Positions 1-64,000 of a DNA stretch of 64,000 nucleotides are shown one piece after another. The notes under the pieces are model-generated. The model saw only the letters and a program-made list of their open reading frames with translations. It had not been told where the DNA came from and did no database searches. The DNA comes from Lutimonas saemankumensis. Its GTDB lineage: Bacteria; Bacteroidota; Bacteroidia; Flavobacteriales; Flavobacteriaceae. Position numbers and translations under genes: made by a program. Where the stretch lies: positions 248,001 to 312,000 of the forward strand of contig NZ_JAIUZR010000004.1 of assembly GCF_020171465.1 (NCBI RefSeq), read 5' to 3'. The first letter of the stretch is position 1; each line of letters opens with the position of its first letter.

Positions 1-260
1 TCAGCTATGGCTTGCTGGCCAAGGCATATTCCCAGTATACTCTTTTTTGAGCCATATCTTTTTATGATTGGCTTCAACAGACCTGCTTCATCAGGAATAC
101 CAGGGCCCGGAGACAAAAGGATTTTATCAAATTCCTCCACCTCCTCCAGGGTAAGTTTGTCATTACGTTTAACGGTTACCTCACAATCCAGGTCATGCAA
201 ATAATGAACCAGGTTGTAGGTAAAGGAATCGTAATTATCTATGACTAATATATTTTTCAT
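1..260 (-). CDS. trpG: Anthranilate synthase component II, glutamine amidotransferase (3' part outside window)
   Basis: Supplies ammonia from glutamine to TrpE for anthranilate synthesis, the first step of tryptophan biosynthesis. I translated this strand by hand: it begins MKNILVIDNYDSFTYNLVHY, typical of class I GATases. The oxyanion-loop motif SPGPGIP lies at residues 50-56 and the nucleophile elbow GICLGQQA carries Cys79. The ATG at 258-260 lies 3 bp after the trpE stop, so the two are co-transcribed. The gene runs off the left edge, so the catalytic His/Glu are not seen. PabA-type amidotransferases look alike, but the neighbouring trpE and Trp attenuator support trpG. Confidence 0.93.
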   Translation of the reverse strand, partial: MKNILVIDNYDSFTYNLVHYLHDLDCEVTVKRNDKLTLEEVEEFDKILLSPGPGIPDEAGLLKPIIKRYGSKKSILGICLGQQAIA

Positions 261-263
261 TTC

Positions 264-1661
264 TTATATGTTTTCCGCCAGTTGCATGGCTGATTTTAGA
301 GCCCCGAGCTTATTATACACTTCCTGCAATTCATCCTCTGCGCTTGACTTTGACACTATCCCGGCTCCGGCCTGATAATGCAATCGGTGATTCTTACTTA
401 AAAATGATCGGATAATGATAGCATGGTTAAAGTTTCCTTCAAAATCCATAAAACCAATGGCTCCGCCATAAAAGGTTCTGTTTTCCTTTTCATATTTTTC
501 AATTAACTGCATGGCCTTGTGTTTTGGAGCCCCGGACAAGGTCCCTGCAGGGAAAGTATCCGCAACCACCTGAAAAGTAATGGCATCTTCATATTTACGG
601 CCGACCACTTTTGACACCAAATGTATCACATGGGAAAAGAACTGAATTTCCTTATACTTTTCAACCTGAACATGCTCTCCGTTTCTACTCAGATCATTGC
701 GTGCAAGATCCACGAGCATCACATGTTCTGCATTTTCTTTTTCATCCTGGGCCAGGGATTTCGCAACTTGAAGATCTTTTTCATCATCGCCGGTCCTTTT
801 AAAAGTACCTGCTATAGGGTGTATCTCTGCTTTGCCTTTGTTAACAACCAACTGTGCCTCGGGCGAGGAACCGAAAATTTTAAAGTTTCCGTAATCAAAA
901 TAAAACAGATAAGGTGACGGGTTCACTGACCTTAAAGCTCTGTAAACATTAAATTCATCGCCTTGAAAACCCTGAGAAAACCTTCTTGACAAAACCAGTT
1001 GAAATACATCTCCCCGGAAACAGTGCTTTTTTGCAAGCTCAACATGCTCCATAAATTCCTCGTCCGAGAGACTAGACGTTTCATCCTGTTCATTGCGATA
1101 GGAATAGGAAGCAAAATTTCGGTTTCCGATCAATTGATGGATCTCTTCAATATTATTTTTCTGGTCGTACGAATGAGAAAAAATATAAGCCTCATTCTTA
1201 AAATGATTTATGGCAATTATATTTTGATAAACCGCATAATAAATGTCCGGGATATCCAGGTCGCCCTCCTTTTTATCGATTTCTATATCCTCAAAATATT
1301 TTACCGCGTCATAACCAATATAACCAAAAAGGCCGTTGTTAATAAACTTAAACTTCTGGTTTTCTGTTTCAAACCTTTGACTAAAGTCATGAATCATTCC
1401 CGGAATCATATGAGCCTCTTCCACGGATATTTCAGTGCTGCTTCCGTCCGGATAGAATTCTGAAACAGCCTGATCCTTAACGCTGATATGCGCGATAGGA
1501 TTACAGCACACATAAGAAAAACTGTTTTCGTTCCCGTGATAATCAGAACTCTCCAAAAGTATACTGTTAGGAAATGTATCTCTGATCTTTAGATAAATAC
1601 TTACTGGTGTAATGGTATCAGCGAGTATTTTTTTATAGTTTGTGTTTAATTTATACTTCAT
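264..1661 (-). CDS. trpE: Anthranilate synthase component I
   Basis: Converts chorismate plus ammonia to anthranilate in the cytoplasm, in complex with TrpG. The 465-residue length is normal. The feedback Trp-binding motif LLESS lies at about residues 35-39. The chorismate-binding C-terminal half shows HPIAGTFKR, DLARNDL, FPAGTLSGAPK and GGAIGF. It is the first structural gene after the attenuator at 1674-1794 and lies 3 bp before trpG. Regulation by tryptophan-dependent attenuation follows from the leader sequence. PabB and isochorismate synthases are relatives; the LLESS motif and the Trp-codon leader make TrpE the best call. Confidence 0.96.
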   Translation of the reverse strand: MKYKLNTNYKKILADTITPVSIYLKIRDTFPNSILLESSDYHGNENSFSYVCCNPIAHISVKDQAVSEFYPDGSSTEISVEEAHMIPGMIHDFSQRFETENQKFKFINNGLFGYIGYDAVKYFEDIEIDKKEGDLDIPDIYYAVYQNIIAINHFKNEAYIFSHSYDQKNNIEEIHQLIGNRNFASYSYRNEQDETSSLSDEEFMEHVELAKKHCFRGDVFQLVLSRRFSQGFQGDEFNVYRALRSVNPSPYLFYFDYGNFKIFGSSPEAQLVVNKGKAEIHPIAGTFKRTGDDEKDLQVAKSLAQDEKENAEHVMLVDLARNDLSRNGEHVQVEKYKEIQFFSHVIHLVSKVVGRKYEDAITFQVVADTFPAGTLSGAPKHKAMQLIEKYEKENRTFYGGAIGFMDFEGNFNHAIIIRSFLSKNHRLHYQAGAGIVSKSSAEDELQEVYNKLGALKSAMQLAENI

Positions 1662-1673
1662 TCAATTCTTATT

Positions 1674-1704
1674 AAAAAAAAAGGCCTGTCGTGAAGACAA
1701 GCCT
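1674..1704 (-). terminator. trp attenuator terminator
   Basis: In the RNA, AGGCUUGUC and GACAGGCCU form a 9-bp stem (one G-U pair) around a UUCAC loop, followed by nine U residues. It sits between trpL and trpE. The loop-side sequence UCUUCACGA can instead pair with UUGUGAAGG at the trpL stop codon, giving a 9-bp antiterminator with two G-U pairs. Confidence 0.87.
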
Positions 1705-1737
1705 GATTTATATTTCTTTTACATACTAGGTATTCCT

Positions 1738-1794
1738 TCACAAATTCTTGTTTTGTAAAGACCACCACCATGTATGAATTGTATTATTTCTCAT
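1738..1794 (-). CDS. trpL: trp operon leader peptide
   Basis: An 18-codon ORF reads MRNNTIHTWWWSLQNKNL, with three consecutive TGG codons, 77 bp before trpE. Tandem Trp codons in a short ORF followed by a terminator are the hallmark of ribosome-mediated attenuation. Stalling at the Trp codons would leave the leader-stop region free to pair with the terminator loop. No ribosome binding site is visible, which is normal in this phylum. The ATG lies only a few bases after the predicted transcription start. Confidence 0.88.
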   Translation of the reverse strand: MRNNTIHTWWWSLQNKNL

Positions 1795-1804
1795 TTCGAT
1801 CCAG

Positions 1805-1834
1805 CAAATTTATAAACTTTTTTTAATTTTCAAA
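1805..1834 (-). promoter_or_regulatory. trp operon promoter
   Basis: On the minus strand TAAATTTG (1805-1812) matches the Bacteroidota -7 consensus TAnnTTTG. A TTG at 1831-1833 lies 18 nt upstream, matching the -33 element. The expected start, about 6 nt after the -7 element, is near 1798, only about 4 nt before the trpL ATG. Confidence 0.72.
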
Positions 1835-1895
1835 GAAAATATGCTTTATTTCTAAAAAACTTTCATCTTAACTGCACTTATCTCAACATAATACC

Positions 1896-2981
1896 TTAAG
1901 GAGCCAACTGCACTGCTTTCCAATCATTACCATCGTGGAAAAACAGGGTCCCGTCTGAATTTACATAAAGATCTCCCAGACCTCCGGTAGGAGCAGAATC
2001 CTGAGGTTCTAAACGCATTACACCATTGATATGGACCTTTTGCTCAGGATCCGTGGTGCCTATTCCAACATCACCCGCAATGTAGGAGTCATTAAGGTTA
2101 TCAGAATACAGGGCAAAAGCATTACCTGCAACGTTTGAATAGGGAGTTGATATATACAGAGCGTAAGAATTTCCTCCAACAGTGCCACCTCCCTGGCCCC
2201 CAATAAATATTCCATAAGCATCATTTGTAACAGTCCCGTTATTGGTTGCATAAAATGATGTTAAAGAAGTTGTTCCCAAGTTGGCTCCGGCAGCATTAAT
2301 CACTCCAACATCCATCCCTCTGGCAGTGTTCACCGTTCCTGCATTGTTATAGATCTCTGTGATTGTACTCGAAGCGTAATTAACTGTTCCTCCGTTATAA
2401 ACCTGAGGATATGAACCAACGGCAGTAGTAATGGATGCTCCATTATTGGGATTTTCTATAATTCCCTGAGCTCCAATAGCATAAGGGACTGTTCCCGATG
2501 AATTATTTCTGGAAACCCCTACCAGGCCATAAGTAACACCTCCATCCCCATCTCCATCGTAAACTCCCCTGATAACTCCTGAAGTATTTGTAGAATTATC
2601 ACTCTTTATATTTTCAACATAAAGTCGATGTGCAGTTGAGAATGCATTTTTACCAATCCCTACTCTTCCTTCATAATAAGCAATATCATCTGCGGCCCCA
2701 TCGACAAATTTGCCAACCCCAGGCTTACTCTCCTGCCAGACGTTTTCAATGTAGGACCAGTATGAATTGGTATCCGTATCAAAAACCATCAAACTATTTG
2801 CAGGGTTGGAAATAGCTGATCTTTGTGCAGTAGTCATTCTTGGAATAAGCAATCCCTTATCTGACGAGGAAATTTCCAAAGCCGAAGAGGCTTCCGGGGA
2901 ATTCGTTCCAATCCCCACCTGAGCCTGAATTGTGAAGATTCCTGCTACTACTGCTATTAAAAATGTCTTAATTCTATTCAT
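1896..2981 (-). CDS. Secreted GIGT-repeat surface protein
   Basis: A 361-residue protein with an N-terminal signal peptide (MNRIKTFLIAVVAGIFTIQA) followed at once by QVGIGTNSPEASSALEI. VGIG-type segments recur in the middle and near the C-terminus (VGIGTTDPEQKVHINGVMRL), and the last 35 residues carry GDLYVNSDGTLFFHDGNDWK. This pattern is common in flavobacterial secreted proteins resembling tail-fibre shafts. No peptidase S74 domain and no canonical T9SS tail are visible. It starts 12 bp after the T9SS cargo gene at 2994-3947 and is probably co-transcribed with it. The function is unknown; a structural or adhesive surface role is an inference. Confidence 0.7.
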   Translation of the reverse strand: MNRIKTFLIAVVAGIFTIQAQVGIGTNSPEASSALEISSSDKGLLIPRMTTAQRSAISNPANSLMVFDTDTNSYWSYIENVWQESKPGVGKFVDGAADDIAYYEGRVGIGKNAFSTAHRLYVENIKSDNSTNTSGVIRGVYDGDGDGGVTYGLVGVSRNNSSGTVPYAIGAQGIIENPNNGASITTAVGSYPQVYNGGTVNYASSTITEIYNNAGTVNTARGMDVGVINAAGANLGTTSLTSFYATNNGTVTNDAYGIFIGGQGGGTVGGNSYALYISTPYSNVAGNAFALYSDNLNDSYIAGDVGIGTTDPEQKVHINGVMRLEPQDSAPTGGLGDLYVNSDGTLFFHDGNDWKAVQLAP

Positions 2982-2993
2982 AATTAATTTATA

Positions 2994-3947
2994 TTATTCT
3001 ATGATTATTTTTTTAACTCCCTGTTTTCCCTCATGTTCAAACTTCAAGAAATAAAGCCCTGATCCAAGTCCAGACTTTGACAGGCTTCCCTGATTGCCAA
3101 ACAATTCGATCTGATCGTAATGTTTCAACAGCCTTCCGTTAATGTCAAAAATGCTGGCTTTAAGATTTAACAGATCCCCCGAGGTTGTGAATTCAATGGC
3201 TTCTTTCCCCGATAAAATGGGGTTAGATCGGATAGAGATTCCGGTAGTATCAAACAGATCGTCAACGGCAAGTACAATTTGATGGTCGATCCCGAATGTA
3301 AACTCTTCAAAGCCCTCTAAAACCACAGGGACACTCACATCACTCGATACATCTCCGTTTAAAAGGTCACCTGAAACTACCGAAGTATTAGAGTCACTGA
3401 TTAAATTCCAGATACCATCCTTGATCCCAACTATAGAAAGTGAATTCAGAGATCCTCCGTTGTTATTAACCAAAGAAGTAATGTCGCTATTTTCATTATA
3501 AGGAAGAGTTACAACGGCTGTTCCGGAGAGTTTCCAGTATTCTACATCTGAAACTGCATCAACATCGGTACCATTGGTCCCTGATGTCGGAGCACTATTA
3601 AAATAACGAGCCGTTACGTCTGTTGTGTGCTCCATGGAAACCGGGGCATAAACTCCGTTATCCCCTACAGGAAGAACACTGGTACCCGACCCTAAGGCCT
3701 TCACCTTTCCGTTAACATATTGCAGGGATGATCCCCAGTTGGAACCAGCCCCTACAATAAAATTGCCATTATCGTCTACCTCCACAATGGTGTTGCTGGT
3801 CGTAAAAATTACATTATTGGGAAGATAAAATAAACCTTCGGACCCGACATATAATTGTTGTGCCTCAATGGATGGAACACAAATCAACATTGTCAGCTGC
3901 ACCAGTAAAAATCGATAAATAAAAGGAAATCGTAATTTTAACTTCAT
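2994..3947 (-). CDS. T9SS cargo protein with type A C-terminal sorting domain
   Basis: A 317-residue exported protein with a signal peptide at about residues 8-30. The last 90 residues form a type A T9SS sorting domain: SIRSNPILSG start, ASIFDINGRLLKHY, then LGSGLYFLKF and a basic VKKIIIE end. The domain directs export through the outer membrane and removal or anchoring at the surface. The middle is low in charge and rich in Thr, Ser, Gly and Asn, with no enzymatic motif that I recognise. It lies upstream of, and 12 bp from, the GIGT-repeat gene, suggesting a shared transcript of two surface proteins. Confidence 0.8.
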   Translation of the reverse strand: MKLKLRFPFIYRFLLVQLTMLICVPSIEAQQLYVGSEGLFYLPNNVIFTTSNTIVEVDDNGNFIVGAGSNWGSSLQYVNGKVKALGSGTSVLPVGDNGVYAPVSMEHTTDVTARYFNSAPTSGTNGTDVDAVSDVEYWKLSGTAVVTLPYNENSDITSLVNNNGGSLNSLSIVGIKDGIWNLISDSNTSVVSGDLLNGDVSSDVSVPVVLEGFEEFTFGIDHQIVLAVDDLFDTTGISIRSNPILSGKEAIEFTTSGDLLNLKASIFDINGRLLKHYDQIELFGNQGSLSKSGLGSGLYFLKFEHEGKQGVKKIIIE

Positions 3948-4113
3948 ACGCTTAAATTTAGCATAAAACTATTAAAAATATTTTATAATCAATACGGGAA
4001 ACCGTATTTCATTGGTATATTTAAAATACTTGGTGAATACCAACTCTAAGCAAATTCATGAATCAAATGCCCTAATCAGAAGCTTTTAAATTTATCTTTT
4101 AATTCAAAATCTG

Positions 4114-6930
4114 TCAACCCACAATATTGACGATCTTACCCGGGACAACAATCACTTTTTTCGGTGTTCTCCCATCAAGTTGCTTCAAAGTCCTTTCATC
4201 CTCCAAAACGGCTTTTTCAATTTCTGACTTATCCAGATCAAGAGAAAGTTCCTTGGTAAACCTCATCTTTCCATTGAATGAAATAGGGTAGGTCTTTACG
4301 CTTTCGATCAAATATTTTGACTCGAACTCAGGATAAGTTGCCGTAGCGATAGATTCTTTATGACCAAACTTACTCCACAACTCCTCTGCTATATGGGGTG
4401 CATACGGGGAAATCAATATAGTTAGCGGCTCTAGAATGCTTCTTTTCGAACACTTTAAGGCCGTCAACTCATTAACTGCGATCATAAATGAACTTACTGA
4501 AGTATTAAAAGAAAAATTGGCAATGTCTTCGTCCACTTTTTTAATCGTTTTGTGCAGGACCTTTAATTCTTCAGGTTTCGGAGCCTGATCACTTACGGCA
4601 AAATCACCCCCGGCATGAAACAATTTCCAAAATCGCTTTAAAAATCCGTGAACTCCTGTAATACCCGCTGTATTCCAGGGTTTAGCCTGCTCAAGTGGAC
4701 CTAAAAACATTTCATACATCCTTAAGGTATCGGCACCATAATCCCTGCAGATATCATCCGGATTAACGACATTATATTTTGACTTAGACATTTTTTCGAC
4801 ATCTCGGCCTACGATATATTTCCCATCTTCAAGTATAAATTCAGCATCTTTAAGATCCTTATGGAAAGTATTCTTTTTAAAGGCTTCCAAATCCAGCTCA
4901 TTGGACGCGTTTACCAAAGAAACATCCACGTGAATCGGTTGTACTTTCTCATCTTTGATCAGACCCTTGGAAATAAAAACATTTTCTCCATCCTTCCTGT
5001 AGACAAAAGCAGAGGTCCCCAGGATCATTCCCTGATTGATCAGCTTTTTGGCATACTCCTCAACAGGCACATACCCTTTGTCAAATAAAAACTTTTGCCA
5101 GAACCTTGAATAAAGCAAATGACCGGTTGCATGTTCACTTCCTCCAATATAAAGATCAACATCTTTCCAGTAATTAATCGCGGATTTACCGCAAAACTCC
5201 TTGTCATTTGCTGCGTCCATATATCGGTTGAAATACCAGGAACTCCCTGCCCAACCCGGCATGGTATTCAGTTCCAGAGGAAAAACATACTCCTCATCGA
5301 TGAGTTCATTTGCAACAATAGCATTGGTTCTGGTGTCCCAGGCCCATACGTTTGCATTGCCCAGTGGTGGTTTTCCATCTGAAGTAGGAAGGTATTTTTC
5401 CACCTCAGGCAGGGTTATAGGCAGGTGCTGCTCATCAATCATTTGAGGATTTCCGTCCTTGTAATAAACAGGAAAAGGTTCTCCCCAGTAACGCTGCCTT
5501 GAAAAAACGGCATCTCTTAATCTGTAATTGATTTTACCTTGTCCTATTCCACGGTTTTCAAGCTCCGTGATCACCTTTGAAATCGCTTCTTTGACCCCAA
5601 GTCCGCTTATAAAATCTGAGTTGGCAATTTCAGCATTCTTATCCTCGCAGGCTGTTTCCGAAATATCAATATCCTTAAAAATATTCGGAATTTCAATACC
5701 AAAGTATTTTGCAAAATCATAGTCTCTTTGATCACCGCAAGGCACGGCCATTACGGCCCCAGTTCCATAACTTGCAAGTACATAATCGCCTATCCAGATA
5801 GGAATTTGCTCTCCGCTAAAAGGATGAACCGCATATGCACCGGTAAATACTCCCGATATACTTTTGACATCTGACATCCTGTCCCTCTCACTTTTTTTCG
5901 AAGCCGACAAAACATAATCATCTACCAAGGTTTTCTGTTCCTGGGTAGTTATTCTGGAAACCAGTTCATGCTCCGGAGCCAAAGTCATAAAAGACACACC
6001 AAAGATCGTATCCGGTCTTGTTGTGAACACCTCGATCAACGCATCATGTCCTTCAACTTTAAACTCCACCATGGCTCCCTCTGACCTTCCGATCCAGTTG
6101 GTCTGTGAATCTTTTAATGGCTGCGGCCAATCTATTGTATCAAGGCCATCCAACAATCTTTGAGCATATGCCGTGATCCTCATGGACCATTGTTTCATTT
6201 TTTTTCTGACCACAGGAAAACCTCCCCTTTCTGAAACCCCGTTTACAATTTCATCATTGGCGAGAACCGTTCCCAGTTCAGGGCACCAGTTCACCTCGGT
6301 ATCTGACAAATAAGTCAATCGATATTTAGACAGGATAATATCTTTCTCTTTACGCGTAAATCCATTCCATTGTTCCGAGCTGAATAATTCCACCTTTTCA
6401 TCAGAAGCGGCATTCACATTGCCATTCCCTTCTTTTTCAAATCTTTCCTCGAGTTCCTGAATATCTTTGGCCTTATTTTCATCCAAGGAGTAATATGAAT
6501 TGAACAACTGAATAAAGATCCATTGTGTCCATTTGTAATATGAAGGGTCTGAGGTTCTTACTTCACGGCTCCAATCAAAACTAAATCCGATCTGATCCAA
6601 CTGCCTTCGGTAAGTCTCAATATTTTCTTTTGTTGTTTTGGCCGGATGCTGACCCGTCTGAATGGCATACTGCTCGGCAGGGAGTCCAAAAGAATCATAT
6701 CCCTGAGGGTGTAAAACATTGAACCCTTTATGCCTTTTATAACGAGCGTATATATCAGAGGCAATATATCCAAGCGGATGTCCAACATGCAAACCGGCAC
6801 CTGATGGATAGGGAAACATATCAAGTACATAAAATTTTTCTTTATCACTTTCATTTTCCGCTCTGAATGTTTGATTTTCACTCCAAAATTTTTGCCATTT
6901 GGCCTCAATTTCGTTAAAATAATATTTCAT
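4114..6930 (-). CDS. leuS: Leucyl-tRNA synthetase
   Basis: Charges tRNA-Leu with leucine using ATP. At 938 residues it is full length for a bacterial LeuRS. The class I HIGH-type motif is PSGAGLHVGHPLGY (HVGH at 48-51) and the KMSKS loop is EKMSKSKYN at about residue 713. The editing-domain threonine-rich stretch TTRPDTIFGVSFM and GTGAVMAVPCGDQRD are present. An extra segment around FVYRKDGENVFISKG precedes the KMSKS region, as is common in this phylum. It is a single gene with its own promoter at 7073-7102. Confidence 0.98.
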   Translation of the reverse strand: MKYYFNEIEAKWQKFWSENQTFRAENESDKEKFYVLDMFPYPSGAGLHVGHPLGYIASDIYARYKRHKGFNVLHPQGYDSFGLPAEQYAIQTGQHPAKTTKENIETYRRQLDQIGFSFDWSREVRTSDPSYYKWTQWIFIQLFNSYYSLDENKAKDIQELEERFEKEGNGNVNAASDEKVELFSSEQWNGFTRKEKDIILSKYRLTYLSDTEVNWCPELGTVLANDEIVNGVSERGGFPVVRKKMKQWSMRITAYAQRLLDGLDTIDWPQPLKDSQTNWIGRSEGAMVEFKVEGHDALIEVFTTRPDTIFGVSFMTLAPEHELVSRITTQEQKTLVDDYVLSASKKSERDRMSDVKSISGVFTGAYAVHPFSGEQIPIWIGDYVLASYGTGAVMAVPCGDQRDYDFAKYFGIEIPNIFKDIDISETACEDKNAEIANSDFISGLGVKEAISKVITELENRGIGQGKINYRLRDAVFSRQRYWGEPFPVYYKDGNPQMIDEQHLPITLPEVEKYLPTSDGKPPLGNANVWAWDTRTNAIVANELIDEEYVFPLELNTMPGWAGSSWYFNRYMDAANDKEFCGKSAINYWKDVDLYIGGSEHATGHLLYSRFWQKFLFDKGYVPVEEYAKKLINQGMILGTSAFVYRKDGENVFISKGLIKDEKVQPIHVDVSLVNASNELDLEAFKKNTFHKDLKDAEFILEDGKYIVGRDVEKMSKSKYNVVNPDDICRDYGADTLRMYEMFLGPLEQAKPWNTAGITGVHGFLKRFWKLFHAGGDFAVSDQAPKPEELKVLHKTIKKVDEDIANFSFNTSVSSFMIAVNELTALKCSKRSILEPLTILISPYAPHIAEELWSKFGHKESIATATYPEFESKYLIESVKTYPISFNGKMRFTKELSLDLDKSEIEKAVLEDERTLKQLDGRTPKKVIVVPGKIVNIVG

Positions 6931-7072
6931 ATTCCGTTATAAATTTTTTCCAGTCAAATTCAATAAGTCTCAGCTTAAAAAATATAGGATTCTATAATAA
7001 TTTAAATTACTGTAGATAAATTGATTAACCTCAAAAAACAAGCAGGGATTAAAAAAAAAATCTACGAGCCTG

Positions 7073-7102
7073 CAAAGTTACATTTAAAGAAGGAAAGAGC
7101 AA
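7073..7102 (-). promoter_or_regulatory. leuS promoter
   Basis: On the minus strand TAACTTTG (7073-7080) fits the -7 consensus and TTG (7100-7102) lies exactly 19 nt upstream. The predicted 5' UTR to the leuS ATG is about 135 nt. It is U-rich, and I see no T-box, leader ORF or terminator in it. Confidence 0.65.
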
Positions 7103-7163
7103 AGAACTCGTTGTATCTTAATTTTTTTATCTTTATAACCAATTACTACTTAACCAAAGCGTC

Positions 7164-8786
7164 ATGTATAAACCCCTCATATACCTGATAAGCATCATGG
7201 TGCTTATTACCTGTGTTCCCCAGAAACAAAAAGCAGATCTACTTGTTACAAATGCCAAAATTTATACTGTAGATGAAAAAGTTACTTCTGCAGAAGCTTT
7301 TGCAGTCAGGAATGGAAATTTTATTGCCGTTGGAAGCAACAAGGAAATTCTTGATCAATTTGAATCGGAAAAAATTCTTGACCTTCCTGGAAAAACCATC
7401 TTACCAGGTCTTATAGACGGGCACTGCCACTTTTATAATCTTGGCATATCTATGCAAAATGTGGATCTGGTAGGTACGAATAGTTATGAAGAAATCTTAC
7501 AGAGACTTACCACATATGCAAATGGAAAAGATTTGAATTTTATAATTGGCAGAGGATGGGATCAAAATGACTGGAAGGTTAAAACATATCCTACAAAAAA
7601 AGAACTGGACATACTGTTTCCAAAAATACCCGTTGCACTTTCGAGAATAGACGGACACGCGATGCTGGTCAATCAGGCTGCACTTGATCTGGCAGAAATT
7701 GACGGAATGACCATTGTCCAAGGAGGAGAGATCATCAAAGAAAATGGTCAAATCACCGGGGTTTTAATTGACAATGCAATGTCCCTTGTCAGAAATGCCT
7801 TGCCGGAACCCAGTGTTTCGGAAAAAATACAGGCCCTTAAAGATGCTGACAAGTATTGTCTTGCTTTAGGTTTGACTACTGTAGCAGATGCCGGGCTGAG
7901 CAGGGATGTAATCGATCTGATTGATACCCTGCAGCAAAATGGCGAATTAAAAATGAAGGTGTATGCAATGATCTCTGTGAGTGAAGAAAACCTGAGCCAC
8001 TATCTCAAAAAAGGGATCTACAAAACGGATCGGCTCAATGTAAGGTCTTTTAAAATTTATGCAGATGGCGCCTTAGGATCAAGAGGAGCCGTTTTAAAAC
8101 AGCCCTATTCTGACCGGGAGAACCATTTTGGAGCTATGGTAACGAGCTTAAAAGATCTGGATGATATTGCGAGAACACTTGCCAAATCAAAATTTCAAAT
8201 GAACACTCATGCCATTGGAGATTCAGCCAATTCCTATGTTTTAAAAACTTATGCAAAAGAGTTGAAAAGTCAGACAAACAGGCGATGGAGAATTGAGCAT
8301 GCTCAGATTGTGGATCCTGATGACTGGGATTATTTCAGAGAAATCATTCCTTCCGTTCAGCCCACGCATGCAACAAGTGACATGTATTGGGCAAAAGACA
8401 GGTTAGGAGATGAAAGAATCAATTATGCCTACGCATACAAAAACCTTTTAGAAACCAATGGCAGAATTGTTCTCGGAACCGATTTCCCGGTTGAAAAAGT
8501 GAATCCCATGCTTACTTTTTATGCCGCTGTGGCAAGAAAAGATCTTTCCGGCTTCCCTGAGGAAGGATTTGAAATTGAAAATAAACTAAACAAGGAAGAA
8601 GCGCTTAAGGGTATGACGATCTGGCCCGCATATGCAAATTTTGAAGAAAATGAGAAAGGCAGCATCCAAACTGGTAAAAAAGCTGACTTTGTGATTCTGG
8701 ATCAGGATATTATGACCATTGAAATAGATGAAGTTCCAAATATCAAGATAAATGGAACTTATATAAACGGGGAGAAAGTGTATTAA
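7164..8786 (+). CDS. Amidohydrolase family 3 lipoprotein (YtcJ-like)
   Basis: A metal-dependent hydrolase of the amidohydrolase superfamily, 540 residues, substrate unknown. The N-terminus MYKPLIYLISIMVLITC ends in a lipobox-like LITC, so it is probably anchored in the periplasm or outer membrane. Metal and active-site motifs visible are DGHCHF (HxH), KIYADGALGSRGA, NTHAIGD, RIEHAQIVDPDD and GTDFPVE, in the order expected of family 3. Its stop codon abuts that of the convergent DUF2911 gene with no intervening base. N-acyl amino acid or exoenzyme regulatory activities reported for relatives cannot be assigned from sequence. Confidence 0.85.
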   Translation: MYKPLIYLISIMVLITCVPQKQKADLLVTNAKIYTVDEKVTSAEAFAVRNGNFIAVGSNKEILDQFESEKILDLPGKTILPGLIDGHCHFYNLGISMQNVDLVGTNSYEEILQRLTTYANGKDLNFIIGRGWDQNDWKVKTYPTKKELDILFPKIPVALSRIDGHAMLVNQAALDLAEIDGMTIVQGGEIIKENGQITGVLIDNAMSLVRNALPEPSVSEKIQALKDADKYCLALGLTTVADAGLSRDVIDLIDTLQQNGELKMKVYAMISVSEENLSHYLKKGIYKTDRLNVRSFKIYADGALGSRGAVLKQPYSDRENHFGAMVTSLKDLDDIARTLAKSKFQMNTHAIGDSANSYVLKTYAKELKSQTNRRWRIEHAQIVDPDDWDYFREIIPSVQPTHATSDMYWAKDRLGDERINYAYAYKNLLETNGRIVLGTDFPVEKVNPMLTFYAAVARKDLSGFPEEGFEIENKLNKEEALKGMTIWPAYANFEENEKGSIQTGKKADFVILDQDIMTIEIDEVPNIKINGTYINGEKVY

Positions 8787-9335
8787 TTATAAAAGTATCT
8801 TAATAGGAGTGGTTACACGGGTAGTATCCCATGCGAGAACCATATTAACATGCTTGCCTTTGTCCTTGAATCCAATTGAGAAAGACTCCATGAATTCTGC
8901 TTTGCTGACTTTTGCAGTTGCTCTTGCTACATCGTATTTTTCTTCGTATTCATAGGTCCCCCAAACATCTGTATTTGAGCTTAGAATCAAAGTCCATTGG
9001 TCTTGATCAGGTATTGCATAAAGCACATAAGTACCCGCTTTCACTTCTGAATCTCCAAAAACTACATCATTATAAAAAACAACTTCAGTGGCCTCATTAG
9101 CTCCAACTCTCCAAATTTTCCCATAGGGAACGACCTCTCCAAATATTTCCCTTCCATTTTTTTTTGGTCGCCCGTAGAGAACCTTTATCTTAGGTGGTGT
9201 CACCTTATTTGTCCTGAAATATACAATGTCATGAGGACTTACGTCCAGGGTTTTAAATTCCTGAGAATAACTCTCCTGAATCAGGAATAAAGTAAAAAAA
9301 CACCCTATCGTTAACAAAATATTAATCCTTTTCAT
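8787..9335 (-). CDS. DUF2911 domain protein (copy 1)
   Basis: A 182-residue exported protein with signal peptide (INILLTIGCFFTLFLIQESYS). It has the DUF2911 hallmarks: KVLYGRPKKNGREIFG, VPYGKIWRVGANEATE, AGTYVLYAIPD and DTWGTYEYEE. The family is widespread in Bacteroidota and Acidobacteria without an assigned function. It lies 5 bp downstream of a second DUF2911 gene, to which it is clearly similar along its length, so this is a tandem duplication in one operon. It converges with the amidohydrolase gene with no gap. Confidence 0.87.
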   Translation of the reverse strand: MKRINILLTIGCFFTLFLIQESYSQEFKTLDVSPHDIVYFRTNKVTPPKIKVLYGRPKKNGREIFGEVVPYGKIWRVGANEATEVVFYNDVVFGDSEVKAGTYVLYAIPDQDQWTLILSSNTDVWGTYEYEEKYDVARATAKVSKAEFMESFSIGFKDKGKHVNMVLAWDTTRVTTPIKILL

Positions 9336-9340
9336 AGCAT

Positions 9341-9901
9341 TTATAATTTAGCCAAAATAACATCATGAGCTGCCAGTGGAATATCAACTCGTGTCGAGTC
9401 CCATCCCAAGACCATAAATGTATTGTTAAATTGTTCTTTGAATCCGATGGAAAATACATCAATCTCTTCTGATTCTCTGGAAGGTACCTTGATTCTGACA
9501 ACATCTTTTGTTGCGTCATAGAAGAATGACCCCCAGGTATCAGTTTTGCTGTTTAAAATGACGATCCATTCTTTTTCTCCGGGAATGGTATGCATTACAT
9601 AGGTTCCTGCTTTTACCAGTTTTCTGCCAAAAGACATATCAGTAAAAAACTTCACTTCTGTAGCCTCATTAGCTCCGGTACGCCATATTTCTCCATAAGG
9701 AACCTGATCTCCAAATACCTGATCGGCTTCTTTTTGCGGTCTCCCGTAAACAACTTTGACTAAAGGTTTTGAAGCTTTTCTATGAGTTAAATAGGAAATA
9801 TCAACAGGTGCTTTATCGAGTTTATCAAAGATTTGAGCATAACCAAATCCTGTTGACAGCAATACACAGAAAATCACTGAGGTAATTATTTTATTTTTCA
9901 T
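9341..9901 (-). CDS. DUF2911 domain protein (copy 2)
   Basis: A 186-residue exported protein with signal peptide, first gene of the DUF2911 pair. Motifs: VVYGRPQKEADQVFG, VPYGEIWRTGANEATE, AGTYVMHTIPGEKEW and DTWGSFFYD. It differs from copy 1 mostly in the N-terminal region and in the C-terminal tail, which here ends HDVILAKL. Both copies keep the conserved GANEATE and GTY cores, so neither looks degenerate. The function is unknown. Confidence 0.87.
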   Translation of the reverse strand: MKNKIITSVIFCVLLSTGFGYAQIFDKLDKAPVDISYLTHRKASKPLVKVVYGRPQKEADQVFGDQVPYGEIWRTGANEATEVKFFTDMSFGRKLVKAGTYVMHTIPGEKEWIVILNSKTDTWGSFFYDATKDVVRIKVPSRESEEIDVFSIGFKEQFNNTFMVLGWDSTRVDIPLAAHDVILAKL

Positions 9902-10053
9902 AGCAACAAATAATTAAATAATAATCATTCGGTATACTAACGTAAATCCGAGAGATTTATTATATAATCAATGACATAAAATTCATTCCGAAATTCAAAA
10001 CAAGATCTAAGCACAGGGATTTAATACTAAAATTTATTCTCCTAAGAATGTGT

Positions 10054-10067
10054 TAAAACCGGTTTTA
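10054..10067. promoter_or_regulatory. Perfect 14-bp palindrome upstream of response regulator
   Basis: TAAAACCGGTTTTA is its own reverse complement. Its centre lies about 36 bp before the candidate -7 element at 10093-10100, near -45 of the predicted start, a usual place for an activator. No second copy was noticed in the window. Confidence 0.45.
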
Positions 10068-10092
10068 TTAGTTTCATATGTCATTTAAATAT

Positions 10093-10100
10093 TATTTTTG
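10093..10100 (+). promoter_or_regulatory. -7 element of the two-component operon
   Basis: TATTTTTG fits TAnnTTTG, 19 nt before the response regulator ATG. No TTG is seen at the expected -33 position, which would fit a promoter that needs an activator. Confidence 0.5.
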
Positions 10101-10119
10101 TACTTAAACAAAGTTCAAT

Positions 10120-10794
10120 ATGAAACTATTAATTGTTGAAGATGAATTGGAGCTGTTAAATGCCACAAGCGATTATCTGGAGAACGAGGATTTCGTTTGC
10201 GAAACGGCCCCAAATTTTTTTGAAGCTGAAGACAAGTTGATTTCTTATAACTACGATGTAGTCATACTGGACATCAATCTGCCGGATGGCAATGGTTTGG
10301 ACCTCTTAAAATTCGTAAAAGAGAAAAGCCCTGAAACGGGAGTTCTAATTGTTTCGGCTAAAGATTCTCTGGATGATAAGTTAAAAGGCCTTGACCTTGG
10401 CGCCGATGACTACATTACGAAACCCTTTCATCTTGCAGAACTCAATTCCCGGGTAAACTCTCTTTTAAGAAGACAGAAATATAAAGGAAATAAGAACATT
10501 ATATTCAAGGAAATTGAAATTGATCCGGTTGCTAAAAGGGCAAAAGCGAATGAGGTTGTCCTTGACCTGACTAAAAAGGAATATTTCTTATTGTTGTATT
10601 TTATCACAAATAAGGACCGTGTTCTCACAAAAGAGGCAATTGCTGAGCATCTTTGGGGTGATAATATAGATATGGTTGATAATTTTGACTTTATCTATAC
10701 CCATATGAGGAATTTACGAAAAAAGCTCAAAAAAAGCGGAGCAAATGACTATTTACAAACCATCTACGGCCTTGGTTATAAGTTTGGTGAATAA
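10120..10794 (+). CDS. OmpR-family response regulator
   Basis: A DNA-binding response regulator of 224 residues. The receiver domain (about 1-118) has the acidic pair in VEDE, phospho-acceptor Asp51 in VILDINLPDGNG, and the switch lysine in GADDYITKPFH. The C-terminal winged helix (about 128-224) ends DYLQTIYGLGYKFGE, typical of OmpR/PhoB proteins. The histidine kinase gene follows 76 bp downstream. Direct repeats with 11-bp phase at 12152-12169 and 12436-12453, just beyond the kinase gene, are the format such regulators bind. It is therefore the best candidate to control the two predicted sRNAs. The signal it responds to is not evident. Confidence 0.93.
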   Translation: MKLLIVEDELELLNATSDYLENEDFVCETAPNFFEAEDKLISYNYDVVILDINLPDGNGLDLLKFVKEKSPETGVLIVSAKDSLDDKLKGLDLGADDYITKPFHLAELNSRVNSLLRRQKYKGNKNIIFKEIEIDPVAKRAKANEVVLDLTKKEYFLLLYFITNKDRVLTKEAIAEHLWGDNIDMVDNFDFIYTHMRNLRKKLKKSGANDYLQTIYGLGYKFGE

Positions 10795-10870
10795 GTCTCA
10801 AATCATTTTCTGCAAATATCTGTTTTGATTAATATACCTTTGAGAAAGTTTAAAGTGAATTTTCCAGTAC

Positions 10871-12118
10871 ATGAAGTTATTTGAAAAAACGCGTAGGACC
10901 TACCTGATTTACTCAGCTATTATTTTTGTAATATCGAGTATTGTAATTTACTACACCCTCATGCGTGTTGTTTCAAAAAAACAGGATGAGAAGCTTCTTT
11001 GGGACAAGGAACTGATCGAAAAAAAAATCAAATACGAAAACCCTTTACCCATTTTTGACGTCGAGGATCTCAGGTACAAGAATCCCCCGAAAGACACACT
11101 TTACTTTAAAGATACATTAATGTATCATGTTGTCAACAACAAGGAAAAATATGAGTTGTACAGGCAGCTTACTTCCATTGAAACTTTACAGGGAAAAACT
11201 TATAAGATCATAACGAGGACTTCTTTGGTTCGAAGTAAAGATTTTATTCTGGCGATTACCGTTTCAGTTGGTATCGTTGTTATGTTGCTAATTATAGCGG
11301 TTTATATTGTAAACACAATATCAATGCGAAGTGTATGGCTTCCATTTTATAAAAACCTTGAATTGCTAAAGAACTTTTCAGTTGAAAATAATACACCGCT
11401 TCAGTTAAGAGATTCTGATATTGATGAGTTCCAGCAGCTGAACAGTTCATTATCTAAACTGACAAGTAAAATCCATGCTGATTTTAACAACCTTAAAGAA
11501 TTCACTGAAAACGCTTCTCATGAAATGCAGACTCCCCTGGCCATAATGCAGTCCAAATCTGAATTGTTGCTGCAATCTGAGAACCTTAACAATAACCAGA
11601 TTTCGCAGATCAAGGCCATATATCAGTCCGTTCAAAGACTTTCCAAACTCAACAAAACACTTCTTTTACTGTCTAAAATTGAAAATCAGCAATTCAAGGA
11701 CCTTGAGGTCATTTATATCAAAGAAGTACTTGAAAGGCAGCTTGAGATCTTCGATGATTTTATTCTAAACAAAGACCTGGAAGTTGAATTTGAATCAACA
11801 GCTGATACAAAGATCGAGGCCAATCCGCTGCTTTTTGATATGGTTATATCTAACTTGATATCCAATGCAATCAAACACAATAAAGAAAAAGGAAAGATCG
11901 TGATTCAAACGAATGATTTATTCATCAGCGTCTCAAATACTGGAGAACCCCCGAAATTATCTTCGGAATCTTTATTTGAACGATTTAAAAAAGAAAGCTC
12001 GGCCTCAAACTCTTTCGGTCTGGGTCTGGCTATTGTAAAAAAAATATGCGATAATTATGGATGGAAAATAACGCACTCCTTCATTGAAGATCAGCACAAT
12101 ATCTCAATATACTTTTAG
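10871..12118 (+). CDS. Membrane sensor histidine kinase
   Basis: The 415-residue kinase partner of the upstream regulator. TM1 is at about 11-31, a roughly 90-residue periplasmic sensor follows, and TM2 is at about 123-150. The DHp helix carries the H-box FTENASHEMQTPLA with His217. The ATPase domain has N-box NLISNAIKHN, then SVSNTGEPP where a DxGxG G1 box is usual, and G2 box GLGLAIVKKI. The altered G1 box occurs in many Bacteroidota kinases and does not by itself mean inactivity. The short periplasmic part has no recognised sensor fold. It is in operon with the regulator, and about 720 bp without a protein gene follow it. Confidence 0.92.
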   Translation: MKLFEKTRRTYLIYSAIIFVISSIVIYYTLMRVVSKKQDEKLLWDKELIEKKIKYENPLPIFDVEDLRYKNPPKDTLYFKDTLMYHVVNNKEKYELYRQLTSIETLQGKTYKIITRTSLVRSKDFILAITVSVGIVVMLLIIAVYIVNTISMRSVWLPFYKNLELLKNFSVENNTPLQLRDSDIDEFQQLNSSLSKLTSKIHADFNNLKEFTENASHEMQTPLAIMQSKSELLLQSENLNNNQISQIKAIYQSVQRLSKLNKTLLLLSKIENQQFKDLEVIYIKEVLERQLEIFDDFILNKDLEVEFESTADTKIEANPLLFDMVISNLISNAIKHNKEKGKIVIQTNDLFISVSNTGEPPKLSSESLFERFKKESSASNSFGLGLAIVKKICDNYGWKITHSFIEDQHNISIYF

Positions 12119-12151
12119 CGGAAAATTCATAATTGGAATTCTTTTCTGATT

Positions 12152-12186
12152 CTTCAGATTTTCTTTAGAATGACCCCATACATTTG
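12152..12186 (+). promoter_or_regulatory. Response-regulator-type promoter 1
   Basis: CTTCAGA (12152-12158) and CTTTAGA (12163-12169) are 7-bp direct repeats separated by TTTT, an 11-bp phase as bound by OmpR/PhoB-family dimers. After 9 nt comes TACATTTG (12179-12186), a good -7 element. No TTG -33 element is present; the repeats occupy that place, as at activator-dependent promoters. Confidence 0.6.
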
Positions 12187-12191
12187 CTGCG

Positions 12192-12408
12192 TTATCTGAC
12201 TGTTATAGATTTATAACTATTTCGGAACGTTCAAAAATTCATGCTATGAATACTGAAATATGAAGAAGATATCAGCTTTATCTTTTAAAAAGGATATATT
12301 TTGAGGGGAATAGGACCCTTTTTAAAGATAAAAGCATTCAATTGAAACATTAAGCTGTTTTGATTAACTTTAAAAGGCCTGTAAAGGCTATATTTTACGG
12401 GCCTTTCA
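12192..12408 (+). ncRNA. Predicted small RNA 1 of a tandem pair
   Basis: A predicted transcript of about 217 nt starting near 12192 with no credible ORF. Hairpin 1 is GTTATA-gatt-TATAAC (12202-12217). A long hairpin (arms about 12276-12293 and 12317-12334) presents TGAGGGGAAT (12302-12311) in its loop. The box ATTAAGCTGTTTTGATT lies at 12349-12365. A 13-bp hairpin at 12373-12406 ends it. Order, the 47-nt spacing from loop motif to box, and promoter geometry match sRNA 2. Ends are predictions, and no known RNA family was recognised. Confidence 0.58.
12373..12406 (+). terminator. Terminator hairpin of sRNA 1
   Basis: AAAGGCCTGTAAA pairs with TTTACGGGCCTTT (13 bp with one G-U) around an 8-nt loop. 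Downstream U residues are few, so termination could be partial. Confidence 0.6.
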
Positions 12409-12435
12409 TAATATTTACTTCAATTCTGAGCAAAA

Positions 12436-12470
12436 CTTCAGATTTTCTTCAGAATTGATTTCTATTTTTA
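12436..12470 (+). promoter_or_regulatory. Response-regulator-type promoter 2
   Basis: CTTCAGA (12436-12442), TTTT, CTTCAGA (12447-12453) form perfect 7-bp direct repeats at 11-bp phase. After 9 nt comes TATTTTTA (12463-12470), a -7 element with one mismatch. Spacing is identical to promoter 1, and the 20-nt site CTTCAGATTTTCTTCAGAAT differs from copy 1 at one base. Confidence 0.6.
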
Positions 12471-12475
12471 CCAGG

Positions 12476-12680
12476 ATTTTAAACTCAAGTTCTGAGCTTG
12501 AGTTAATTTCATAGTAACAAAGTAAACTTTTAGTTTATTATATAGTTGATCTTATTTTTGATATTGGACTGAGGGGAATGATATTAAAAAGGATTGACGA
12601 GGGCAAATAAACAAATATTAAGCTATTTTAATTTGCACGAAAAAAGAAACCTGTTTGAGCTATTCAGACAGGTTTTTTTT
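12476..12680 (+). ncRNA. Predicted small RNA 2 of a tandem pair
   Basis: A predicted transcript of about 205 nt starting near 12476 without a credible ORF. Hairpin 1 is AACTCAAG/CTTGAGTT (12482-12504), and a smaller AGTAAAC/GTTTATT hairpin follows. TTTTTGATAT pairs with ATATTAAAAA to present TGAGGGGAAT (12570-12579) in a loop. The box ATTAAGCTATTTTAATT lies at 12617-12633, again 47 nt after the start of the loop motif. A strong terminator at 12647-12680 ends it. It is paralogous to sRNA 1, although the sequence between the conserved elements has diverged. Confidence 0.62.
12647..12680 (+). terminator. Rho-independent terminator of sRNA 2
   Basis: AAACCTGT pairs with ACAGGTTT, extended by TGA/TCA in the loop region, followed by a run of T residues to 12680. 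No protein gene precedes it closely; the kinase gene ends 529 bp upstream. Confidence 0.85.
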
Positions 12681-12766
12681 ATGATTTTGTTTCCTTCTCA
12701 AACTCTTTTTTCTTCGCTTTAAAAAAGTACCGGAATGTTGATAACTTGACCCTTTAAAAAGCATAA

Positions 12767-14779
<2,013 letters not shown>

Positions 14780-14783
14780 CAGA

Positions 14784-14816
14784 AAGACCCAAGATTCTCA
14801 CAGGAACTTGGGTCTT
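14784..14816 (+). terminator. gyrB terminator
   Basis: AAGACCCAAG and CTTGGGTCTT form a 10-bp stem 4 bp after the gyrB stop, followed by an AT-rich ATAGATTTTT tail. Confidence 0.75.
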
Positions 14817-14862
14817 ATAGATTTTTGAACAAACATATTAATTAATTATAAATTCTAGAATT

Positions 14863-15798
14863 ATGAAAGTAACTATAGTTGGTGCAGGAGCGGTTGGAGC
14901 AAGCTGTGCCGAATACATCGCAATTAAAGATTTCGCCTCAGAGGTTGTCATTGTCGACATTAAAGAAAATTATGCTGAAGGTAAAGCTATGGATCTTATG
15001 CAATGTGCATCCTTAAACGGGTTTGACACTTTGATAACAGGAAGCACAAATGACTATTCCAAGACAGCGAATAGTGATATTGCTGTTATCACAAGTGGTA
15101 TTCCGCGTAAACCGGGTATGACAAGAGAAGAATTGATCGGGATCAATGCAGGAATCGTTAAAACGGTGGCAAAGAATGTTCTTGAACACTCTCCTAATGT
15201 GATCTTTATCGTGGTGAGTAACCCTATGGATACTATGGCTTACTTAACACATAAAGCTTTAGGGTTACCAAAGAACAGAATCATTGGTATGGGTGGAGCT
15301 TTAGACAGTGCACGATTCAAATACCGTCTTGCAGAAGCTTTGGAATGCCCGGCGTCTGACGTGGAAGGTATGGTAATCGGAGGCCATAGTGATACAGGTA
15401 TGATCCCGCTAACAAGGCTTGCTGTAAGAAACAGTGTTCCGGTAAGTAAATTCTTATCCGAAGAAAAAATCTCTGAAGTTGCAGAAGCAACCAAAGTGGG
15501 TGGAGCTACTTTGACCAAGATGTTAGGAACGAGTGCGTGGTACGCTCCTGGAGCAGCGGTATCAGCTTTGGTACAAGCCATTGCATGCGATCACAAAAAA
15601 ATGTTCCCATGTTCAGCTTTATTAGAAGGTGAGTACGGACTTAATGATATTTCTATCGGTGTTCCATGTATCATTGGTAAAAACGGCATTGAATCCATTG
15701 TAGAGCTTGATCTTGATGAAGCTGAAAAAGAAAAACTTCAGTCAAGTGCAGATGCCGTAAGTAAAACGAACAGTTTACTGGAAGAAGTTGTAAGCTAA
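14863..15798 (+). CDS. mdh: Malate dehydrogenase (NAD)
   Basis: Oxidises malate to oxaloacetate in the TCA cycle. The 311-residue protein has the Rossmann loop GAGAVGASCAEYIA and Asp in VVIVDIKENYAEGKAMDL for NAD. VSNPMDTMAY contains the catalytic-loop context, GMGGALDSARFKYRLAE the substrate arginine and aspartate region, and GGHSDTGMIPL the catalytic histidine. The LDH-like MDH type is typical of Bacteroidota. It stands alone between gyrB and a convergent M61 peptidase gene, with a terminator at 15822-15854. Confidence 0.96.
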   Translation: MKVTIVGAGAVGASCAEYIAIKDFASEVVIVDIKENYAEGKAMDLMQCASLNGFDTLITGSTNDYSKTANSDIAVITSGIPRKPGMTREELIGINAGIVKTVAKNVLEHSPNVIFIVVSNPMDTMAYLTHKALGLPKNRIIGMGGALDSARFKYRLAEALECPASDVEGMVIGGHSDTGMIPLTRLAVRNSVPVSKFLSEEKISEVAEATKVGGATLTKMLGTSAWYAPGAAVSALVQAIACDHKKMFPCSALLEGEYGLNDISIGVPCIIGKNGIESIVELDLDEAEKEKLQSSADAVSKTNSLLEEVVS

Positions 15799-15821
15799 TT
15801 TCTTCAGGTTCTTTTAAAAGA

Positions 15822-15854
15822 AAAAGCCGTGTTTTAACAAACACGGCTTTTTTT
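15822..15854 (+). terminator. mdh terminator
   Basis: AAAGCCGTGTT pairs with AACACGGCTTT around a short loop, followed by T residues. It may also serve the convergent gene, since A residues precede the stem. Confidence 0.85.
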
Positions 15855-15885
15855 ATATACTAAAAATTTACACGAGATTTTAATC

Positions 15886-17769
15886 TTATCCCTTGAGCCA
15901 TTTTTCCAATAATGCCTGCTGAGCTTCAGTTATATCGGAATTTCTTCCTAATAGCTCACCCATGGTATACGATGTAGTCAAGGTTTTCTCGATTAACACC
16001 TCTTCTCCATCACGAAGCAGGATTACACGTATATCACGGCCTGGCTTCCATCCAAATACCTGACCAAAAACAGCATTGGCATTTTCCATGCTTACCTCTT
16101 CGCCATCTATATTCTTTATGATATCGTTAGGTTGTGCACCTGCCTCATTCCAGAAACTGTTATTGACAACCTGATCATTAAACTTGACTACACCTGCTTC
16201 ACGGTCACCTCGAACAATCATTTTTCCCGCGTTCTGCACGTAATTGGTTTCGATCTTTGATTCATTGATCCCTAATCCTACTTTCTCGAAGTATTTTGAA
16301 TAATTAATTGGTGTCCCACCAATTACGTGATTATCAAAAAATTCTCCTACGGAAGGGTAGGTCATGGCCACGATCTCCTCTATAATTTTATCATCATCAA
16401 ATGGCTGATCAGTTCCGTACTTTGCTGATAATTCTTTCATTACAGAAAGGATGCCGACTTCACCATTGCTTTCTTCTCTTAAAATTATATCAAGGCACAT
16501 GCCTATCAAGGCTCCTTTCTGATAAACATTATAATAATTCCTGGCATAGGGCTGTTCCAGAATGTTTTCACTCATTTCGGTAAAGCTCATTGTATCATCT
16601 AAAGAAGAGGCCGTATTAATCTTATTCATCATCTTATTATAGAATTCCTCTTCAGATATAAGTCCCTGATCGATCTGGAATATATTTGCAAAATATTCCG
16701 TCAGGCCCTCATACATCCATAAGTGCTTAGAGAAAGTTGGCTGATTATAGTCAAAATAATGAACATCTTCTGAATGAACCGAAAGTGGAGATAATATGTG
16801 AAAGAATTCATGCGATACAATATCGATCAGCTGTTTTTCCAACCCTTCTTTCGGCATAGATTCCGGCATGACAACAACGGTTGAAGTATGATGTTCCAAA
16901 GCCCCAAATCCAGTTGGTGCTCCTGCATTTTTCCCCGCGAGATAAACATAAATGTCATAGCGTTCTGTACTGTTTAGATCTCCCAGGTAATTCTTTTGGG
17001 CCTCCATCATCTTAAACATCGTTTCTTTTAAACTTGTTGCGGAGTGAATCTTGTTAGGAGAATAAACACTTAGAACTATTTTGATGTCACCCACCATAAA
17101 TTCTTCTACATCCAGTTTTCCATACATCATAGGGTTATCAGTGATGTCAAAATACCTCGTAGCCTGGTATCTTGTCGTTACCACTTTACCGTCCTCTGAA
17201 ACTACCTCCTCAACTTGCTGAAGCGCAGAAGTTCTATCAAATTCGGCTGCTGCGGTAACATCCAAAACATAGGAATTTGACTTTAGAGAATCAAAATAAC
17301 CAATGAATCCGTGCAGGTTTAAAACATAATTGTCTTCTTCTATATTGGTGCCCGAGGGAGAAAATGGTGCAGCCTGGCCAGTACTTTCAACATCAAATGT
17401 ATCATTGACCCAATAATGAATCTTTTCCAGATTCGCGGCTTCATAGATCACCCAGGTATTTGTGTCTATTTTTTTTGATCTCAGTTCTTTTCCATCATAA
17501 TCAATGGCTTGAAAGTCCTCGATAAAACTTCCGAAATCACTTATTGCATAAGTTCCCTGTACCACTCTTGGAAGCCTGAAAACCACTGTATCCAAGGTAA
17601 TTCTACCCGGATTGATCATTACAGGAACTTTATCATCTTTAACTTCTGTTAAGTTGATACTGGTTTCGATTGGATTGTTAACGGCGAGATCATTTCCTGT
17701 TGATTTAGCAGGGCCGCAACTTGCAAGCACTAAGGCCATACTAAAACAAATAAGTAAAAAATGTTTCAT
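15886..17769 (-). CDS. M61 family metallopeptidase lipoprotein with PDZ domain
   Basis: A predicted zinc aminopeptidase (glycyl aminopeptidase family M61), 627 residues from the ATG at 17769. That start gives a clean lipoprotein signal ending LVLASC; an in-frame upstream start would bury it. The zinc motif is VSHEFFHILSPLS (HEXXH), with the third ligand in YEGLTEYFANI. The N-terminal half is the beta-rich M61 domain. The last 130 residues include a PDZ-like segment (QPNDIIKNIDGEEV). The lipobox suggests it is periplasmic or on the outer membrane. The substrate is unknown. Confidence 0.88.
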   Translation of the reverse strand: MKHFLLICFSMALVLASCGPAKSTGNDLAVNNPIETSINLTEVKDDKVPVMINPGRITLDTVVFRLPRVVQGTYAISDFGSFIEDFQAIDYDGKELRSKKIDTNTWVIYEAANLEKIHYWVNDTFDVESTGQAAPFSPSGTNIEEDNYVLNLHGFIGYFDSLKSNSYVLDVTAAAEFDRTSALQQVEEVVSEDGKVVTTRYQATRYFDITDNPMMYGKLDVEEFMVGDIKIVLSVYSPNKIHSATSLKETMFKMMEAQKNYLGDLNSTERYDIYVYLAGKNAGAPTGFGALEHHTSTVVVMPESMPKEGLEKQLIDIVSHEFFHILSPLSVHSEDVHYFDYNQPTFSKHLWMYEGLTEYFANIFQIDQGLISEEEFYNKMMNKINTASSLDDTMSFTEMSENILEQPYARNYYNVYQKGALIGMCLDIILREESNGEVGILSVMKELSAKYGTDQPFDDDKIIEEIVAMTYPSVGEFFDNHVIGGTPINYSKYFEKVGLGINESKIETNYVQNAGKMIVRGDREAGVVKFNDQVVNNSFWNEAGAQPNDIIKNIDGEEVSMENANAVFGQVFGWKPGRDIRVILLRDGEEVLIEKTLTTSYTMGELLGRNSDITEAQQALLEKWLKG

Positions 17770-17862
17770 ATACTTTGATTTTGGTTTAATAATTTGCTTA
17801 TAAGTGCCAAAAATCAACTATTGATACATTTCTAATACTTAAAAAAATGTTAATATTCATCA

Positions 17863-19536
17863 TCAGGACAATCCTGAAATAAGACCCTCAGCATCGATTG
17901 ACATATTTTCTGAAGCAGGTCGGGAGGGTAAACCAGGCATTCGCATCATTTTTCCTAATATTGGAATGATAAATCCGGCACCTGCTGCTATTTCGATCTC
18001 ACGAACTGTAATTTCGAAATCCTCGGGTCTTCCCACAAGACTCTCAACATCTGAAAAGGACTTTTGTGTTTTGGCCATGCAAACAGCAAAATCATTAAAT
18101 CCCAATCGTTCGATCCTTCTTAAATTGAGCTTAGCCTTTTTGTCATAGGAAACACTTGTCGCCCCGTATATCTCTCTTGCAATGGTTTCAATTTTCTCCT
18201 TTACCGGTGACTTCCAGTTATATAATGGCTGAAACTCTGAATCTGCATTTTCAACAGTTTCCTTAACCACCTTTGCGAGTTGGGTTGTTCCTTCTCCTCC
18301 TTTTGCCCATCCATTAGAAACCACGGCCTTGACCCCCAAATCCTTACAGGCTTCTATCACCAGATTAATCTCTTCCTCTGTGTCGTTCATGAAAGAATTG
18401 ATGGCAACCACGGGTTGAATTCTGAATTTTCTGACATTTTCTATATGCTTTTCAAGATTTGCCAACCCCTTGGAAACCAGCGATGGGTCTGGTTCATTAA
18501 CCTTGTCCTTGGCAGATCCTCCATGATGACGAAGGGCTCTGATCGTAGCCACTAAAACAACGGACTTAGGGTTCAATCCTGAAGCTGCACATTTGATATT
18601 TAAAAACTTTTCTGCCCCAAGATCCGCTCCAAAACCAGCCTCGGTTACAACATAATCAGACAGGGATAAACCCATTTTCGTCGCCAGAATAGTATTTGTC
18701 CCCTGAGCAATGTTCGCAAAAGGGCCCCCATGGATAATCGCTGGGTTTTGCTCCAGGGTTTGAACAAGGTTCGGTTTAATGGCGTCCTTTAAAAGTATCG
18801 CCATGGCATTTTCTGCCTTCAGATCCCTGGCAAAAACCGGTTTTTTGTCATATGTAAATCCTACAAAAATGTCGCCTAATCTTTTTTTCAGATCCTCAAA
18901 ACCTGTCGCCATACAGAGAATAGCCATGACCTCTGATGCCGGTGTAATATTGAAACCATCTTCTCTTGGCACGCCGTTGGCAGTTCCGCCCAGGCCAATA
19001 GTGATTTGTCTTAGGGATCTGTCATTCATATCGATGACTCTTTTCCAAAATATGGTCCTTGGATCCAGGTTTAAATTATCTGGAGCCTGAAGGTTGTTAT
19101 CGATTAGGGCCGAGAGTAAATTATTTGCCTTCTCCACAGCATTGAAGTCCCCGGTAAAATGCAGATTAATGTCTTCCATGGGGACAACCTGAGAATAACC
19201 CCCTCCAGCCGCACCTCCCTTGATACCGAAAACCGGGCCCAGTGAAGGCTCTCTCAAAACAACGGCTGCTTTTTCACCTATCTTGTTCAATCCTTCTGTC
19301 AAACCAATTGAAACCGTTGTTTTACCTTCTCCCGCAGGAGTAGGTGTAATTGCTGTTACCAGTACCAGGTTATTTTTATTCACTTTTTCCTCGTCAATCA
19401 GGTCAAGTGGCAGTTTGGCTTTATACTTTCCGAATAACTCCAGATCATCCTCATCAACGTTAAGTTTTGCTGCTATTTCTTTTATGTGAACCAATGATGC
19501 TTCCTGAGCAATTTCAATGTCTGATTTGTATTTCAT
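17863..19536 (-). CDS. fhs: Formate--tetrahydrofolate ligase
   Basis: Makes 10-formyl-THF from formate, ATP and THF for one-carbon metabolism. The 557 residues are standard length. The ATP site P-loop-like TPTPAGEGKTTVSIGL lies near residue 65, followed by REPSLGPVFGIKGGAAGGGY, VATIRALRHHGG, VTEAGFGADLGAEKF and PGLPSRPASENM at the C-terminus. It is a single gene facing away from secDF. A 12-bp palindrome (19580-19591) lies inside the 19-nt spacer of its predicted promoter, suggesting an operator. Confidence 0.97.
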   Translation of the reverse strand: MKYKSDIEIAQEASLVHIKEIAAKLNVDEDDLELFGKYKAKLPLDLIDEEKVNKNNLVLVTAITPTPAGEGKTTVSIGLTEGLNKIGEKAAVVLREPSLGPVFGIKGGAAGGGYSQVVPMEDINLHFTGDFNAVEKANNLLSALIDNNLQAPDNLNLDPRTIFWKRVIDMNDRSLRQITIGLGGTANGVPREDGFNITPASEVMAILCMATGFEDLKKRLGDIFVGFTYDKKPVFARDLKAENAMAILLKDAIKPNLVQTLEQNPAIIHGGPFANIAQGTNTILATKMGLSLSDYVVTEAGFGADLGAEKFLNIKCAASGLNPKSVVLVATIRALRHHGGSAKDKVNEPDPSLVSKGLANLEKHIENVRKFRIQPVVAINSFMNDTEEEINLVIEACKDLGVKAVVSNGWAKGGEGTTQLAKVVKETVENADSEFQPLYNWKSPVKEKIETIAREIYGATSVSYDKKAKLNLRRIERLGFNDFAVCMAKTQKSFSDVESLVGRPEDFEITVREIEIAAGAGFIIPILGKMMRMPGLPSRPASENMSIDAEGLISGLS

Positions 19537-19564
19537 TTTCCTGATTTTTGGTTGTCTAAGGTAG

Positions 19565-19594
19565 CAAAAAAAATGTCTTGGACATATGTCCCAA
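19565..19594 (-). promoter_or_regulatory. fhs promoter with palindromic operator in the spacer
   Basis: On the minus strand TTG (19592-19594) and TTTTTTTG (19565-19572, one mismatch to TAnnTTTG) are separated by 19 nt. The perfect palindrome GGACATATGTCC (19580-19591) fills the upstream part of the spacer. A protein bound there would contact both elements, as MerR-type regulators and many repressors do. Confidence 0.5.
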
Positions 19595-19643
19595 TTGGCT
19601 GAAAATTATAGGGCTTATTTCTTTTAAAGCTAAATCTTTTGAG

Positions 19644-19651
19644 TATATTTG
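19644..19651 (+). promoter_or_regulatory. secDF -7 element
   Basis: TATATTTG fits the consensus exactly, 42 nt before the secDF ATG. No clear TTG is seen at the -33 position. Confidence 0.5.
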
Positions 19652-19693
19652 CCCGATTAAATCAAAAATAAGATTATTTAAATAGAATAAGGA

Positions 19694-22672
19694 ATGCAAA
19701 ACAAGGGACTTATTAGATTATTTGCTGTCATTTTGAGTGTGGTATGTTTGTACCAGTTGTCATTCACATGGTTTGCAAAAAATGTTGAGAAAGATGCTGT
19801 TATCTATGCAGAGTCAAAAGCAGAAAGCACTGATTCGGAAGGGTTGGTCAAAATGGAGAGAGAATACTTGGATTCGGTTGCAAATACCCCTGTTGTGAAT
19901 CTGGGTTTTGCTGAATTTACTTATAACGAGGTAAAAGAAAAAGAGATCAATCTGGGGCTTGACCTTAAAGGAGGAATCAATGCGATCCTAGAGGTTTCTG
20001 TAAAAGATATTCTTTTCGGTCTTTCCAATGAATCAAAAAATCCTGTTTTCAATGAGGCATTGAACAATGCTGCAAAGGCTCAGAAGAACAGTGATAAAGA
20101 TTATTTACAGTTGTTTTACGAAGAGTTCGATAAGGCAAGCCAGGGTTCTGTAAAGCTGAGTGATCCATCAATCTTTGGAAACAAATCCCTAAAAGATAAG
20201 ATCAACTTTAAAATGACCGACGATGAGGTGAAGCCGATCCTTCAGGAAGAGGTAAAAGGGTCCATCAACACTGCCTTTGAGGTTTTAAGAAGTCGTATTG
20301 ACCGTTTTGGAGTTACGCAACCAAATATTCAAAGAATAGGAGAATCGGGAAGAATCTTAATTGAACTGCCCGGGGCAAAAGATATTGATCGTGTCAGAAA
20401 ACTATTGCAAAGTACTGCTGAATTGCAGTTTTGGGAAGTATTTACCAATCAGGAACTTTCTCAGTTCTTCCTGTCTGCCAATACGAAACTGGCTGAAATC
20501 CTAAAAGTAGAAGAAGACGTTGAAGAAGCAAAGGATACTGCCCAAAGTGAAGAGGATGAAATAGATGACCTGCTTGGAGAGGTAAAGGATTCAGTAGATT
20601 TCGAAACTGCAAATCCACTATTTAGTAAACTTTTCCCACGTTTTCCACAGACTCAAAATGACATAAGCTCTGCAATTGCAACGGCCAGTGTAAAAGATAC
20701 GGCTGAGATCAATCAGTATCTGGCAATGAAAGAGATAAGAGCCTTGTTGCCTGCTGAACAGAAATACGCGAAGTTTGCCTGGGATGCTAAATCCAATAAT
20801 GACTTTATTAGTTTATATGCTTTAAAATCAAACAGAAACGACGAAGCTCCTATACAGGGAGATGTTATTTCTGATGCAAGTCAGGTTTTTGACCAGTTAG
20901 GTGCTAATCCTGAGGTGAGTATGACCATGAACAGTAAAGGGACCAAACAATGGGCCAAAATGACCACGGCCAACGTTGGAAAATTTGTTGCTGTTGTGCT
21001 TGATGATTATGTTTATTCAGCACCTCGTGTCAATGATGCAATCACCACAGGAAGAACTTCTATCATGGGCCAGTTCACGATTGATGAGGCCCAGGATCTT
21101 GCCAACGCCTTGAAATCTGGTAAACTTCCGGCAGCGGCGAGAATAATCCAATCTGATGTAGTTGGCCCGTCACTTGGTCAGGAAGCTATTGACAGCGGTA
21201 CCTACTCATTTATCATAGCTTTGATCATTGTTCTGATCTGGATGGTATTTTACTATGGAAAAGCAGGTATTTTCTCGGATATTGCGCTGGCTCTTAACAT
21301 ACTTTTCATATTCGGTGTCCTAACCTCGTTTGGTGCGGTTCTGACCTTACCGGGTATTGCTGGTATCGTTTTGACCATTGGTATGTCGGTTGATGCCAAC
21401 GTGCTTATTTACGAGAGAATCAAAGAAGAATTGAATAAGGGAAAAGGGCTCAAGGAATCCATAAATGATGGTTTCGGAGGAGCGTTATCATCAATTCTCG
21501 ATGCGAATATAACTACCTTGTTAACGGGTATCATATTATATGTATTTGGTACGGGGCCTGTAAAAGGATTCGCTACTACATTAATGATAGGTATAGTTAC
21601 TTCACTGTTCTCGGCAATATTCATAACAAGATTGCTGATTGAATGGTACGTAAACAACAAAGACAGAAAACTGACCTTCAATACAAATATTACAAAAAAC
21701 TGGTTTAAGGAAATTGATATTGACTTCCTTCAAAAAAGAAAGATGTCCTTTATCATTTCAGGTATCATCCTTATTATTGGCCTGGGATCATTGTTTACCA
21801 ACGGATTAAACTACGGGGTTGACTTCAAAGGAGGCCGAACTTATACAGTTCGTTTCGAGGATAATGTAAGTCCACCTGAAATTGCAAGCAGTTTAAAAGA
21901 TGCTTTTGAAAGTTCTCCTGAGGTGAAAACTTTTGGATCGGCAAATCAGTTGAAAATCACAACAAAATATAAAATAGATGACTACGGAGTAGAAGTTGAA
22001 GACGAAATTCAGCAGTTGCTTTATAATGGATTAGGTGCTTATTTCCCTGAAAGTTTGAGTTATGAGCAATTCAAACCCGGAGATAAAGAAGTTAATTTAG
22101 GGATCATGGAATTCTATATGGTTGGACCGACGATTGCCGATGACATCAAACAGGCAGCGTTCTGGGCGATCATTGGTTCCCTCATCGTTGTATTTATCTA
22201 TATCCTGATCAGGTTTAGAAAATGGCAGTTCAGCCTTGGAGCAGTTGCGGCGGTGTTCCATGATGTTTTAATTGTTCTTTCGATCTTTTCATTGTTCTAC
22301 AAAATCCTTCCGTTTGACATGGAGATCGGACAGTCTTTTATTGCTGCCATACTAACCGTGGTAGGTTACTCGCTTAATGATACTGTGGTTATTTTTGACC
22401 GTATCAGGGAATTTGACAACAAACATCCGATGTGGAAATATTCAAGAACCGTAAATACGGCCTTGAGCAGTACCCTGGGACGTACAGTTAATACGTCTTT
22501 AACGACGCTTATTGTTTTAATGGCCATCTTTATTTTTGGAGGTGACTCGATCAAAGGATTTATGTTTGCACTGATTGTCGGGGTCATCGTTGGTACTTAC
22601 TCGTCATTGTTCATTGCATCACCGATTATGTACGATACAACGGAAAAATTGAACAAGAAAAAGAAGAGCTAA
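19694..22672 (+). CDS. secDF: Protein translocase SecDF fusion
   Basis: A membrane protein of 992 residues that uses the proton gradient to assist Sec-dependent export. The SecD half has TM1 at about 8-26, LGLDLKGGINAILEV and a large periplasmic P1 domain with an acidic insert near residues 275-305 (VEEDVEEAKD). It continues with VVGPSLGQEAIDSGTYSF and GIVLTIGMSVDANVLIYERI. The SecF half (from about 680) has GLNYGVDFKGGRTYTVRF and AAILTVVGYSLNDTVVIFDRIRE. Fusion of SecD and SecF in one chain is usual in Bacteroidota. Confidence 0.97.
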   Translation: MQNKGLIRLFAVILSVVCLYQLSFTWFAKNVEKDAVIYAESKAESTDSEGLVKMEREYLDSVANTPVVNLGFAEFTYNEVKEKEINLGLDLKGGINAILEVSVKDILFGLSNESKNPVFNEALNNAAKAQKNSDKDYLQLFYEEFDKASQGSVKLSDPSIFGNKSLKDKINFKMTDDEVKPILQEEVKGSINTAFEVLRSRIDRFGVTQPNIQRIGESGRILIELPGAKDIDRVRKLLQSTAELQFWEVFTNQELSQFFLSANTKLAEILKVEEDVEEAKDTAQSEEDEIDDLLGEVKDSVDFETANPLFSKLFPRFPQTQNDISSAIATASVKDTAEINQYLAMKEIRALLPAEQKYAKFAWDAKSNNDFISLYALKSNRNDEAPIQGDVISDASQVFDQLGANPEVSMTMNSKGTKQWAKMTTANVGKFVAVVLDDYVYSAPRVNDAITTGRTSIMGQFTIDEAQDLANALKSGKLPAAARIIQSDVVGPSLGQEAIDSGTYSFIIALIIVLIWMVFYYGKAGIFSDIALALNILFIFGVLTSFGAVLTLPGIAGIVLTIGMSVDANVLIYERIKEELNKGKGLKESINDGFGGALSSILDANITTLLTGIILYVFGTGPVKGFATTLMIGIVTSLFSAIFITRLLIEWYVNNKDRKLTFNTNITKNWFKEIDIDFLQKRKMSFIISGIILIIGLGSLFTNGLNYGVDFKGGRTYTVRFEDNVSPPEIASSLKDAFESSPEVKTFGSANQLKITTKYKIDDYGVEVEDEIQQLLYNGLGAYFPESLSYEQFKPGDKEVNLGIMEFYMVGPTIADDIKQAAFWAIIGSLIVVFIYILIRFRKWQFSLGAVAAVFHDVLIVLSIFSLFYKILPFDMEIGQSFIAAILTVVGYSLNDTVVIFDRIREFDNKHPMWKYSRTVNTALSSTLGRTVNTSLTTLIVLMAIFIFGGDSIKGFMFALIVGVIVGTYSSLFIASPIMYDTTEKLNKKKKS

Positions 22673-22700
22673 GAACCCTGGTATCTTTGATAAATAATTT

Positions 22701-22737
22701 AAAAACCTTTTAGGAGATATTTCCTAAAAGGTTTTTA
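22701..22737 (+). terminator. secDF terminator
   Basis: AAAAACCTTTTAGGA pairs perfectly with TCCTAAAAGGTTTTT (15 bp), ending in a T run. Confidence 0.88.
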
Positions 22738-22746
22738 CTTTTTACC

Positions 22747-22754
22747 TATTTTTG
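22747..22754 (+). promoter_or_regulatory. hpt-adk-obg -7 element
   Basis: TATTTTTG matches TAnnTTTG, 60 nt before the hpt ATG and right after the secDF terminator. The -33 element is unclear. Confidence 0.45.
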
Positions 22755-22813
22755 CATTTTCTTTTAAGCATTGAAAGAAATAATAATATTCTGTAATTCT
22801 CAGCTTGTTAAAA

Positions 22814-23353
22814 ATGGACAGTATTCAAATTCACGATAAACATTTTGTTCCCTTCATAAGCAGTGAAAGAATTGATAAATACGTTGAGTTTCTTGCAAAT
22901 CAAATTACCGCTGACCTTGAAGATGGTGATGTTCCTATTTTCATAGGAATCCTAAACGGTTCTTTTATGTTTGCAGCTGATTTTTTAAAGAAATTTAAAG
23001 GAGACTGCCATATAACTTTTGTCAAAATGGCCTCTTATGAAGGAGTTAATTCAACAGGGAAGATCAAGCATCTCGTTGGAATAAATGAAGACCTGAAAGG
23101 TAAAACGGTAATTATTCTTGAGGATATTATTGACACCGGTAATACCCTGGCGGAGATCTATGAAATTTTTCGAGATAAACAGGTGAAGACGCTTAAAATA
23201 GCCACCTTGTTCTTTAAACCGGATGTATTTAGAAAGGAATTGCCTATTGACTACATCGGCAAGTCCATAGAAGATAAGTTCGTAGTTGGATACGGGCTCG
23301 ATTATGATGGCCTGGGAAGAAATCTTCCCGATATTTATCAGTTAAAAGTTTAA
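22814..23353 (+). CDS. hpt: Hypoxanthine phosphoribosyltransferase
   Basis: Salvages hypoxanthine (and guanine) to nucleotides using PRPP. The ATG at 22814 gives 179 residues; an in-frame TTG 9 bp upstream is less likely. The PRPP-binding motif VIILEDIIDTGNTL and the purine-contact region DKFVVGYGLDYDGLGRNLPDIY are intact. It is first in an operon with adk (27 bp gap) and obg, a usual flavobacterial arrangement. Confidence 0.95.
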   Translation: MDSIQIHDKHFVPFISSERIDKYVEFLANQITADLEDGDVPIFIGILNGSFMFAADFLKKFKGDCHITFVKMASYEGVNSTGKIKHLVGINEDLKGKTVIILEDIIDTGNTLAEIYEIFRDKQVKTLKIATLFFKPDVFRKELPIDYIGKSIEDKFVVGYGLDYDGLGRNLPDIYQLKV

Positions 23354-23380
23354 TCAGAAAAACTAAAATAAATTATTGAA

Positions 23381-23953
23381 ATGAAAAATATAGTATTGTT
23401 CGGACCTCCGGGTGCTGGAAAAGGTACTCAGGCTGAATTGTTAAAAAGTAAATACGATCTTGTACACATTTCAACGGGAGATGTCTTTAGGTTCAATATC
23501 AAAAACCAAACAGAACTGGGAATGCTGGCTAAATCGTATATGGATCAAGGAGACCTTGTTCCCGATGAGGTAACGATTGATATGTTAAAGGCAGAAGTAA
23601 ATAATAATCCGGAGGCCAAAGGGTTTATTTTTGATGGTTTCCCAAGAACGGAGTCCCAGGCAGCATCCCTGGATGCTTTTCTAAAGGAAAAAAATACTGG
23701 TATTGATGGAATGGTTGCCCTGGAAGTGCCAGAAGACCTCTTGGTTGAACGATTACTGAACAGAGGAAAAACAAGCGGCAGGTCAGATGATCAGGATGAA
23801 TCAAAGATCAGGAACCGGTTCAATGAATATGAATCTAAAACAGCGATTCTAAAGGACTACTACCAGAAACAAGATAAATACTACGGAGTTGACGGAGTGG
23901 GTTCTATAGATGAAATTACTTCAAAACTGGAGAAGGTAATCGATTCATTATAA
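23381..23953 (+). CDS. adk: Adenylate kinase
   Basis: Interconverts ATP, ADP and AMP. The 190-residue protein has P-loop GPPGAGKGTQAE at residues 7-18, AMP-site HISTGDVFR, FDGFPRTESQA, and a short LID (RGKTSGRSDDQDES) without zinc cysteines. That short LID is common in this phylum. It lies between hpt and obg in the same orientation. Confidence 0.96.
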   Translation: MKNIVLFGPPGAGKGTQAELLKSKYDLVHISTGDVFRFNIKNQTELGMLAKSYMDQGDLVPDEVTIDMLKAEVNNNPEAKGFIFDGFPRTESQAASLDAFLKEKNTGIDGMVALEVPEDLLVERLLNRGKTSGRSDDQDESKIRNRFNEYESKTAILKDYYQKQDKYYGVDGVGSIDEITSKLEKVIDSL

Positions 23954-24063
23954 AAATTGATTCATTTTTAAAATGATGATAATGAGGCTTTGCTCATGTA
24001 AAAAATCGGAGAAAGACCTTATTAATTTGCAAGAAAAACACTAATCCCCTTATTCCACCAAAA

Positions 24064-25077
24064 ATGACGGAAGGAAACTTTGTAGATTATATTAAGATAT
24101 TTGCGGCATCCGGCAAGGGTGGTAAGGGATCTGTGCATTTGCACAGAGAAAAGTATATTTCAAAAGGAGGTCCGGATGGTGGTGATGGCGGCCGTGGGGG
24201 ACATGTGATCCTCCGAGGGGACAAGAACATGTGGACCTTATTTCACCTTAAGTTCAAAAAACATTTTAAGGCCGAACATGGTGGTGCCGGAAGTAAAAAC
24301 AGAAGCACAGGAAAAGATGGAGAAGACATCTATGTCAATGTTCCTTTGGGTACAGTTGTCAGAGATGGTGAAACCCAGGAAATTCTTTTTGAGATCACTG
24401 AAGACCGGCAAGAAATTATTCTTTGTGAAGGAGGAAAAGGTGGCCGGGGGAACTGGCATTTCAAATCAGCCACGAATCAAACCCCAAGATATGCACAGCC
24501 TGGGCTCGAAGGAACTGAAGGCTGGTTCCAGCTTGAACTTAAGCTTTTAGCTGATGTGGGACTGGTAGGATTTCCAAATGCGGGAAAATCAACTTTGTTG
24601 TCTGTTATGACTTCAGCTAAGCCTAAAATAGCCGATTACGAATTTACAACCCTGAAACCAAACCTAGGGATCGTCGAGTACAGAGACTTCAAAAGTTTTG
24701 TAATGGCAGACATTCCCGGAATCATTGAAGGTGCCGCTGAGGGAAAAGGGTTAGGACATCGATTTTTAAGGCACATTGAACGAAATTCGAGCCTTCTGTT
24801 CCTGATACCTGCCGATAGCGACAATATTCAAAAGGAATATGATATTCTGCTCAATGAACTTCGTAAACATAACCCTGAGTTACTTGACAAAGACCGCCTA
24901 CTGGCAATTTCAAAATCCGATATGCTGGATGAAGAATTAAAATCTGAACTCGAGAAAGAAATCCCTAAGGATCTGCCACACATTTTTATATCTTCTTTGG
25001 AACAAACAGGAATAACGGAACTGAAAGATAAATTATGGGCCTTGTTAAACGAAAATACCCATCTTGATCCAAAATAA
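24064..25077 (+). CDS. obg: GTPase Obg/CgtA
   Basis: A ribosome-associated GTPase acting in 50S assembly and stress control. The N-terminal glycine-rich Obg fold (about 1-158) shows [27 protein letters not shown] and [12 protein letters not shown]. The G domain has G1 [11 protein letters not shown], the FTTLKPNLG switch, G3 [16 protein letters not shown] and NKxD-like SKSD. The C-terminal OCT extension of some homologues is absent, giving 337 residues. Last gene of the hpt-adk-obg group, 110 bp after adk. Confidence 0.96.
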
Positions 25078-25168
25078 AATCAGGACCTTAACTCTCAATT
25101 CTCCCTCTAAAGAACCTTAAGGAAAGAAAGAAAAAATCAGGGATCACTACACTCCCTTTATCTAAACT

Positions 25169-25309
25169 TTAATCTCTAACTTCAAACAATCCTGTCAGTA
25201 AGGTTTCTATATTATAGAAAATAAAGGCAACGATCACCAAAATAACAAGAAGGATAATGATTCTTTTGTAATTTGGCTTTTTTCGTTTGATAAACTTTGT
25301 TTCACTCAT
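25169..25309 (-). CDS. Small single-span membrane protein
   Basis: A 46-residue ORF beginning MSETKFIKRKKPNYKR, with a basic cytoplasmic head, one hydrophobic helix (IIILLVILVIVAFIFY) and a short NIETLLTGLFEVRD tail. Its ATG overlaps the 3' end of the glycosyltransferase gene by 8 nt (ATGAGTGA), which points to translational coupling. No family was recognised. The positive-inside topology and the coupling argue for a real gene. A role with the upstream lipid-linked sugar or phosphate enzymes is inference. Confidence 0.62.
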   Translation of the reverse strand: MSETKFIKRKKPNYKRIIILLVILVIVAFIFYNIETLLTGLFEVRD

Positions 25310-26843
25310 TGCTGAGGTCTTTAACTTGTTGCTCTAAGTTAGTGATTTTGTATCCTTCAAGCAAATAAAAATAACCAAACTCTGCCGTTATTCCACCGCG
25401 TATTATGGGAAATTCACTCAGTAAGGTATACTTCTTAAAAAAGGACGGCATTGTTATTTCCGGTGCCTTAAAATTCCTGCTGTGCGTAAAATAAATAGCA
25501 CTCTGCCCCTCAACAAGATCTGGCATGGATTGATTAATTAGAAAGTACTTGTGCATATCTTTCATCTCACCCAATACATAGACTGATTTCCCCAATGGAT
25601 TGGCCAGGTAATAAAATAAATGCGAACCCGGGTACCATTTATTAGAAACTACAGGAAGACCATTCAGCCTTTCATTCTTTTCTTCAAGAAATCGATAATG
25701 ATCATAAACCTGATCCCATCCATACATATCCAGCGTGGGGTCATTTTTACCCAACTTGGTATTTTCGTATTGCCCGGGTTCAGAGCCCTGCCCCCATCCT
25801 TTGTTTACAATCCCAATACCAGTCAGCATCAATGAAAAAATAATGATCATTGTAATGGTTATGCCCCTGTTTTTAGTACGGTCCGCTAAACGGGCTGCCG
25901 CAATGATCGCCAGAGACAAAAATGATACCCCTGACCAGTGAGGCAGTGTGTCCCTGAAGATGGAAAAAAATAGGGTTATACCAATCAGTGGGAGGCTAAT
26001 CAATAGTATCAGATTAAAATAATCAGATGATATAAATCTTTTTTTTCTGTACCCTACCAGGGCCAACAGAATCACTATATAATTATAGGGATTGTTATAG
26101 GCAATCTGTCCTACAATTTCTCTTAGAAAAGAGTCCGGATTAAAGGCAGGTTCAAATACCGTGACGCGTTCAGAGTGATAACTTACCCCGCTGAAACTGT
26201 TTAGGTAATTCCAGTATACTATAATAAAAACAATTAGAGCCGTAAAGCCAAGGTTGAGATATAACACAGGGTTTCTAAGCTGATCCCTTTTGTAAAATAA
26301 CCAATACATACCATAGCCAGCTATAAGAAAAGCGGCCTGGTATTTTGAATAAACACCCAGGGATGCCGCCAAAATTGAAAGGCTCAGATAAAGGTTCACA
26401 TGAAATTTATTTGTGGCCTTCTGATATTTTATAAAGAACAATAAAGACATCATCCAAAACAAAACCAGGGGACCATCAGGCATAATAAAAAGCCCTGCTA
26501 TAACGAAACCATAAATACTGGTGTTATAGAGTATAGCAGCCAAAAGTCCTGTTCTTTCATCCTTCACCTCTTTACCAATCAGAAACAACAACCAGGTACT
26601 CAAACTACCTGAAACGATAAACCCCAGACGCAAGGCGAGTTCCGAGTCAAAAAAGAGGTTAAGGGAAAAAATCTGTTCAAAAAAACCAACCATAGGGGGA
26701 TGGTCAAAATGACTCCAGTCCGGATACATGGCATATGTCCAGTAATACACCTCATCGTTACCCAATTGTATACTGCCTCCTGCAATAAGCCTTATCAGCG
26801 TAGAGACCGAAATGAGTAAAAAGAGTTTCTGTTTATTGCTCAT
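25302..26843 (-). CDS. GT39-family membrane glycosyltransferase (ArnT/PMT-like)
   Basis: An integral membrane glycosyltransferase of about 513 residues using a polyprenyl-phosphate sugar donor. The conserved catalytic loop is GNDEVYYWTYAMYPDWSHFDHPP near the N-terminus, followed by about ten hydrophobic segments. I chose the ATG at 26843, which overlaps the PAP2 gene end by 11 nt; a TTG 12 bp upstream is also open. It sits between a PAP2 phosphatase and a small membrane protein, suggesting lipid-linked envelope sugar metabolism. The acceptor is unknown. Confidence 0.83.
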   Translation of the reverse strand: MSNKQKLFLLISVSTLIRLIAGGSIQLGNDEVYYWTYAMYPDWSHFDHPPMVGFFEQIFSLNLFFDSELALRLGFIVSGSLSTWLLFLIGKEVKDERTGLLAAILYNTSIYGFVIAGLFIMPDGPLVLFWMMSLLFFIKYQKATNKFHVNLYLSLSILAASLGVYSKYQAAFLIAGYGMYWLFYKRDQLRNPVLYLNLGFTALIVFIIVYWNYLNSFSGVSYHSERVTVFEPAFNPDSFLREIVGQIAYNNPYNYIVILLALVGYRKKRFISSDYFNLILLISLPLIGITLFFSIFRDTLPHWSGVSFLSLAIIAAARLADRTKNRGITITMIIIFSLMLTGIGIVNKGWGQGSEPGQYENTKLGKNDPTLDMYGWDQVYDHYRFLEEKNERLNGLPVVSNKWYPGSHLFYYLANPLGKSVYVLGEMKDMHKYFLINQSMPDLVEGQSAIYFTHSRNFKAPEITMPSFFKKYTLLSEFPIIRGGITAEFGYFYLLEGYKITNLEQQVKDLSNE

Positions 26844-27510
26844 TTGTCCTTGCAAATAGTTGAGTTATGTCTTTGTCCATCCACTGCCCTTTATTTAACA
26901 AGGACCAGTTATCAACAAGAGCACAACTTATCACCGCTATGGCGGTCCCGATGATGGCACCGGAAAGAACATCCCCCAAAAAATGCTGTGATAAATATAC
27001 TCTTGAATATCCCGCAAATATGGCCGCAAGAACAAAAACATATTTGAAATATTCCTTTTTTGTTACGAGTACCAGAATCATAAAAATAGCAAAAGCGGTA
27101 ATGGTATGACCTGATGGGAAAGTATTCCAGGAATGCATTTTAACACCTGCTACAAGATGCAATACCTCCTGGTTTTCAAAATACTTTGTCGGTCTTGGCA
27201 TTCCGTTAAAAATAATTTGCTTGGTTATAAAAACGAAAAGAAGTGTAAATAACGATGCAAAAAGCAGGTAAAGGGACCATCTTAGCCTGTAAAAAGCCAG
27301 GATTACTATGACTACGGCAAAAATAGCGCCATCACCCAAATGAGTGATATATTTAAAAAATTGATCTGCCCATTCCGAATGCCATTGATTCACCATTAAG
27401 TGCGAAGGCCCCTTTCCGTATTTGACGATCATAAACAACATCCAGGCCAAAAACGGAATCATTAAGAACCAAATACTTTTTTCTTTTAATAACTGTTTTA
27501 AATACTTCAA
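26833..27510 (-). CDS. PAP2-family membrane phosphatase
   Basis: A 225-residue lipid phosphatase-like protein with six hydrophobic segments. The three catalytic motifs are complete: KQIIFNGMPRP (KX6RP), PSGHT and SRVYLSQHFLGDV (SRX5HX3D). Such enzymes remove phosphate from undecaprenyl pyrophosphate, phosphatidate or lipid A. It is first in the operon with the GT39 enzyme, so recycling of a polyprenyl carrier is plausible but not shown. Confidence 0.88.
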   Translation of the reverse strand: MKYLKQLLKEKSIWFLMIPFLAWMLFMIVKYGKGPSHLMVNQWHSEWADQFFKYITHLGDGAIFAVVIVILAFYRLRWSLYLLFASLFTLLFVFITKQIIFNGMPRPTKYFENQEVLHLVAGVKMHSWNTFPSGHTITAFAIFMILVLVTKKEYFKYVFVLAAIFAGYSRVYLSQHFLGDVLSGAIIGTAIAVISCALVDNWSLLNKGQWMDKDITQLFARTNEQ

Positions 27511-27610
27511 TTTTTTAAATGTTTTATACAGACCTTATCCGGCAAAATAGATTAAAATTTACAAACTTCTTTTATCATGTAAATTAATTCAAACTTTTGG
27601 CTTTTTTCCT

Positions 27611-28282
27611 TCATTTCTGCGCTTTTATTCCTCTCAGCATTTCCCTTTTTCCAGGAGGGCCCGGCAAACGCTCTACGGTAAACCCTACAGCCTGCATGGC
27701 TCTCCTTACACTTCCCTTTGCCGAATAGGTCACAAGAACCCCGTTTGCATCCAGGGCTTCATACATTTTCTTAAAAATTTCCTCTGTCCATAACTCCGGT
27801 TGAACCCTGGCTCCAAACGCATCAAAATAAATGAGATCAGAAACAGATTTCCCTGTAAAATCTGCAAACATTAACTCTTGTTTTAATAATTTGAACTTGC
27901 CATTTAAATCAATCGGAATTTCCCAGGAGGAAGCAATGAGTTTTTTATAGTCATCCTTAAAGTTTTCGGCACCGAGCTGATCGAGATGATTCAACTCCCA
28001 AATGAGCTCTGGCTCAAGCGGAAAACCTTCCAATCCCAAATAATCTATCGTCAAATTTCTCTTCTTTGCCTCAAGATAAGTAATCATACAATTTAAACCG
28101 GTGCCAAATCCCATTTCAAGGATCCTTACCTTGCTATGATCCGGAAACAAATCCAATCCATGTTTGATAAAAACATGATAAGCTTCTTGAATGGCACCGT
28201 GCCTGGAATGATAATTTTCATCCCATTCAGGTAAATAAACACTGTAGGAGCCGTCAGAAGTTTTAATGATCTTTCTTTCCAT
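27611..28282 (-). CDS. mnmD: tRNA 5-methylaminomethyl-2-thiouridine methyltransferase
   Basis: A SAM-dependent methyltransferase resembling the MnmC methylase half, acting at the tRNA wobble uridine. From the ATG at 28282 it has 223 residues and begins MERKIIKTSDGSYSVYLPEW, like stand-alone MnmD. SAM motif EMGFGTGLN lies near residue 55, and DLIYFDAFGARVQPELWTEE follows. The C-terminus has RRAMQAVGFTVERLPGPPGKREM, typical of the family. The oxidase half of MnmC is missing, as expected for MnmD. Confidence 0.88.
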   Translation of the reverse strand: MERKIIKTSDGSYSVYLPEWDENYHSRHGAIQEAYHVFIKHGLDLFPDHSKVRILEMGFGTGLNCMITYLEAKKRNLTIDYLGLEGFPLEPELIWELNHLDQLGAENFKDDYKKLIASSWEIPIDLNGKFKLLKQELMFADFTGKSVSDLIYFDAFGARVQPELWTEEIFKKMYEALDANGVLVTYSAKGSVRRAMQAVGFTVERLPGPPGKREMLRGIKAQK

Positions 28283-28433
28283 ATTGCTAAATCGGGACAA
28301 AGGTAAAGAATTAAAATGCTTTACATAATTATGAAAAATTATTTCTCAGAACCTTGGGTGCCTCTTGATAAAAACCTCATTGGGGCCTCTTATTTAAGGG
28401 ATAATAATTACTTTTGTTTAAAATATCAGAACT

Positions 28434-29504
28434 ATGAGTTTAGAAGTAAGTCAAAAGATTACGATTGAAAAAACAAAGAATTCTAAAATTGAACAGGTCG
28501 ATTTTAATAATCTTCCTTTTGGTCAGGTTTATACCGATCATATGCTGATTTGTGAGTACGAGAATGGAAAATGGGAACTGCCCAAAATTGTTCCTTATCA
28601 AAATCTGCATCTTGATCCTTCTGCCAAAATTTTTCATTACGGACAGTCGGTATTTGAAGGTATGAAAGCTTACAAAGATGAAAATAATGATGTCTTTCTT
28701 TTCAGGCCAATCGAGAATCAAAAGAGAATGAATATTTCGGCAAAGAGACTGGCTATGCCTGAACTGCCCGAGTCCTATTTTATGGAAGGCCTTGAAGCGC
28801 TGTTGTTATTGGACAAGGACTGGATTCCCACTGCTCCGAACAGCTCACTATACATCAGGCCATTTATGTTTGCCTCGGGAAATGGCTTCCATGCCTCTCC
28901 TTCTGATAAATATACGTTTATCATTGCCTGCTCGCCTTCGGGCCCTTATTTTGGCGGTGAACTGAAAGTTCTGATAGAACAAAAATATTCCAGATCTGCC
29001 AACGGCGGAGTAGGATATGCAAAAGCAGGTGGTAACTATGCCGGTCAGTTTTACCCTACCAACCTGGCAATTGAAAAAGGATATCAACAGGTTATCTGGA
29101 CAGACGATACCTCACATGAATTTATCGAGGAGGCAGGAGCAATGAATATATTTATCCGAATTAATGATACCCTTGTGACCGCCCCGACAAGCGACCGGAT
29201 TTTAGACGGTATCACAAGAAAAAGTATTATCGATATAGCCCGTGATCAGGGAATTTCAGTAGAAGTAAGAAGAATTTCCGTTAAAGAACTGGTGGAGGCT
29301 TCCAAAAATGGCAGCCTTAAGGAAATGTTCGGTGCCGGTACCGCTGCTGTGATTTCTCCCATTGATGGATTTGGCTTCGACGATAAAGACTATATTCTTC
29401 CTAAACTTGAAGAAACTTATGCTGCTAATCTAAAGAAGCAGATTACTGATATCCAATACAACAGATCGGAAGATAAGTTCGGCTGGAGACAGCTTGTAAA
29501 ATAA
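28434..29504 (+). CDS. ilvE: Branched-chain amino acid aminotransferase
   Basis: Transfers amino groups for Leu, Ile and Val using PLP. The 356-residue protein is a class IV aminotransferase of the long BCAT type. GQSVFEGMKAYKD, RPFMFASGNGFHASPSDKY and VGYAKAGGNYAG (PLP lysine) are visible, with HEFIEEAGAMNIF and GTAAVISPI. It has a -7-like TACTTTTG at 28409-28416 and a terminator at 29512-29541 that reaches into the convergent gene. Confidence 0.95.
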   Translation: MSLEVSQKITIEKTKNSKIEQVDFNNLPFGQVYTDHMLICEYENGKWELPKIVPYQNLHLDPSAKIFHYGQSVFEGMKAYKDENNDVFLFRPIENQKRMNISAKRLAMPELPESYFMEGLEALLLLDKDWIPTAPNSSLYIRPFMFASGNGFHASPSDKYTFIIACSPSGPYFGGELKVLIEQKYSRSANGGVGYAKAGGNYAGQFYPTNLAIEKGYQQVIWTDDTSHEFIEEAGAMNIFIRINDTLVTAPTSDRILDGITRKSIIDIARDQGISVEVRRISVKELVEASKNGSLKEMFGAGTAAVISPIDGFGFDDKDYILPKLEETYAANLKKQITDIQYNRSEDKFGWRQLVK

Positions 29505-29511
29505 AAGCGAT

Positions 29512-29541
29512 GAGGGCCTTACTCAACGTGAGGCCCTTTTT
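29512..29541 (+). terminator. ilvE terminator overlapping convergent coding end
   Basis: AGGGCCT and AGGCCCT form the stem, followed by TTTTTC. The 3' arm and T run are the last codons of the minus-strand gene 29519-29920. Confidence 0.75.
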
Positions 29542-29920
29542 CAAAAATATTGGCAATATCTGGCTTGAAATAATTAGGCCCCTTTAAAACTTTTCCGTCT
29601 TCACGATAAATCGGTTTGCCATCCTCACCAAGTTTGCTCATGTTGCTTCTTTGAATTTCTTCAAAGACTTCCTCTATTTTATATTGCATTCCATGCTCAA
29701 GAATGGTTCCGCATAAAATATAAAGCATGTCACCAAGTGCATCAGCAACCTCAACCAGATCTCCATTTTCTGCTGCTTCAAGATATTCCCTGTTCTCTTC
29801 ATCCATAAGGTCAAATCTCAACTTTAATTTTTCAGCTGACAACCTTGCAACAGGGCTGTGCTGAACCCCCAGACCAAAAGATTCATGGAACTCCTGAACC
29901 GCTTTAATTTTTCTCTTCAT
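29519..29920 (-). CDS. NTP pyrophosphohydrolase (MazG/PRA-PH-like)
   Basis: A 133-residue all-alpha pyrophosphohydrolase. Visible metal-site motifs are the acidic helix EENREYLEAAENGD and VADALGDMLYILCGT (EVADALGD). HESFGLGVQHSP near the N-terminus is typical of the phage/Bacteroidota NTP-PPase subfamily. It probably hydrolyses nucleoside triphosphates, perhaps as housecleaning. It follows the SDR gene after a 6-bp gap, so they are co-transcribed. Confidence 0.78.
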   Translation of the reverse strand: MKRKIKAVQEFHESFGLGVQHSPVARLSAEKLKLRFDLMDEENREYLEAAENGDLVEVADALGDMLYILCGTILEHGMQYKIEEVFEEIQRSNMSKLGEDGKPIYREDGKVLKGPNYFKPDIANIFEKGPHVE

Positions 29921-29926
29921 GTTTAT

Positions 29927-30649
29927 TTATAAAAATTTAATTAGAATATGGGGAGGAACAACTTTCATCATCAAGGCAACCAGCCTCCACCTTCTGGTAA
30001 TATATGCCTTTCTTTTTTTTCTTTTAATTGCGGAATAAATCTGTTTGGAGGCTTTATCAAGAGGAGCCATCCAAAAAGTAGGGCCCGTTATGATGTCTGT
30101 ATCCACATATCCGGGTAATATGTTGGTTATCGAAATTTTAGCCTTCTTTGTCTTTCTTGCCTTCATCCATAAGGACTCCATGTAGTTCGACTGAAACGCC
30201 TTTGAGGCATGGTAAGCCGGAACGTGCCTGTTACCGACAAGGGAAGCTATGGAAGTGATGCTTACAAGATGGCCCCTGCCCTGATTCTTAAAATAATTAT
30301 AAGAGAGCTGGTACACCTTAGCAGCACCCAAAACATTAGTCTCCAGCGTAGGATGATCTTTGTCCCACTCAAGGTCAAAATTATTTTCTCCGATCCCTGA
30401 ATTATGGATAATCAGGTCCACATGATCAAAAATATCAAGGATTTCATGAAAAAATCTATCCGTATCTTCTAAATGCGTTATGTCATGCTGCCTGATGAAT
30501 ATGGATTCAGGGTATTCTTTCTTTAATGATTCTAATCGCTCCTTGCGCCTTCCCGTAACCAGCACTGAATAGCCGTCATTGACCAGGATTTTTGTCAATG
30601 CCCTTCCAATACCTGAAGTGGCACCAAAAACGATCGCATGTTTGCTCAT
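29927..30649 (-). CDS. Short-chain dehydrogenase/reductase
   Basis: A 240-residue classical SDR. It has the cofactor loop GATSGIGRAL, the basic TGRRKERL that favours NADPH, HNSGIG, catalytic Ser in SITSIASLVG and the YHASK motif. The C-terminus (RWRLVALMMKVVPPHILIKFL) is basic and amphipathic, as in membrane-associated SDRs. The substrate is unknown. It is upstream of the NTP pyrophosphohydrolase in the same transcript. Confidence 0.85.
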   Translation of the reverse strand: MSKHAIVFGATSGIGRALTKILVNDGYSVLVTGRRKERLESLKKEYPESIFIRQHDITHLEDTDRFFHEILDIFDHVDLIIHNSGIGENNFDLEWDKDHPTLETNVLGAAKVYQLSYNYFKNQGRGHLVSITSIASLVGNRHVPAYHASKAFQSNYMESLWMKARKTKKAKISITNILPGYVDTDIITGPTFWMAPLDKASKQIYSAIKRKKRKAYITRRWRLVALMMKVVPPHILIKFL

Positions 30650-30684
30650 ATTATCTTAACTTTGCAGCCTTAAATATAAATAAA

Positions 30685-30870
30685 ATGTTTAGCAGAGGAC
30701 AACTTATTTTTGCCGCCTTTTTTGCCCTTTCTTTTGTGTTGATCATGATCTGGAGTTACAGAAAAGATATAAAACTCCATAAGATCTATTACAATAAGGT
30801 ATGGCTGGTAGCCCTGGGTATTATAGCTGTAATAGCTCTTTTTGCTACTCTTACCTTTTGGCTTCACTAA
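30685..30870 (+). CDS. Small two-span membrane protein
   Basis: A 61-residue protein with two hydrophobic helices (LIFAAFFALSFVLIMIW and VWLVALGIIAVIALFATLTF) joined by a basic loop SYRKDIKLHKIYY. The ATG at 30685 follows a TAACTTTG -7-like element (30657-30664). It is divergent from the SDR gene and convergent with the U32 gene, 20 bp away. I do not know its function; small proteins of this type are common in Flavobacteriia. Confidence 0.72.
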   Translation: MFSRGQLIFAAFFALSFVLIMIWSYRKDIKLHKIYYNKVWLVALGIIAVIALFATLTFWLH

Positions 30871-30890
30871 AAACAATGGTCCTGCCTTGC

Positions 30891-32159
30891 TTAAATGATC
30901 TCCACGGGTTTTTCAACGGCAACGATCTTGTATAATTTGTCACTTGGCCTGATACGAAATTCCAAAGGAATAGTAATGTTGTCACCTCTTTTCGCAAAAT
31001 CACCCTTTTCATCATTAACAAACATTTCTTTAATGACCAACTCCTTGGCGCCGGTTGTAGGCCCTGTAATTAAAATCTGGTCCCCAATTTTCAAATCAAA
31101 GGCCTCCAGTTTGAATTCTCCAATATTTGCCTTTGGAAAAAAGTGCACACCTTTCCCTATATAAACTTTCTTTTGAGTCGCATGAGAACCTGAGCCTTTG
31201 CTCCATTCACCCAGCTTCTGACCCAGGTAATATCCGTTCCAGAAGCCTCTGTTGTACACCTTTTCCAGCTCAAGCATCCAGCCAATCACTTTCTCCTTGT
31301 CATAAGTACCCTCTGTAAGGGAGTCTATGGCCTGTCGGTAGGACTTTATAACTTTTGCAACATATTCAGGAGCTCTCCCTCTTCCTTCAATTTTTAACAC
31401 ACTTATTCCGGCATCAGCCACCTGATCCAGAAAATCGATGGTACAAAGATCTTTGGGAGACATGATATACTCATTATCCAGTTCCATCTCGAAACCTGTT
31501 TCCTGATCGATCACCGTATATTTTTTTCTGCAATTCTGCTTGCAGGCTCCACGATTGGCAGAAGAATTATGTGAGTGCAGACTCATATAACATTTACCTG
31601 ATACCGCCATACAAAGTGCCCCATGACCAAAGATTTCAATCTCAAGTAAACGTCCCGACGGCCCTTTGATCTCTTCCTTTTGAATTTGCTCCGTTATTTT
31701 CTTGACCTGACGCAAGCTAAGTTCCCTGCTCAACACGATGGTATCCGCGAACATGGCATAGAATTTTACGGTTTCAATATTCGTAATATTGATCTGGGTA
31801 GAAATATGAACTTCCATTCCCTCCTGCCTGGCCATGGCGATAACAGCCTGATCCATGGCAATAACGGCGGAAATATCAGCCTCTTTTGCTTTTTTCAGTA
31901 ATGTTTTAACAATACTAAGATCGTGATCATAAATTATGGTATTCAGCGTCAGGTAGGTCCTGACATTTTTTTCCTTACACCTTTTAGAGATCTCTTCCAA
32001 GTCTTCAAGTGTAAAATTGATAGAGGCTCTTGCCCTCATATTGAGCTGCTCTACACCAAAATAAACAGAATCTGCTCCATTATCGAGGGCAGCTTGCAAA
32101 GACTCAAAATTTCCCGCAGGTGCCATCAATTCGATTTTATTCTTTCCGTTCAATACCAT
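30891..32159 (-). CDS. trhP: U32 family protein, probable tRNA hydroxylation protein
   Basis: A 422-residue member of the U32 family. It keeps the family signature region EIFGHGALCMAVSGKCYMS and the cysteine pair RGACKQNC that probably binds an iron-sulfur cluster, then KIEGRGRAPEYVAKV. Family members TrhP/YegQ make 5-hydroxyuridine at the tRNA wobble position with prephenate; older annotations call them collagenases or peptidases. The C-terminal beta-barrel (about 330-422) fits this group. The symbol is inferred from family only. Confidence 0.78.
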   Translation of the reverse strand: MVLNGKNKIELMAPAGNFESLQAALDNGADSVYFGVEQLNMRARASINFTLEDLEEISKRCKEKNVRTYLTLNTIIYDHDLSIVKTLLKKAKEADISAVIAMDQAVIAMARQEGMEVHISTQINITNIETVKFYAMFADTIVLSRELSLRQVKKITEQIQKEEIKGPSGRLLEIEIFGHGALCMAVSGKCYMSLHSHNSSANRGACKQNCRKKYTVIDQETGFEMELDNEYIMSPKDLCTIDFLDQVADAGISVLKIEGRGRAPEYVAKVIKSYRQAIDSLTEGTYDKEKVIGWMLELEKVYNRGFWNGYYLGQKLGEWSKGSGSHATQKKVYIGKGVHFFPKANIGEFKLEAFDLKIGDQILITGPTTGAKELVIKEMFVNDEKGDFAKRGDNITIPLEFRIRPSDKLYKIVAVEKPVEII

Positions 32160-32358
32160 ATCGATTTTCTTAGTTTTTTAGCGCTGCAAAATTACAATTT
32201 ATTATTTAATCAATTAATATCTGTTAAAAATTAAGTGACTGGCTCTAAATTTGATAGAATTTAAACAAATTGTTATTTAAGTGATTAATGAACTGTAATC
32301 ATCGGTAATTATTTAGCATCTTTGCATTTTAAAAATTGATTATTTATACATTAAGAAA

Positions 32359-33348
32359 ATGAAAATTGCATTAGTAGGAGCTACCGGAATGGTAGGAAAC
32401 GTTATGTTAGAAGTTCTGGAAGAAAGAAATTTTCCTGTAACTGAATTGTTATTAGTGGCCTCTGAGAGATCAGTTGGGAAAAAGATGACTTACAAGGGAG
32501 AGGAATTGACCGTAATCGGACTTGAAGAAGCTGTATCGCAAAGGCCGGACATTGCTTTATTTTCAGCCGGAGGGGGCACTTCTCTGGAATGGGCACCAAA
32601 GTTTGCTGCTGTTGGAACAACGGTAGTGGATAATTCATCAGCCTGGCGAATGGACCCTGATAAGAAATTAGTTGTTCCGGAAATTAACGCCGGTGATCTG
32701 ACCTCAGACGATAAGATCATTGCCAACCCAAATTGTTCTACCATTCAGATGGTGGTGGCCCTGGCTCCTTTGCATAAAAAATATGGAATAAAAAGACTGG
32801 TAATTTCAACCTATCAGTCTATATCAGGGACGGGAGTAAAAGCCGTTCAGCAACTGGAAAATGAATATCAGGGTATTAAAGGAGAAATGGCTTATCCATA
32901 TCCTATTCACAGAAATGCTTTGCCTCATTGCGATGTTTTCGAGGAAAACGGATATACAAAGGAAGAAATGAAACTTGTCAATGAAACAAGAAAAATACTA
33001 AGTGATGACAGTATTGCCGTAACTGCAACAGCAGTGCGAATACCTGTTGCCGGAGGCCATTCAGAAAGCATCAACATTGAATTTGAAAAGGAATTTGATG
33101 TGGATGAAGTAAGGCAGATATTGCATGAAACAGAAGGAGTCGTGGTTAAGGACAACCTGGACACCAATACCTATCCTATGCCTATTTATGCGGAAGGTAA
33201 GGACGATGTTTTCGTAGGGAGAATCAGAAGAGATGAATCCCAGCCAAATTCCTTGAATATGTGGGTTGTTAGTGATAATCTAAGAAAAGGAGCAGCCACA
33301 AATACGATTCAAATAGCAGAATATCTTATTGAGGAAGAGCTTGTTTGA
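32359..33348 (+). CDS. asd: Aspartate-semialdehyde dehydrogenase
   Basis: Reduces aspartyl phosphate to aspartate semialdehyde for Lys, Met, Thr and diaminopimelate. The 329 residues include GATGMVGNVMLEVLEER at the N-terminus, NPNCSTIQMVVAL with the catalytic Cys, a substrate-contact region (TYQSISGTGVKAVQQL), and GGHSESINIEF with the catalytic His. A terminator follows at 33367-33402. Confidence 0.96.
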   Translation: MKIALVGATGMVGNVMLEVLEERNFPVTELLLVASERSVGKKMTYKGEELTVIGLEEAVSQRPDIALFSAGGGTSLEWAPKFAAVGTTVVDNSSAWRMDPDKKLVVPEINAGDLTSDDKIIANPNCSTIQMVVALAPLHKKYGIKRLVISTYQSISGTGVKAVQQLENEYQGIKGEMAYPYPIHRNALPHCDVFEENGYTKEEMKLVNETRKILSDDSIAVTATAVRIPVAGGHSESINIEFEKEFDVDEVRQILHETEGVVVKDNLDTNTYPMPIYAEGKDDVFVGRIRRDESQPNSLNMWVVSDNLRKGAATNTIQIAEYLIEEELV

Positions 33349-33366
33349 TTTTTCAAATTCAATCTC

Positions 33367-33402
33367 AAAAAAAAGCTGTTTTCATTGAAAACAGCTTTTT
33401 TT
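33367..33402. terminator. Bidirectional terminator between asd and trx
   Basis: AAAGCTGTTTTCA pairs with TGAAAACAGCTTT, flanked by A runs on the left and T runs on the right. It can serve both convergent genes. Confidence 0.88.
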
Positions 33403-33420
33403 ACACCCTTACGAAAAATT

Positions 33421-33780
33421 TTATTTTTCAACTTTCAATACCTCTTGAATAATCTGCTCAAGATTATGTTTTGGCAAAGCACCCTGAGCCATTTGAGGTT
33501 GTTCATCTGAGGGACAGAATAACATTGATGGAATACTTCTGATTCCAAAGGCAGCAGAAAGTTCTTGTTCTGCCTCCGTATCAACCTTATAAATATCAAT
33601 TTTATCTTTGTATTCCTCAGACAATTCCTCCAAGATGGGGGCCACCATTTTACAAGGCCCACACCAATCCGCATAAAAATCTATAATACAAGGCTTATCA
33701 CCTTCAAATTTCCATTCCTTATTATTTTCAAAATTGAACACTTTCTGTAAAAATGTTTCTTTGGTCAACAATTCAGTCAT
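33421..33780 (-). CDS. trxA: Thioredoxin
   Basis: A cytosolic thiol-disulfide reductant of 119 residues. The active site is DFYADWCGPCKMVAPILEEL, and the cis-proline loop GIRSIPSMLF is present. There is no signal peptide. It is slightly longer at both ends than E. coli TrxA, and its MTELLTKETFLQKVFNFENN head is typical of the flavobacterial form. Confidence 0.92.
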   Translation of the reverse strand: MTELLTKETFLQKVFNFENNKEWKFEGDKPCIIDFYADWCGPCKMVAPILEELSEEYKDKIDIYKVDTEAEQELSAAFGIRSIPSMLFCPSDEQPQMAQGALPKHNLEQIIQEVLKVEK

Positions 33781-33908
33781 AATACATATTTTATATGTTA
33801 AATATTGTTTTTCAATTTAATAGCAATATCTGTACCGCTTCTTAAACGTGTACAAAGTGACGGATATTTTGACATAATGTCGGTCACTAATGTTACATTG
33901 ATAAAAAC

Positions 33909-33938
33909 AAAAAACCCGATCGTTTGATCGGGTTTTTA
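33909..33938 (-). terminator. Terminator of the PiT gene
   Basis: AAAAACCCGATC and GATCGGGTTTTT form a 12-bp stem with A/T runs on both sides, 8 bp after the PiT stop codon. Confidence 0.85.
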
Positions 33939-33946
33939 ATGAAAAC

Positions 33947-36211
33947 TTACATTTTGATTTTTGCTTTTTTCATGCTCAAGTGGAATTCCTGATAAAGCTC
34001 CAGCAAATTCATAATTGCAGTGATCAGATCTTTTGTTTCAAGTAAATTCCCAAAGTACAAGGTTGTATTCTTAGCACTTGATTCCTCTGATCGAATTCTG
34101 TTGATTTGCTTTTCAATTGATTTTGAAACATGATCAAAAAGCTCATGCTTTTCTTCAATGACCTCAAAAATATCATCAAACTTTCTTTCGTGGAAAATCA
34201 CCGCTATCTGTTTCAGCATTGTTGATAACTGCTCATCAATGATTTTAAGGTCCTTGATCTGACCTTTTTTAAGCTTCTTGTGGTTATTGTTCACATGCTT
34301 GTAACTCGCCTTGGATATATAACTTATGGATTGAGATATATCCTGCAAATAACCCAGAACCAACAAATAAAATCTACTGGCCTCAACCGATGAATCGTCA
34401 AGGGATTTTATAAAGTAAAAAGCTTCATCCTTTAGCGAATCAACCTCTCCGTTTAGTTTCAATACATGTTTATCCGTCTTTTTTAATTTCCCAAGATCCT
34501 GTAAAGTAAGATTGTTGACAACATTAGTATATAGTTTATCCACCCTGGTAACCACTTCCGATATATGGTCCGAGGTTTCTTCAATTACTTCTTTTGCAGT
34601 GATCAACTCTTCTCTCTTGATCACTCTTTGCTCGGCTTTTTCCTTCTCCTCTTTCTTGTGTCTCAAAAAATTTCTTACCAAAATGAACAACACAAGCAAC
34701 AATAAGAGGCTAACAGCAGTAATGCCTCCAAGGTGGATCAGATAGGTAAAAATCGCTGCAGTCACAAAAGCAATAAAAGCGGTAAAGAACCATCCTCCAA
34801 TCACATTTAACACCCCTGCCACTCGATACACCGCACTTTCTCTGTCCCAGGCCCTGTCGGCAAGTGAGGTACCCATGGCTACCATAAAAGTAACATAGGT
34901 AGTTGAAAGAGGTAATTTATAAGAGGTCGCAATGGAGATCAGGATACCTGCAACCATAAGGTTGGTGGACGCTCGAACAGCATCAAATGCAGGTAACTCA
35001 TAAACCTTCTTCTTTGGAAGGTTCACAACCGGCTTTTCAAATCGGTTCTCGACACCCTGCTGGAAAGATTTTGGTAAAATAAAGCTTAGTCCACTGATCA
35101 TTCCCAGTGATGAACGTACAATTATTCTTGACAGCGTATTGGGCTGGAACCGTTCATGGCCCTCACTTTGTCTCGCAAGATTTACCTCGGTTGCCGCTAC
35201 TTTCTTTGCTTTTGAAGAGAACCACAACGTTACCACCATGATCATTCCTGCAATAAATAAGAACAAGGCAGGCGTCGGTACCTTACCGGCCAATACTTCC
35301 ATACTAAACTCATTTGCCGTTACTCCCGAAGCTGACCACGCCTCATACGAGTTCCAGGCCGCCATAGGAACCCCAATGAAATTTACAAGGTCATTACCGG
35401 CGAAGGCCAGTGCAAGGGCAAAAGTACCAACAGTGATTATTATCTTGTATAAATTGATATTCATAAACTTTGTCAGGATATAAGACAAAGAGGTCCAGAT
35501 GATAAAGGCAACACCGATGATATACATTTCGTTTCCTTCCAGAAGTCCCTTGATATCATTATAATAGGCAGTTCCTTTTAGTCCCTTCATAAAGATAAAA
35601 TAGGTAATTGACGTCAAGGCGATTCCGCTAAACAATGCCCCGTACATTTTGGGCTTTTGTTCAAAATTAAAAGTGAGGAACAATCTTGACAAATACTGTA
35701 CAATGGCACCTATAGAAAAAGCCACAATTACCGACAGGAATATTCCAGAAATTATAAGTACCGCTTTTTCCGTATTGATATACTGTGAAAGATTAGCAAC
35801 GGTCTGATCATCGGCCAATGCTATTTTTATCAGGGCCATGGCAACCGCCGCTCCTAAAAGTTCAAAAACAATGGAGACCGTTGTGGACGTCGGCATTCCA
35901 AGGGTATTGAAAAAATCCAGCAGCAGGACATCTGTGATCATTACAGCCATAAAGATGATCATGATCTCATTAAAATAAAACTCTCCCGGATTAAAAATTC
36001 CTTTACGGGCCACCTCCATCATACCACTGGAAAAAATGGCTCCAACGGCAATACCAATGCTGGCCACGATCATAATGGTTCTCATCGAAACTACCTTTGA
36101 TCCGATGGCAGAATTAAGGAAATTTACTGCATCATTACTTACCCCAACAACAAGGTCAATGGCCGCAAGTGCAACCAAAGCAAACAACATTAAAACATAG
36201 ATATTTTCCAT
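33947..36211 (-). CDS. PiT-family inorganic phosphate permease with PhoU-like tail
   Basis: A low-affinity phosphate transporter (PHO4/PiT), 754 residues from the ATG at 36211. The inverted PiT repeats are visible: VGVSNDAVNFLNSAIGSKV in the first half and TSYKLPLSTTYVTFMVAMGTSLADRAWDRES in the second. About twelve hydrophobic segments run to residue 510. The last 220 residues are hydrophilic and helical, with a heptad-like DUF47/PhoU character, so transport and regulator are fused. Phased TAACATT repeats upstream (36262-36279) suggest control by PhoB. Confidence 0.88.
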   Translation of the reverse strand: MENIYVLMLFALVALAAIDLVVGVSNDAVNFLNSAIGSKVVSMRTIMIVASIGIAVGAIFSSGMMEVARKGIFNPGEFYFNEIMIIFMAVMITDVLLLDFFNTLGMPTSTTVSIVFELLGAAVAMALIKIALADDQTVANLSQYINTEKAVLIISGIFLSVIVAFSIGAIVQYLSRLFLTFNFEQKPKMYGALFSGIALTSITYFIFMKGLKGTAYYNDIKGLLEGNEMYIIGVAFIIWTSLSYILTKFMNINLYKIIITVGTFALALAFAGNDLVNFIGVPMAAWNSYEAWSASGVTANEFSMEVLAGKVPTPALFLFIAGMIMVVTLWFSSKAKKVAATEVNLARQSEGHERFQPNTLSRIIVRSSLGMISGLSFILPKSFQQGVENRFEKPVVNLPKKKVYELPAFDAVRASTNLMVAGILISIATSYKLPLSTTYVTFMVAMGTSLADRAWDRESAVYRVAGVLNVIGGWFFTAFIAFVTAAIFTYLIHLGGITAVSLLLLLVLFILVRNFLRHKKEEKEKAEQRVIKREELITAKEVIEETSDHISEVVTRVDKLYTNVVNNLTLQDLGKLKKTDKHVLKLNGEVDSLKDEAFYFIKSLDDSSVEASRFYLLVLGYLQDISQSISYISKASYKHVNNNHKKLKKGQIKDLKIIDEQLSTMLKQIAVIFHERKFDDIFEVIEEKHELFDHVSKSIEKQINRIRSEESSAKNTTLYFGNLLETKDLITAIMNLLELYQEFHLSMKKAKIKM

Positions 36212-36235
36212 ACTTAAATATGTAATTTTATTTTG

Positions 36236-36279
36236 CAAAGCTATAATACAAAAGAGGTTTCAATGTTAACTTAATGTTA
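36236..36279 (-). promoter_or_regulatory. PiT promoter with Pho-box-like direct repeats
   Basis: On the minus strand TAACATT (36273-36279), AAGT, TAACATT (36262-36268) are 7-bp repeats at 11-bp phase. With flanking bases they read GTAACA-N5-TTAACA, close to the Bacillus PhoP box. TAGCTTTG (36236-36243) is a -7 element 18 nt downstream, so the repeats take the activator position. Confidence 0.6.
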
Positions 36280-36406
36280 CCATTTTAAAAATATCCGTAA
36301 CCTTTATTTAACTTTTAGTTCACTTAAACCGCACAGGTTGGTTCCAAAAGTCCCATCCCTTACTATAACCCTGTAACTTTAACAATTAATATCCTTGAAA
36401 TGGTCT

Positions 36407-36414
36407 TATATTTG
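36407..36414 (+). promoter_or_regulatory. -7 element of the DUF255 protein gene
   Basis: TATATTTG, exact consensus, 14 nt before the ATG at 36429, implying a very short 5' UTR. Confidence 0.55.
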
Positions 36415-36428
36415 TCAAAATTTGCTTT

Positions 36429-38552
36429 ATGTATAAGACACTGTTTACTTTAATTTCAGTATTTACACTGTTATCTGGCTGTAAGAATACAAAAGAACCC
36501 AACATGGAAAACAACTATCAATATACCAACGCTCTTGTCAATGAGACTAGCCCCTATTTGTTGCAGCATGCCCATAATCCGGTTGACTGGTACCCCTGGA
36601 ACGATCAAACCCTGGAGATGGCAAAAAAGGAAAACAAATTACTGTTAATATCTGTGGGGTACGCCGCCTGTCACTGGTGCCATGTCATGGAAAGAGAAAG
36701 TTTTGAAGATCCCGAAGTGGCTGCATTGATGAACGAAAATTTTATCAACATTAAAGTAGATCGCGAGGAAAGACCCGATGTCGATCAAATTTATATGAAT
36801 GCCGTACAATTACTTACAGGTAGCGGGGGCTGGCCCTTAAATTGTGTGGCTTTACCGGATGGCAGGCCTATTTGGGGAGGCACTTATTTTCCGAAAGAAA
36901 ACTGGATCAATGCCTTGACTCAGCTTGCCGATCTTTATAAAAATGAACCTGAAAAAGCTGAAGATTACGCAGCCAAACTAACCGAGGGAGTAAAACAAAC
37001 CGGACTTATAGAACTCAATGAGGAAGAAGCTGTTTTTGATATATCAGGATTAGAACTGGCCATAGAGAATTGGCTTCCAACCATGGACCAGAAAAATGGC
37101 GGTCGGAAAGGCGCTCCCAAATTTCCTATGCCCGGGAACCTTTCATTTCTTTTACGATATGCCGTTCAGAACAATGATAAGGAAATGATGGACTATGTCA
37201 ACACTTCACTTACCCAGATCGCCTATGGGGGAATTTTTGATCACGTGGGAGGAGGGTTTGCAAGATATTCTGTTGATGACCACTGGCATGTACCTCATTT
37301 TGAAAAAATGCTTTATGATAATGCCCAGATGGTCTCCCTTTATTCAAAAGCCTTCCTGGTTACAAAAAACCCGTTATACAAAGAGGTTGTATACAGAACC
37401 ATTGATTTTGTTGAGGCTGAGTTATATAAAGATATTGGAGCATTTTACTCTTCCCTTGATGCAGACAGCTACAATGAAATGGGTGAATTGGAAGAAGGCG
37501 CCTTTTATGTTTGGAACAAAATTGATCTGCAAAACCTTTTAAATGATGATTTTGAGCTGTTTTCCAAATACTACAATATTAATGGTTATGGAAAGTGGGA
37601 AGATGATAAATACCATTTGATCCGTTCCATATCAAACACAGAATTTTGTGTGGAAAATGAAATTGAGGAAGATGAACTTAAAATCAAACTCAGGCAATGG
37701 CAGAAGATTCTTTCTGAGGAACGAAATAAAAGAGAACGTCCCCGGCTTGATGACAAAACACTTACCTCATGGAACGCTCTTATGCTCAAAGGATATATTG
37801 ACGCCTACAGCGTTTTTCAGGAAGACCGATTCTTAGAGGTTGCACTTAAAAATGCTCGTTTTCTGCAGACTAAAATGACAAAAGAAGACGGTGGACTGTA
37901 CAGAAATTATAAAAATGATCAGAGCAATATAGAGGCTTACCTGGAAGACTACGCCACTGTTACCGATGCTTTTATAAGCTTATATGAGGTAACCCTTGAT
38001 GAGAAATGGTTACACAATGCAAAACAACTTATCGATTACAGCTTTGACCACTTTTATAATGAGGAGAGTAAAATGTTCTTTTTTACTTCTGACCTGGAGA
38101 CCGGCCTGATCACAAGAAAAGTGGAAACAGACGATAATGTGATTCCTTCTTCGAATTCAATTATGGCGAATAACCTTTTTAAGCTGGGGCATTATTATGC
38201 AAATAAATATTATTCGGATAACGCCATGACCATGTTGAACAACGTAAAAGAAATGACAATTAATTATGGTGCCGGAGCCTCGAACTGGTTGAATCTTTAC
38301 AGTAATTATATCGGGGAATATTATGAAGTAGCCATTGTTGGGCCCAAGGCACTTGATAAACTAAAAGCCCTGAATCAGGTATATATTCCAAATAAAATGA
38401 TCATAGGCAGTCAGGGCGAAAGTAAACTTCCGCTTTTGGAATACAAGTTCAATGAGAATGAAACCACTATTTACGTATGCATAAACGGTGCCTGTAAACT
38501 TCCCGTTTCTGAAGCCGCAAAAGCCCTGGATCAAATCAATAGCTCTTTCTGA
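36429..38552 (+). CDS. Thioredoxin-like DUF255 protein (YyaL/SSP411 family)
   Basis: A 707-residue protein. An N-terminal thioredoxin-like domain has [35 protein letters not shown] (CxxC) and [14 protein letters not shown]. It is followed by an (alpha/alpha)6 barrel resembling N-acylglucosamine epimerases ([22 protein letters not shown]). The start [18 protein letters not shown] looks like a lipoprotein signal, so this copy is probably exported, unlike cytosolic homologues. Biochemical role unknown. Its stop abuts the tsaB stop with no gap. Confidence 0.88.
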
Positions 38553-39236
38553 TTATTTAAAATACTGCTTAGGCTTTCCGGCAATAAAATCTTTGAGATA
38601 AAAAGGCTCAAAATAGGCAAGATCCTCAAACTCACGGGACCGGAATTTTTTGCTGGAAACAAGAGGCATTTCTTTAGCGGACGGGTAAATGCTATCCACA
38701 AATCGGGCATTGACGTGTTTTAAAACGCTTTTGCACTTAGCAGCACCATCCCCGGCAAAATAGACTTTTCCTTTTTCTAAAAAAGAACCAAATGAGGAAG
38801 CATCGATGATCTCCGCTTCGGTTTGACGGATCTGATCGTAATTATGGTCAAAAACACCGCTGTAAACCTCCATCCTTCTGGCATCCAGCAAGGGTACCAC
38901 AAGTTCATCCGGGTCCAGACTGACCTGCCGGGCAACAATTTCAAGGGTTGGAACTGAAATAAGGGGAAGATCCAAAGCGTAACACAATCCTTTTGCGGCA
39001 GAAACTCCAATTCTTAAACCTGTATAAGAACCAGGCCCTTTGCTTATTGCAATGGCATCCAGATCCTTCATACTGATTTCGATTGAGCGCATAACATCCA
39101 AAATGAAGGAATGTAATTTCTCAGAATGAGAAAACTTTCCTTCATTTAATTCCTTTATTGCAAGTATGTTATCCCCTTGTGATAAACTTACAGAACAGTT
39201 TTTGGTTGCAGTTTCTATGTTGAGGATAGTTTCCAA
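38553..39236 (-). CDS. tsaB: tRNA threonylcarbamoyladenosine biosynthesis protein TsaB
   Basis: A scaffold partner of TsaD in t6A37 tRNA modification. The 227-residue ASKHA-fold protein starts METILNIETATKNCSVSLSQ and has the GPGSYTGLRIGVSAAKGLCYAL signature near residue 68. It lacks the TsaD metal histidines, as expected. The gene is 19 bp downstream of the TolC-like gene and probably shares its transcript. Confidence 0.93.
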   Translation of the reverse strand: METILNIETATKNCSVSLSQGDNILAIKELNEGKFSHSEKLHSFILDVMRSIEISMKDLDAIAISKGPGSYTGLRIGVSAAKGLCYALDLPLISVPTLEIVARQVSLDPDELVVPLLDARRMEVYSGVFDHNYDQIRQTEAEIIDASSFGSFLEKGKVYFAGDGAAKCKSVLKHVNARFVDSIYPSAKEMPLVSSKKFRSREFEDLAYFEPFYLKDFIAGKPKQYFK

Positions 39237-39255
39237 TAAAGCTCCGTCTAATTAA

Positions 39256-40704
39256 TTATAAGTTTTCAACCGGTATACCGTAATAATATTCAAGAAGCTT
39301 GACCCTAAAGATAAAATCATATTTTGCTCTTAGAAAATCTGAATTTGCGGTAACCAGCCTGTTTTTGATCTGACTGAAATCAAATGAATTCAAAACACCC
39401 ACATCAAACCTTTCCTGGGCATATGTAAATGATATTTCTCTGGCTTCAAGGGATCTTTTTGTGGCCTCATACAATTTTAAGGCACCAACAGCATCCGCAT
39501 ATACCTGATGTATAATTCTTTCAAGATCAAGTTCTTCCTGCTCAAGTTGATACTTTTGCTGATCGTAATTGATTTTTGCTTTTCTAACGTTGTTCGAAGC
39601 ATTAAAGCCGTTTAAAATCGGAATCTGCAACGACAATCCAAAAGAACTACCTTTATTTTGATCAAATTGATCGAAGAAATCAAGAGGAGGGCCAGTAACA
39701 GGAGTAAAATTTGGAGCAATAACATTATCACCCGTTGTTTCAACAACCCCGATGACACGTGTCGGGTTGTTAGGGTCAATTTCCGAGCCTGTAATTATAT
39801 CCCTGTTGGAATATCTTGAATTCCAGTTAAAGAACCCCGATAATGTTGGATGCATGGCTCCTTTTGCCAATTTGATATCTTTCTCGGCAATTTCTATATT
39901 GGCCTGAGCCACCTTAATCTCATTTCTTGTTTCCAGGGCTTTCGCATATATTTTATCCACGGAATAATCAGCCAGATTGATCAAAGGCAAGGTTTCTATT
40001 TCTTCATCGGCAATATCAAAGTTTTCATATTCTTCCAATTGCAATAATTGCGCAAGGGCAATCAAGGCCAGCTGTACCCTGTTTTCAGTCACAATAAGAT
40101 TCTGCTCATCGTTGGCAAGTGTAGCTTCAACATCGAGTAAATCTCCTCGTGGCAGTGTTCCGGCTTCAACCAGCTGTTTGGTTCGTTCCAACTGCTCCTG
40201 AGTAATTTCTACCTGCGGAACTGCAACATTAACTGCTTCTTTACTGAACAATACCTCCAGATAGGCATTAATAACATTTAATGATACATCATCCTTGATT
40301 TTGTCCAACTGATACTGGCTGGCCAGAATACTTAATTCTGCTCTTCTCAATTCATTCTGATTCCTTAAACCCCTGTAGATCGCTACCCCAGAGGAGATTC
40401 CACCATTGGTGGTTTGAGTCGTTTGATTAATTAAAACCCCTGTGGTAACATCGGTTGTAAGACCTGAGTTCCATGCAGCCGAACTACTCATATTAAGATT
40501 CGGAATAAAATTCCCTATGGCGCCTCGTTTATCCACCTCGGCCAAAGCAATATTGTTCTCAGACTGCTTTACAGTAATATTATTTTCAAGGGCGTAATTG
40601 ACACATTCTTTCAGTGTCCATTTCTTTACATTTGGGTTTGATTCTTGTGCATAAGCAGAAAAAATAAAGCTCAGCAAAAAAATAAAGCTAAGTGGTGCTT
40701 TCAT
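39256..40704 (-). CDS. TolC-family outer membrane efflux protein
   Basis: A 482-residue outer membrane channel-forming factor. The signal peptide ends SFIFSAYA, and WTLKECVNYALENNITVKQ is the standard first OEP helix. Two OEP repeats of long amphipathic helices follow, with the typical QLVEAGTLPRGDLLDVEATLAN and SFTYAQERFDVGVLNSFDFSQI. No inner-membrane pump or adaptor lies next to it, so the exported substrate is unknown. Confidence 0.9.
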   Translation of the reverse strand: MKAPLSFIFLLSFIFSAYAQESNPNVKKWTLKECVNYALENNITVKQSENNIALAEVDKRGAIGNFIPNLNMSSSAAWNSGLTTDVTTGVLINQTTQTTNGGISSGVAIYRGLRNQNELRRAELSILASQYQLDKIKDDVSLNVINAYLEVLFSKEAVNVAVPQVEITQEQLERTKQLVEAGTLPRGDLLDVEATLANDEQNLIVTENRVQLALIALAQLLQLEEYENFDIADEEIETLPLINLADYSVDKIYAKALETRNEIKVAQANIEIAEKDIKLAKGAMHPTLSGFFNWNSRYSNRDIITGSEIDPNNPTRVIGVVETTGDNVIAPNFTPVTGPPLDFFDQFDQNKGSSFGLSLQIPILNGFNASNNVRKAKINYDQQKYQLEQEELDLERIIHQVYADAVGALKLYEATKRSLEAREISFTYAQERFDVGVLNSFDFSQIKNRLVTANSDFLRAKYDFIFRVKLLEYYYGIPVENL

Positions 40705-40780
40705 ATACGTGAAGTTTCGATATTTTAATTTTGAATATAAGACGAGGTCTTAAAAAATTTGTTACACAATATTTACAAAA

Positions 40781-40993
40781 TTATCCTATCGAGGATTTCT
40801 TCCAATTTCTGTAGAACAAAAACGCTGCCACCACAATAAGTAAATAAGGGAAGGCCATAAGGTATACAATTCCTGAATTTATGCCTTCTGCAACTTCCTC
40901 TCCTCCCTGCTCTACAACAGCCCTGCACATAGCGCATTGAGCAATTGAATCAAAGGAAATCATCAGCATTACAGCAAAAACAATCTTTTTCAT
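40781..40993 (-). CDS. Small membrane protein with CxxC after a cleavable-like helix
   Basis: A 70-residue protein: a hydrophobic N-terminus (MKKIVFAVMLMISFDSIAQ), then CAMCRAVVEQGGEEVAEGIN, then one TM helix (VYLMAFPYLLIVVAAFLFY) and a basic tail. The CxxC would face the periplasm. The pattern recurs in Bacteroidota as an uncharacterised family, often seen near cytochrome oxidase or efflux genes; a metal or redox role is inference. Divergence from neighbours is low and no frame damage is seen. Confidence 0.72.
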   Translation of the reverse strand: MKKIVFAVMLMISFDSIAQCAMCRAVVEQGGEEVAEGINSGIVYLMAFPYLLIVVAAFLFYRNWKKSSIG

Positions 40994-41111
40994 TTTGAAG
41001 AATAAAGCAAGTGACCAGACACAGGTGTATCTATCAAATTATTTAGCTGCAAAAATAAGTCAATGATGGCTTTATGCCAACTTTTTTGAGAATCAATTCA
41101 TATCAATTTTA

Positions 41112-42809
41112 TTATAAAACAGAAGATTCAATCTCAATATCTGCATGTTTCCATGCCTTTTTAAAGGAAATCATAACTTCCTCAGCTTCCTGAATCTTTT
41201 GTTGAGCTTTCAGGCTTTTATGCAGACCCATCAGGGACCAGCCATTCTGACGATAATAGTCAAGGTCTTCCAGATAAACTTTTTCAGCCTCCTCATATTG
41301 CCCATTTCTCATTAAGAGATCCCCAAGAACCTGGCGGGTTGGAACGTACCATACAGACGGCTCGTCATATGGCAACTGATCTTCAAACTCGACAGCAATC
41401 CTTAATTGCTCGATTCCATTCATCAGATCTCCAGATGCCGCAGCTACCTCTCCTGAAAGCACATGGAACGCCACCTTTGAAATATTCTCATGGCCAAGAT
41501 CCTTATCCCTGTTTTCAAGTAACTTAAGCTCCTCTTTAGCTTCTTTCAGGTTCCCTTTTCTGGTAAAGGCAACCCCTCTTGTAAATGTCCAGATCATTTT
41601 AAGATACGTGTATTCATCTCCCGGATCCGGGATGGTTAGAATTTCGTTCCACTTTCCGAACCTCATATAGGCCAGCATCGGGGTCGCTGCAAAATTCTGA
41701 AAGAACTGACCATCATCTAAATTAGATACAGAAACCTTTTCAGCAGTCTTTTTAGCTGCCTCAATGGCAATCGCCTCATTTCCCATCATCGTTGCCGCCG
41801 ACCACAAAAAGTGAATATTATGAGGGTAATAGCCCAAAGGATACTGACCCTGAGCAAAACATTGAGAGATATAATCCTCATCAACAAGTATGGCCGCCTG
41901 ATTCGCTTCAACAGCTTCCTTATAACGGCCGACTCGCATATAAATATGGCCAGGCATATGAACCATATGTCCCGCGCCAGGCATCAGTGCCGCTAATTTT
42001 TCCGCACTTGGAACAGCCAGATCGGGTTTTGGCAATTCAACCATATGTATATAATAATGATGTGTTCCAGGATGAGAAGGGTTTATTTTCATAGCCTTCT
42101 CCAAGGCTTGTTTGGCCTCAGCAATATTTGGGGATGGGTTTCCCTTTTTATCCCAGTAATCCCAGGGTACTGTATTCATTACCGATGCGGCATACAGGGT
42201 AAGAATATCTGCATCTTCAGGAAATTTCTCGGCAACAGTTTTCATGGCTTCCATATAGTTGCTATTGAGCTCTTTTAAATCAGCCAGACTATCCTTGCTA
42301 TATCTGTGCGAAAGTGCCTCAATAAGCGCCATTTCCTTCTTTGATGTACCTTGTTTCTTATTCAATGCTTCCTGAATAGCCTTGTAAGCACTCATCCTTC
42401 GCTCAGCATCCGGAATCTGATCGTTTATGTTAGGCCCAAGTACATAGGCCTGACCCCAATAATTCATGGCCGCCTCCGGATCCAGTCTTTCTGCTTCCAG
42501 GAAAGAACGGTGTGACTCACTATGATTAAACGCAAAAGCAAGATTCAGACCCTGATTAAAAAAAATCTGAGAGGATTTGTTTTTGGTTGTGATCTTAAAT
42601 TCATGGCTCCCAAGATTCTCAAAAAGAGGAGCTATCTGGCGGGTAGAATCGACATCCTCCAAAAGAAAGGTAGACGGAGTGCATTTTATAGGATTCATTC
42701 CGATCTTTTTAACTGTAAGGTTGGAATCTGAAAAACGGATCTTGAAAAATAATACGAGAATAATCAAGCTCGATAAGATAAAAATGTAGAGGTTCAGTTT
42801 GGATTTCAT
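41112..42809 (-). CDS. Membrane-anchored TPR protein
   Basis: A 565-residue protein with one N-terminal TM helix (LYIFILSSLIILVLFF) and several tetratricopeptide-like helix pairs, for example FFNQGLNLAFAFNHSESHRSFLEAERLDPEAAMNYWGQA and the C-terminal repeats after GDLLMRNGQYEEAEKVY. HPGTHHYYIHMVELP and PGAGHMVHMPGHIYMRVGRY are histidine-rich motifs highly conserved in this family, suggestive of a metal site. The function is unassigned. It stands alone between two intergenic stretches. Confidence 0.78.
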   Translation of the reverse strand: MKSKLNLYIFILSSLIILVLFFKIRFSDSNLTVKKIGMNPIKCTPSTFLLEDVDSTRQIAPLFENLGSHEFKITTKNKSSQIFFNQGLNLAFAFNHSESHRSFLEAERLDPEAAMNYWGQAYVLGPNINDQIPDAERRMSAYKAIQEALNKKQGTSKKEMALIEALSHRYSKDSLADLKELNSNYMEAMKTVAEKFPEDADILTLYAASVMNTVPWDYWDKKGNPSPNIAEAKQALEKAMKINPSHPGTHHYYIHMVELPKPDLAVPSAEKLAALMPGAGHMVHMPGHIYMRVGRYKEAVEANQAAILVDEDYISQCFAQGQYPLGYYPHNIHFLWSAATMMGNEAIAIEAAKKTAEKVSVSNLDDGQFFQNFAATPMLAYMRFGKWNEILTIPDPGDEYTYLKMIWTFTRGVAFTRKGNLKEAKEELKLLENRDKDLGHENISKVAFHVLSGEVAAASGDLMNGIEQLRIAVEFEDQLPYDEPSVWYVPTRQVLGDLLMRNGQYEEAEKVYLEDLDYYRQNGWSLMGLHKSLKAQQKIQEAEEVMISFKKAWKHADIEIESSVL

Positions 42810-42961
42810 AATCTTAAAATTGGTAGGTTAAAATTCAATTTTTTAACTTAATAAATATATTGAATCGCTGAATATCAGTCTAATATATACAAAAAATTAA
42901 GCAGAAATGAAAATAAATTCATAAATTGAGGGAAATCAAATCTAATTTAAACCAAACTATT

Positions 42962-43753
42962 ATGAAAAAATTAATGCTAATGACGGCGTTCATCCTGTTC
43001 GCTGTAAATTTAAATGCACAGGATAAACTTTACCTGGTCTTCGAATTTATGAGAGTTGACAACGAACAGGAAAGCAATTATTGGGAAGTGGAAAGCTTTT
43101 GGGAAAAAATTCACGAACAAAGAGTTAAAAACGGAGATATCATTGGATGGGACCTCTGGCAATTAAGGCCCGGTGGAGAAGACCAGCACTATCAGTACAT
43201 GACCGTTAATCTGTATGACGATCCCGTAAAAATGATGAGCAACGCCGGAGATTTCGATGCTGCTTTAAAAGCTGCTTATCCGGATATGTCTGAAGAGGAT
43301 CTTGATAAAATGATGGATAAAACGGTGAAATCAAGGGATCTGGCCGTTCGAATTTACTTAGAACATATTGACGGGACCGATGATAACTTTGAGATGCCCC
43401 TTGGAACCATGGCCTCGATTAATTTTATGAAAGTCGTACCCGGAGGAGCCGGAAGGTATGAAAAAATGGAATCTGAGATATTTAAACCCATGCACCAGGA
43501 AGCTGTGGACAATGGAATACGTTCTTCCTGGGGACTCCTAAGGTACATGTCTCCTTATGGAACAGATACCTATGCCACGCACATTACTGTAGACATGTAT
43601 AAGGACTTTAATCACTACTTCAATCCCCCGGAAACTGCGTCAAGCCCGGAATATACCGAAGAGCAGATGAAAAAAATTAATGAAGGTATTGCCAGCAGAG
43701 ACATGAAATATGGCTATATGGCTACCTTGGTAAAGACACAAAAACGACAATAA
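42962..43753 (+). CDS. Secreted protein with two tandem copies of one domain
   Basis: A 263-residue exported protein from the ATG at 42962, which gives a proper signal peptide (MKKLMLMTAFILFAVNLNAQ). Residues about 22-95 and 135-210 look like diverged copies of one module. Compare VFEFMRVDNE, NGDIIGWDLWQL and YMTVNLYDD with SINFMKVVPG, NGIRSSWGLLRY and HITVDMYKD. The alternation of strand-like and helical segments with aromatic residues resembles dimeric alpha-beta barrel (NIPSNAP/EthD-like) domains; that assignment is inference. No catalytic motif was recognised. Confidence 0.7.
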   Translation: MKKLMLMTAFILFAVNLNAQDKLYLVFEFMRVDNEQESNYWEVESFWEKIHEQRVKNGDIIGWDLWQLRPGGEDQHYQYMTVNLYDDPVKMMSNAGDFDAALKAAYPDMSEEDLDKMMDKTVKSRDLAVRIYLEHIDGTDDNFEMPLGTMASINFMKVVPGGAGRYEKMESEIFKPMHQEAVDNGIRSSWGLLRYMSPYGTDTYATHITVDMYKDFNHYFNPPETASSPEYTEEQMKKINEGIASRDMKYGYMATLVKTQKRQ

Positions 43754-43761
43754 ATAAAAGT

Positions 43762-43793
43762 TGCCGGGTCTTCAGGACCCGGCATTGTTTTTT
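43762..43793 (+). terminator. Terminator after the duplicated-domain gene
   Basis: TGCCGGGTC pairs with GACCCGGCA around a short loop, followed by a T run. Confidence 0.9.
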
Positions 43794-43821
43794 AATCTGT
43801 GGTTAATCTGTAAAGCAGGGT

Positions 43822-44334
43822 TTAATAGTAAGGAGAAATCATAAAGTAAACCACAACGCCGCTAATGGTAACGTAGAGCCAAAGCGGGAACGTTATTCTC
43901 GCAATTTTTTTATGCTTTTCAAAATCTTTGGCAAGTGCCTTTACATAGGTAATCAGGACAAACGGAATGACTGCAATGGAAAGTAAGATATGTGATATCA
44001 AAATAATGAAATAAACATATTTAGAAATTCCCTGCCCCCCATAACTCGTGGAATCCGAGGTCATATGATACAATACATATAACACCAAAAAGAAAACTGA
44101 AAAGGCAATGGCCAGGGTCATTAATTTTTTGTGCAAATCAATATTTCTAACCTTGATGGCCCAAAGGGCCATGACCAAAACAACTGAAGTTACGGCATTT
44201 GTTCCTGCGTAAATGGGTGGTAAAAACACAGGAAGTTCAATGTCCAGTTTCACCCCAAACAGGGCAGCTACAACCAAAGGAATAGCAATGGACAAAATAA
44301 TGATTAATCGGTTGTACTTTTTTGACTCCTCCAT
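43822..44334 (-). CDS. DUF420 membrane protein (CtaM-like)
   Basis: A 170-residue protein with five hydrophobic segments, last gene of the cytochrome oxidase operon and 3 bp after the SCO1 gene. The conserved DUF420 features are LPPIYAGTNAV, a His in NIDLHKKLM, and YHMTSDSTSYGG. A DUF420 protein of Bacillus (CtaM) is needed for heme-A oxidase maturation, and the gene context here agrees. The family role in Bacteroidota is untested. Confidence 0.87.
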   Translation of the reverse strand: MEESKKYNRLIIILSIAIPLVVAALFGVKLDIELPVFLPPIYAGTNAVTSVVLVMALWAIKVRNIDLHKKLMTLAIAFSVFFLVLYVLYHMTSDSTSYGGQGISKYVYFIILISHILLSIAVIPFVLITYVKALAKDFEKHKKIARITFPLWLYVTISGVVVYFMISPYY

Positions 44335-44337
44335 AAC

Positions 44338-44973
44338 TTATTCCTTTAATAAAAGTTTAATATCCTCTTTTATCCACTGGACTTCTTTTTCGTCCAACCC
44401 GTTGTAAAACTTAATAGGATTCTCCATTTCACCATTGATCACGGTTCTTGATCTGATGAAACCATTTTTGTCGATTAGCGCAAACAACCCGGAATGTTCA
44501 AAACCGCCTTCAACATCCTTATTTTCTCCGGCATATAGCTTAAACCCATCATTCGAAAAGGAATAAACCTTTGATTTCTCACCGGTTAAAAAATGCCAGT
44601 TTTTTAACGTTGCTCCTTTCTCTTTGGCATAAATCTTCAGAACTTCGGGGCTGTCTCTTTTGGGATCGATGGAAACCGAGGCGATACCAAAATCAGGGTT
44701 TCCGTAGAATTCGTTCTGGATCTTCACCATGTTCTCATTCATTCGAGGGCAAATGGTAGGACAGGACGTAAAAAAGAATTCAACTACATAAACCTTACCC
44801 TCAAAATCGGCATTGGTGACCCGTTTATTATCCTGGTTTGTAAATTCAAAAGGAGGAACCTGTTCAAATTTCAAAAGCTCATTTCCGCCCATCTTCTTGA
44901 TGATCTTTGGAATGGCCCAGATTCCAAAAATCAATATTACAAAAGCGATTGCGATATAGGAGTTCTTCTTCAT
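44338..44973 (-). CDS. SCO1/SenC copper chaperone
   Basis: Delivers copper to, or reduces, the CuA site of cytochrome oxidase. The 211-residue membrane-anchored thioredoxin fold has TM helix 5-25, the copper motif FFTSCPTICPRM (CxxxC) and the distal ligand His in VEGGFEHSGLFALID. The gene lies between a SCO-like protein lacking the motif and DUF420, in the oxidase operon. Confidence 0.94.
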   Translation of the reverse strand: MKKNSYIAIAFVILIFGIWAIPKIIKKMGGNELLKFEQVPPFEFTNQDNKRVTNADFEGKVYVVEFFFTSCPTICPRMNENMVKIQNEFYGNPDFGIASVSIDPKRDSPEVLKIYAKEKGATLKNWHFLTGEKSKVYSFSNDGFKLYAGENKDVEGGFEHSGLFALIDKNGFIRSRTVINGEMENPIKFYNGLDEKEVQWIKEDIKLLLKE

Positions 44974-44993
44974 TGCTTTCTACATATTTGATT

Positions 44994-45644
44994 CTAGATC
45001 TCTCTCTTATTCTTTTTCAGTGCCAGCCTGTATTCTGCCATGACCACTTTAACATCATCAACCATTTCCTGGTGAACCGTTGCTACAGATTCAGCATTAT
45101 ACCCATACATCAATCCATCTTCACGGGCTTCCTCATCGTTTCTTCCTCTCAGGTTCAATTCTCTATCGATTATAAAAGCATAAGGCGAATACGAATTCTC
45201 GTCCAGGGTATAGGTTGTGGACAAACTTTCGAAGATCTTCTTAACTCTGGACGGATCCGTGAACAAAAAATGCCACTTATCCACGTTATACGTGGCACCC
45301 AGTTCTTTCTTCAACTGGGCAGCATCTTTCTCTGACCCCTTGGGCAAAACCACTACGAATTGAAATCCTTTGAATCCGTAAAAATGTTTATAGATCTTTT
45401 CATTTAAATTCAGGGCGTTGGTTTTATGCTGCAAAAGATCCGATCCAAGGAAACACAAAATGCTGATATTGTTCTTTAAAGTCACCGAATCTTCCCTGGA
45501 AAATTCTGCGACATCCTCTACATCTGTGGTTACAACCGGTAGTTTCGCAAAATTATTGGTACCTGTCAATAAAAAAAGATAGAACAATAATGGTCCGAAA
45601 AACAATATCGATAAAACTAGAGTATTTTTGCCGGGTTTTGACAT
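44994..45644 (-). CDS. SCO-like membrane protein lacking the copper motif
   Basis: A 216-residue protein with an N-terminal TM helix (LVLSILFFGPLLFYLFLL) and a periplasmic domain with the secondary-structure rhythm of a thioredoxin fold: ISILCFLGSD, FQFVVVLPKGSE and SPYAFIIDRELNLRGRND. The position of CxxxC holds only one Cys and the distal His is absent, so it cannot bind copper as SCO1 does. It lies between cytochrome oxidase subunit IV and SCO1. An assembly role is inferred from context. Confidence 0.75.
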   Translation of the reverse strand: MSKPGKNTLVLSILFFGPLLFYLFLLTGTNNFAKLPVVTTDVEDVAEFSREDSVTLKNNISILCFLGSDLLQHKTNALNLNEKIYKHFYGFKGFQFVVVLPKGSEKDAAQLKKELGATYNVDKWHFLFTDPSRVKKIFESLSTTYTLDENSYSPYAFIIDRELNLRGRNDEEAREDGLMYGYNAESVATVHQEMVDDVKVVMAEYRLALKKNKREI

Positions 45645-45711
45645 TGTGCAAAGGTATAAAAAAAGTGTTTTGAAATTTCAAAACACTTGTTATTATCGAT
45701 TCAGTAAATTA

Positions 45712-46059
45712 CTAGTTATAAGACCATCTAGTCAGGCTCTGGTCAATAATGCCCAGGGAATCTCCTTCATAAAGAAGATAAAAGGCCAGATAGGCGATCA
45801 AAAAGACAACAGGCCATACAATAGCTCTTCTGAACCAGGTTTTTTCATCCTTTAAGTGCATAAAGTACCAGGCAATTCCATAGGCTTTGACAAGCGTAAG
45901 GATCAAAAAGATCCAATTCAAAATACTTGTCCCCAAAACCTGTGTCAGGTTCAAAGAATCCGGTTTTACTATACCCAGCCAAACCTCTACGATGGTAACT
46001 ATTGAAAGAAAGCCGAAAACTTTCCAAATTAATGCTGTGTGTGATTTTGCGTGCGACAT
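45712..46059 (-). CDS. Cytochrome c oxidase subunit IV
   Basis: A 115-residue three-helix subunit of the CtaF/CyoD type. TM segments are FLSIVTIVEVWLGIV, ILNWIFLILTLVKAYGIAWYFMHL and VVFLIAYLAFYLLY. KAYGIAWYFMHLKDEK is characteristic, with the conserved FMHL. It follows subunit III (325 aa) after 12 bp. It probably stabilises the oxidase; no catalytic role is expected. Confidence 0.87.
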   Translation of the reverse strand: MSHAKSHTALIWKVFGFLSIVTIVEVWLGIVKPDSLNLTQVLGTSILNWIFLILTLVKAYGIAWYFMHLKDEKTWFRRAIVWPVVFLIAYLAFYLLYEGDSLGIIDQSLTRWSYN

Positions 46060-46071
46060 TTAAGTTTATTT

Positions 46072-47049
46072 TTAGATCAGATAGAAGAATGTGAAAACAA
46101 ATACCCATACAAGGTCTACAAAGTGCCAGTATAAACCAACCTTTTCAACCATTTCATAATGACCTCTTCTTTCATAAGTTCCAATGATCACATTAAAAAA
46201 GATGATGATATTGATAATAATTCCCGAAAATACGTGGAATCCGTGAAATCCTGTAATGAAGAAGAAAAAGTCAGCGAACAAGGTTTTACCATATTCATTC
46301 TCTGTTAGATTAGCACCTTGCACTACTCTTACCGCATTATCAAGATATTTATTTGCTTCTTCCCTCGACACTATTGTCTTTTGCTTTGTGTCCAGATTAA
46401 TAAGTTCAGTCCGCATTGAAATGTCTGAACTGGCAGCAAATCCTTCTTTTACCTGCTGAAGGGTTACAGGTGGAAGCGCTGATTCGTATTCAAACCAAAG
46501 CCCGTTCTCTTTTTTATGCTGTACTCTGTCAGTAGGTGTATCAGAGGCAAAACTCTCCAAAGTCACCTGATGTCCGGAGGCATCAACAAACTGTACGATC
46601 TTTCCATCTTCAAGCTGAAGTGCGCCATAACTACCATTGATAAAGGTCTTCCATTCCCAGGCCTGTGATCCAAGGAAGATCAAACCTCCTATAATGGTCA
46701 GTCCCATATAAACGATAACCTTGTTCTTCTGCATATGCTTACCTGCATCAACCGCCAGCACCATGGTTACCGATGAAAAGATCAGGATGAATGTCATGAA
46801 GGCCACATAGTACATTGGGAAATCTCCGTGAATAAAAGGAATGTGTGTAAAGACCTCATCGGCAATCGGCCAGGAATCTAAAAATTTATAGCGGATCAAT
46901 CCGTATGCACCCAGAAATCCTGAGAAAGTCAGGGCATCGGACATGATGAAGAACCACATCATCATTTTTCCATAACTCGCATCGAATGGTCTACTTCCTC
47001 CTCCGCTCCAAACTCCTCCTTTTGAGGTATCAGCAACTGTTGCCTCCAT
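46072..47049 (-). CDS. Cytochrome c oxidase subunit III with large insertion
   Basis: A 325-residue subunit III. Core motifs are MMMWFFIMSDALTFSGFLGAY, GSQAWEWKTFI, FFITGFHGFHVFSG and VGLYWHFVDLVWVFVFTFFY. Between the third helix and GFHGFHV there is a hydrophilic insertion of roughly 110 residues (about 125-235), absent from the 186-residue paralogue upstream. The insert is in frame and continuous, and probably lies outside the membrane. Confidence 0.9.
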   Translation of the reverse strand: MEATVADTSKGGVWSGGGSRPFDASYGKMMMWFFIMSDALTFSGFLGAYGLIRYKFLDSWPIADEVFTHIPFIHGDFPMYYVAFMTFILIFSSVTMVLAVDAGKHMQKNKVIVYMGLTIIGGLIFLGSQAWEWKTFINGSYGALQLEDGKIVQFVDASGHQVTLESFASDTPTDRVQHKKENGLWFEYESALPPVTLQQVKEGFAASSDISMRTELINLDTKQKTIVSREEANKYLDNAVRVVQGANLTENEYGKTLFADFFFFITGFHGFHVFSGIIINIIIFFNVIIGTYERRGHYEMVEKVGLYWHFVDLVWVFVFTFFYLI

Positions 47050-47175
47050 ATAAAAAGTTTAATTTAATTGATCTTATACAATCTGAAAAAAACTGACATT
47101 TATCATGTTTTCTCCGGTGCAGCAAAAATATAAAAATAATTGATAAATAGAATTAATAAGCCAAAAATGTTGGTG

Positions 47176-47736
47176 CTATCGGATAAAATAGAAAAAGATG
47201 AACAGATATATCCATAAGGCATCCACAAAGTGCCAGAAAATCGCACTTAAAGACATGCCCAGATGGCTTTCCGGAGAATATTTACCCCTTATATTTCTAA
47301 AAAGCACCCAGGCCAGAACCAGAATTCCAACAAAAATATGCAGCAGGTGGGTTGCTGTAATGACATAAAGGAACGAAGAAGCCACATTGCTTTGGGGCCC
47401 CGTGGTATACAGTCCAGCATCGATCAGTTCATTAAAACCACTGAATTGAAAGAATACGAATCCCAGTCCCAATAAAAGTGTTACGGCCAATAAAAGTGTT
47501 GTTTTGGATTGAGAACCAGACATCAAGGCTCTTTTGGCCAATACAAAAGAGATACTGCTCAAAACGATTAAGATGGTACTGATATAAAAGGAACCCGGTA
47601 AATCAAAACTAACCCAATCCTCTCTTCCTTTACTTACTACATAGGCACTTGTCAGACCCGCAAACATCATGGTCATACTGATCATCGATATCCACAACAT
47701 CTGCTTATATGACTTTTCTCTCGTTTTTTGTTCCAT
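47176..47736 (-). CDS. Cytochrome c oxidase subunit III (short paralogue)
   Basis: A 186-residue subunit III family protein with five hydrophobic helices. Motifs: MLWISMISMTMMFAGLTSAY, ITATHLLHIFVGIL and MSLSAIFWHFVDALWIYLFIFFYFIR. It comes 3 bp after ctaB and 126 bp before the longer subunit III. Two subunit III proteins in one operon are usual in Flavobacteriia. Both probably belong to one caa3/cbb-like A-family oxidase whose subunits I and II lie elsewhere. Confidence 0.9.
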   Translation of the reverse strand: MEQKTREKSYKQMLWISMISMTMMFAGLTSAYVVSKGREDWVSFDLPGSFYISTILIVLSSISFVLAKRALMSGSQSKTTLLLAVTLLLGLGFVFFQFSGFNELIDAGLYTTGPQSNVASSFLYVITATHLLHIFVGILVLAWVLFRNIRGKYSPESHLGMSLSAIFWHFVDALWIYLFIFFYFIR

Positions 47737-47739
47737 GGT

Positions 47740-48636
47740 TTAATGCAAAAATTTATCGATCACAAAAATGATCTGTATCAAGGTTATATACAACACGCTA
47801 GAAAGCATCAACTTCCTTGCCATTTTATCGGTTTGATCTGTATGGAGTTTTACCCCATAATACAGCATAACAAGTCCCAGAAGAAAAATGAGCACCGCAG
47901 AAAATGGTAACAAATAAAGATCTCCAGTCAGCCGGAATACCGGAAAAATAGAAACGACAAGCATAAAAAGCGTGTAAATGATAACCAGCTTTGATGCTTT
48001 CTTGTTCTTTTCACCTGTTGGCATCAAATTAAATCCGGCTTTCTTGTACTCATCAAACTGAAGCCAGCCAATGGCCCAGAAATGAGGAAACTGCCAAAAA
48101 AACTGAATCATAAAAAGAATTCCCGGTTCAATACCAAACTTGTCGGTTGCTGCCACCCAGCCCAGCATAAAAGGAATCGCCCCCGGAATTGCCCCAACAA
48201 ATACAGAAAGAGGTGTGACCGGTTTCAAGGGTGTATAGGCACTGGTATATAAGAAAATTGAAACCGCCCCGAAAAGCGCCGTTTTCTGATTTATTGAGTA
48301 AAGAATCACTAAACCAGACAAGGTCAATAACACGGCAATGATCATGGCAACATTAACAGATATCCTCCCTGCAGGAATCGGACGGTCCATGGTCCTTTTC
48401 ATCACGGCATCCGGCCCTCGTTCGATGATCTGATTGAAGGCATTCGAAGCTCCAACCATACAATAGCCTCCAATTGACAACAAAAGAACGATTTGATAAT
48501 CTATTACTTCGGCGGCAAGTAAGTAACCCGCAATGGATGAAAAGACGACACTTAGCGATAAACCAAATTTTGTCAATTGCTTAATATCATCAAAATAATT
48601 ATGTCGAATCACTGCCGTCTCCACCTTGTTAATCAC
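47740..48636 (-). CDS. ctaB: Protoheme IX farnesyltransferase
   Basis: Makes heme O from heme B for the oxidase. The 298-residue UbiA-fold membrane protein has NAFNQIIERGPDAVMKRTMDRPIPAGRI (NxxxDxxxD-like metal motif region), YTPLKPVTPLSVFVGAIPGAIPFMLGW, and FFWQFPHFWAIGWL with the heme-contact histidines. The start is a GTG at 48636; no nearer ATG fits. It is first in the oxidase operon and diverges from the tRNA transcript. Confidence 0.95.
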   Translation of the reverse strand: MINKVETAVIRHNYFDDIKQLTKFGLSLSVVFSSIAGYLLAAEVIDYQIVLLLSIGGYCMVGASNAFNQIIERGPDAVMKRTMDRPIPAGRISVNVAMIIAVLLTLSGLVILYSINQKTALFGAVSIFLYTSAYTPLKPVTPLSVFVGAIPGAIPFMLGWVAATDKFGIEPGILFMIQFFWQFPHFWAIGWLQFDEYKKAGFNLMPTGEKNKKASKLVIIYTLFMLVVSIFPVFRLTGDLYLLPFSAVLIFLLGLVMLYYGVKLHTDQTDKMARKLMLSSVLYITLIQIIFVIDKFLH

Positions 48637-48718
48637 CTGTTCTTAAAATCGCTGCAAATATATCCATTAATTGAGATTAACCATATAAAAAAAACTGAAA
48701 AATATGATCGAAAATCCT

Positions 48719-48747
48719 TTGGGATTTATGAAAATGTTTTAAATTTG
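48719..48747 (+). promoter_or_regulatory. tRNA-Gly/tRNA-Leu promoter
   Basis: TTG (48719-48721), 18 nt, TAAATTTG (48740-48747): both elements match. The leader then forms CCTAAG...CTTAGG around a GAAAG/CTTTC inner stem before the first tRNA. Confidence 0.68.
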
Positions 48748-48830
48748 CGCCTCCTAAGCAGAAAGAGGTGTTTCTTTCGTTCTTAGGTTCAGATGATAGA
48801 CATCGATTTGTTCATTGAATAAAAATTTAT

Positions 48831-48902
48831 GCGAAAGTAGCTCAGGGGTAGAGCATCACCTTGCCAAGGTGAGGGTCGCGGGTTCAAATCCCGTCTTTCG
48901 CT
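48831..48902 (+). tRNA. tRNA-Gly (GCC)
   Basis: A full cloverleaf: acceptor GCGAAAG/CTTTCGC, D arm GCTC...GAGC, anticodon stem TCACC/GGTGA with loop TTGCCAA (anticodon GCC), and T arm GCGGG-TTCAAAT-CCCGT. The CCA end is not encoded. Confidence 0.97.
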
Positions 48903-48928
48903 CTGCATTACTAAAACCAAAAACACAG

Positions 48929-49014
48929 GCTCGGATGGTGGAATTGGTAGACACGTTGGACTTAAAATCCAATGGACAGTAATGTCCGTGCGGGTTCAAG
49001 TCCCGCTCCGAGTA
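48929..49014 (+). tRNA. tRNA-Leu (TAA)
   Basis: A class II tRNA with long variable arm: acceptor GCTCGGA/TCCGAGT, anticodon stem TTGGA/TCCAA with loop CTTAAAA (anticodon TAA), variable arm GGACAGTAATGTCC, and T arm GCGGG-TTCAAGT-CCCGC. CCA is not encoded. The 3' end starts the accessory stretch 49-52.7 kb. Confidence 0.97.
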
Positions 49015-49020
49015 CAGAGA

Positions 49021-49064
49021 AAAACCTTAACAAACTATTTTATAGTAAGTTAAGGTTTTCTTGT
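49021..49064 (+). terminator. tRNA operon terminator
   Basis: AAAACCTTAAC pairs perfectly with GTTAAGGTTTT 17 nt later, followed by CTTGTTTT. It lies 6 bp after tRNA-Leu. Confidence 0.8.
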
Positions 49065-49500
49065 TTTATATCGAGTCAGTATTTAGTCAGTAACTTCCAT
49101 TTATTCTTTAGTTTTTTCTTATTGTTAAATGATATTGATCATTTCTTTCAATTTCATAAAGGACTAGTTTTGATGAAAATCTTTGATTATGCGAATAAGA
49201 CATCTTCGAATAGCTTCAAAATTGCCTCTTTTAAACAGCTTGATTGATTCTACCACTCCATTTAACCTCGAAGCACTGCCAAAAGGAATAGCACAAAGGT
49301 TCGATGTTGTAAATAATTTATATTGTGAAAGGACGAACCTAATAGAACCAAACAGGCATTCAAGGGATTTTTGGCACAATGATTATACGATTAGAGTAGA
49401 TTTGGTCGAAAGCTTGACCGCAAAGTATTCTGTATAAATCACCCTTCAAAATTACTAAGAAGGTACTGTTGGTGTTGATAAGGTTTGTACCATTTTGAAA
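49065..49500. other. Intergenic stretch after tRNA-Leu, no convincing gene
   Basis: A direct repeat AGTCAGTA occurs at 49074-49081 and 49085-49092. Two overlapping ORFs on opposite strands (49183-49437 plus, 49164-49379 minus, both under 90 codons) show no recognisable family or promoter. The stretch could be decayed DNA from an integration event beside the tRNA, but no integrase or duplicated tRNA end is visible. Confidence 0.4.
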
Positions 49501-49530
49501 GAAAAACCCCTACTGGTGTGTAAGGGGTTA
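49501..49530 (-). terminator. Terminator of the LRR lipoprotein gene
   Basis: AACCCCTTACA and TGGTG loop close with TAGGGGTT, followed on the minus strand by a short T run, 25 bp after the stop. A near copy ends the next gene (50599-50621). Confidence 0.7.
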
Positions 49531-49554
49531 AAACAAATCTATTTTAATTATTAT

Positions 49555-50430
49555 TTAGTAACCGCAGTCTGTTGAGTAAACTCCCGAATACGGAATTACC
49601 CAATTATTCTCTGACCATTCAGGGTCATCAACCTCCATACAATCTAATCCAACCATACCAACCGAATAAAAAGTAAGATTCCTATTATTACCATTCCTCA
49701 AATTCAATGCAAGAATTGATCCAGTAGTTATACTTAAAGTGGATAGGAGAATATTCTTGGACAAATCCAATTCTAAGTATGTGTAAGAATCAGTTTCAAA
49801 CCTTTCTAAAAGGATATTTTTTGTTAAATCAATATCCATTTGTAATTCACTACCACAGGATCCAAATCCTTCAACAATTGAAACACTCTTTAATTTAAGG
49901 TTATTACTTAAATCTAATGATGTAAAATATCCCCCACCAAGATACAGCTCTTCTAAATTTATGTTAGCACTCAAGTCAATTGTGTCAATTGGATTACATC
50001 CAATTGATAACTTTCTTAGAGCAATAAAGTCCTCTATACCGGTTAAATCATATAAATACCAACTTGGACCAGGCCCTGGTGGAAAATCCCCAGTTGGAAA
50101 CCATAATTCTTCCAAGTTATGTATATTCATAGTTAAGACATAATCATCTAATTCAACATCTAACCCCATTGCGATCAATCTTCTTTCAAACGTATCATCG
50201 GGAACATAGGTCTTTCTGTCACATCCTCCTTCAAAATCTCCGTGTGCTAAATGAGCTTTCAGAGCGTTTTGATTGACAGAGATAGTTTTCCATGATCTAG
50301 TAGCTTCATCATAGTGGCATACATCCACTTTAGGGGCTTTCTTATCGGCAGTAGAGTCGATAATTGTAGTGTCTTCGTCGCAAGAATTGATTACGAATAG
50401 CGTTAATAAGAGTACAAAAAGTTTCTTCAT
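49555..50430 (-). CDS. Leucine-rich-repeat-like lipoprotein
   Basis: A 291-residue lipoprotein (signal ending FVINSC). Residues about 36-70 carry KVDVCHYDEATRSWKTISVN and ALKAHLAHGDFEGGC, a cysteine-containing module with AHLAHGD that recurs in Bacteroidota secreted proteins. Residues about 105-260 form degenerate leucine-rich repeats of the LTGIEDFIALRKLSIG / NLEELYLGGG type. A surface recognition role is plausible but unproven. First of three minus-strand genes that share the palindrome YACCC-N6-GGGTR upstream. No transposase or phage gene is nearby. Confidence 0.72.
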   Translation of the reverse strand: MKKLFVLLLTLFVINSCDEDTTIIDSTADKKAPKVDVCHYDEATRSWKTISVNQNALKAHLAHGDFEGGCDRKTYVPDDTFERRLIAMGLDVELDDYVLTMNIHNLEELWFPTGDFPPGPGPSWYLYDLTGIEDFIALRKLSIGCNPIDTIDLSANINLEELYLGGGYFTSLDLSNNLKLKSVSIVEGFGSCGSELQMDIDLTKNILLERFETDSYTYLELDLSKNILLSTLSITTGSILALNLRNGNNRNLTFYSVGMVGLDCMEVDDPEWSENNWVIPYSGVYSTDCGY

Positions 50431-50524
50431 GATTCATAAATTTTAAATTAGACTAAAATTAATTCCATGAAAAATGCTATTAAATGATTTAGGTCAATTA
50501 TATAATTGATTATCATCATTTTAA

Positions 50525-50540
50525 TACCCATGTGAGGGTA
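50525..50540. promoter_or_regulatory. Island palindrome P1
   Basis: TACCCATGTGAGGGTA, with 5-bp perfect arms, 95 bp upstream of the LRR lipoprotein ATG. Same class as P2 and P3. Confidence 0.55.
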
Positions 50541-50598
50541 TCTTAAAAGCTCAAACATACACCCGTGAGAATATCCGCCTGGCTTAAATGAAAGGACA

Positions 50599-50621
50599 AC
50601 CCCTACTAGTATGTAAGGGGT
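50599..50621 (-). terminator. Terminator of the gene 50646-51134
   Basis: ACCCCTTAC and GTAGGGGT form the stem, 25 bp after the stop codon. Sequence and distance match the terminator at 49501-49530. Confidence 0.6.
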
Positions 50622-50645
50622 AATTTTGAATTGATTTTGAGTAAT

Positions 50646-51134
50646 TTAGAAATCAGAATTTGCTTTCTGTTGTTCCTCTTTTTGATTTATTTTATCAAGT
50701 TCAGTATTTACGAGATATAACTTCATTTCAGTTGGGGGCTCCATATATTCATTGCTATCCACAATAATTGTATACTGAACTCCTTCTTTAGTCGCTCTTA
50801 GGTAGTAATCATCATCAGAGTATGAATTTTTAGCCCTCCTTTTGAATTTTATTCCATATTTTTTTTCTAACCCATTTTTCAATCTAGTAACATCTGAGTT
50901 ATAAACCCTCCTAAGTGTCTCTCCATCTTCAGAAGGAACGAAAAATATCATATATGCTCTGCCATCATTAATTTGACTGACCATAATCGCTCCATCGATT
51001 CCTCCAACAGTTGTCATATTTACTTCTTCACCTTCATATGGTTGCCCTAATTGGAACCCTTTTAATTCAACTTGAGCGACCGACACGGATGAGATTGAAA
51101 GTAAAAAAAATAGAATAGACAATGCTTTTTTCAT
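50646..51134 (-). CDS. Exported protein of unknown function
   Basis: A 162-residue protein with a signal peptide (MKKALSILFFLLSISSVSVA). The mature part begins QVELKGFQLGQPYEG and is rich in acidic and aromatic residues. KNGLEKKYGIKFKRRAKNSYSDDDYYLRATKEG is its most charged stretch, and it ends in a Gln/Lys-rich tail. I do not recognise a family. It resembles small periplasmic proteins that begin with a GF-LG motif. P2 lies 134 bp upstream. Confidence 0.62.
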   Translation of the reverse strand: MKKALSILFFLLSISSVSVAQVELKGFQLGQPYEGEEVNMTTVGGIDGAIMVSQINDGRAYMIFFVPSEDGETLRRVYNSDVTRLKNGLEKKYGIKFKRRAKNSYSDDDYYLRATKEGVQYTIIVDSNEYMEPPTEMKLYLVNTELDKINQKEEQQKANSDF

Positions 51135-51471
51135 GATTTACAATTTTGATTAATGCAACAATGATATCTGAAATAGATAAATTTTCTTTACGGCTTACCG
51201 TAAGCACTTATAAACTTATAACCAAATTAGGTGGTAGATTGTGATAAATGTCATTATATCAGCAATATACCCTGATGAGGGTACTTAAATTCTCAACTGA
51301 TATAAATATTTTCGATTTGCGTATGGGAGATTAAAAATTGGGGGAATTACCATCTCAAACATGCACACACAGCCTTCCGATTTGGACTTATACAGACTTT
51401 TAGCAACTCCGGATAGTTTGGTGCCGAAATGAAAAAATAAGCCTAAATTATCTTGATTGGCAGACTCGCGA
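51135..51471. other. 337-bp non-coding stretch in the island
   Basis: It holds P2 and the presumed promoter of gene 50646-51134 on the left. To the right (51290-51471) I see no ORF, hairpin or repeat, only AT-rich sequence. Confidence 0.5.
51268..51283. promoter_or_regulatory. Island palindrome P2
   Basis: TACCCTGATGAGGGTA, 134 bp upstream of the ATG at 51134. On the minus strand it is followed after 17 nt by CATTTATCACAATC, which is nearly repeated after P3. Confidence 0.6.
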
Positions 51472-51828
51472 TTACCTCTTATCTTTGTCTTTCAATTTGG
51501 ATTTAGCATAATCCTTTAATCGTTTGTTGATGATCCTATTTCTATGATTGCGAAATTCATTGATTATAGTAGATCCTTTCAGACCGGTTAGTCCATAGGT
51601 ACAGACTTCCGTTAACCAATAATTAAATAATAACACGTCATACTCCTGTTTAGGATTCTTTACCCATTTCTCGAAATCAATATACCTTGAGAAAAACTTC
51701 ATGACAAACCGGGCATCGAATCTTTGTCTTTGAAAAAATTCATTGTTATACTCCTGTAACTTATCTTTCGGCACATAATCATATACGCCTTTAAATAAAA
51801 CAATTGCAATTTTTTTGATTGTAGGCAT
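51472..51828 (-). CDS. Small basic protein of unknown function
   Basis: A 118-residue cytoplasmic protein without signal peptide or TM helix. It is rich in aromatic and basic residues: FFQRQRFDARFVMKFFSRYIDF and a C-terminal lysine-rich RLKDYAKSKLKDKDKR. YDVLLFNYWLTEVCTYGLTG is the hydrophobic core. I do not recognise a family. The helix-rich basic character could fit nucleic-acid binding, which is speculation. P3 lies 89 bp upstream. Confidence 0.5.
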   Translation of the reverse strand: MPTIKKIAIVLFKGVYDYVPKDKLQEYNNEFFQRQRFDARFVMKFFSRYIDFEKWVKNPKQEYDVLLFNYWLTEVCTYGLTGLKGSTIINEFRNHRNRIINKRLKDYAKSKLKDKDKR

Positions 51829-51916
51829 GTAATTTATTGCTGATGAAGATGACCCTTAAAATTAGAGAATCATCCGAATTTTATCCAGGATTGTTGATAA
51901 ATGGTTTGATTTCATA

Positions 51917-51932
51917 CACCCTGTAGAGGGTG
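51917..51932. promoter_or_regulatory. Island palindrome P3
   Basis: CACCCTGTAGAGGGTG, 89 bp upstream of the ATG at 51828. On the minus strand it is followed after 13 nt by CATTTATCAACAATC, nearly the same as after P2. Confidence 0.55.
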
Positions 51933-51984
51933 TTTTTTACAGAAAATGATATTTATCACAGCTTCTTCCAAATAATTCTAGAAA

Positions 51985-52629
51985 TTAACTCAAGGTGTTT
52001 CTTATCTTTTGATCAAGTTGATTGATGAGATTATTCTCGATATAGACCAAAACTTTGTTCGACAGATCGATCAATTTTATAAAGGAAAGATTGTGTGCTG
52101 CCAGTGCTATAATCGATAATAAACTTATTCCAAAGCCCTTGATGATAAGTTCACTTTCAATCTCAGGAAAAAAGAAAATACTGACAAAAAAAGCAATGGA
52201 GCAGAATAGACTCAAAATTCCAAGATCTGCAAGGGAAGTCCAGATGATCTCATTAATATTCCCCTTGACCTCTTTGCCCCTCAATGCATCGTTTTCATTG
52301 ATCAATTCAAAGAAAATATTCATGAGCCTGTCCTCTGAAAAAAGATATTGTTTCTGCTCATCAGTCACTTTGGATGTATATAGACTGAACAGCGTAGTCT
52401 TAATTAACAACTCTATCTTTCTCTTTTTGTAGTTCGTTACTACCGTCCTCAATCTGGAAAAATTATAGAGAACTGTAATCACGAGAGCAATTAGGAGAGG
52501 TATCCCATAATTCAAGAAGTTAGAATCAACCGAAAATCCATGGATCGAGTTCAGGTAGTATGAGGCCAAAATATATGCTATTAAACCCGGAATCAAGTAC
52601 ATAAGGGTTTTTGAAAAGTTTGATTTCAT
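51985..52629 (-). CDS. Predicted four-span membrane protein, unknown function
   Basis: A 214-residue protein. Hydrophobic segments lie near residues 8-25 (LMYLIPGLIAYILASYYL), 40-58 (GIPLLIALVITVLYNF), 133-152 (LGILSLFCSIAFFVSIFFF) and 160-180. Between them is a basic stretch VVTNYKKRKIELLI. No enzymatic motif is seen. It ends the hypothetical-gene stretch on the minus strand and has no palindrome of the P1-P3 class upstream. It may be co-regulated, but nothing shows this. Confidence 0.6.
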   Translation of the reverse strand: MKSNFSKTLMYLIPGLIAYILASYYLNSIHGFSVDSNFLNYGIPLLIALVITVLYNFSRLRTVVTNYKKRKIELLIKTTLFSLYTSKVTDEQKQYLFSEDRLMNIFFELINENDALRGKEVKGNINEIIWTSLADLGILSLFCSIAFFVSIFFFPEIESELIIKGFGISLLSIIALAAHNLSFIKLIDLSNKVLVYIENNLINQLDQKIRNTLS

Positions 52630-52841
52630 GATTCTAATTTCTCCTTTTTAAACTGGTTATCAAGCCTCCATAAACAGAAATATGTCATTCGGACGCAATG
52701 CTTTTTACAAATCTAAATGAATTTATCGTTTTTCACAATCCTAATTCAAAAGGCACATTTACTGCATGAGAAATTAAAACTGATCCTCTTAAGAATTCCT
52801 TTAGAAATGGGTTTTAAGTTTACACTAAAATTAAAAATGCT

Positions 52842-53681
52842 ATGAATAAAAATATATTTATGGTCGCAATATGTCTATTTGCGATTTTGGGCCTTCACAG
52901 TTGTAGTGATGATAATCCCGAAAATACTTCGAGAGTTCAGTTAAAGTTAATAGATGCCCCTGGTGATTACCAAGAGGTGAATGTAGAAATCATTGATGTT
53001 CTTTACAACAGTACAGAAGACGATGAAGGATGGAAAAGTATTACGGAGGATGATTTTTCTCCCATTATAGTAGATCTGACTGAACTCATTGCGGGGAACG
53101 AACTCCTGTTATCCGATGTCATCATTCCTTCAGGGATGCTGCAACAAATCAGACTGGTACTTGGTGATAATAACACACTCGTCGTAGAAGGAGAGGCAAA
53201 TCCCATAAATCTGGACACCCCAAGCGGACAACAATCAGGATTAAAGCTAAAAACAAATACTGAATTGGAACCGGGATACTCATACACATTCATTCTGGAT
53301 TGGGATGTTCAAAAATCGGTTGTAAAAGCCGGAAACTCCGGAAAGTACAATTTGAAACCCGTGATTAGAGTAAATACAGAAGTAAATTCAGGGTCTATTA
53401 GAGGGAAGGTAGTAGGGAAACCAATTGAAGGTGACAATCTTGTTGATGCGATACCAATAGAAGGAGCCTCTGTGACTGTTTACACTATGGATAATGTTGA
53501 AATAACTGAAACAGCTACCAATTCAGAAGGCAATTTTATAGTGAGAGGTCTTGACCCCGGAGAATATAAAATTAAAATTGAGGATTTCAACTACATTATT
53601 TATGAATCTCAAACCATTGAGGTAGTTGCAGGAGAAACCACTGACACAGGAACCATAGAATTAATGGTTCCGGTTTCCTGA
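52842..53681 (+). CDS. DUF4382 lipoprotein with carboxypeptidase-like regulatory domain
   Basis: A 279-residue lipoprotein (signal ending LGLHSC). Residues about 28-175 are a DUF4382 domain: VQLKLIDAPGDYQEVNVEI, then ILDWDVQKSVVKAGNSGKYNLKPVIRV. Residues about 185-275 are a carboxypeptidase regulatory-like beta-sandwich (VTVYTMDNVEITETATNSEG, FIVRGLDPGEYKIKI). Such proteins sit in the outer membrane of Bacteroidota; DUF4382 proteins have no assigned activity. It is a single gene on the plus strand after the island. Confidence 0.82.
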   Translation: MNKNIFMVAICLFAILGLHSCSDDNPENTSRVQLKLIDAPGDYQEVNVEIIDVLYNSTEDDEGWKSITEDDFSPIIVDLTELIAGNELLLSDVIIPSGMLQQIRLVLGDNNTLVVEGEANPINLDTPSGQQSGLKLKTNTELEPGYSYTFILDWDVQKSVVKAGNSGKYNLKPVIRVNTEVNSGSIRGKVVGKPIEGDNLVDAIPIEGASVTVYTMDNVEITETATNSEGNFIVRGLDPGEYKIKIEDFNYIIYESQTIEVVAGETTDTGTIELMVPVS

Positions 53682-53715
53682 TTGAGAAATATTCATCCAA
53701 ATTTCTCAAGGATCT

Positions 53716-54582
53716 CTATTTAAGAGGCTTAATATCCACGGTCAAATCTTCTCCCACCATGATGCAATGATTCTCAGGTACTGCCGTCCAGTGTTCTTTT
53801 TTTTCTGTCAGAACCTCTGAAGAGATCAAAATTGCCCTTTCCTTTGGCTCAATTGATTTAAACTTTAGAAATCCTTCCCCACAGGTATAGCATTCTGCAT
53901 TACTGGCTATATGCAGAGATCTGGTCTCTAATTCAGGGTTCGTACTGTAACGTGTAGCGATCATTGCCTTACCATTGGTTAATACAAGGTTGTATAAGGA
54001 AGGCCCCTCAACACCAACTTCTTTTTTCATGTCTTCAATTTCGCTAAAGGTCTCAGAAAGACATGCAGATAAATCATCAAAAGACAATTCGTCTTTATTT
54101 TTTCTCCATTCTCCGGTAATGGTCATAAACAAAGCAAAAATATATTGGGTGTCCGTCTGCCCCTGAATCCACTCAAAAGATTCTTCATCAAGACGATTGA
54201 TCAGCTTTCTTTTAATTTTACCGAATTCAGGTATCCCTCCGTTTTGCATCATTAAAAATTCCTTGTATTGGAAAGGATGGCTGTTCTCAATAGAAACACT
54301 ACCCTGGGTTGCGGCCCTTATATGGGCCAAAAGACAGTTTGTCTTTATCATTGAAGCATTATAAGACAGATTCTCATCATTCCAGGCCGGGCGAATCGAC
54401 CTGAACAATGCCGGCTCCTTCCTTCTAAAATGGTTGTACCATCCTATTCCAAAGCCATCTCCATTTACCGTCACTTCCGACTCCAAAGCGTGATAACTTT
54501 GCTTCATCAAAGAATTTTTCGGCTTGAGAAGCAACTCATCTGCAAAAATTGGTTTACCTAGGTAAGCTATGAATCTACACAT
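53716..54582 (-). CDS. Class II glutamine amidotransferase (YafJ/EgtC-like)
   Basis: A 288-residue Ntn-hydrolase starting MCRFIAYLGKPI, so Cys2 becomes the N-terminal nucleophile after Met removal. NGDGFGIGWY, LLAHIRAATQG and SHPFQYKEFLMMQNGGI are the conserved active-site loops of the GATase_4 family. There is no synthetase domain, so the acceptor of ammonia, if any, is unknown; relatives include YafJ and the ergothioneine enzyme EgtC. Without other egt genes nearby, EgtC is not supported. Confidence 0.85.
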   Translation of the reverse strand: MCRFIAYLGKPIFADELLLKPKNSLMKQSYHALESEVTVNGDGFGIGWYNHFRRKEPALFRSIRPAWNDENLSYNASMIKTNCLLAHIRAATQGSVSIENSHPFQYKEFLMMQNGGIPEFGKIKRKLINRLDEESFEWIQGQTDTQYIFALFMTITGEWRKNKDELSFDDLSACLSETFSEIEDMKKEVGVEGPSLYNLVLTNGKAMIATRYSTNPELETRSLHIASNAECYTCGEGFLKFKSIEPKERAILISSEVLTEKKEHWTAVPENHCIMVGEDLTVDIKPLK

Positions 54583-54844
54583 AAATATATCCCTTATAAA
54601 TCTAACATTATCTACTCTTAAAGTTAGTGATTTATATTATTCCAGTACTTAAATTCTCTGATGAATTCAGCAAAAAAATGTATTCAATTCAATAAAATAG
54701 TTTCACAATATAACTCAGTTCAACACCGTGATCAATCGCTTCGAAAAAGATTATTGGCTCTCCGTTAAAAAATATGTGTTATTCATCCCTTATGGTTTGT
54801 GGTTTTGAATTCTCTATTCTATCTTGAAGACAATTAACCACGAA

Positions 54845-55561
54845 ATGACACATTGGATAATCATTTTGAATTATTTATTAATTCAAAACAGCTCAGACCT
54901 CAGACCCAATAATGACATGGCGATACTAAAATCTGAATCCCTCACCGAATTGGTAACTATTGGTCTATTGTCAATAACGACATTGCTTGTAGTTCTGACA
55001 CCGCTATTCATCATTTATTTATGGATGGTATATTCTAAAATTTACGTCAATAAATATCGTAGAATTTTCAGCCTGAAAAAATGGATTACACGTAAAAGTA
55101 ATCTTGACATCCGGAAATTAGATGATAAATTTCTGGCTTCATACAGAAAGGAATATTCACTGATGGTAGGATTTGGAATTTCATTCATTGCATATGTTTT
55201 GTCCTCACTCCGCTTTATTCATTTGAAATTTGAAACCTTGGGGCAAGGCATAAAAGAATATTTTAAATTTCCTTTTGTCGTAATTGATGAATTAGGGTTT
55301 GTTGAAACTCCGGCTGACTCTGTGCTGAATTTCGAAGAATTCTGGAGTCATATGCTACTCATCGTGGTGATCACCGGACTATTTTTTCTTACCGGTTATT
55401 TGATCGGCTCAATGATCGTGGATTATCGATTAAATAATTTGAGAAATAAATCCGATAAAAACTTAAAACAGATCAAACTGGTCCAGGATAGTTTTGAATT
55501 AATTTCATGGAAAAAAGAGCAGGCCGTTAAGCCTGAACTCGAAGAGGCAGATTATTTTTAG
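54845..55561 (+). CDS. Membrane protein of unknown function
   Basis: A 238-residue protein from the ATG at 54845; an in-frame TTG 21 bp upstream is a weaker start. Three hydrophobic segments: LVTIGLLSITTLLVVLTPLFIIYLWM, SLMVGFGISFIAYVLSSL and LLIVVITGLFFLTGYLIGSM. Between the first two lies a basic cytoplasmic loop KYRRIFSLKKWITRKSN. The C-terminus is charged. No family was recognised. Confidence 0.62.
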   Translation: MTHWIIILNYLLIQNSSDLRPNNDMAILKSESLTELVTIGLLSITTLLVVLTPLFIIYLWMVYSKIYVNKYRRIFSLKKWITRKSNLDIRKLDDKFLASYRKEYSLMVGFGISFIAYVLSSLRFIHLKFETLGQGIKEYFKFPFVVIDELGFVETPADSVLNFEEFWSHMLLIVVITGLFFLTGYLIGSMIVDYRLNNLRNKSDKNLKQIKLVQDSFELISWKKEQAVKPELEEADYF

Positions 55562-55582
55562 GCCCTGATTTATTGAAATCAC

Positions 55583-56452
55583 CTACTCCACATTTATTCT
55601 CGCATCCAGCCCAAAAGTTTCCTTCACCGCATCATACCAATCATCATCATTCTGAGCGTTCCAGTCTACCCATTGCTCGTCGGTCATACCCTTCCTCCAG
55701 TCAAGGAATGGCTGAGCATCCGGACCAACAGGATATCTTAGCGTCCAAGATTCACTCTCTGCAACACTTAAGATGGTATCAGCCACCATTATCGGGGAAG
55801 TTGGATTTTCAAGTGAAGCAGCAAACATACCTCCAAACCTGAAAGACTGAGGATAGTTAGAATTAGGTTCTCCATGTCTTATATCTCTGGCCATATCAGT
55901 GTTAATGATCCCGGGCTCGATAATTCCAACTCTGATATTGAACGATTTTACTTCCTGAGCAAGGGCTTCACTAAAGGCTTCAACTGCAAATTTGGACGCT
56001 GCATAAGGAGCAAGTGGAGAACTTGAAATTCTTCCTGCAACCGATGCAATATTGATAATGCATCCTTTTTTTGCTTCTCTCATTTTGGGCAAGACAGCTT
56101 TGACGCAACGTACAATTCCGAAATAATTGGTTTCCATAACTTCCTTAAAAACCGAAATATCCATTTCTTCAATTGCACCGTGGCGCTCAATGCCTGCATT
56201 GTTTACAAGTACGTCAACCGATCCGCTGTCTTGATAAATCTTGCTGATGCATTCATTTACAGAATCATCGGAATCAACGTCCATTTTCATCACAACTATT
56301 CCAAACTTATCGTTTAACATTCTTTCCTTTAACTGAATTGCATGATCTGGATTTCTCATAGTTGCAAATACCTTATATCCCGCTTTTGCAAAAACTAAAG
56401 AGGTTTCCAGTCCAATTCCCCTGTTTGCTCCTGTAATCAATACTGTCTTCAT
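55583..56452 (-). CDS. Short-chain dehydrogenase/reductase
   Basis: A 289-residue classical SDR. TGANRGIGLETS is the cofactor loop, VNNAGIERHG the NNAG motif, Ser lies in NIASVAGRISSSP, and YAASKFAVEAFSEALAQE has the Tyr-Lys pair. The ATMRNPDHAIQLKE segment suggests NADP preference. The C-terminal 60 residues are longer than usual. It converges with the preceding membrane protein gene with 21 bp between. The substrate is unknown. Confidence 0.87.
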   Translation of the reverse strand: MKTVLITGANRGIGLETSLVFAKAGYKVFATMRNPDHAIQLKERMLNDKFGIVVMKMDVDSDDSVNECISKIYQDSGSVDVLVNNAGIERHGAIEEMDISVFKEVMETNYFGIVRCVKAVLPKMREAKKGCIINIASVAGRISSSPLAPYAASKFAVEAFSEALAQEVKSFNIRVGIIEPGIINTDMARDIRHGEPNSNYPQSFRFGGMFAASLENPTSPIMVADTILSVAESESWTLRYPVGPDAQPFLDWRKGMTDEQWVDWNAQNDDDWYDAVKETFGLDARINVE

Positions 56453-56715
56453 ATCCCTGTCTTAATTAAGTTATTGTTAAATTATAATACTCATTGTGAA
56501 AATAGAAAAGTAAAGACAAAATATTGCAGATGTTAGGACGAAACTCAATTTAAACTTTCCGAAAATCTACATTTAGTTACCGGGGAAGAATCTGCCCTGA
56601 ATAATGAGACCATATTTTCAGTCCCTCAAACCGTATCACAAACAACTCAAATAATTCGTATTTTAGAGGAGACAAAAAATACGCTCCTAATTGTCTGATT
56701 TCAAAACCATAACCC

Positions 56716-59700
56716 ATGAAACTCAGGATCATTAAAATCACTAAATACATTGGTATTGCCCTTGTTTCGATTATTTTATTGATTGCAATAGCGATAGGTG
56801 TTGCGTTTCAATTTGTTCTCACTCCGGAAAAAATAACCCCTAAAGTAGTTGCCGCAATTAATAAGAATCTTAATGCTGAACTGAGTATTGACGCGATCGA
56901 ACTTACTTTTTTTAAGACGTTTCCAAGTTTTAAGCTTGAGCTTGAAAATGGTTATATTCAAACTAACACGCCCATATCAATTGAAGAAGATACTGCCCTA
57001 AATGATACGCTTATCAAATTTGATTACGGGGTGATCAGTGTCAATCCCATTGCATTCTTGAATGATAAAATCAAGATCAACAAATTCTCTTTTGAAAACC
57101 CGTTAATCAATGCTTATGTTTCTCCTGATGGTGAGGTAAACTGGGATATCCTCAAACCTTCTGATGCAGAACCGATTGACAGTATCTCTCAACCCGAAAA
57201 ATCTGATGAGAAATTTGATGCAACTATTGATATTGAGGAGATCTCTATTATTAACGGGAAACTCATATTTGATGACCGGTACAGTGAAAATTATGCTACA
57301 GTAGAAGGTTTCGACATGAATTTGTCCGCGGAATACAGCGATAAAGAAATAGTCCTCAATTTAGAAACTCAAAGTGATAATGTGATTTTGAGGAAAAAAG
57401 GAAACACTTATACGGATCAGTTATCAATGATGATTCATACTGATTTCCATGTAAACCGAAAAACAAGACTTATTCATGTAAAAAATGCGCTGGTGGGAAT
57501 AAATGATATTGAATTTCTTGCCAATGGAACACTTGGTCCCGACAGGCAGGAAAAACAGATCGATGTCGACATGAATCTTGATCTTAAGGTGCCTTCTTTA
57601 TCAACTATTATTGATCTTATTCCTGAATCTGTTTTTGAAAAATCAAAAAATTATACGGCAGAGGGAGATGTGACAATCAGAGCAGACATTAAGGGAATTT
57701 ATAAAAAAGGTCAGACACCATCTGTTACGACATTATTTAAAGTAAATGACGGATCCCTGGCCTATAAAGACAAGCCCCACAAAATTGATTTACTTGAGGT
57801 TGATGCCGAAATATATATATCCCCGCAGATTCAATCCGGATCTCATTTTAAAATTAATGAGTTCATTTTAAAAGGAGTCGGAACTGAGATCACCCTGCTC
57901 GGCACCGGTGAAAACCTATTTCAGAATGCAGATCTGGATTTATCAGCAAAAGGTAGAATAGATCTGGAGTCCCTGGAAAAAAGCCTCCCATTAAAGAAAA
58001 GTCTAAATCTTGGAGGGACAGGTGATATTGATCTGGAGGCTGCTTTTAATTTGAATGATCTGAAAAATCAGGATTATGGAAAGTTGGAGCTTCTTGGCTC
58101 AATGAATATGGATCAAATTACTTTTCACAATGAGGCTGACAGTTTGTTGTTGCTTTTAGAAAAGGCCTCTATTCATGTCCGGCAGGAACAGAACAGTACG
58201 CTTCTTACTGAAACAAAGAACAAAGTCAGGGCCGGAAAGATCAGCATCAATAATCTGGAATTCAAAGCCGGATCGGTTTCTGCAGGAAATCTTGATCATC
58301 TTGATATAAAATTTGCAACAACTCCTCTCAGGGATACTACTCAAATAGCTACATTGAAATCAAGGGTCCTGATCGAAAACGGTAATTTCAATCTCGGTGA
58401 TACCCTGATGGCGAAACTAAAATATGTAAAGGCCAATATTAACCTTCAACCAGATTCAGGAAATCCGAAGACCCCATTTCTCTCGTCAGATTTTGAAATT
58501 GATTCGACGGGTGTAAAATCAAAAGGCAGATTCTTTGCCGTAATAAAAGGAGCATATCAGTTACAATCCACAAAACAAGGCAATAAATGGCCCATATCTG
58601 GTAACATATCTTTTGATGAACTTTACGGTTACACCCCGGAGTTTCCATTGTTGCTCAAGATGCCAAAAACAAAATTCAGCTTTAAACCCGGAGTAATCAG
58701 CCTCGATCATGCAAAACTTGAAATTGGAAATTCAGATATCGAAGCCACAGGGAAATTATATGAATTTGGAGATGCATTTTTTAACAATCAGATCTTAAAG
58801 GGAGAACTTGAGGTTCATTCAGAATTACTCGATATCAATGAAATTGTTCAGGCAATTAATGAGGGTGAAAAATCAAGACAAAAGGAGCCTGAAGAAATTG
58901 TTTTAACTGGCCTTGAAAAAAACACCCCTGCAGAACAACCTAAATCCTTTGTTGTACCAAAGAAACTCGATCTTAGCCTTAAAAGTAATTTTAAAGAGGT
59001 TAATTATAAAACCTTTAACATCAATGACCTATACGGAGTAATCACGATTAAGGACCAGAAAATTGATCTGTCGAACCTTCAAATGACCACGATGGCTGCT
59101 AAAATGACAACCTCTGCTGCCTATGAATCTAAGGTCAAGGGTGTTGCCGGCTTAGACTTTGACTTTAAAATATATGACATCGATCTGTCAAAATTAACCG
59201 ATTTGCTTCCTGTTCTGGACACCTTATTACCCATGGTAGATTCTTTTGAGGGTAAAGTGAACGCCAGAATGAAAGGTAATTCTAAAATCGATAAAAATCT
59301 TGATATGAATGCCGCTTCAATTGACGCCATGGCCCATGTGACGGGTACGGACCTGGTGATACTTAGTGGTAAGACTTTCGAAAAAATGGCAAAAATGCTG
59401 TTCTTTAAAAATAAGGAAAAAAACACCATTGATAAATTGGAATTTGCCATGATCTTCAAGGACAAACAGATAGAAATTTTCCCCTCCGTAGTTACCGTAG
59501 ACCGCTATAGGGTTGCCATTGGGGGGCATCATAATCTGGATCTCACCTATGACTATCACGTTTCCATATTAAAATCTCCCATGCCCTTCAAAGCAGGTTT
59601 AGACTTGAAGGGTACGGAAGAGGACATGGATTTCAAAATTACCAAAGCTAAATACAAGCACTTGTTTTCAACAAAAGAAAGACAAAGAAAAAAAGCGGAT

Positions 59701-59751
59701 AGCACACTGATCCGAAGAAAGAATGAAGTTATTCAAAGCCTTCCTTTTTAA
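56716..59751 (+). CDS. AsmA-family large inner-membrane protein
   Basis: A 1011-residue protein with an N-terminal TM helix (GIALVSIILLIAIAIGVAF) and a very long beta-rich periplasmic region. The N-terminal AsmA features are ISVNPIAFLNDKIKINKFSFENPLINAY and GEVNWDILKP. The C-terminal AsmA_2-like part ends LDLTYDYHVSILKSPMPFKAGLDLKGTEEDMDFKI, followed by a basic tail. AsmA/TamB-like proteins are proposed to bridge the envelope and move phospholipids. That role is by family, not shown here. Confidence 0.87.
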   Translation: MKLRIIKITKYIGIALVSIILLIAIAIGVAFQFVLTPEKITPKVVAAINKNLNAELSIDAIELTFFKTFPSFKLELENGYIQTNTPISIEEDTALNDTLIKFDYGVISVNPIAFLNDKIKINKFSFENPLINAYVSPDGEVNWDILKPSDAEPIDSISQPEKSDEKFDATIDIEEISIINGKLIFDDRYSENYATVEGFDMNLSAEYSDKEIVLNLETQSDNVILRKKGNTYTDQLSMMIHTDFHVNRKTRLIHVKNALVGINDIEFLANGTLGPDRQEKQIDVDMNLDLKVPSLSTIIDLIPESVFEKSKNYTAEGDVTIRADIKGIYKKGQTPSVTTLFKVNDGSLAYKDKPHKIDLLEVDAEIYISPQIQSGSHFKINEFILKGVGTEITLLGTGENLFQNADLDLSAKGRIDLESLEKSLPLKKSLNLGGTGDIDLEAAFNLNDLKNQDYGKLELLGSMNMDQITFHNEADSLLLLLEKASIHVRQEQNSTLLTETKNKVRAGKISINNLEFKAGSVSAGNLDHLDIKFATTPLRDTTQIATLKSRVLIENGNFNLGDTLMAKLKYVKANINLQPDSGNPKTPFLSSDFEIDSTGVKSKGRFFAVIKGAYQLQSTKQGNKWPISGNISFDELYGYTPEFPLLLKMPKTKFSFKPGVISLDHAKLEIGNSDIEATGKLYEFGDAFFNNQILKGELEVHSELLDINEIVQAINEGEKSRQKEPEEIVLTGLEKNTPAEQPKSFVVPKKLDLSLKSNFKEVNYKTFNINDLYGVITIKDQKIDLSNLQMTTMAAKMTTSAAYESKVKGVAGLDFDFKIYDIDLSKLTDLLPVLDTLLPMVDSFEGKVNARMKGNSKIDKNLDMNAASIDAMAHVTGTDLVILSGKTFEKMAKMLFFKNKEKNTIDKLEFAMIFKDKQIEIFPSVVTVDRYRVAIGGHHNLDLTYDYHVSILKSPMPFKAGLDLKGTEEDMDFKITKAKYKHLFSTKERQRKKADSTLIRRKNEVIQSLPF

Positions 59752-59781
59752 TCTATAATTAACGAGATTGACTGCCTGAAT

Positions 59782-60237
59782 TCAATGGTTTGTCATTTGC
59801 TTAATACATTCTTTCGGATTGGAAAACTTTTCCGGAAAAATATAAACATCACAAACACGACAATCTTCATTTTGACAATTGGGGCCTTTATTGGAAGCCA
59901 TCCAACATGGTTTGGCCATTGAATTATAGGCATCACATTGATATCTGTGTTCCAAATCACAGGATTTTATCGCCCAACAGGGGATTACAGAAAAAAGCGC
60001 ATTGATCCCGGCAATATTGAGCCCTTGAGCCTTCAGGTATTTCTTAATACTTTTTAATTTTTGAATATCGACCTCTGAAAAAAGATGTCTTTTTTTGGCC
60101 GTTTTAAAAGGAATTATCAATCCTTTGTCTATATATTGCCTTATGGAATGTGTAGGTGTTTCCGACAATCTTGAGGCGACAGCCAAGGTATAAATAGGAT
60201 CAGTTATTGTATATTCAAGCGTTTTGTCCATGCTCAT
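59782..60237 (-). CDS. MerR-type regulator with cysteine-rich CW tail
   Basis: A 151-residue protein. Residues about 12-75 are a MerR winged helix (THSIRQYIDKGLIIPFKT, RHLFSEVDIQKLKSIKKYLK). The C-terminal 70 residues hold seven cysteines: CWAIKSC, RYQC, KPCWMAS, PNCQNEDC and VCDVY. This PCW...C...C.AY...PCW...C..C..C.VY layout matches the two-CW module seen attached to signalling proteins, probably a metal or iron-sulfur site. The ATG overlaps the HD gene stop by 4 nt (ATGA), so translation is coupled. The DNA target is unknown. Confidence 0.75.
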   Translation of the reverse strand: MSMDKTLEYTITDPIYTLAVASRLSETPTHSIRQYIDKGLIIPFKTAKKRHLFSEVDIQKLKSIKKYLKAQGLNIAGINALFSVIPCWAIKSCDLEHRYQCDAYNSMAKPCWMASNKGPNCQNEDCRVCDVYIFPEKFSNPKECIKQMTNH

Positions 60238-60836
60238 ACAATTTTTCTTTGTTCTTGCCTTACCATTTTTTTAAGTTCAAAAAGCCTTTGTTCTTTACAT
60301 AATTGCCTTTTTTCTATGGCATATTCCGTATGGTAACGGTGTTTTTCTAAAAAATCAATTTGAATTTTATTCCATCTTGCCCGTTCAATGAATTCTGAAT
60401 TTTCAAGGATCTCCTTATAAAGTAATTCGCTTATTTCGTAATAATCCTTTCTGCCCAAATAATCCAGATCAACATCGCAGATAATTTTTTGCAACAAACT
60501 TTCTGGTTTTTGAGGAATTCTTGTTGCCATGATCAAACCTGAAACAAGATCGATTGCCTCCTCAGAAAAATTGTGCTTCGTCATCAGTCTGATTGCTATT
60601 TTCACACTTTCCGCTTCATGATTTTTGGAAGAAACCGTAAAACCTATATCATGCATGAGTACCCCTAATCGAAGTAGTTTGGCATCATTCCCGTTTATTT
60701 TGTAATAATTCAGATATTCTTCGCAGTTCTTTAAAGCATTTTTTGTGTGCCTTATACTGTGATAATGCAGGGCGACCGGGAGTTCAGAATTTAATAAATT
60801 CCAGCATTCTTTTCTAATATTGATGTAACCTTTCAT
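60234..60836 (-). CDS. HD-domain phosphohydrolase
   Basis: A 200-residue protein from the ATG at 60836. It has the HD-superfamily metal ligands HYHSIRHTKNAL (first His), LGVLMHDIGF (HD pair) and CDVDLDYLG (last Asp), so it is probably active on a phosphoester or nucleotide. The start upstream of MKGYIN at 60875 is also open. It lies 104 bp after the adenylate cyclase gene and overlaps the MerR gene. A cyclic-nucleotide or nucleotide phosphohydrolase role in a signalling set is inference from context. Confidence 0.78.
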   Translation of the reverse strand: MKGYINIRKECWNLLNSELPVALHYHSIRHTKNALKNCEEYLNYYKINGNDAKLLRLGVLMHDIGFTVSSKNHEAESVKIAIRLMTKHNFSEEAIDLVSGLIMATRIPQKPESLLQKIICDVDLDYLGRKDYYEISELLYKEILENSEFIERARWNKIQIDFLEKHRYHTEYAIEKRQLCKEQRLFELKKMVRQEQRKIV

Positions 60837-60940
60837 ATTTATCATTTTACAGATCCTGCTTTGCCCTGTAAACAAAAACGAATGGATGATAAATTAATAC
60901 TGTTTATTTTTTATAACGAATTTTTAATTTCTTTTATTTT

Positions 60941-62899
60941 TTATTCATTGCTATCTTTTTTCGAGTTGACAAAATACATTTTCATCATACCCTTATTTTT
61001 CACATGTATTTCTCCCCTGTATTCACATTCATAGTCATCTTTTATCAACTCATAAGTACTTTCAGAAACATTGATTTTACCAGGCAGGGATGAAGATTCC
61101 ATTCTCGATGCTACGTTGACAGTATCTCCCCAGATATCATAAGCAAATTTTTTGGTGCCTACTACTCCAGCAACTATGGGTCCCGTATTGATGCCAATTC
61201 GTATTTCAAATATATGATGCTCTTTCGAATCGGATTCTTTGATCTCATTTATAAATTCAATAATCTCAAAAGCCGCCCCGATAATTTTGGAAACATGGTT
61301 TGGATCCGGGTCAGGCAATCCGCCTACAGCCATATAAGCATCACCTATGGTCTTGATCTTTTCAATACCATATTTCTCCATGATTTCATCAAACTTTGAA
61401 AAATAATAATCAACACTACTTACCAGTTCGGCAGGTTGAAGGCTTTTGGCATAAGCAGTAAATCCTACAAAATCAGCAAAGATCACACTTACAGATTTAA
61501 AACTTTTTGCTTTAACTCTTCCCTTCTCCTTGAGTTCTTTCGCAGTTTCCTCAGGAAGAATATTTAAAAGCAGTGACTCCGACCTGTTCTTCTCTGTCTC
61601 AATGATGAGATTCGTTTCTTTTGAAAATTTATACCTTCGGTAAAGACTTAATGCAAGCAACCCAATCAGTACCAAAGCGATTCCGGAAGCAAATATCACA
61701 TTTCTCTGTCTTCTATCCTTTAGATCCTGAATTTGAGCCTCTTTTTCAAGCAATCCTATTTCATCTTCCTTTTTTAACAAGTCAAAATCAAATTGAAGGC
61801 CTCTCATTTTATCATCTGTCTCGATATTAAATATGGAATCTTTTTGTGAAAGATATTTTGCCTGATAACGATATCCGTTTTTGAAATCACCTGAGTTCAC
61901 GTAGGATTGGGAAATACCTTCATAAATTTGTGCAAGTTCATAATTCAGTTTTTGACTCAGTGCCAGTTCTTCGGCCTCCCTGTAGGTTTCAATGGCTTTG
62001 TCAAAATCATTGTTTTGATATACGATTCCCAATTCTATTAAACATTTTACCTTGACCAAAAGGTTGTCATCTTTCACTGCATTAGAATAGGACTCCTTCA
62101 AAAGGATAAGGGATTCCTCCAATTCTCCAAGTTTGAATTTTGTCTTCCCTAACAATAGTAAGTTTTGCGAATAATAGATCGTATTTTCTGTTATGGTCAG
62201 TCCTTCTTCAAAATAATCCAGGGCTGTCTGATAATTCCCTTTGGCATATTCAATTTCACCCACCCCAAAATAATAGGCTTTTGAATTCGCAGGATCATTG
62301 ATAATTTTTAAATAAGGTAGCGCTTGCTCGTAATAATTCAACGCCTTATCCCAATCCTGAGGGTTGTCCCCATATACCATGGCTATATTGAGCAATGCAG
62401 TGGAAATACGCAATGGATGCTTTGATTTTTGAGCAATTCTCAGGGAGCGTAAAAGATAATCAATTGCCCTGGCATTACTTCCCTGACTGAAATAAAGGAT
62501 TCCCAGGTTACTCAATATGTTTGAAATTCCAATGGAATCCTTAATAAACTCGTAATTTTCCAGAGATTGGGTCCAGTAGTCTAAAACTTCTAAATAGTTT
62601 CCTTTGTAATAATTAGCGTTCCCGATCTGTTTTAAAGAAAGAGCTTTCCCTTTGACATAGCTCAATTCAGTGGCAAGGTCACTTGCTCTTTTGCTAAATT
62701 CCATGGATTCGTCAATCTTTCCCTGATACAATAATTCCATACCCAGGTGGTTCAGAGTGGCTACCATGGCCGTATCTTTAATCCCAGTTTCAACAATTTC
62801 CTTTAAGCTGTCAATTTTTCTGTCCTGAGATAACATAGAAATCGACGTCAGCAAAAATGCGAACCCCAAGAGAAAAAATACTTTATAATTCTGAATCAT
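60941..62899 (-). CDS. Membrane TPR-adenylate cyclase (class III)
   Basis: A 652-residue protein: signal-like N-terminus, about seven TPR units (residues 45-350), a coiled-coil stretch (LLKKEDEIGLLEKEAQI), a TM helix (NVIFASGIALVLIGLLALSLY), and a C-terminal class III cyclase. Metal aspartates lie in FADFVGFT and GDAYMAV. Lys in KIKTIGD and Asp in YDIWGDTVN are the residues that select ATP over GTP, and NVASRMES carries the transition-state Asn/Arg. It is therefore predicted to make cAMP, with the TPRs in the periplasm as sensor. Confidence 0.9.
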   Translation of the reverse strand: MIQNYKVFFLLGFAFLLTSISMLSQDRKIDSLKEIVETGIKDTAMVATLNHLGMELLYQGKIDESMEFSKRASDLATELSYVKGKALSLKQIGNANYYKGNYLEVLDYWTQSLENYEFIKDSIGISNILSNLGILYFSQGSNARAIDYLLRSLRIAQKSKHPLRISTALLNIAMVYGDNPQDWDKALNYYEQALPYLKIINDPANSKAYYFGVGEIEYAKGNYQTALDYFEEGLTITENTIYYSQNLLLLGKTKFKLGELEESLILLKESYSNAVKDDNLLVKVKCLIELGIVYQNNDFDKAIETYREAEELALSQKLNYELAQIYEGISQSYVNSGDFKNGYRYQAKYLSQKDSIFNIETDDKMRGLQFDFDLLKKEDEIGLLEKEAQIQDLKDRRQRNVIFASGIALVLIGLLALSLYRRYKFSKETNLIIETEKNRSESLLLNILPEETAKELKEKGRVKAKSFKSVSVIFADFVGFTAYAKSLQPAELVSSVDYYFSKFDEIMEKYGIEKIKTIGDAYMAVGGLPDPDPNHVSKIIGAAFEIIEFINEIKESDSKEHHIFEIRIGINTGPIVAGVVGTKKFAYDIWGDTVNVASRMESSSLPGKINVSESTYELIKDDYECEYRGEIHVKNKGMMKMYFVNSKKDSNE

Positions 62900-62915
62900 A
62901 CTGATCTATATTCGT

Positions 62916-64000
62916 CTATTCATTGATGATATTATAGGTTTTTACCTCATCAAAGCTCACTATTTTTACAATATACATGCCTCCCGGATAAAGATTTGAG
63001 TCTGACATATTGATCGATATGCTATCAATAATTCCGTTAAAACGGTTATCCGTATGTAAAATCCTTCCGTAAATATCTAGAATATAAACCGTACTGACTT
63101 CCGGTTCACTTTGATCAATGTTCAAGATACCTTCAGTTACCGGGTTTGGATATAGCACATAAGAAGCCCCTGAAATTTTTGCACCACATTCCCCTGTTCC
63201 ACTTTGATTCAAAGAGGATACAGAAGATTTATTTGTACTGCCATAGGTTGTGAGTCTCCAGGTTAACTGATTTCCATCAAAACGAATTTCAAAAGTTGCA
63301 CTTCCCGGCATAAAGAATGTAGGCAACTCTCCTTCCAAAACATTTCCTATGAGTTCATTTTCATTGCCAACGGGTACATATACAATTTCATCATTATCGT
63401 TTTCGTAGCGATAAATTACTGTATAATCATTTAGCTCATTGTATCTAACACAATCTGCATAGACACGTATTTTTCTCACATCGTCAGTAAATGGATTGAC
63501 CATGAGTTTCGCCTCGTTGACATAATCGATCACGTAATTGAGAGGATCAGCAATCTGCACCGTGTAAAGTCCAGGCTTATCTGTCAATTCAGTAGAAAAT
63601 CCGTATTCATCTACAAAATAATAGTTTATACCCAGAGGGAAAACCTCAGTTTCATTTTCACCTTTTACATATCCTGAAATATTCGCCTGAAAAACAGGGT
63701 CTTCTCCTTGATTCACAATTAATTCATCTGGCAAAATTAAAACTTCTAGGGTAGCTTTTCCAATCGTTAAATCACCATGGCCGGGTCCGTATTCAACCAC
63801 GTAATTCCCCGACACAGGAGCTAAAACCTCTATGGTATATATGCCCAGGCTTTTGACTTCTGTACCAAATTCAGTACCCGTTTCATCTATGAAAACATAA
63901 GGTATCAATGTTCCTCCAGAACCATCAGGATATACAGTTGTGGAATTTTCATCCTCATATGCAACTCCGGTAACAATGGTTTGAATATTGTCACTGACAG
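62916..64000 (-). CDS. T9SS cargo protein with MBG-like repeats (5' part outside window)
   Basis: The frame is open to the right edge of the window, so the N-terminus is missing. The visible part has MBG/YDG-like repeats (GIYTIEVLAPVSGNYVVEYGPG, GLYTVQIADPLNYVIDYVN). A type A T9SS sorting domain follows: SYVLYPNPVTEGILNIDQSEPE, VYILDIYGRILH, YPGGMYIVKIVSFDEVKTYNIINE. It is a large secreted, probably adhesive protein. It is followed by the cyclase gene after 16 bp, so the cyclase may be transcribed with it. Confidence 0.8.
   Translation of the reverse strand, partial: VSDNIQTIVTGVAYEDENSTTVYPDGSGGTLIPYVFIDETGTEFGTEVKSLGIYTIEVLAPVSGNYVVEYGPGHGDLTIGKATLEVLILPDELIVNQGEDPVFQANISGYVKGENETEVFPLGINYYFVDEYGFSTELTDKPGLYTVQIADPLNYVIDYVNEAKLMVNPFTDDVRKIRVYADCVRYNELNDYTVIYRYENDNDEIVYVPVGNENELIGNVLEGELPTFFMPGSATFEIRFDGNQLTWRLTTYGSTNKSSVSSLNQSGTGECGAKISGASYVLYPNPVTEGILNIDQSEPEVSTVYILDIYGRILHTDNRFNGIIDSISINMSDSNLYPGGMYIVKIVSFDEVKTYNIINE

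Follow-up and report, generated by a model that had tools for sequence, protein, structure and literature searches.

In Listeria monocytogenes, five copies of one small RNA (sRNA), LhrC1-5, stand under the two-component system LisRK and are induced by envelope stress, and Hfq is described as dispensable both for their stability and for the interaction with lapB (PMC4132741). On that account LhrC resembles the array presented here in placing several sRNA copies under one two-component system, but it belongs to another phylum and pairs via CU-rich sites, whereas the loop of our units is G-rich, and the two are likened by description (PMC4132741). The streptococcal csRNA genes lie behind a TTTAAG-N5-TTTAAG direct repeat that is bound by CiaR, and they are comparable in that several sRNAs follow a hexamer-N5-hexamer repeat of a two-component regulator; they too come from another phylum, and the likeness, as far as it is described there, is not one of sequence (PMC9603419). 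The traits that our array has in common with these two systems at the sequence level are a conserved, non-coding structured RNA with a predicted promoter and terminator of its own, several paralogues and a common promoter box.

A different arrangement is described for cpxP/CpxQ of E. coli, where a two-component system drives the mRNA of a small envelope protein and the 3' UTR of this mRNA yields an sRNA (PMC4817254). The form found in the sister clade of our locus (genera g138 and g243) is alike, an RNA in the 3' UTR of an envelope-protein mRNA, whereas the units studied here lack the protein part and are tandem (PMC4817254). Within the Bacteroidota, FopS of Bacteroides thetaiotaomicron is a paralogous sRNA family, as are our units, but its 14 members are described as a single-stranded 5' seed followed by a terminator hairpin, and its authors deposited it in Rfam, whereas our units match no Rfam family (PMC11697453). 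Rfp18 of Flavobacterium psychrophilum is a structured sRNA of the Flavobacteriaceae, likened to the units by description, and its third stem-loop is given as the predicted pairing region (PMC9723704). Our literature searches, with most subscription journals outside their scope, returned nothing joining PorY, PorX and 'small RNA' and nothing joining gyrB, sRNA and Bacteroidetes with three further terms.

Two predicted RNA units between a kinase gene and gyrB

The stretch of DNA that was analysed, here called the window, comprises 64,000 nucleotides (G000:C4:248001-312000) of a 3.58-Mb genome. On its plus strand, a gene for an OmpR-type response regulator (RR, 10120..10794; Pfam Response_reg and Trans_reg_C) precedes the gene for a PorY-family sensor histidine kinase (HK, 10871..12118), which matches NCBIfam NF052314 with 438.9 bits at a cut-off of 350. 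This cut-off is also passed by one HK counterpart each from g138, g165, g243 and Flavivirga, while the best 25 NCBIfam matches of the RR all lie under their cut-offs. The PorXY system of Porphyromonas gingivalis was considered for this pair and rejected. PorX is described as carrying a PglZ domain and as encoded apart from porY (PMC4800418); the adjoining RR consists of Response_reg and Trans_reg_C and does not have the PorX build, and the PorY-family label does not make the RR-HK pair PorXY.

Two adjoining DUF2911 genes (8787-9335 and 9341-9901, minus strand) are divergent from the RR-HK pair, and in g165 (L117) two genes that are similar in sequence by eye have the same placement. Flavivirga and uncultured relatives (L006-L009) possess a related RR-HK pair with a TTAAGA-N5-TTAAGA repeat before the RR gene and again about 250-430 nt 3' of the kinase; in L007 the second repeat precedes an apparent glycosyltransferase gene (by eye). 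In CP070731.1 the kinase gene lies in two distant pieces of one chromosome record (L003 and L010, residues 1-294 and 321-415; L013 duplicates L010 and was counted once), which is a rearrangement or a misassembly. Two contigs of 92,608 bases each, L004 and L005, hold an identical match although their records name Amaricoccus solimangrovi and Pontibacter mangrovi, respectively, and one of the records may be contaminated.

HK ends at 12118 and the ATG of gyrB is at 12842. A preliminary description had placed two units of the same build in this gap, and both are there, with all of their motifs, boxes and terminators at the positions given below. Unit 1 begins with a regulator box TTCAGA-N5-TTTAGA (12153..12169) and a -7 element TACATTTG (12179..12186), 26 bp from the start of the box. 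Its predicted transcript, with a start placed from the -7 element, spans 12191..12406 and folds into hairpin H1 (12218..12260, stem TATTTCGG/CTGAAATA, with paired changes in L026 and L029), hairpin H2 (12275..12335), the apical part of which contains TGAGGGGAAT (12302-12311), hairpin H3 (12340..12365) with arms and loop AATTGAAACA-TTAAGC-TGTTTTGATT, and an intrinsic terminator (12373..12406). Unit 2, also on the plus strand, has a box TTCAGA-N5-TTCAGA (12437..12453), a -7 element TATTTTTA (12463..12470; TACGTTTG or TACATTTG in some relatives) and a predicted transcript at 12474..12680 with H2 (12545..12598, TGAGGGGAAT at 12570-12579 in the apical part), H3 (12603..12636, GCAAAT..AAATA-TTAAGC-TATTT..ATTTGC) and a terminator (12647..12680). 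The common build consists of a promoter, the hairpins H2 and H3 with the respective loop sequences TGAGGGGAAT and TTAAGC, and a terminator; the 5' hairpin that had been attributed to both units is confined to unit 1, where it is H1. The two 17-nt boxes (12349-12365 and 12617-12633) are indeed identical at 15 positions, and the distance from loop motif to box is 47 nt in either unit, but each box is the loop plus the 3' arm of H3 and hence not single-stranded. Both transcripts are predicted to fold more stably than expected (z of -4.79 for unit 1 and -5.38 for unit 2), and for either unit none of 200 shuffles was equally stable.

At gathering scores, Rfam 15 finds two tRNAs only in the whole window. 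A relaxed run over 11900-12900 gives 33 sub-threshold matches, the best with E 0.11 and 29.6 bits against a cut-off of 54; within the gap neither Flavo-1, which had been named as a candidate, nor any other family attains its cut-off, in keeping with the earlier impression that no known family is present.

The units are located directly 5' of gyrB on the same strand, and they could in principle be cis-acting leaders or attenuators of that gene and not free RNAs. Each unit, however, ends in a strong terminator, the units are repeated two or three times with promoters of their own, and the box recurs away from gyrB. In addition, a separate -7 element, TATATTTG (12795..12802, plus strand), serves gyrB; it is located 3' of the two terminators and does not vary among 10 aligned genomes. 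Because gyrB has its own promoter, the units are not its leader, and we regard the leader reading as exceedingly unlikely. A further segment 5' of gyrB, AATGTTGATAACTT at 12734-12747, is likewise constant across these 10 genomes, and g165 too has TGTTGATAACTT there; AATGTTGATAACTT resembles a DnaA box.

Recurrence of the units and pairing of their arms

A DNA search of 60 genomes, the window's own included, matched 23, namely all 22 of the window's genus and one outsider (E 5e-4). The array adjoins the kinase gene, gyrB or both in 21 of the 22; the DNA examined covered only the gyrB side in G005 and only the kinase side in G006 and G011. The one miss is G018, where the match is a palindromic terminator and no unit was seen. 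We collected 47 units from 19 distinct intergenic sequences of the genus, which contain two units in ten cases and three in nine. These units were picked by the loop core GAGGGGA, so that the presence of the core is by construction; the selection does not dictate how many units there are, how they are ordered, or their promoters and stems. The term 'twin' suits the two units of the window but not its relatives, in which there are two or three, nor the sister clade, which has protein genes in the slot. Likewise, the 47-nt spacing between loop motif and box is exact in both window units, but ranges over 47-53 nt in relatives that have kept TTAAGC; this loop is absent at the H3 position in nine of the 47 units, most of which still have the stem. 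The intergenic sequence of L023 (G016) holds, at about 250-400, one more unit in a state of decay, in which TTCAGATTTCTTTAGA resembles the box and GAGGGAAA is the loop; it separates the first intact unit from the second.

No excess of open reading frames is found in the 47 units, where the longest ORF has a mean of 19 codons compared with 22 in shuffles; unit ends for this count were set by an automatic rule that overran or fell short in several units. This agrees with the original judgement that neither window unit holds a credible ORF. Very short peptides of fewer than about 20 residues might still be encoded, and ATG codons do occur in and near H1, but with ORFs no longer than in shuffles and with reading frames that, by eye, are not kept across the aligned genomes, a coding role is hardly credible.

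The loop core stays constant while the stems drift. In an alignment-free arm-swap test on all 47 units, the H2 arms of the same unit pair with a mean of -13.0 kcal/mol, compared with -6.9 kcal/mol after swapping arms between units and -7.7 kcal/mol in the lowest of 60 swaps. For H3 (38 units) the corresponding values are -6.2, -5.0 and -5.8 kcal/mol. In the model-fitted alignment A5, with 51 distinct rows, 85.5% of the cells are paired, compared with 68.3% after shuffling, a value reached by none of 500 shuffles. Changes on both sides occur in 25 of the 31 pairs, and covariation amounts to 0.442 compared with 0.169 in shuffled and 0.06-0.10 in slid alignments. A5 is biased towards its own structure, a bias of which the arm-swap test is free. 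RNAalifold found no pairs on A2, a plain MAFFT alignment of 38 of the 47 units (the nine without full TTAAGC omitted, and one of the 38 resting on a weak box); this null result is probably due to misaligned arms. Alignment A3 also holds 38 of the 47 units. These comparisons show, at the level of sequence, that the paired structure of the units is under selection. The view of the units as selected RNA paralogues is borne out by the fold z-scores, by the 47 units in the genus and by the covarying hairpin arms, and the data support two paralogous non-coding RNA genes in the window, each with a predicted promoter and terminator of its own.

From 38 of the units we derived a model, R1. With stricter filters, a search of 397 genomes of the family gave five positives, three from the window's genus and two from g165, corresponding to 2 of the 237 sampled genera. 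A second search matched five of six g165 genomes and none of 34 others. The context of the array was examined in two g165 genomes; in one of these, G189, the order RR-HK-units-gyrB is identical and two near-identical units are accompanied by a third, diverged one. At other PorY-kinase loci (six, then 25) no match to the array was found at E 0.01, the best being E 0.46 and 0.8.

Promoter box, putative regulon and targets

In 42 of the 47 units a direct repeat TT[CT]AGA-N5-TT[CT]AGA, or a one-letter variant of it, starts at a distance of precisely 26 bp upstream of the -7 element. This box is new relative to the preliminary description, which did not report it. The -7 elements are of the Bacteroidota class TAnnTTTG. 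Five units failed the automatic box test: bin416_2 has a box by eye and a poor -7 element, and in G010_3, G005_3, G008_2 and G003_2 no box was found.

Allowing at most one mismatch, box plus -7 element occurs 52 times in ten genomes, compared with seven times for the reversed pattern. Array units account for 23 of these matches, which leaves 29 others. We inspected 21 of the latter (20 and the window's own), and 18 precede genes of four recurring types: an OmpA-type lipoprotein (in eight of the ten genomes), DUF4382 lipoproteins (four), a secreted beta-helix protein (three) and a 39-residue protein (three). A Pfam search with a single representative per type gave OmpA, DUF4382, Beta_helix and, for the 39-residue protein, no family; the remaining members were grouped by eye. 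The match in the window (52789..52822, plus strand, one mismatch) precedes a DUF4382 gene at 52842-53681 that encodes a lipoprotein by its signal peptide (by eye). The 39-residue protein (MISKHVTTNDMVKTFLNVIEERV...) is conserved and is found behind the regulator box in L088 (reverse, from 1035) and L092 (from 994), with a similar gene in L100. Together, the genes behind the box look like an envelope regulon. Since box and -7 element recur before envelope genes, the units are probably under the control of the OmpR-type RR encoded beside them, which would be the activator of the array. CiaR, the regulator of the streptococcal csRNAs, is also of the OmpR type.

The G-rich loop had been proposed as a seed for pairing with mRNA, a proposal that our searches did not support and for which they yielded no target. 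The exact loop complement ATTCCCCTCA has 26 matches in five genomes, ten of which are the units themselves, and the other 16 compare with 17 for the reversed pattern. None of these 16 sites lies within 150 nt before a same-strand, ATG-started ORF of at least 60 codons. A start-linked form of the complement, TTCCCCTN{0,30}ATGAA, gave 111 matches in six genomes compared with 71 for a control that ignores codon use, an excess driven by two genomes (matches/control 22/21, 13/14, 18/14, 25/10, 11/8 and 22/4). Hfq was not found in the genome by a search that, as a control, was positive in five of 14 known genomes.

The lack of enrichment of the exact complement, the constancy of the loop core on drifting stems and the two or three copies per genome would also suit protein decoys of the RsmY/RsmZ or CsrB kind, whose G-rich loops, borne on weak A+U stems, would sequester a protein that binds RNA, to an extent that depends on the number of copies. 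Decoy RNAs with GGA loops under two-component control are a known theme. The CsrA motif, however, is ANGGA, from which AGGGGA differs, and CsrB-type RNAs carry many G-rich loops, compared with a single one in each of our RNAs. We consider decoys unlikely.

Protein genes in the same slot of the sister clade

A 31-row tree of the kinase joins the window's genus to g165 with support 100/99, groups g138 with g243 at 97/96 and unites all four at 98/96. Of 16 g138 genomes with the kinase, 15 were analysed; in G162 the contig ends 247 nt after it. Downstream of the kinase, the g138 loci encode between one and three secreted proteins, most of them some 70-130 residues long, with weak PepSY-like similarity, and gyrB follows in all five loci where it is within reach. 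The regulator box is present in 13 of the 15 loci in a slightly looser form with the 26-bp spacing unchanged. The PF11396 profile did not reach the array proteins of g138 (18.4 bits for that of G356, the only one tried, under the cut-off of 28.3), and an 11-row alignment of array proteins was used instead. It gives strong matches at the arrays of g138 and g243 genomes, but those in g165 and in the window's genus are all weaker (35.5 bits or less), solitary and away from the array; no box with a spaced -7 element was found near these at the eight loci inspected. Among the outgroups a PepSY-like gene directly follows the kinase in five of 22 loci, one of the five having been put to Pfam, and a 150-residue protein in the equivalent place of one outgroup scores 42 bits against PF11396.

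A conserved G-loop hairpin, GCAAATTGGGTTGATTGC, is found in the 3' UTR in 12 of the 15 g138 loci. In 17 g138 elements it or a variant stands immediately before a terminator such as AATTGAAACAGCTTAAT..ATTAAGCTGTTTC, and L204-L206 have a variant by eye. In g243 (L185, one genome) the first unit is without an ORF and the second encodes a PepSY-like protein, with ATAGGG in both 3' hairpin loops. Tandem secreted PepSY-like genes with a near-invariant 3'-UTR hairpin are thus seen in L159 and L193-L203 (g138) and in L185, and this hairpin could itself be a 3'-UTR-derived sRNA. Some of the genes are reduced: G447 has an in-frame stop in a PepSY-like gene, the second PepSY-like gene of L159 has shrunk to 47 codons, and the last units of L159 and L203 consist of box, hairpin and terminator without an ORF.

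Compared at the DNA level, these loci show that slot and promoter kind are common to the sRNA array and the protein array of the sister clade, while the contents differ. The site seems to have swapped proteins for RNAs or vice versa, and the PepSY-like gene directly after the kinase in five of 22 outgroup loci favours an order in which protein came first and RNA later.

Unit 1 reads AATTGAAACATTAAGCTGTTTT, as though the g138 terminator had lost 20 nt. In local alignments of unit 1 with six of the 17 g138 3'-UTR elements, one element beat all 200 shuffles, and the scores of the other five were reached by 6-36 of 200 shuffles. Against the L159 unit that lacks an ORF, R1 reaches only 18.4 bits (E 0.8). 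Homology between the RNA part of the units and the g138 3'-UTR hairpin is only suggestive. A search of the array for relics of an ORF gave nothing, the best match (E 0.014) lying on the wrong strand. The units and the sister-clade transcripts are probably related through ORF loss, as though the 3'-UTR RNA had outlived the protein. A fuller scenario, which we put forward tentatively and hold to be slightly less probable than its contrary, is that a PorY-family system drove tandem genes for small secreted PepSY-like proteins, with a G-loop hairpin that was already functional in the 3' UTRs of their mRNAs, that the ORFs were lost in the ancestor of the two genera, and that the RNA parts became an amplified sRNA array with the promoter unchanged, for which the ORF-less units of the sister clade would be intermediates. 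A literature search on the birth of sRNAs from protein genes returned, by title, none on bacteria.

The units might, alternatively, be nothing but decayed RR-driven PepSY-like genes that have lost the ORF and are transcribed without function. The sister clade does have protein genes in the slot behind the same promoter kind, some of them decayed as in L159 and G447, and no PepSY-like gene is left in the array. On the other hand, the RNAs are kept in two genera, and the covariation and the invariant loops show that selection on the RNA continues; functionless decay is very unlikely.

We return to a tandem array of stand-alone sRNA genes that is switched on by the adjacent two-component system, acts in trans and is probably related to the sister-clade mRNAs by ORF loss, a reading that we hold with good though not full confidence. 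The PorY-family kinase would sense an envelope signal and, judging from adjacency, phosphorylate its OmpR-type partner. The phosphorylated RR would bind TTCAGA-N5-TTYAGA and recruit the polymerase to the -7 element, which lies 26 bp from the start of this repeat; the geometry is seen in the DNA and the binding is presumed. Each unit is predicted to give a separately terminated RNA of about 210 nt with two constant loops, YTGAGGGGAAT and TTAAGC, carried on selected stems. The trans targets of these RNAs may be envelope-related transcripts or a protein that binds RNA; Hfq would not take part, and additional copies would raise the dose.

The array provides a concrete candidate for sRNAs that a two-component system with a PorY-family kinase would control; this kinase family takes its name from a regulator of type IX secretion. 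Together with the sister clade it forms a comparative series at one site and with one promoter kind, comprising protein units, ORF-less units and pure RNA arrays, so that the step between mRNA and sRNA may be traced and tested there.
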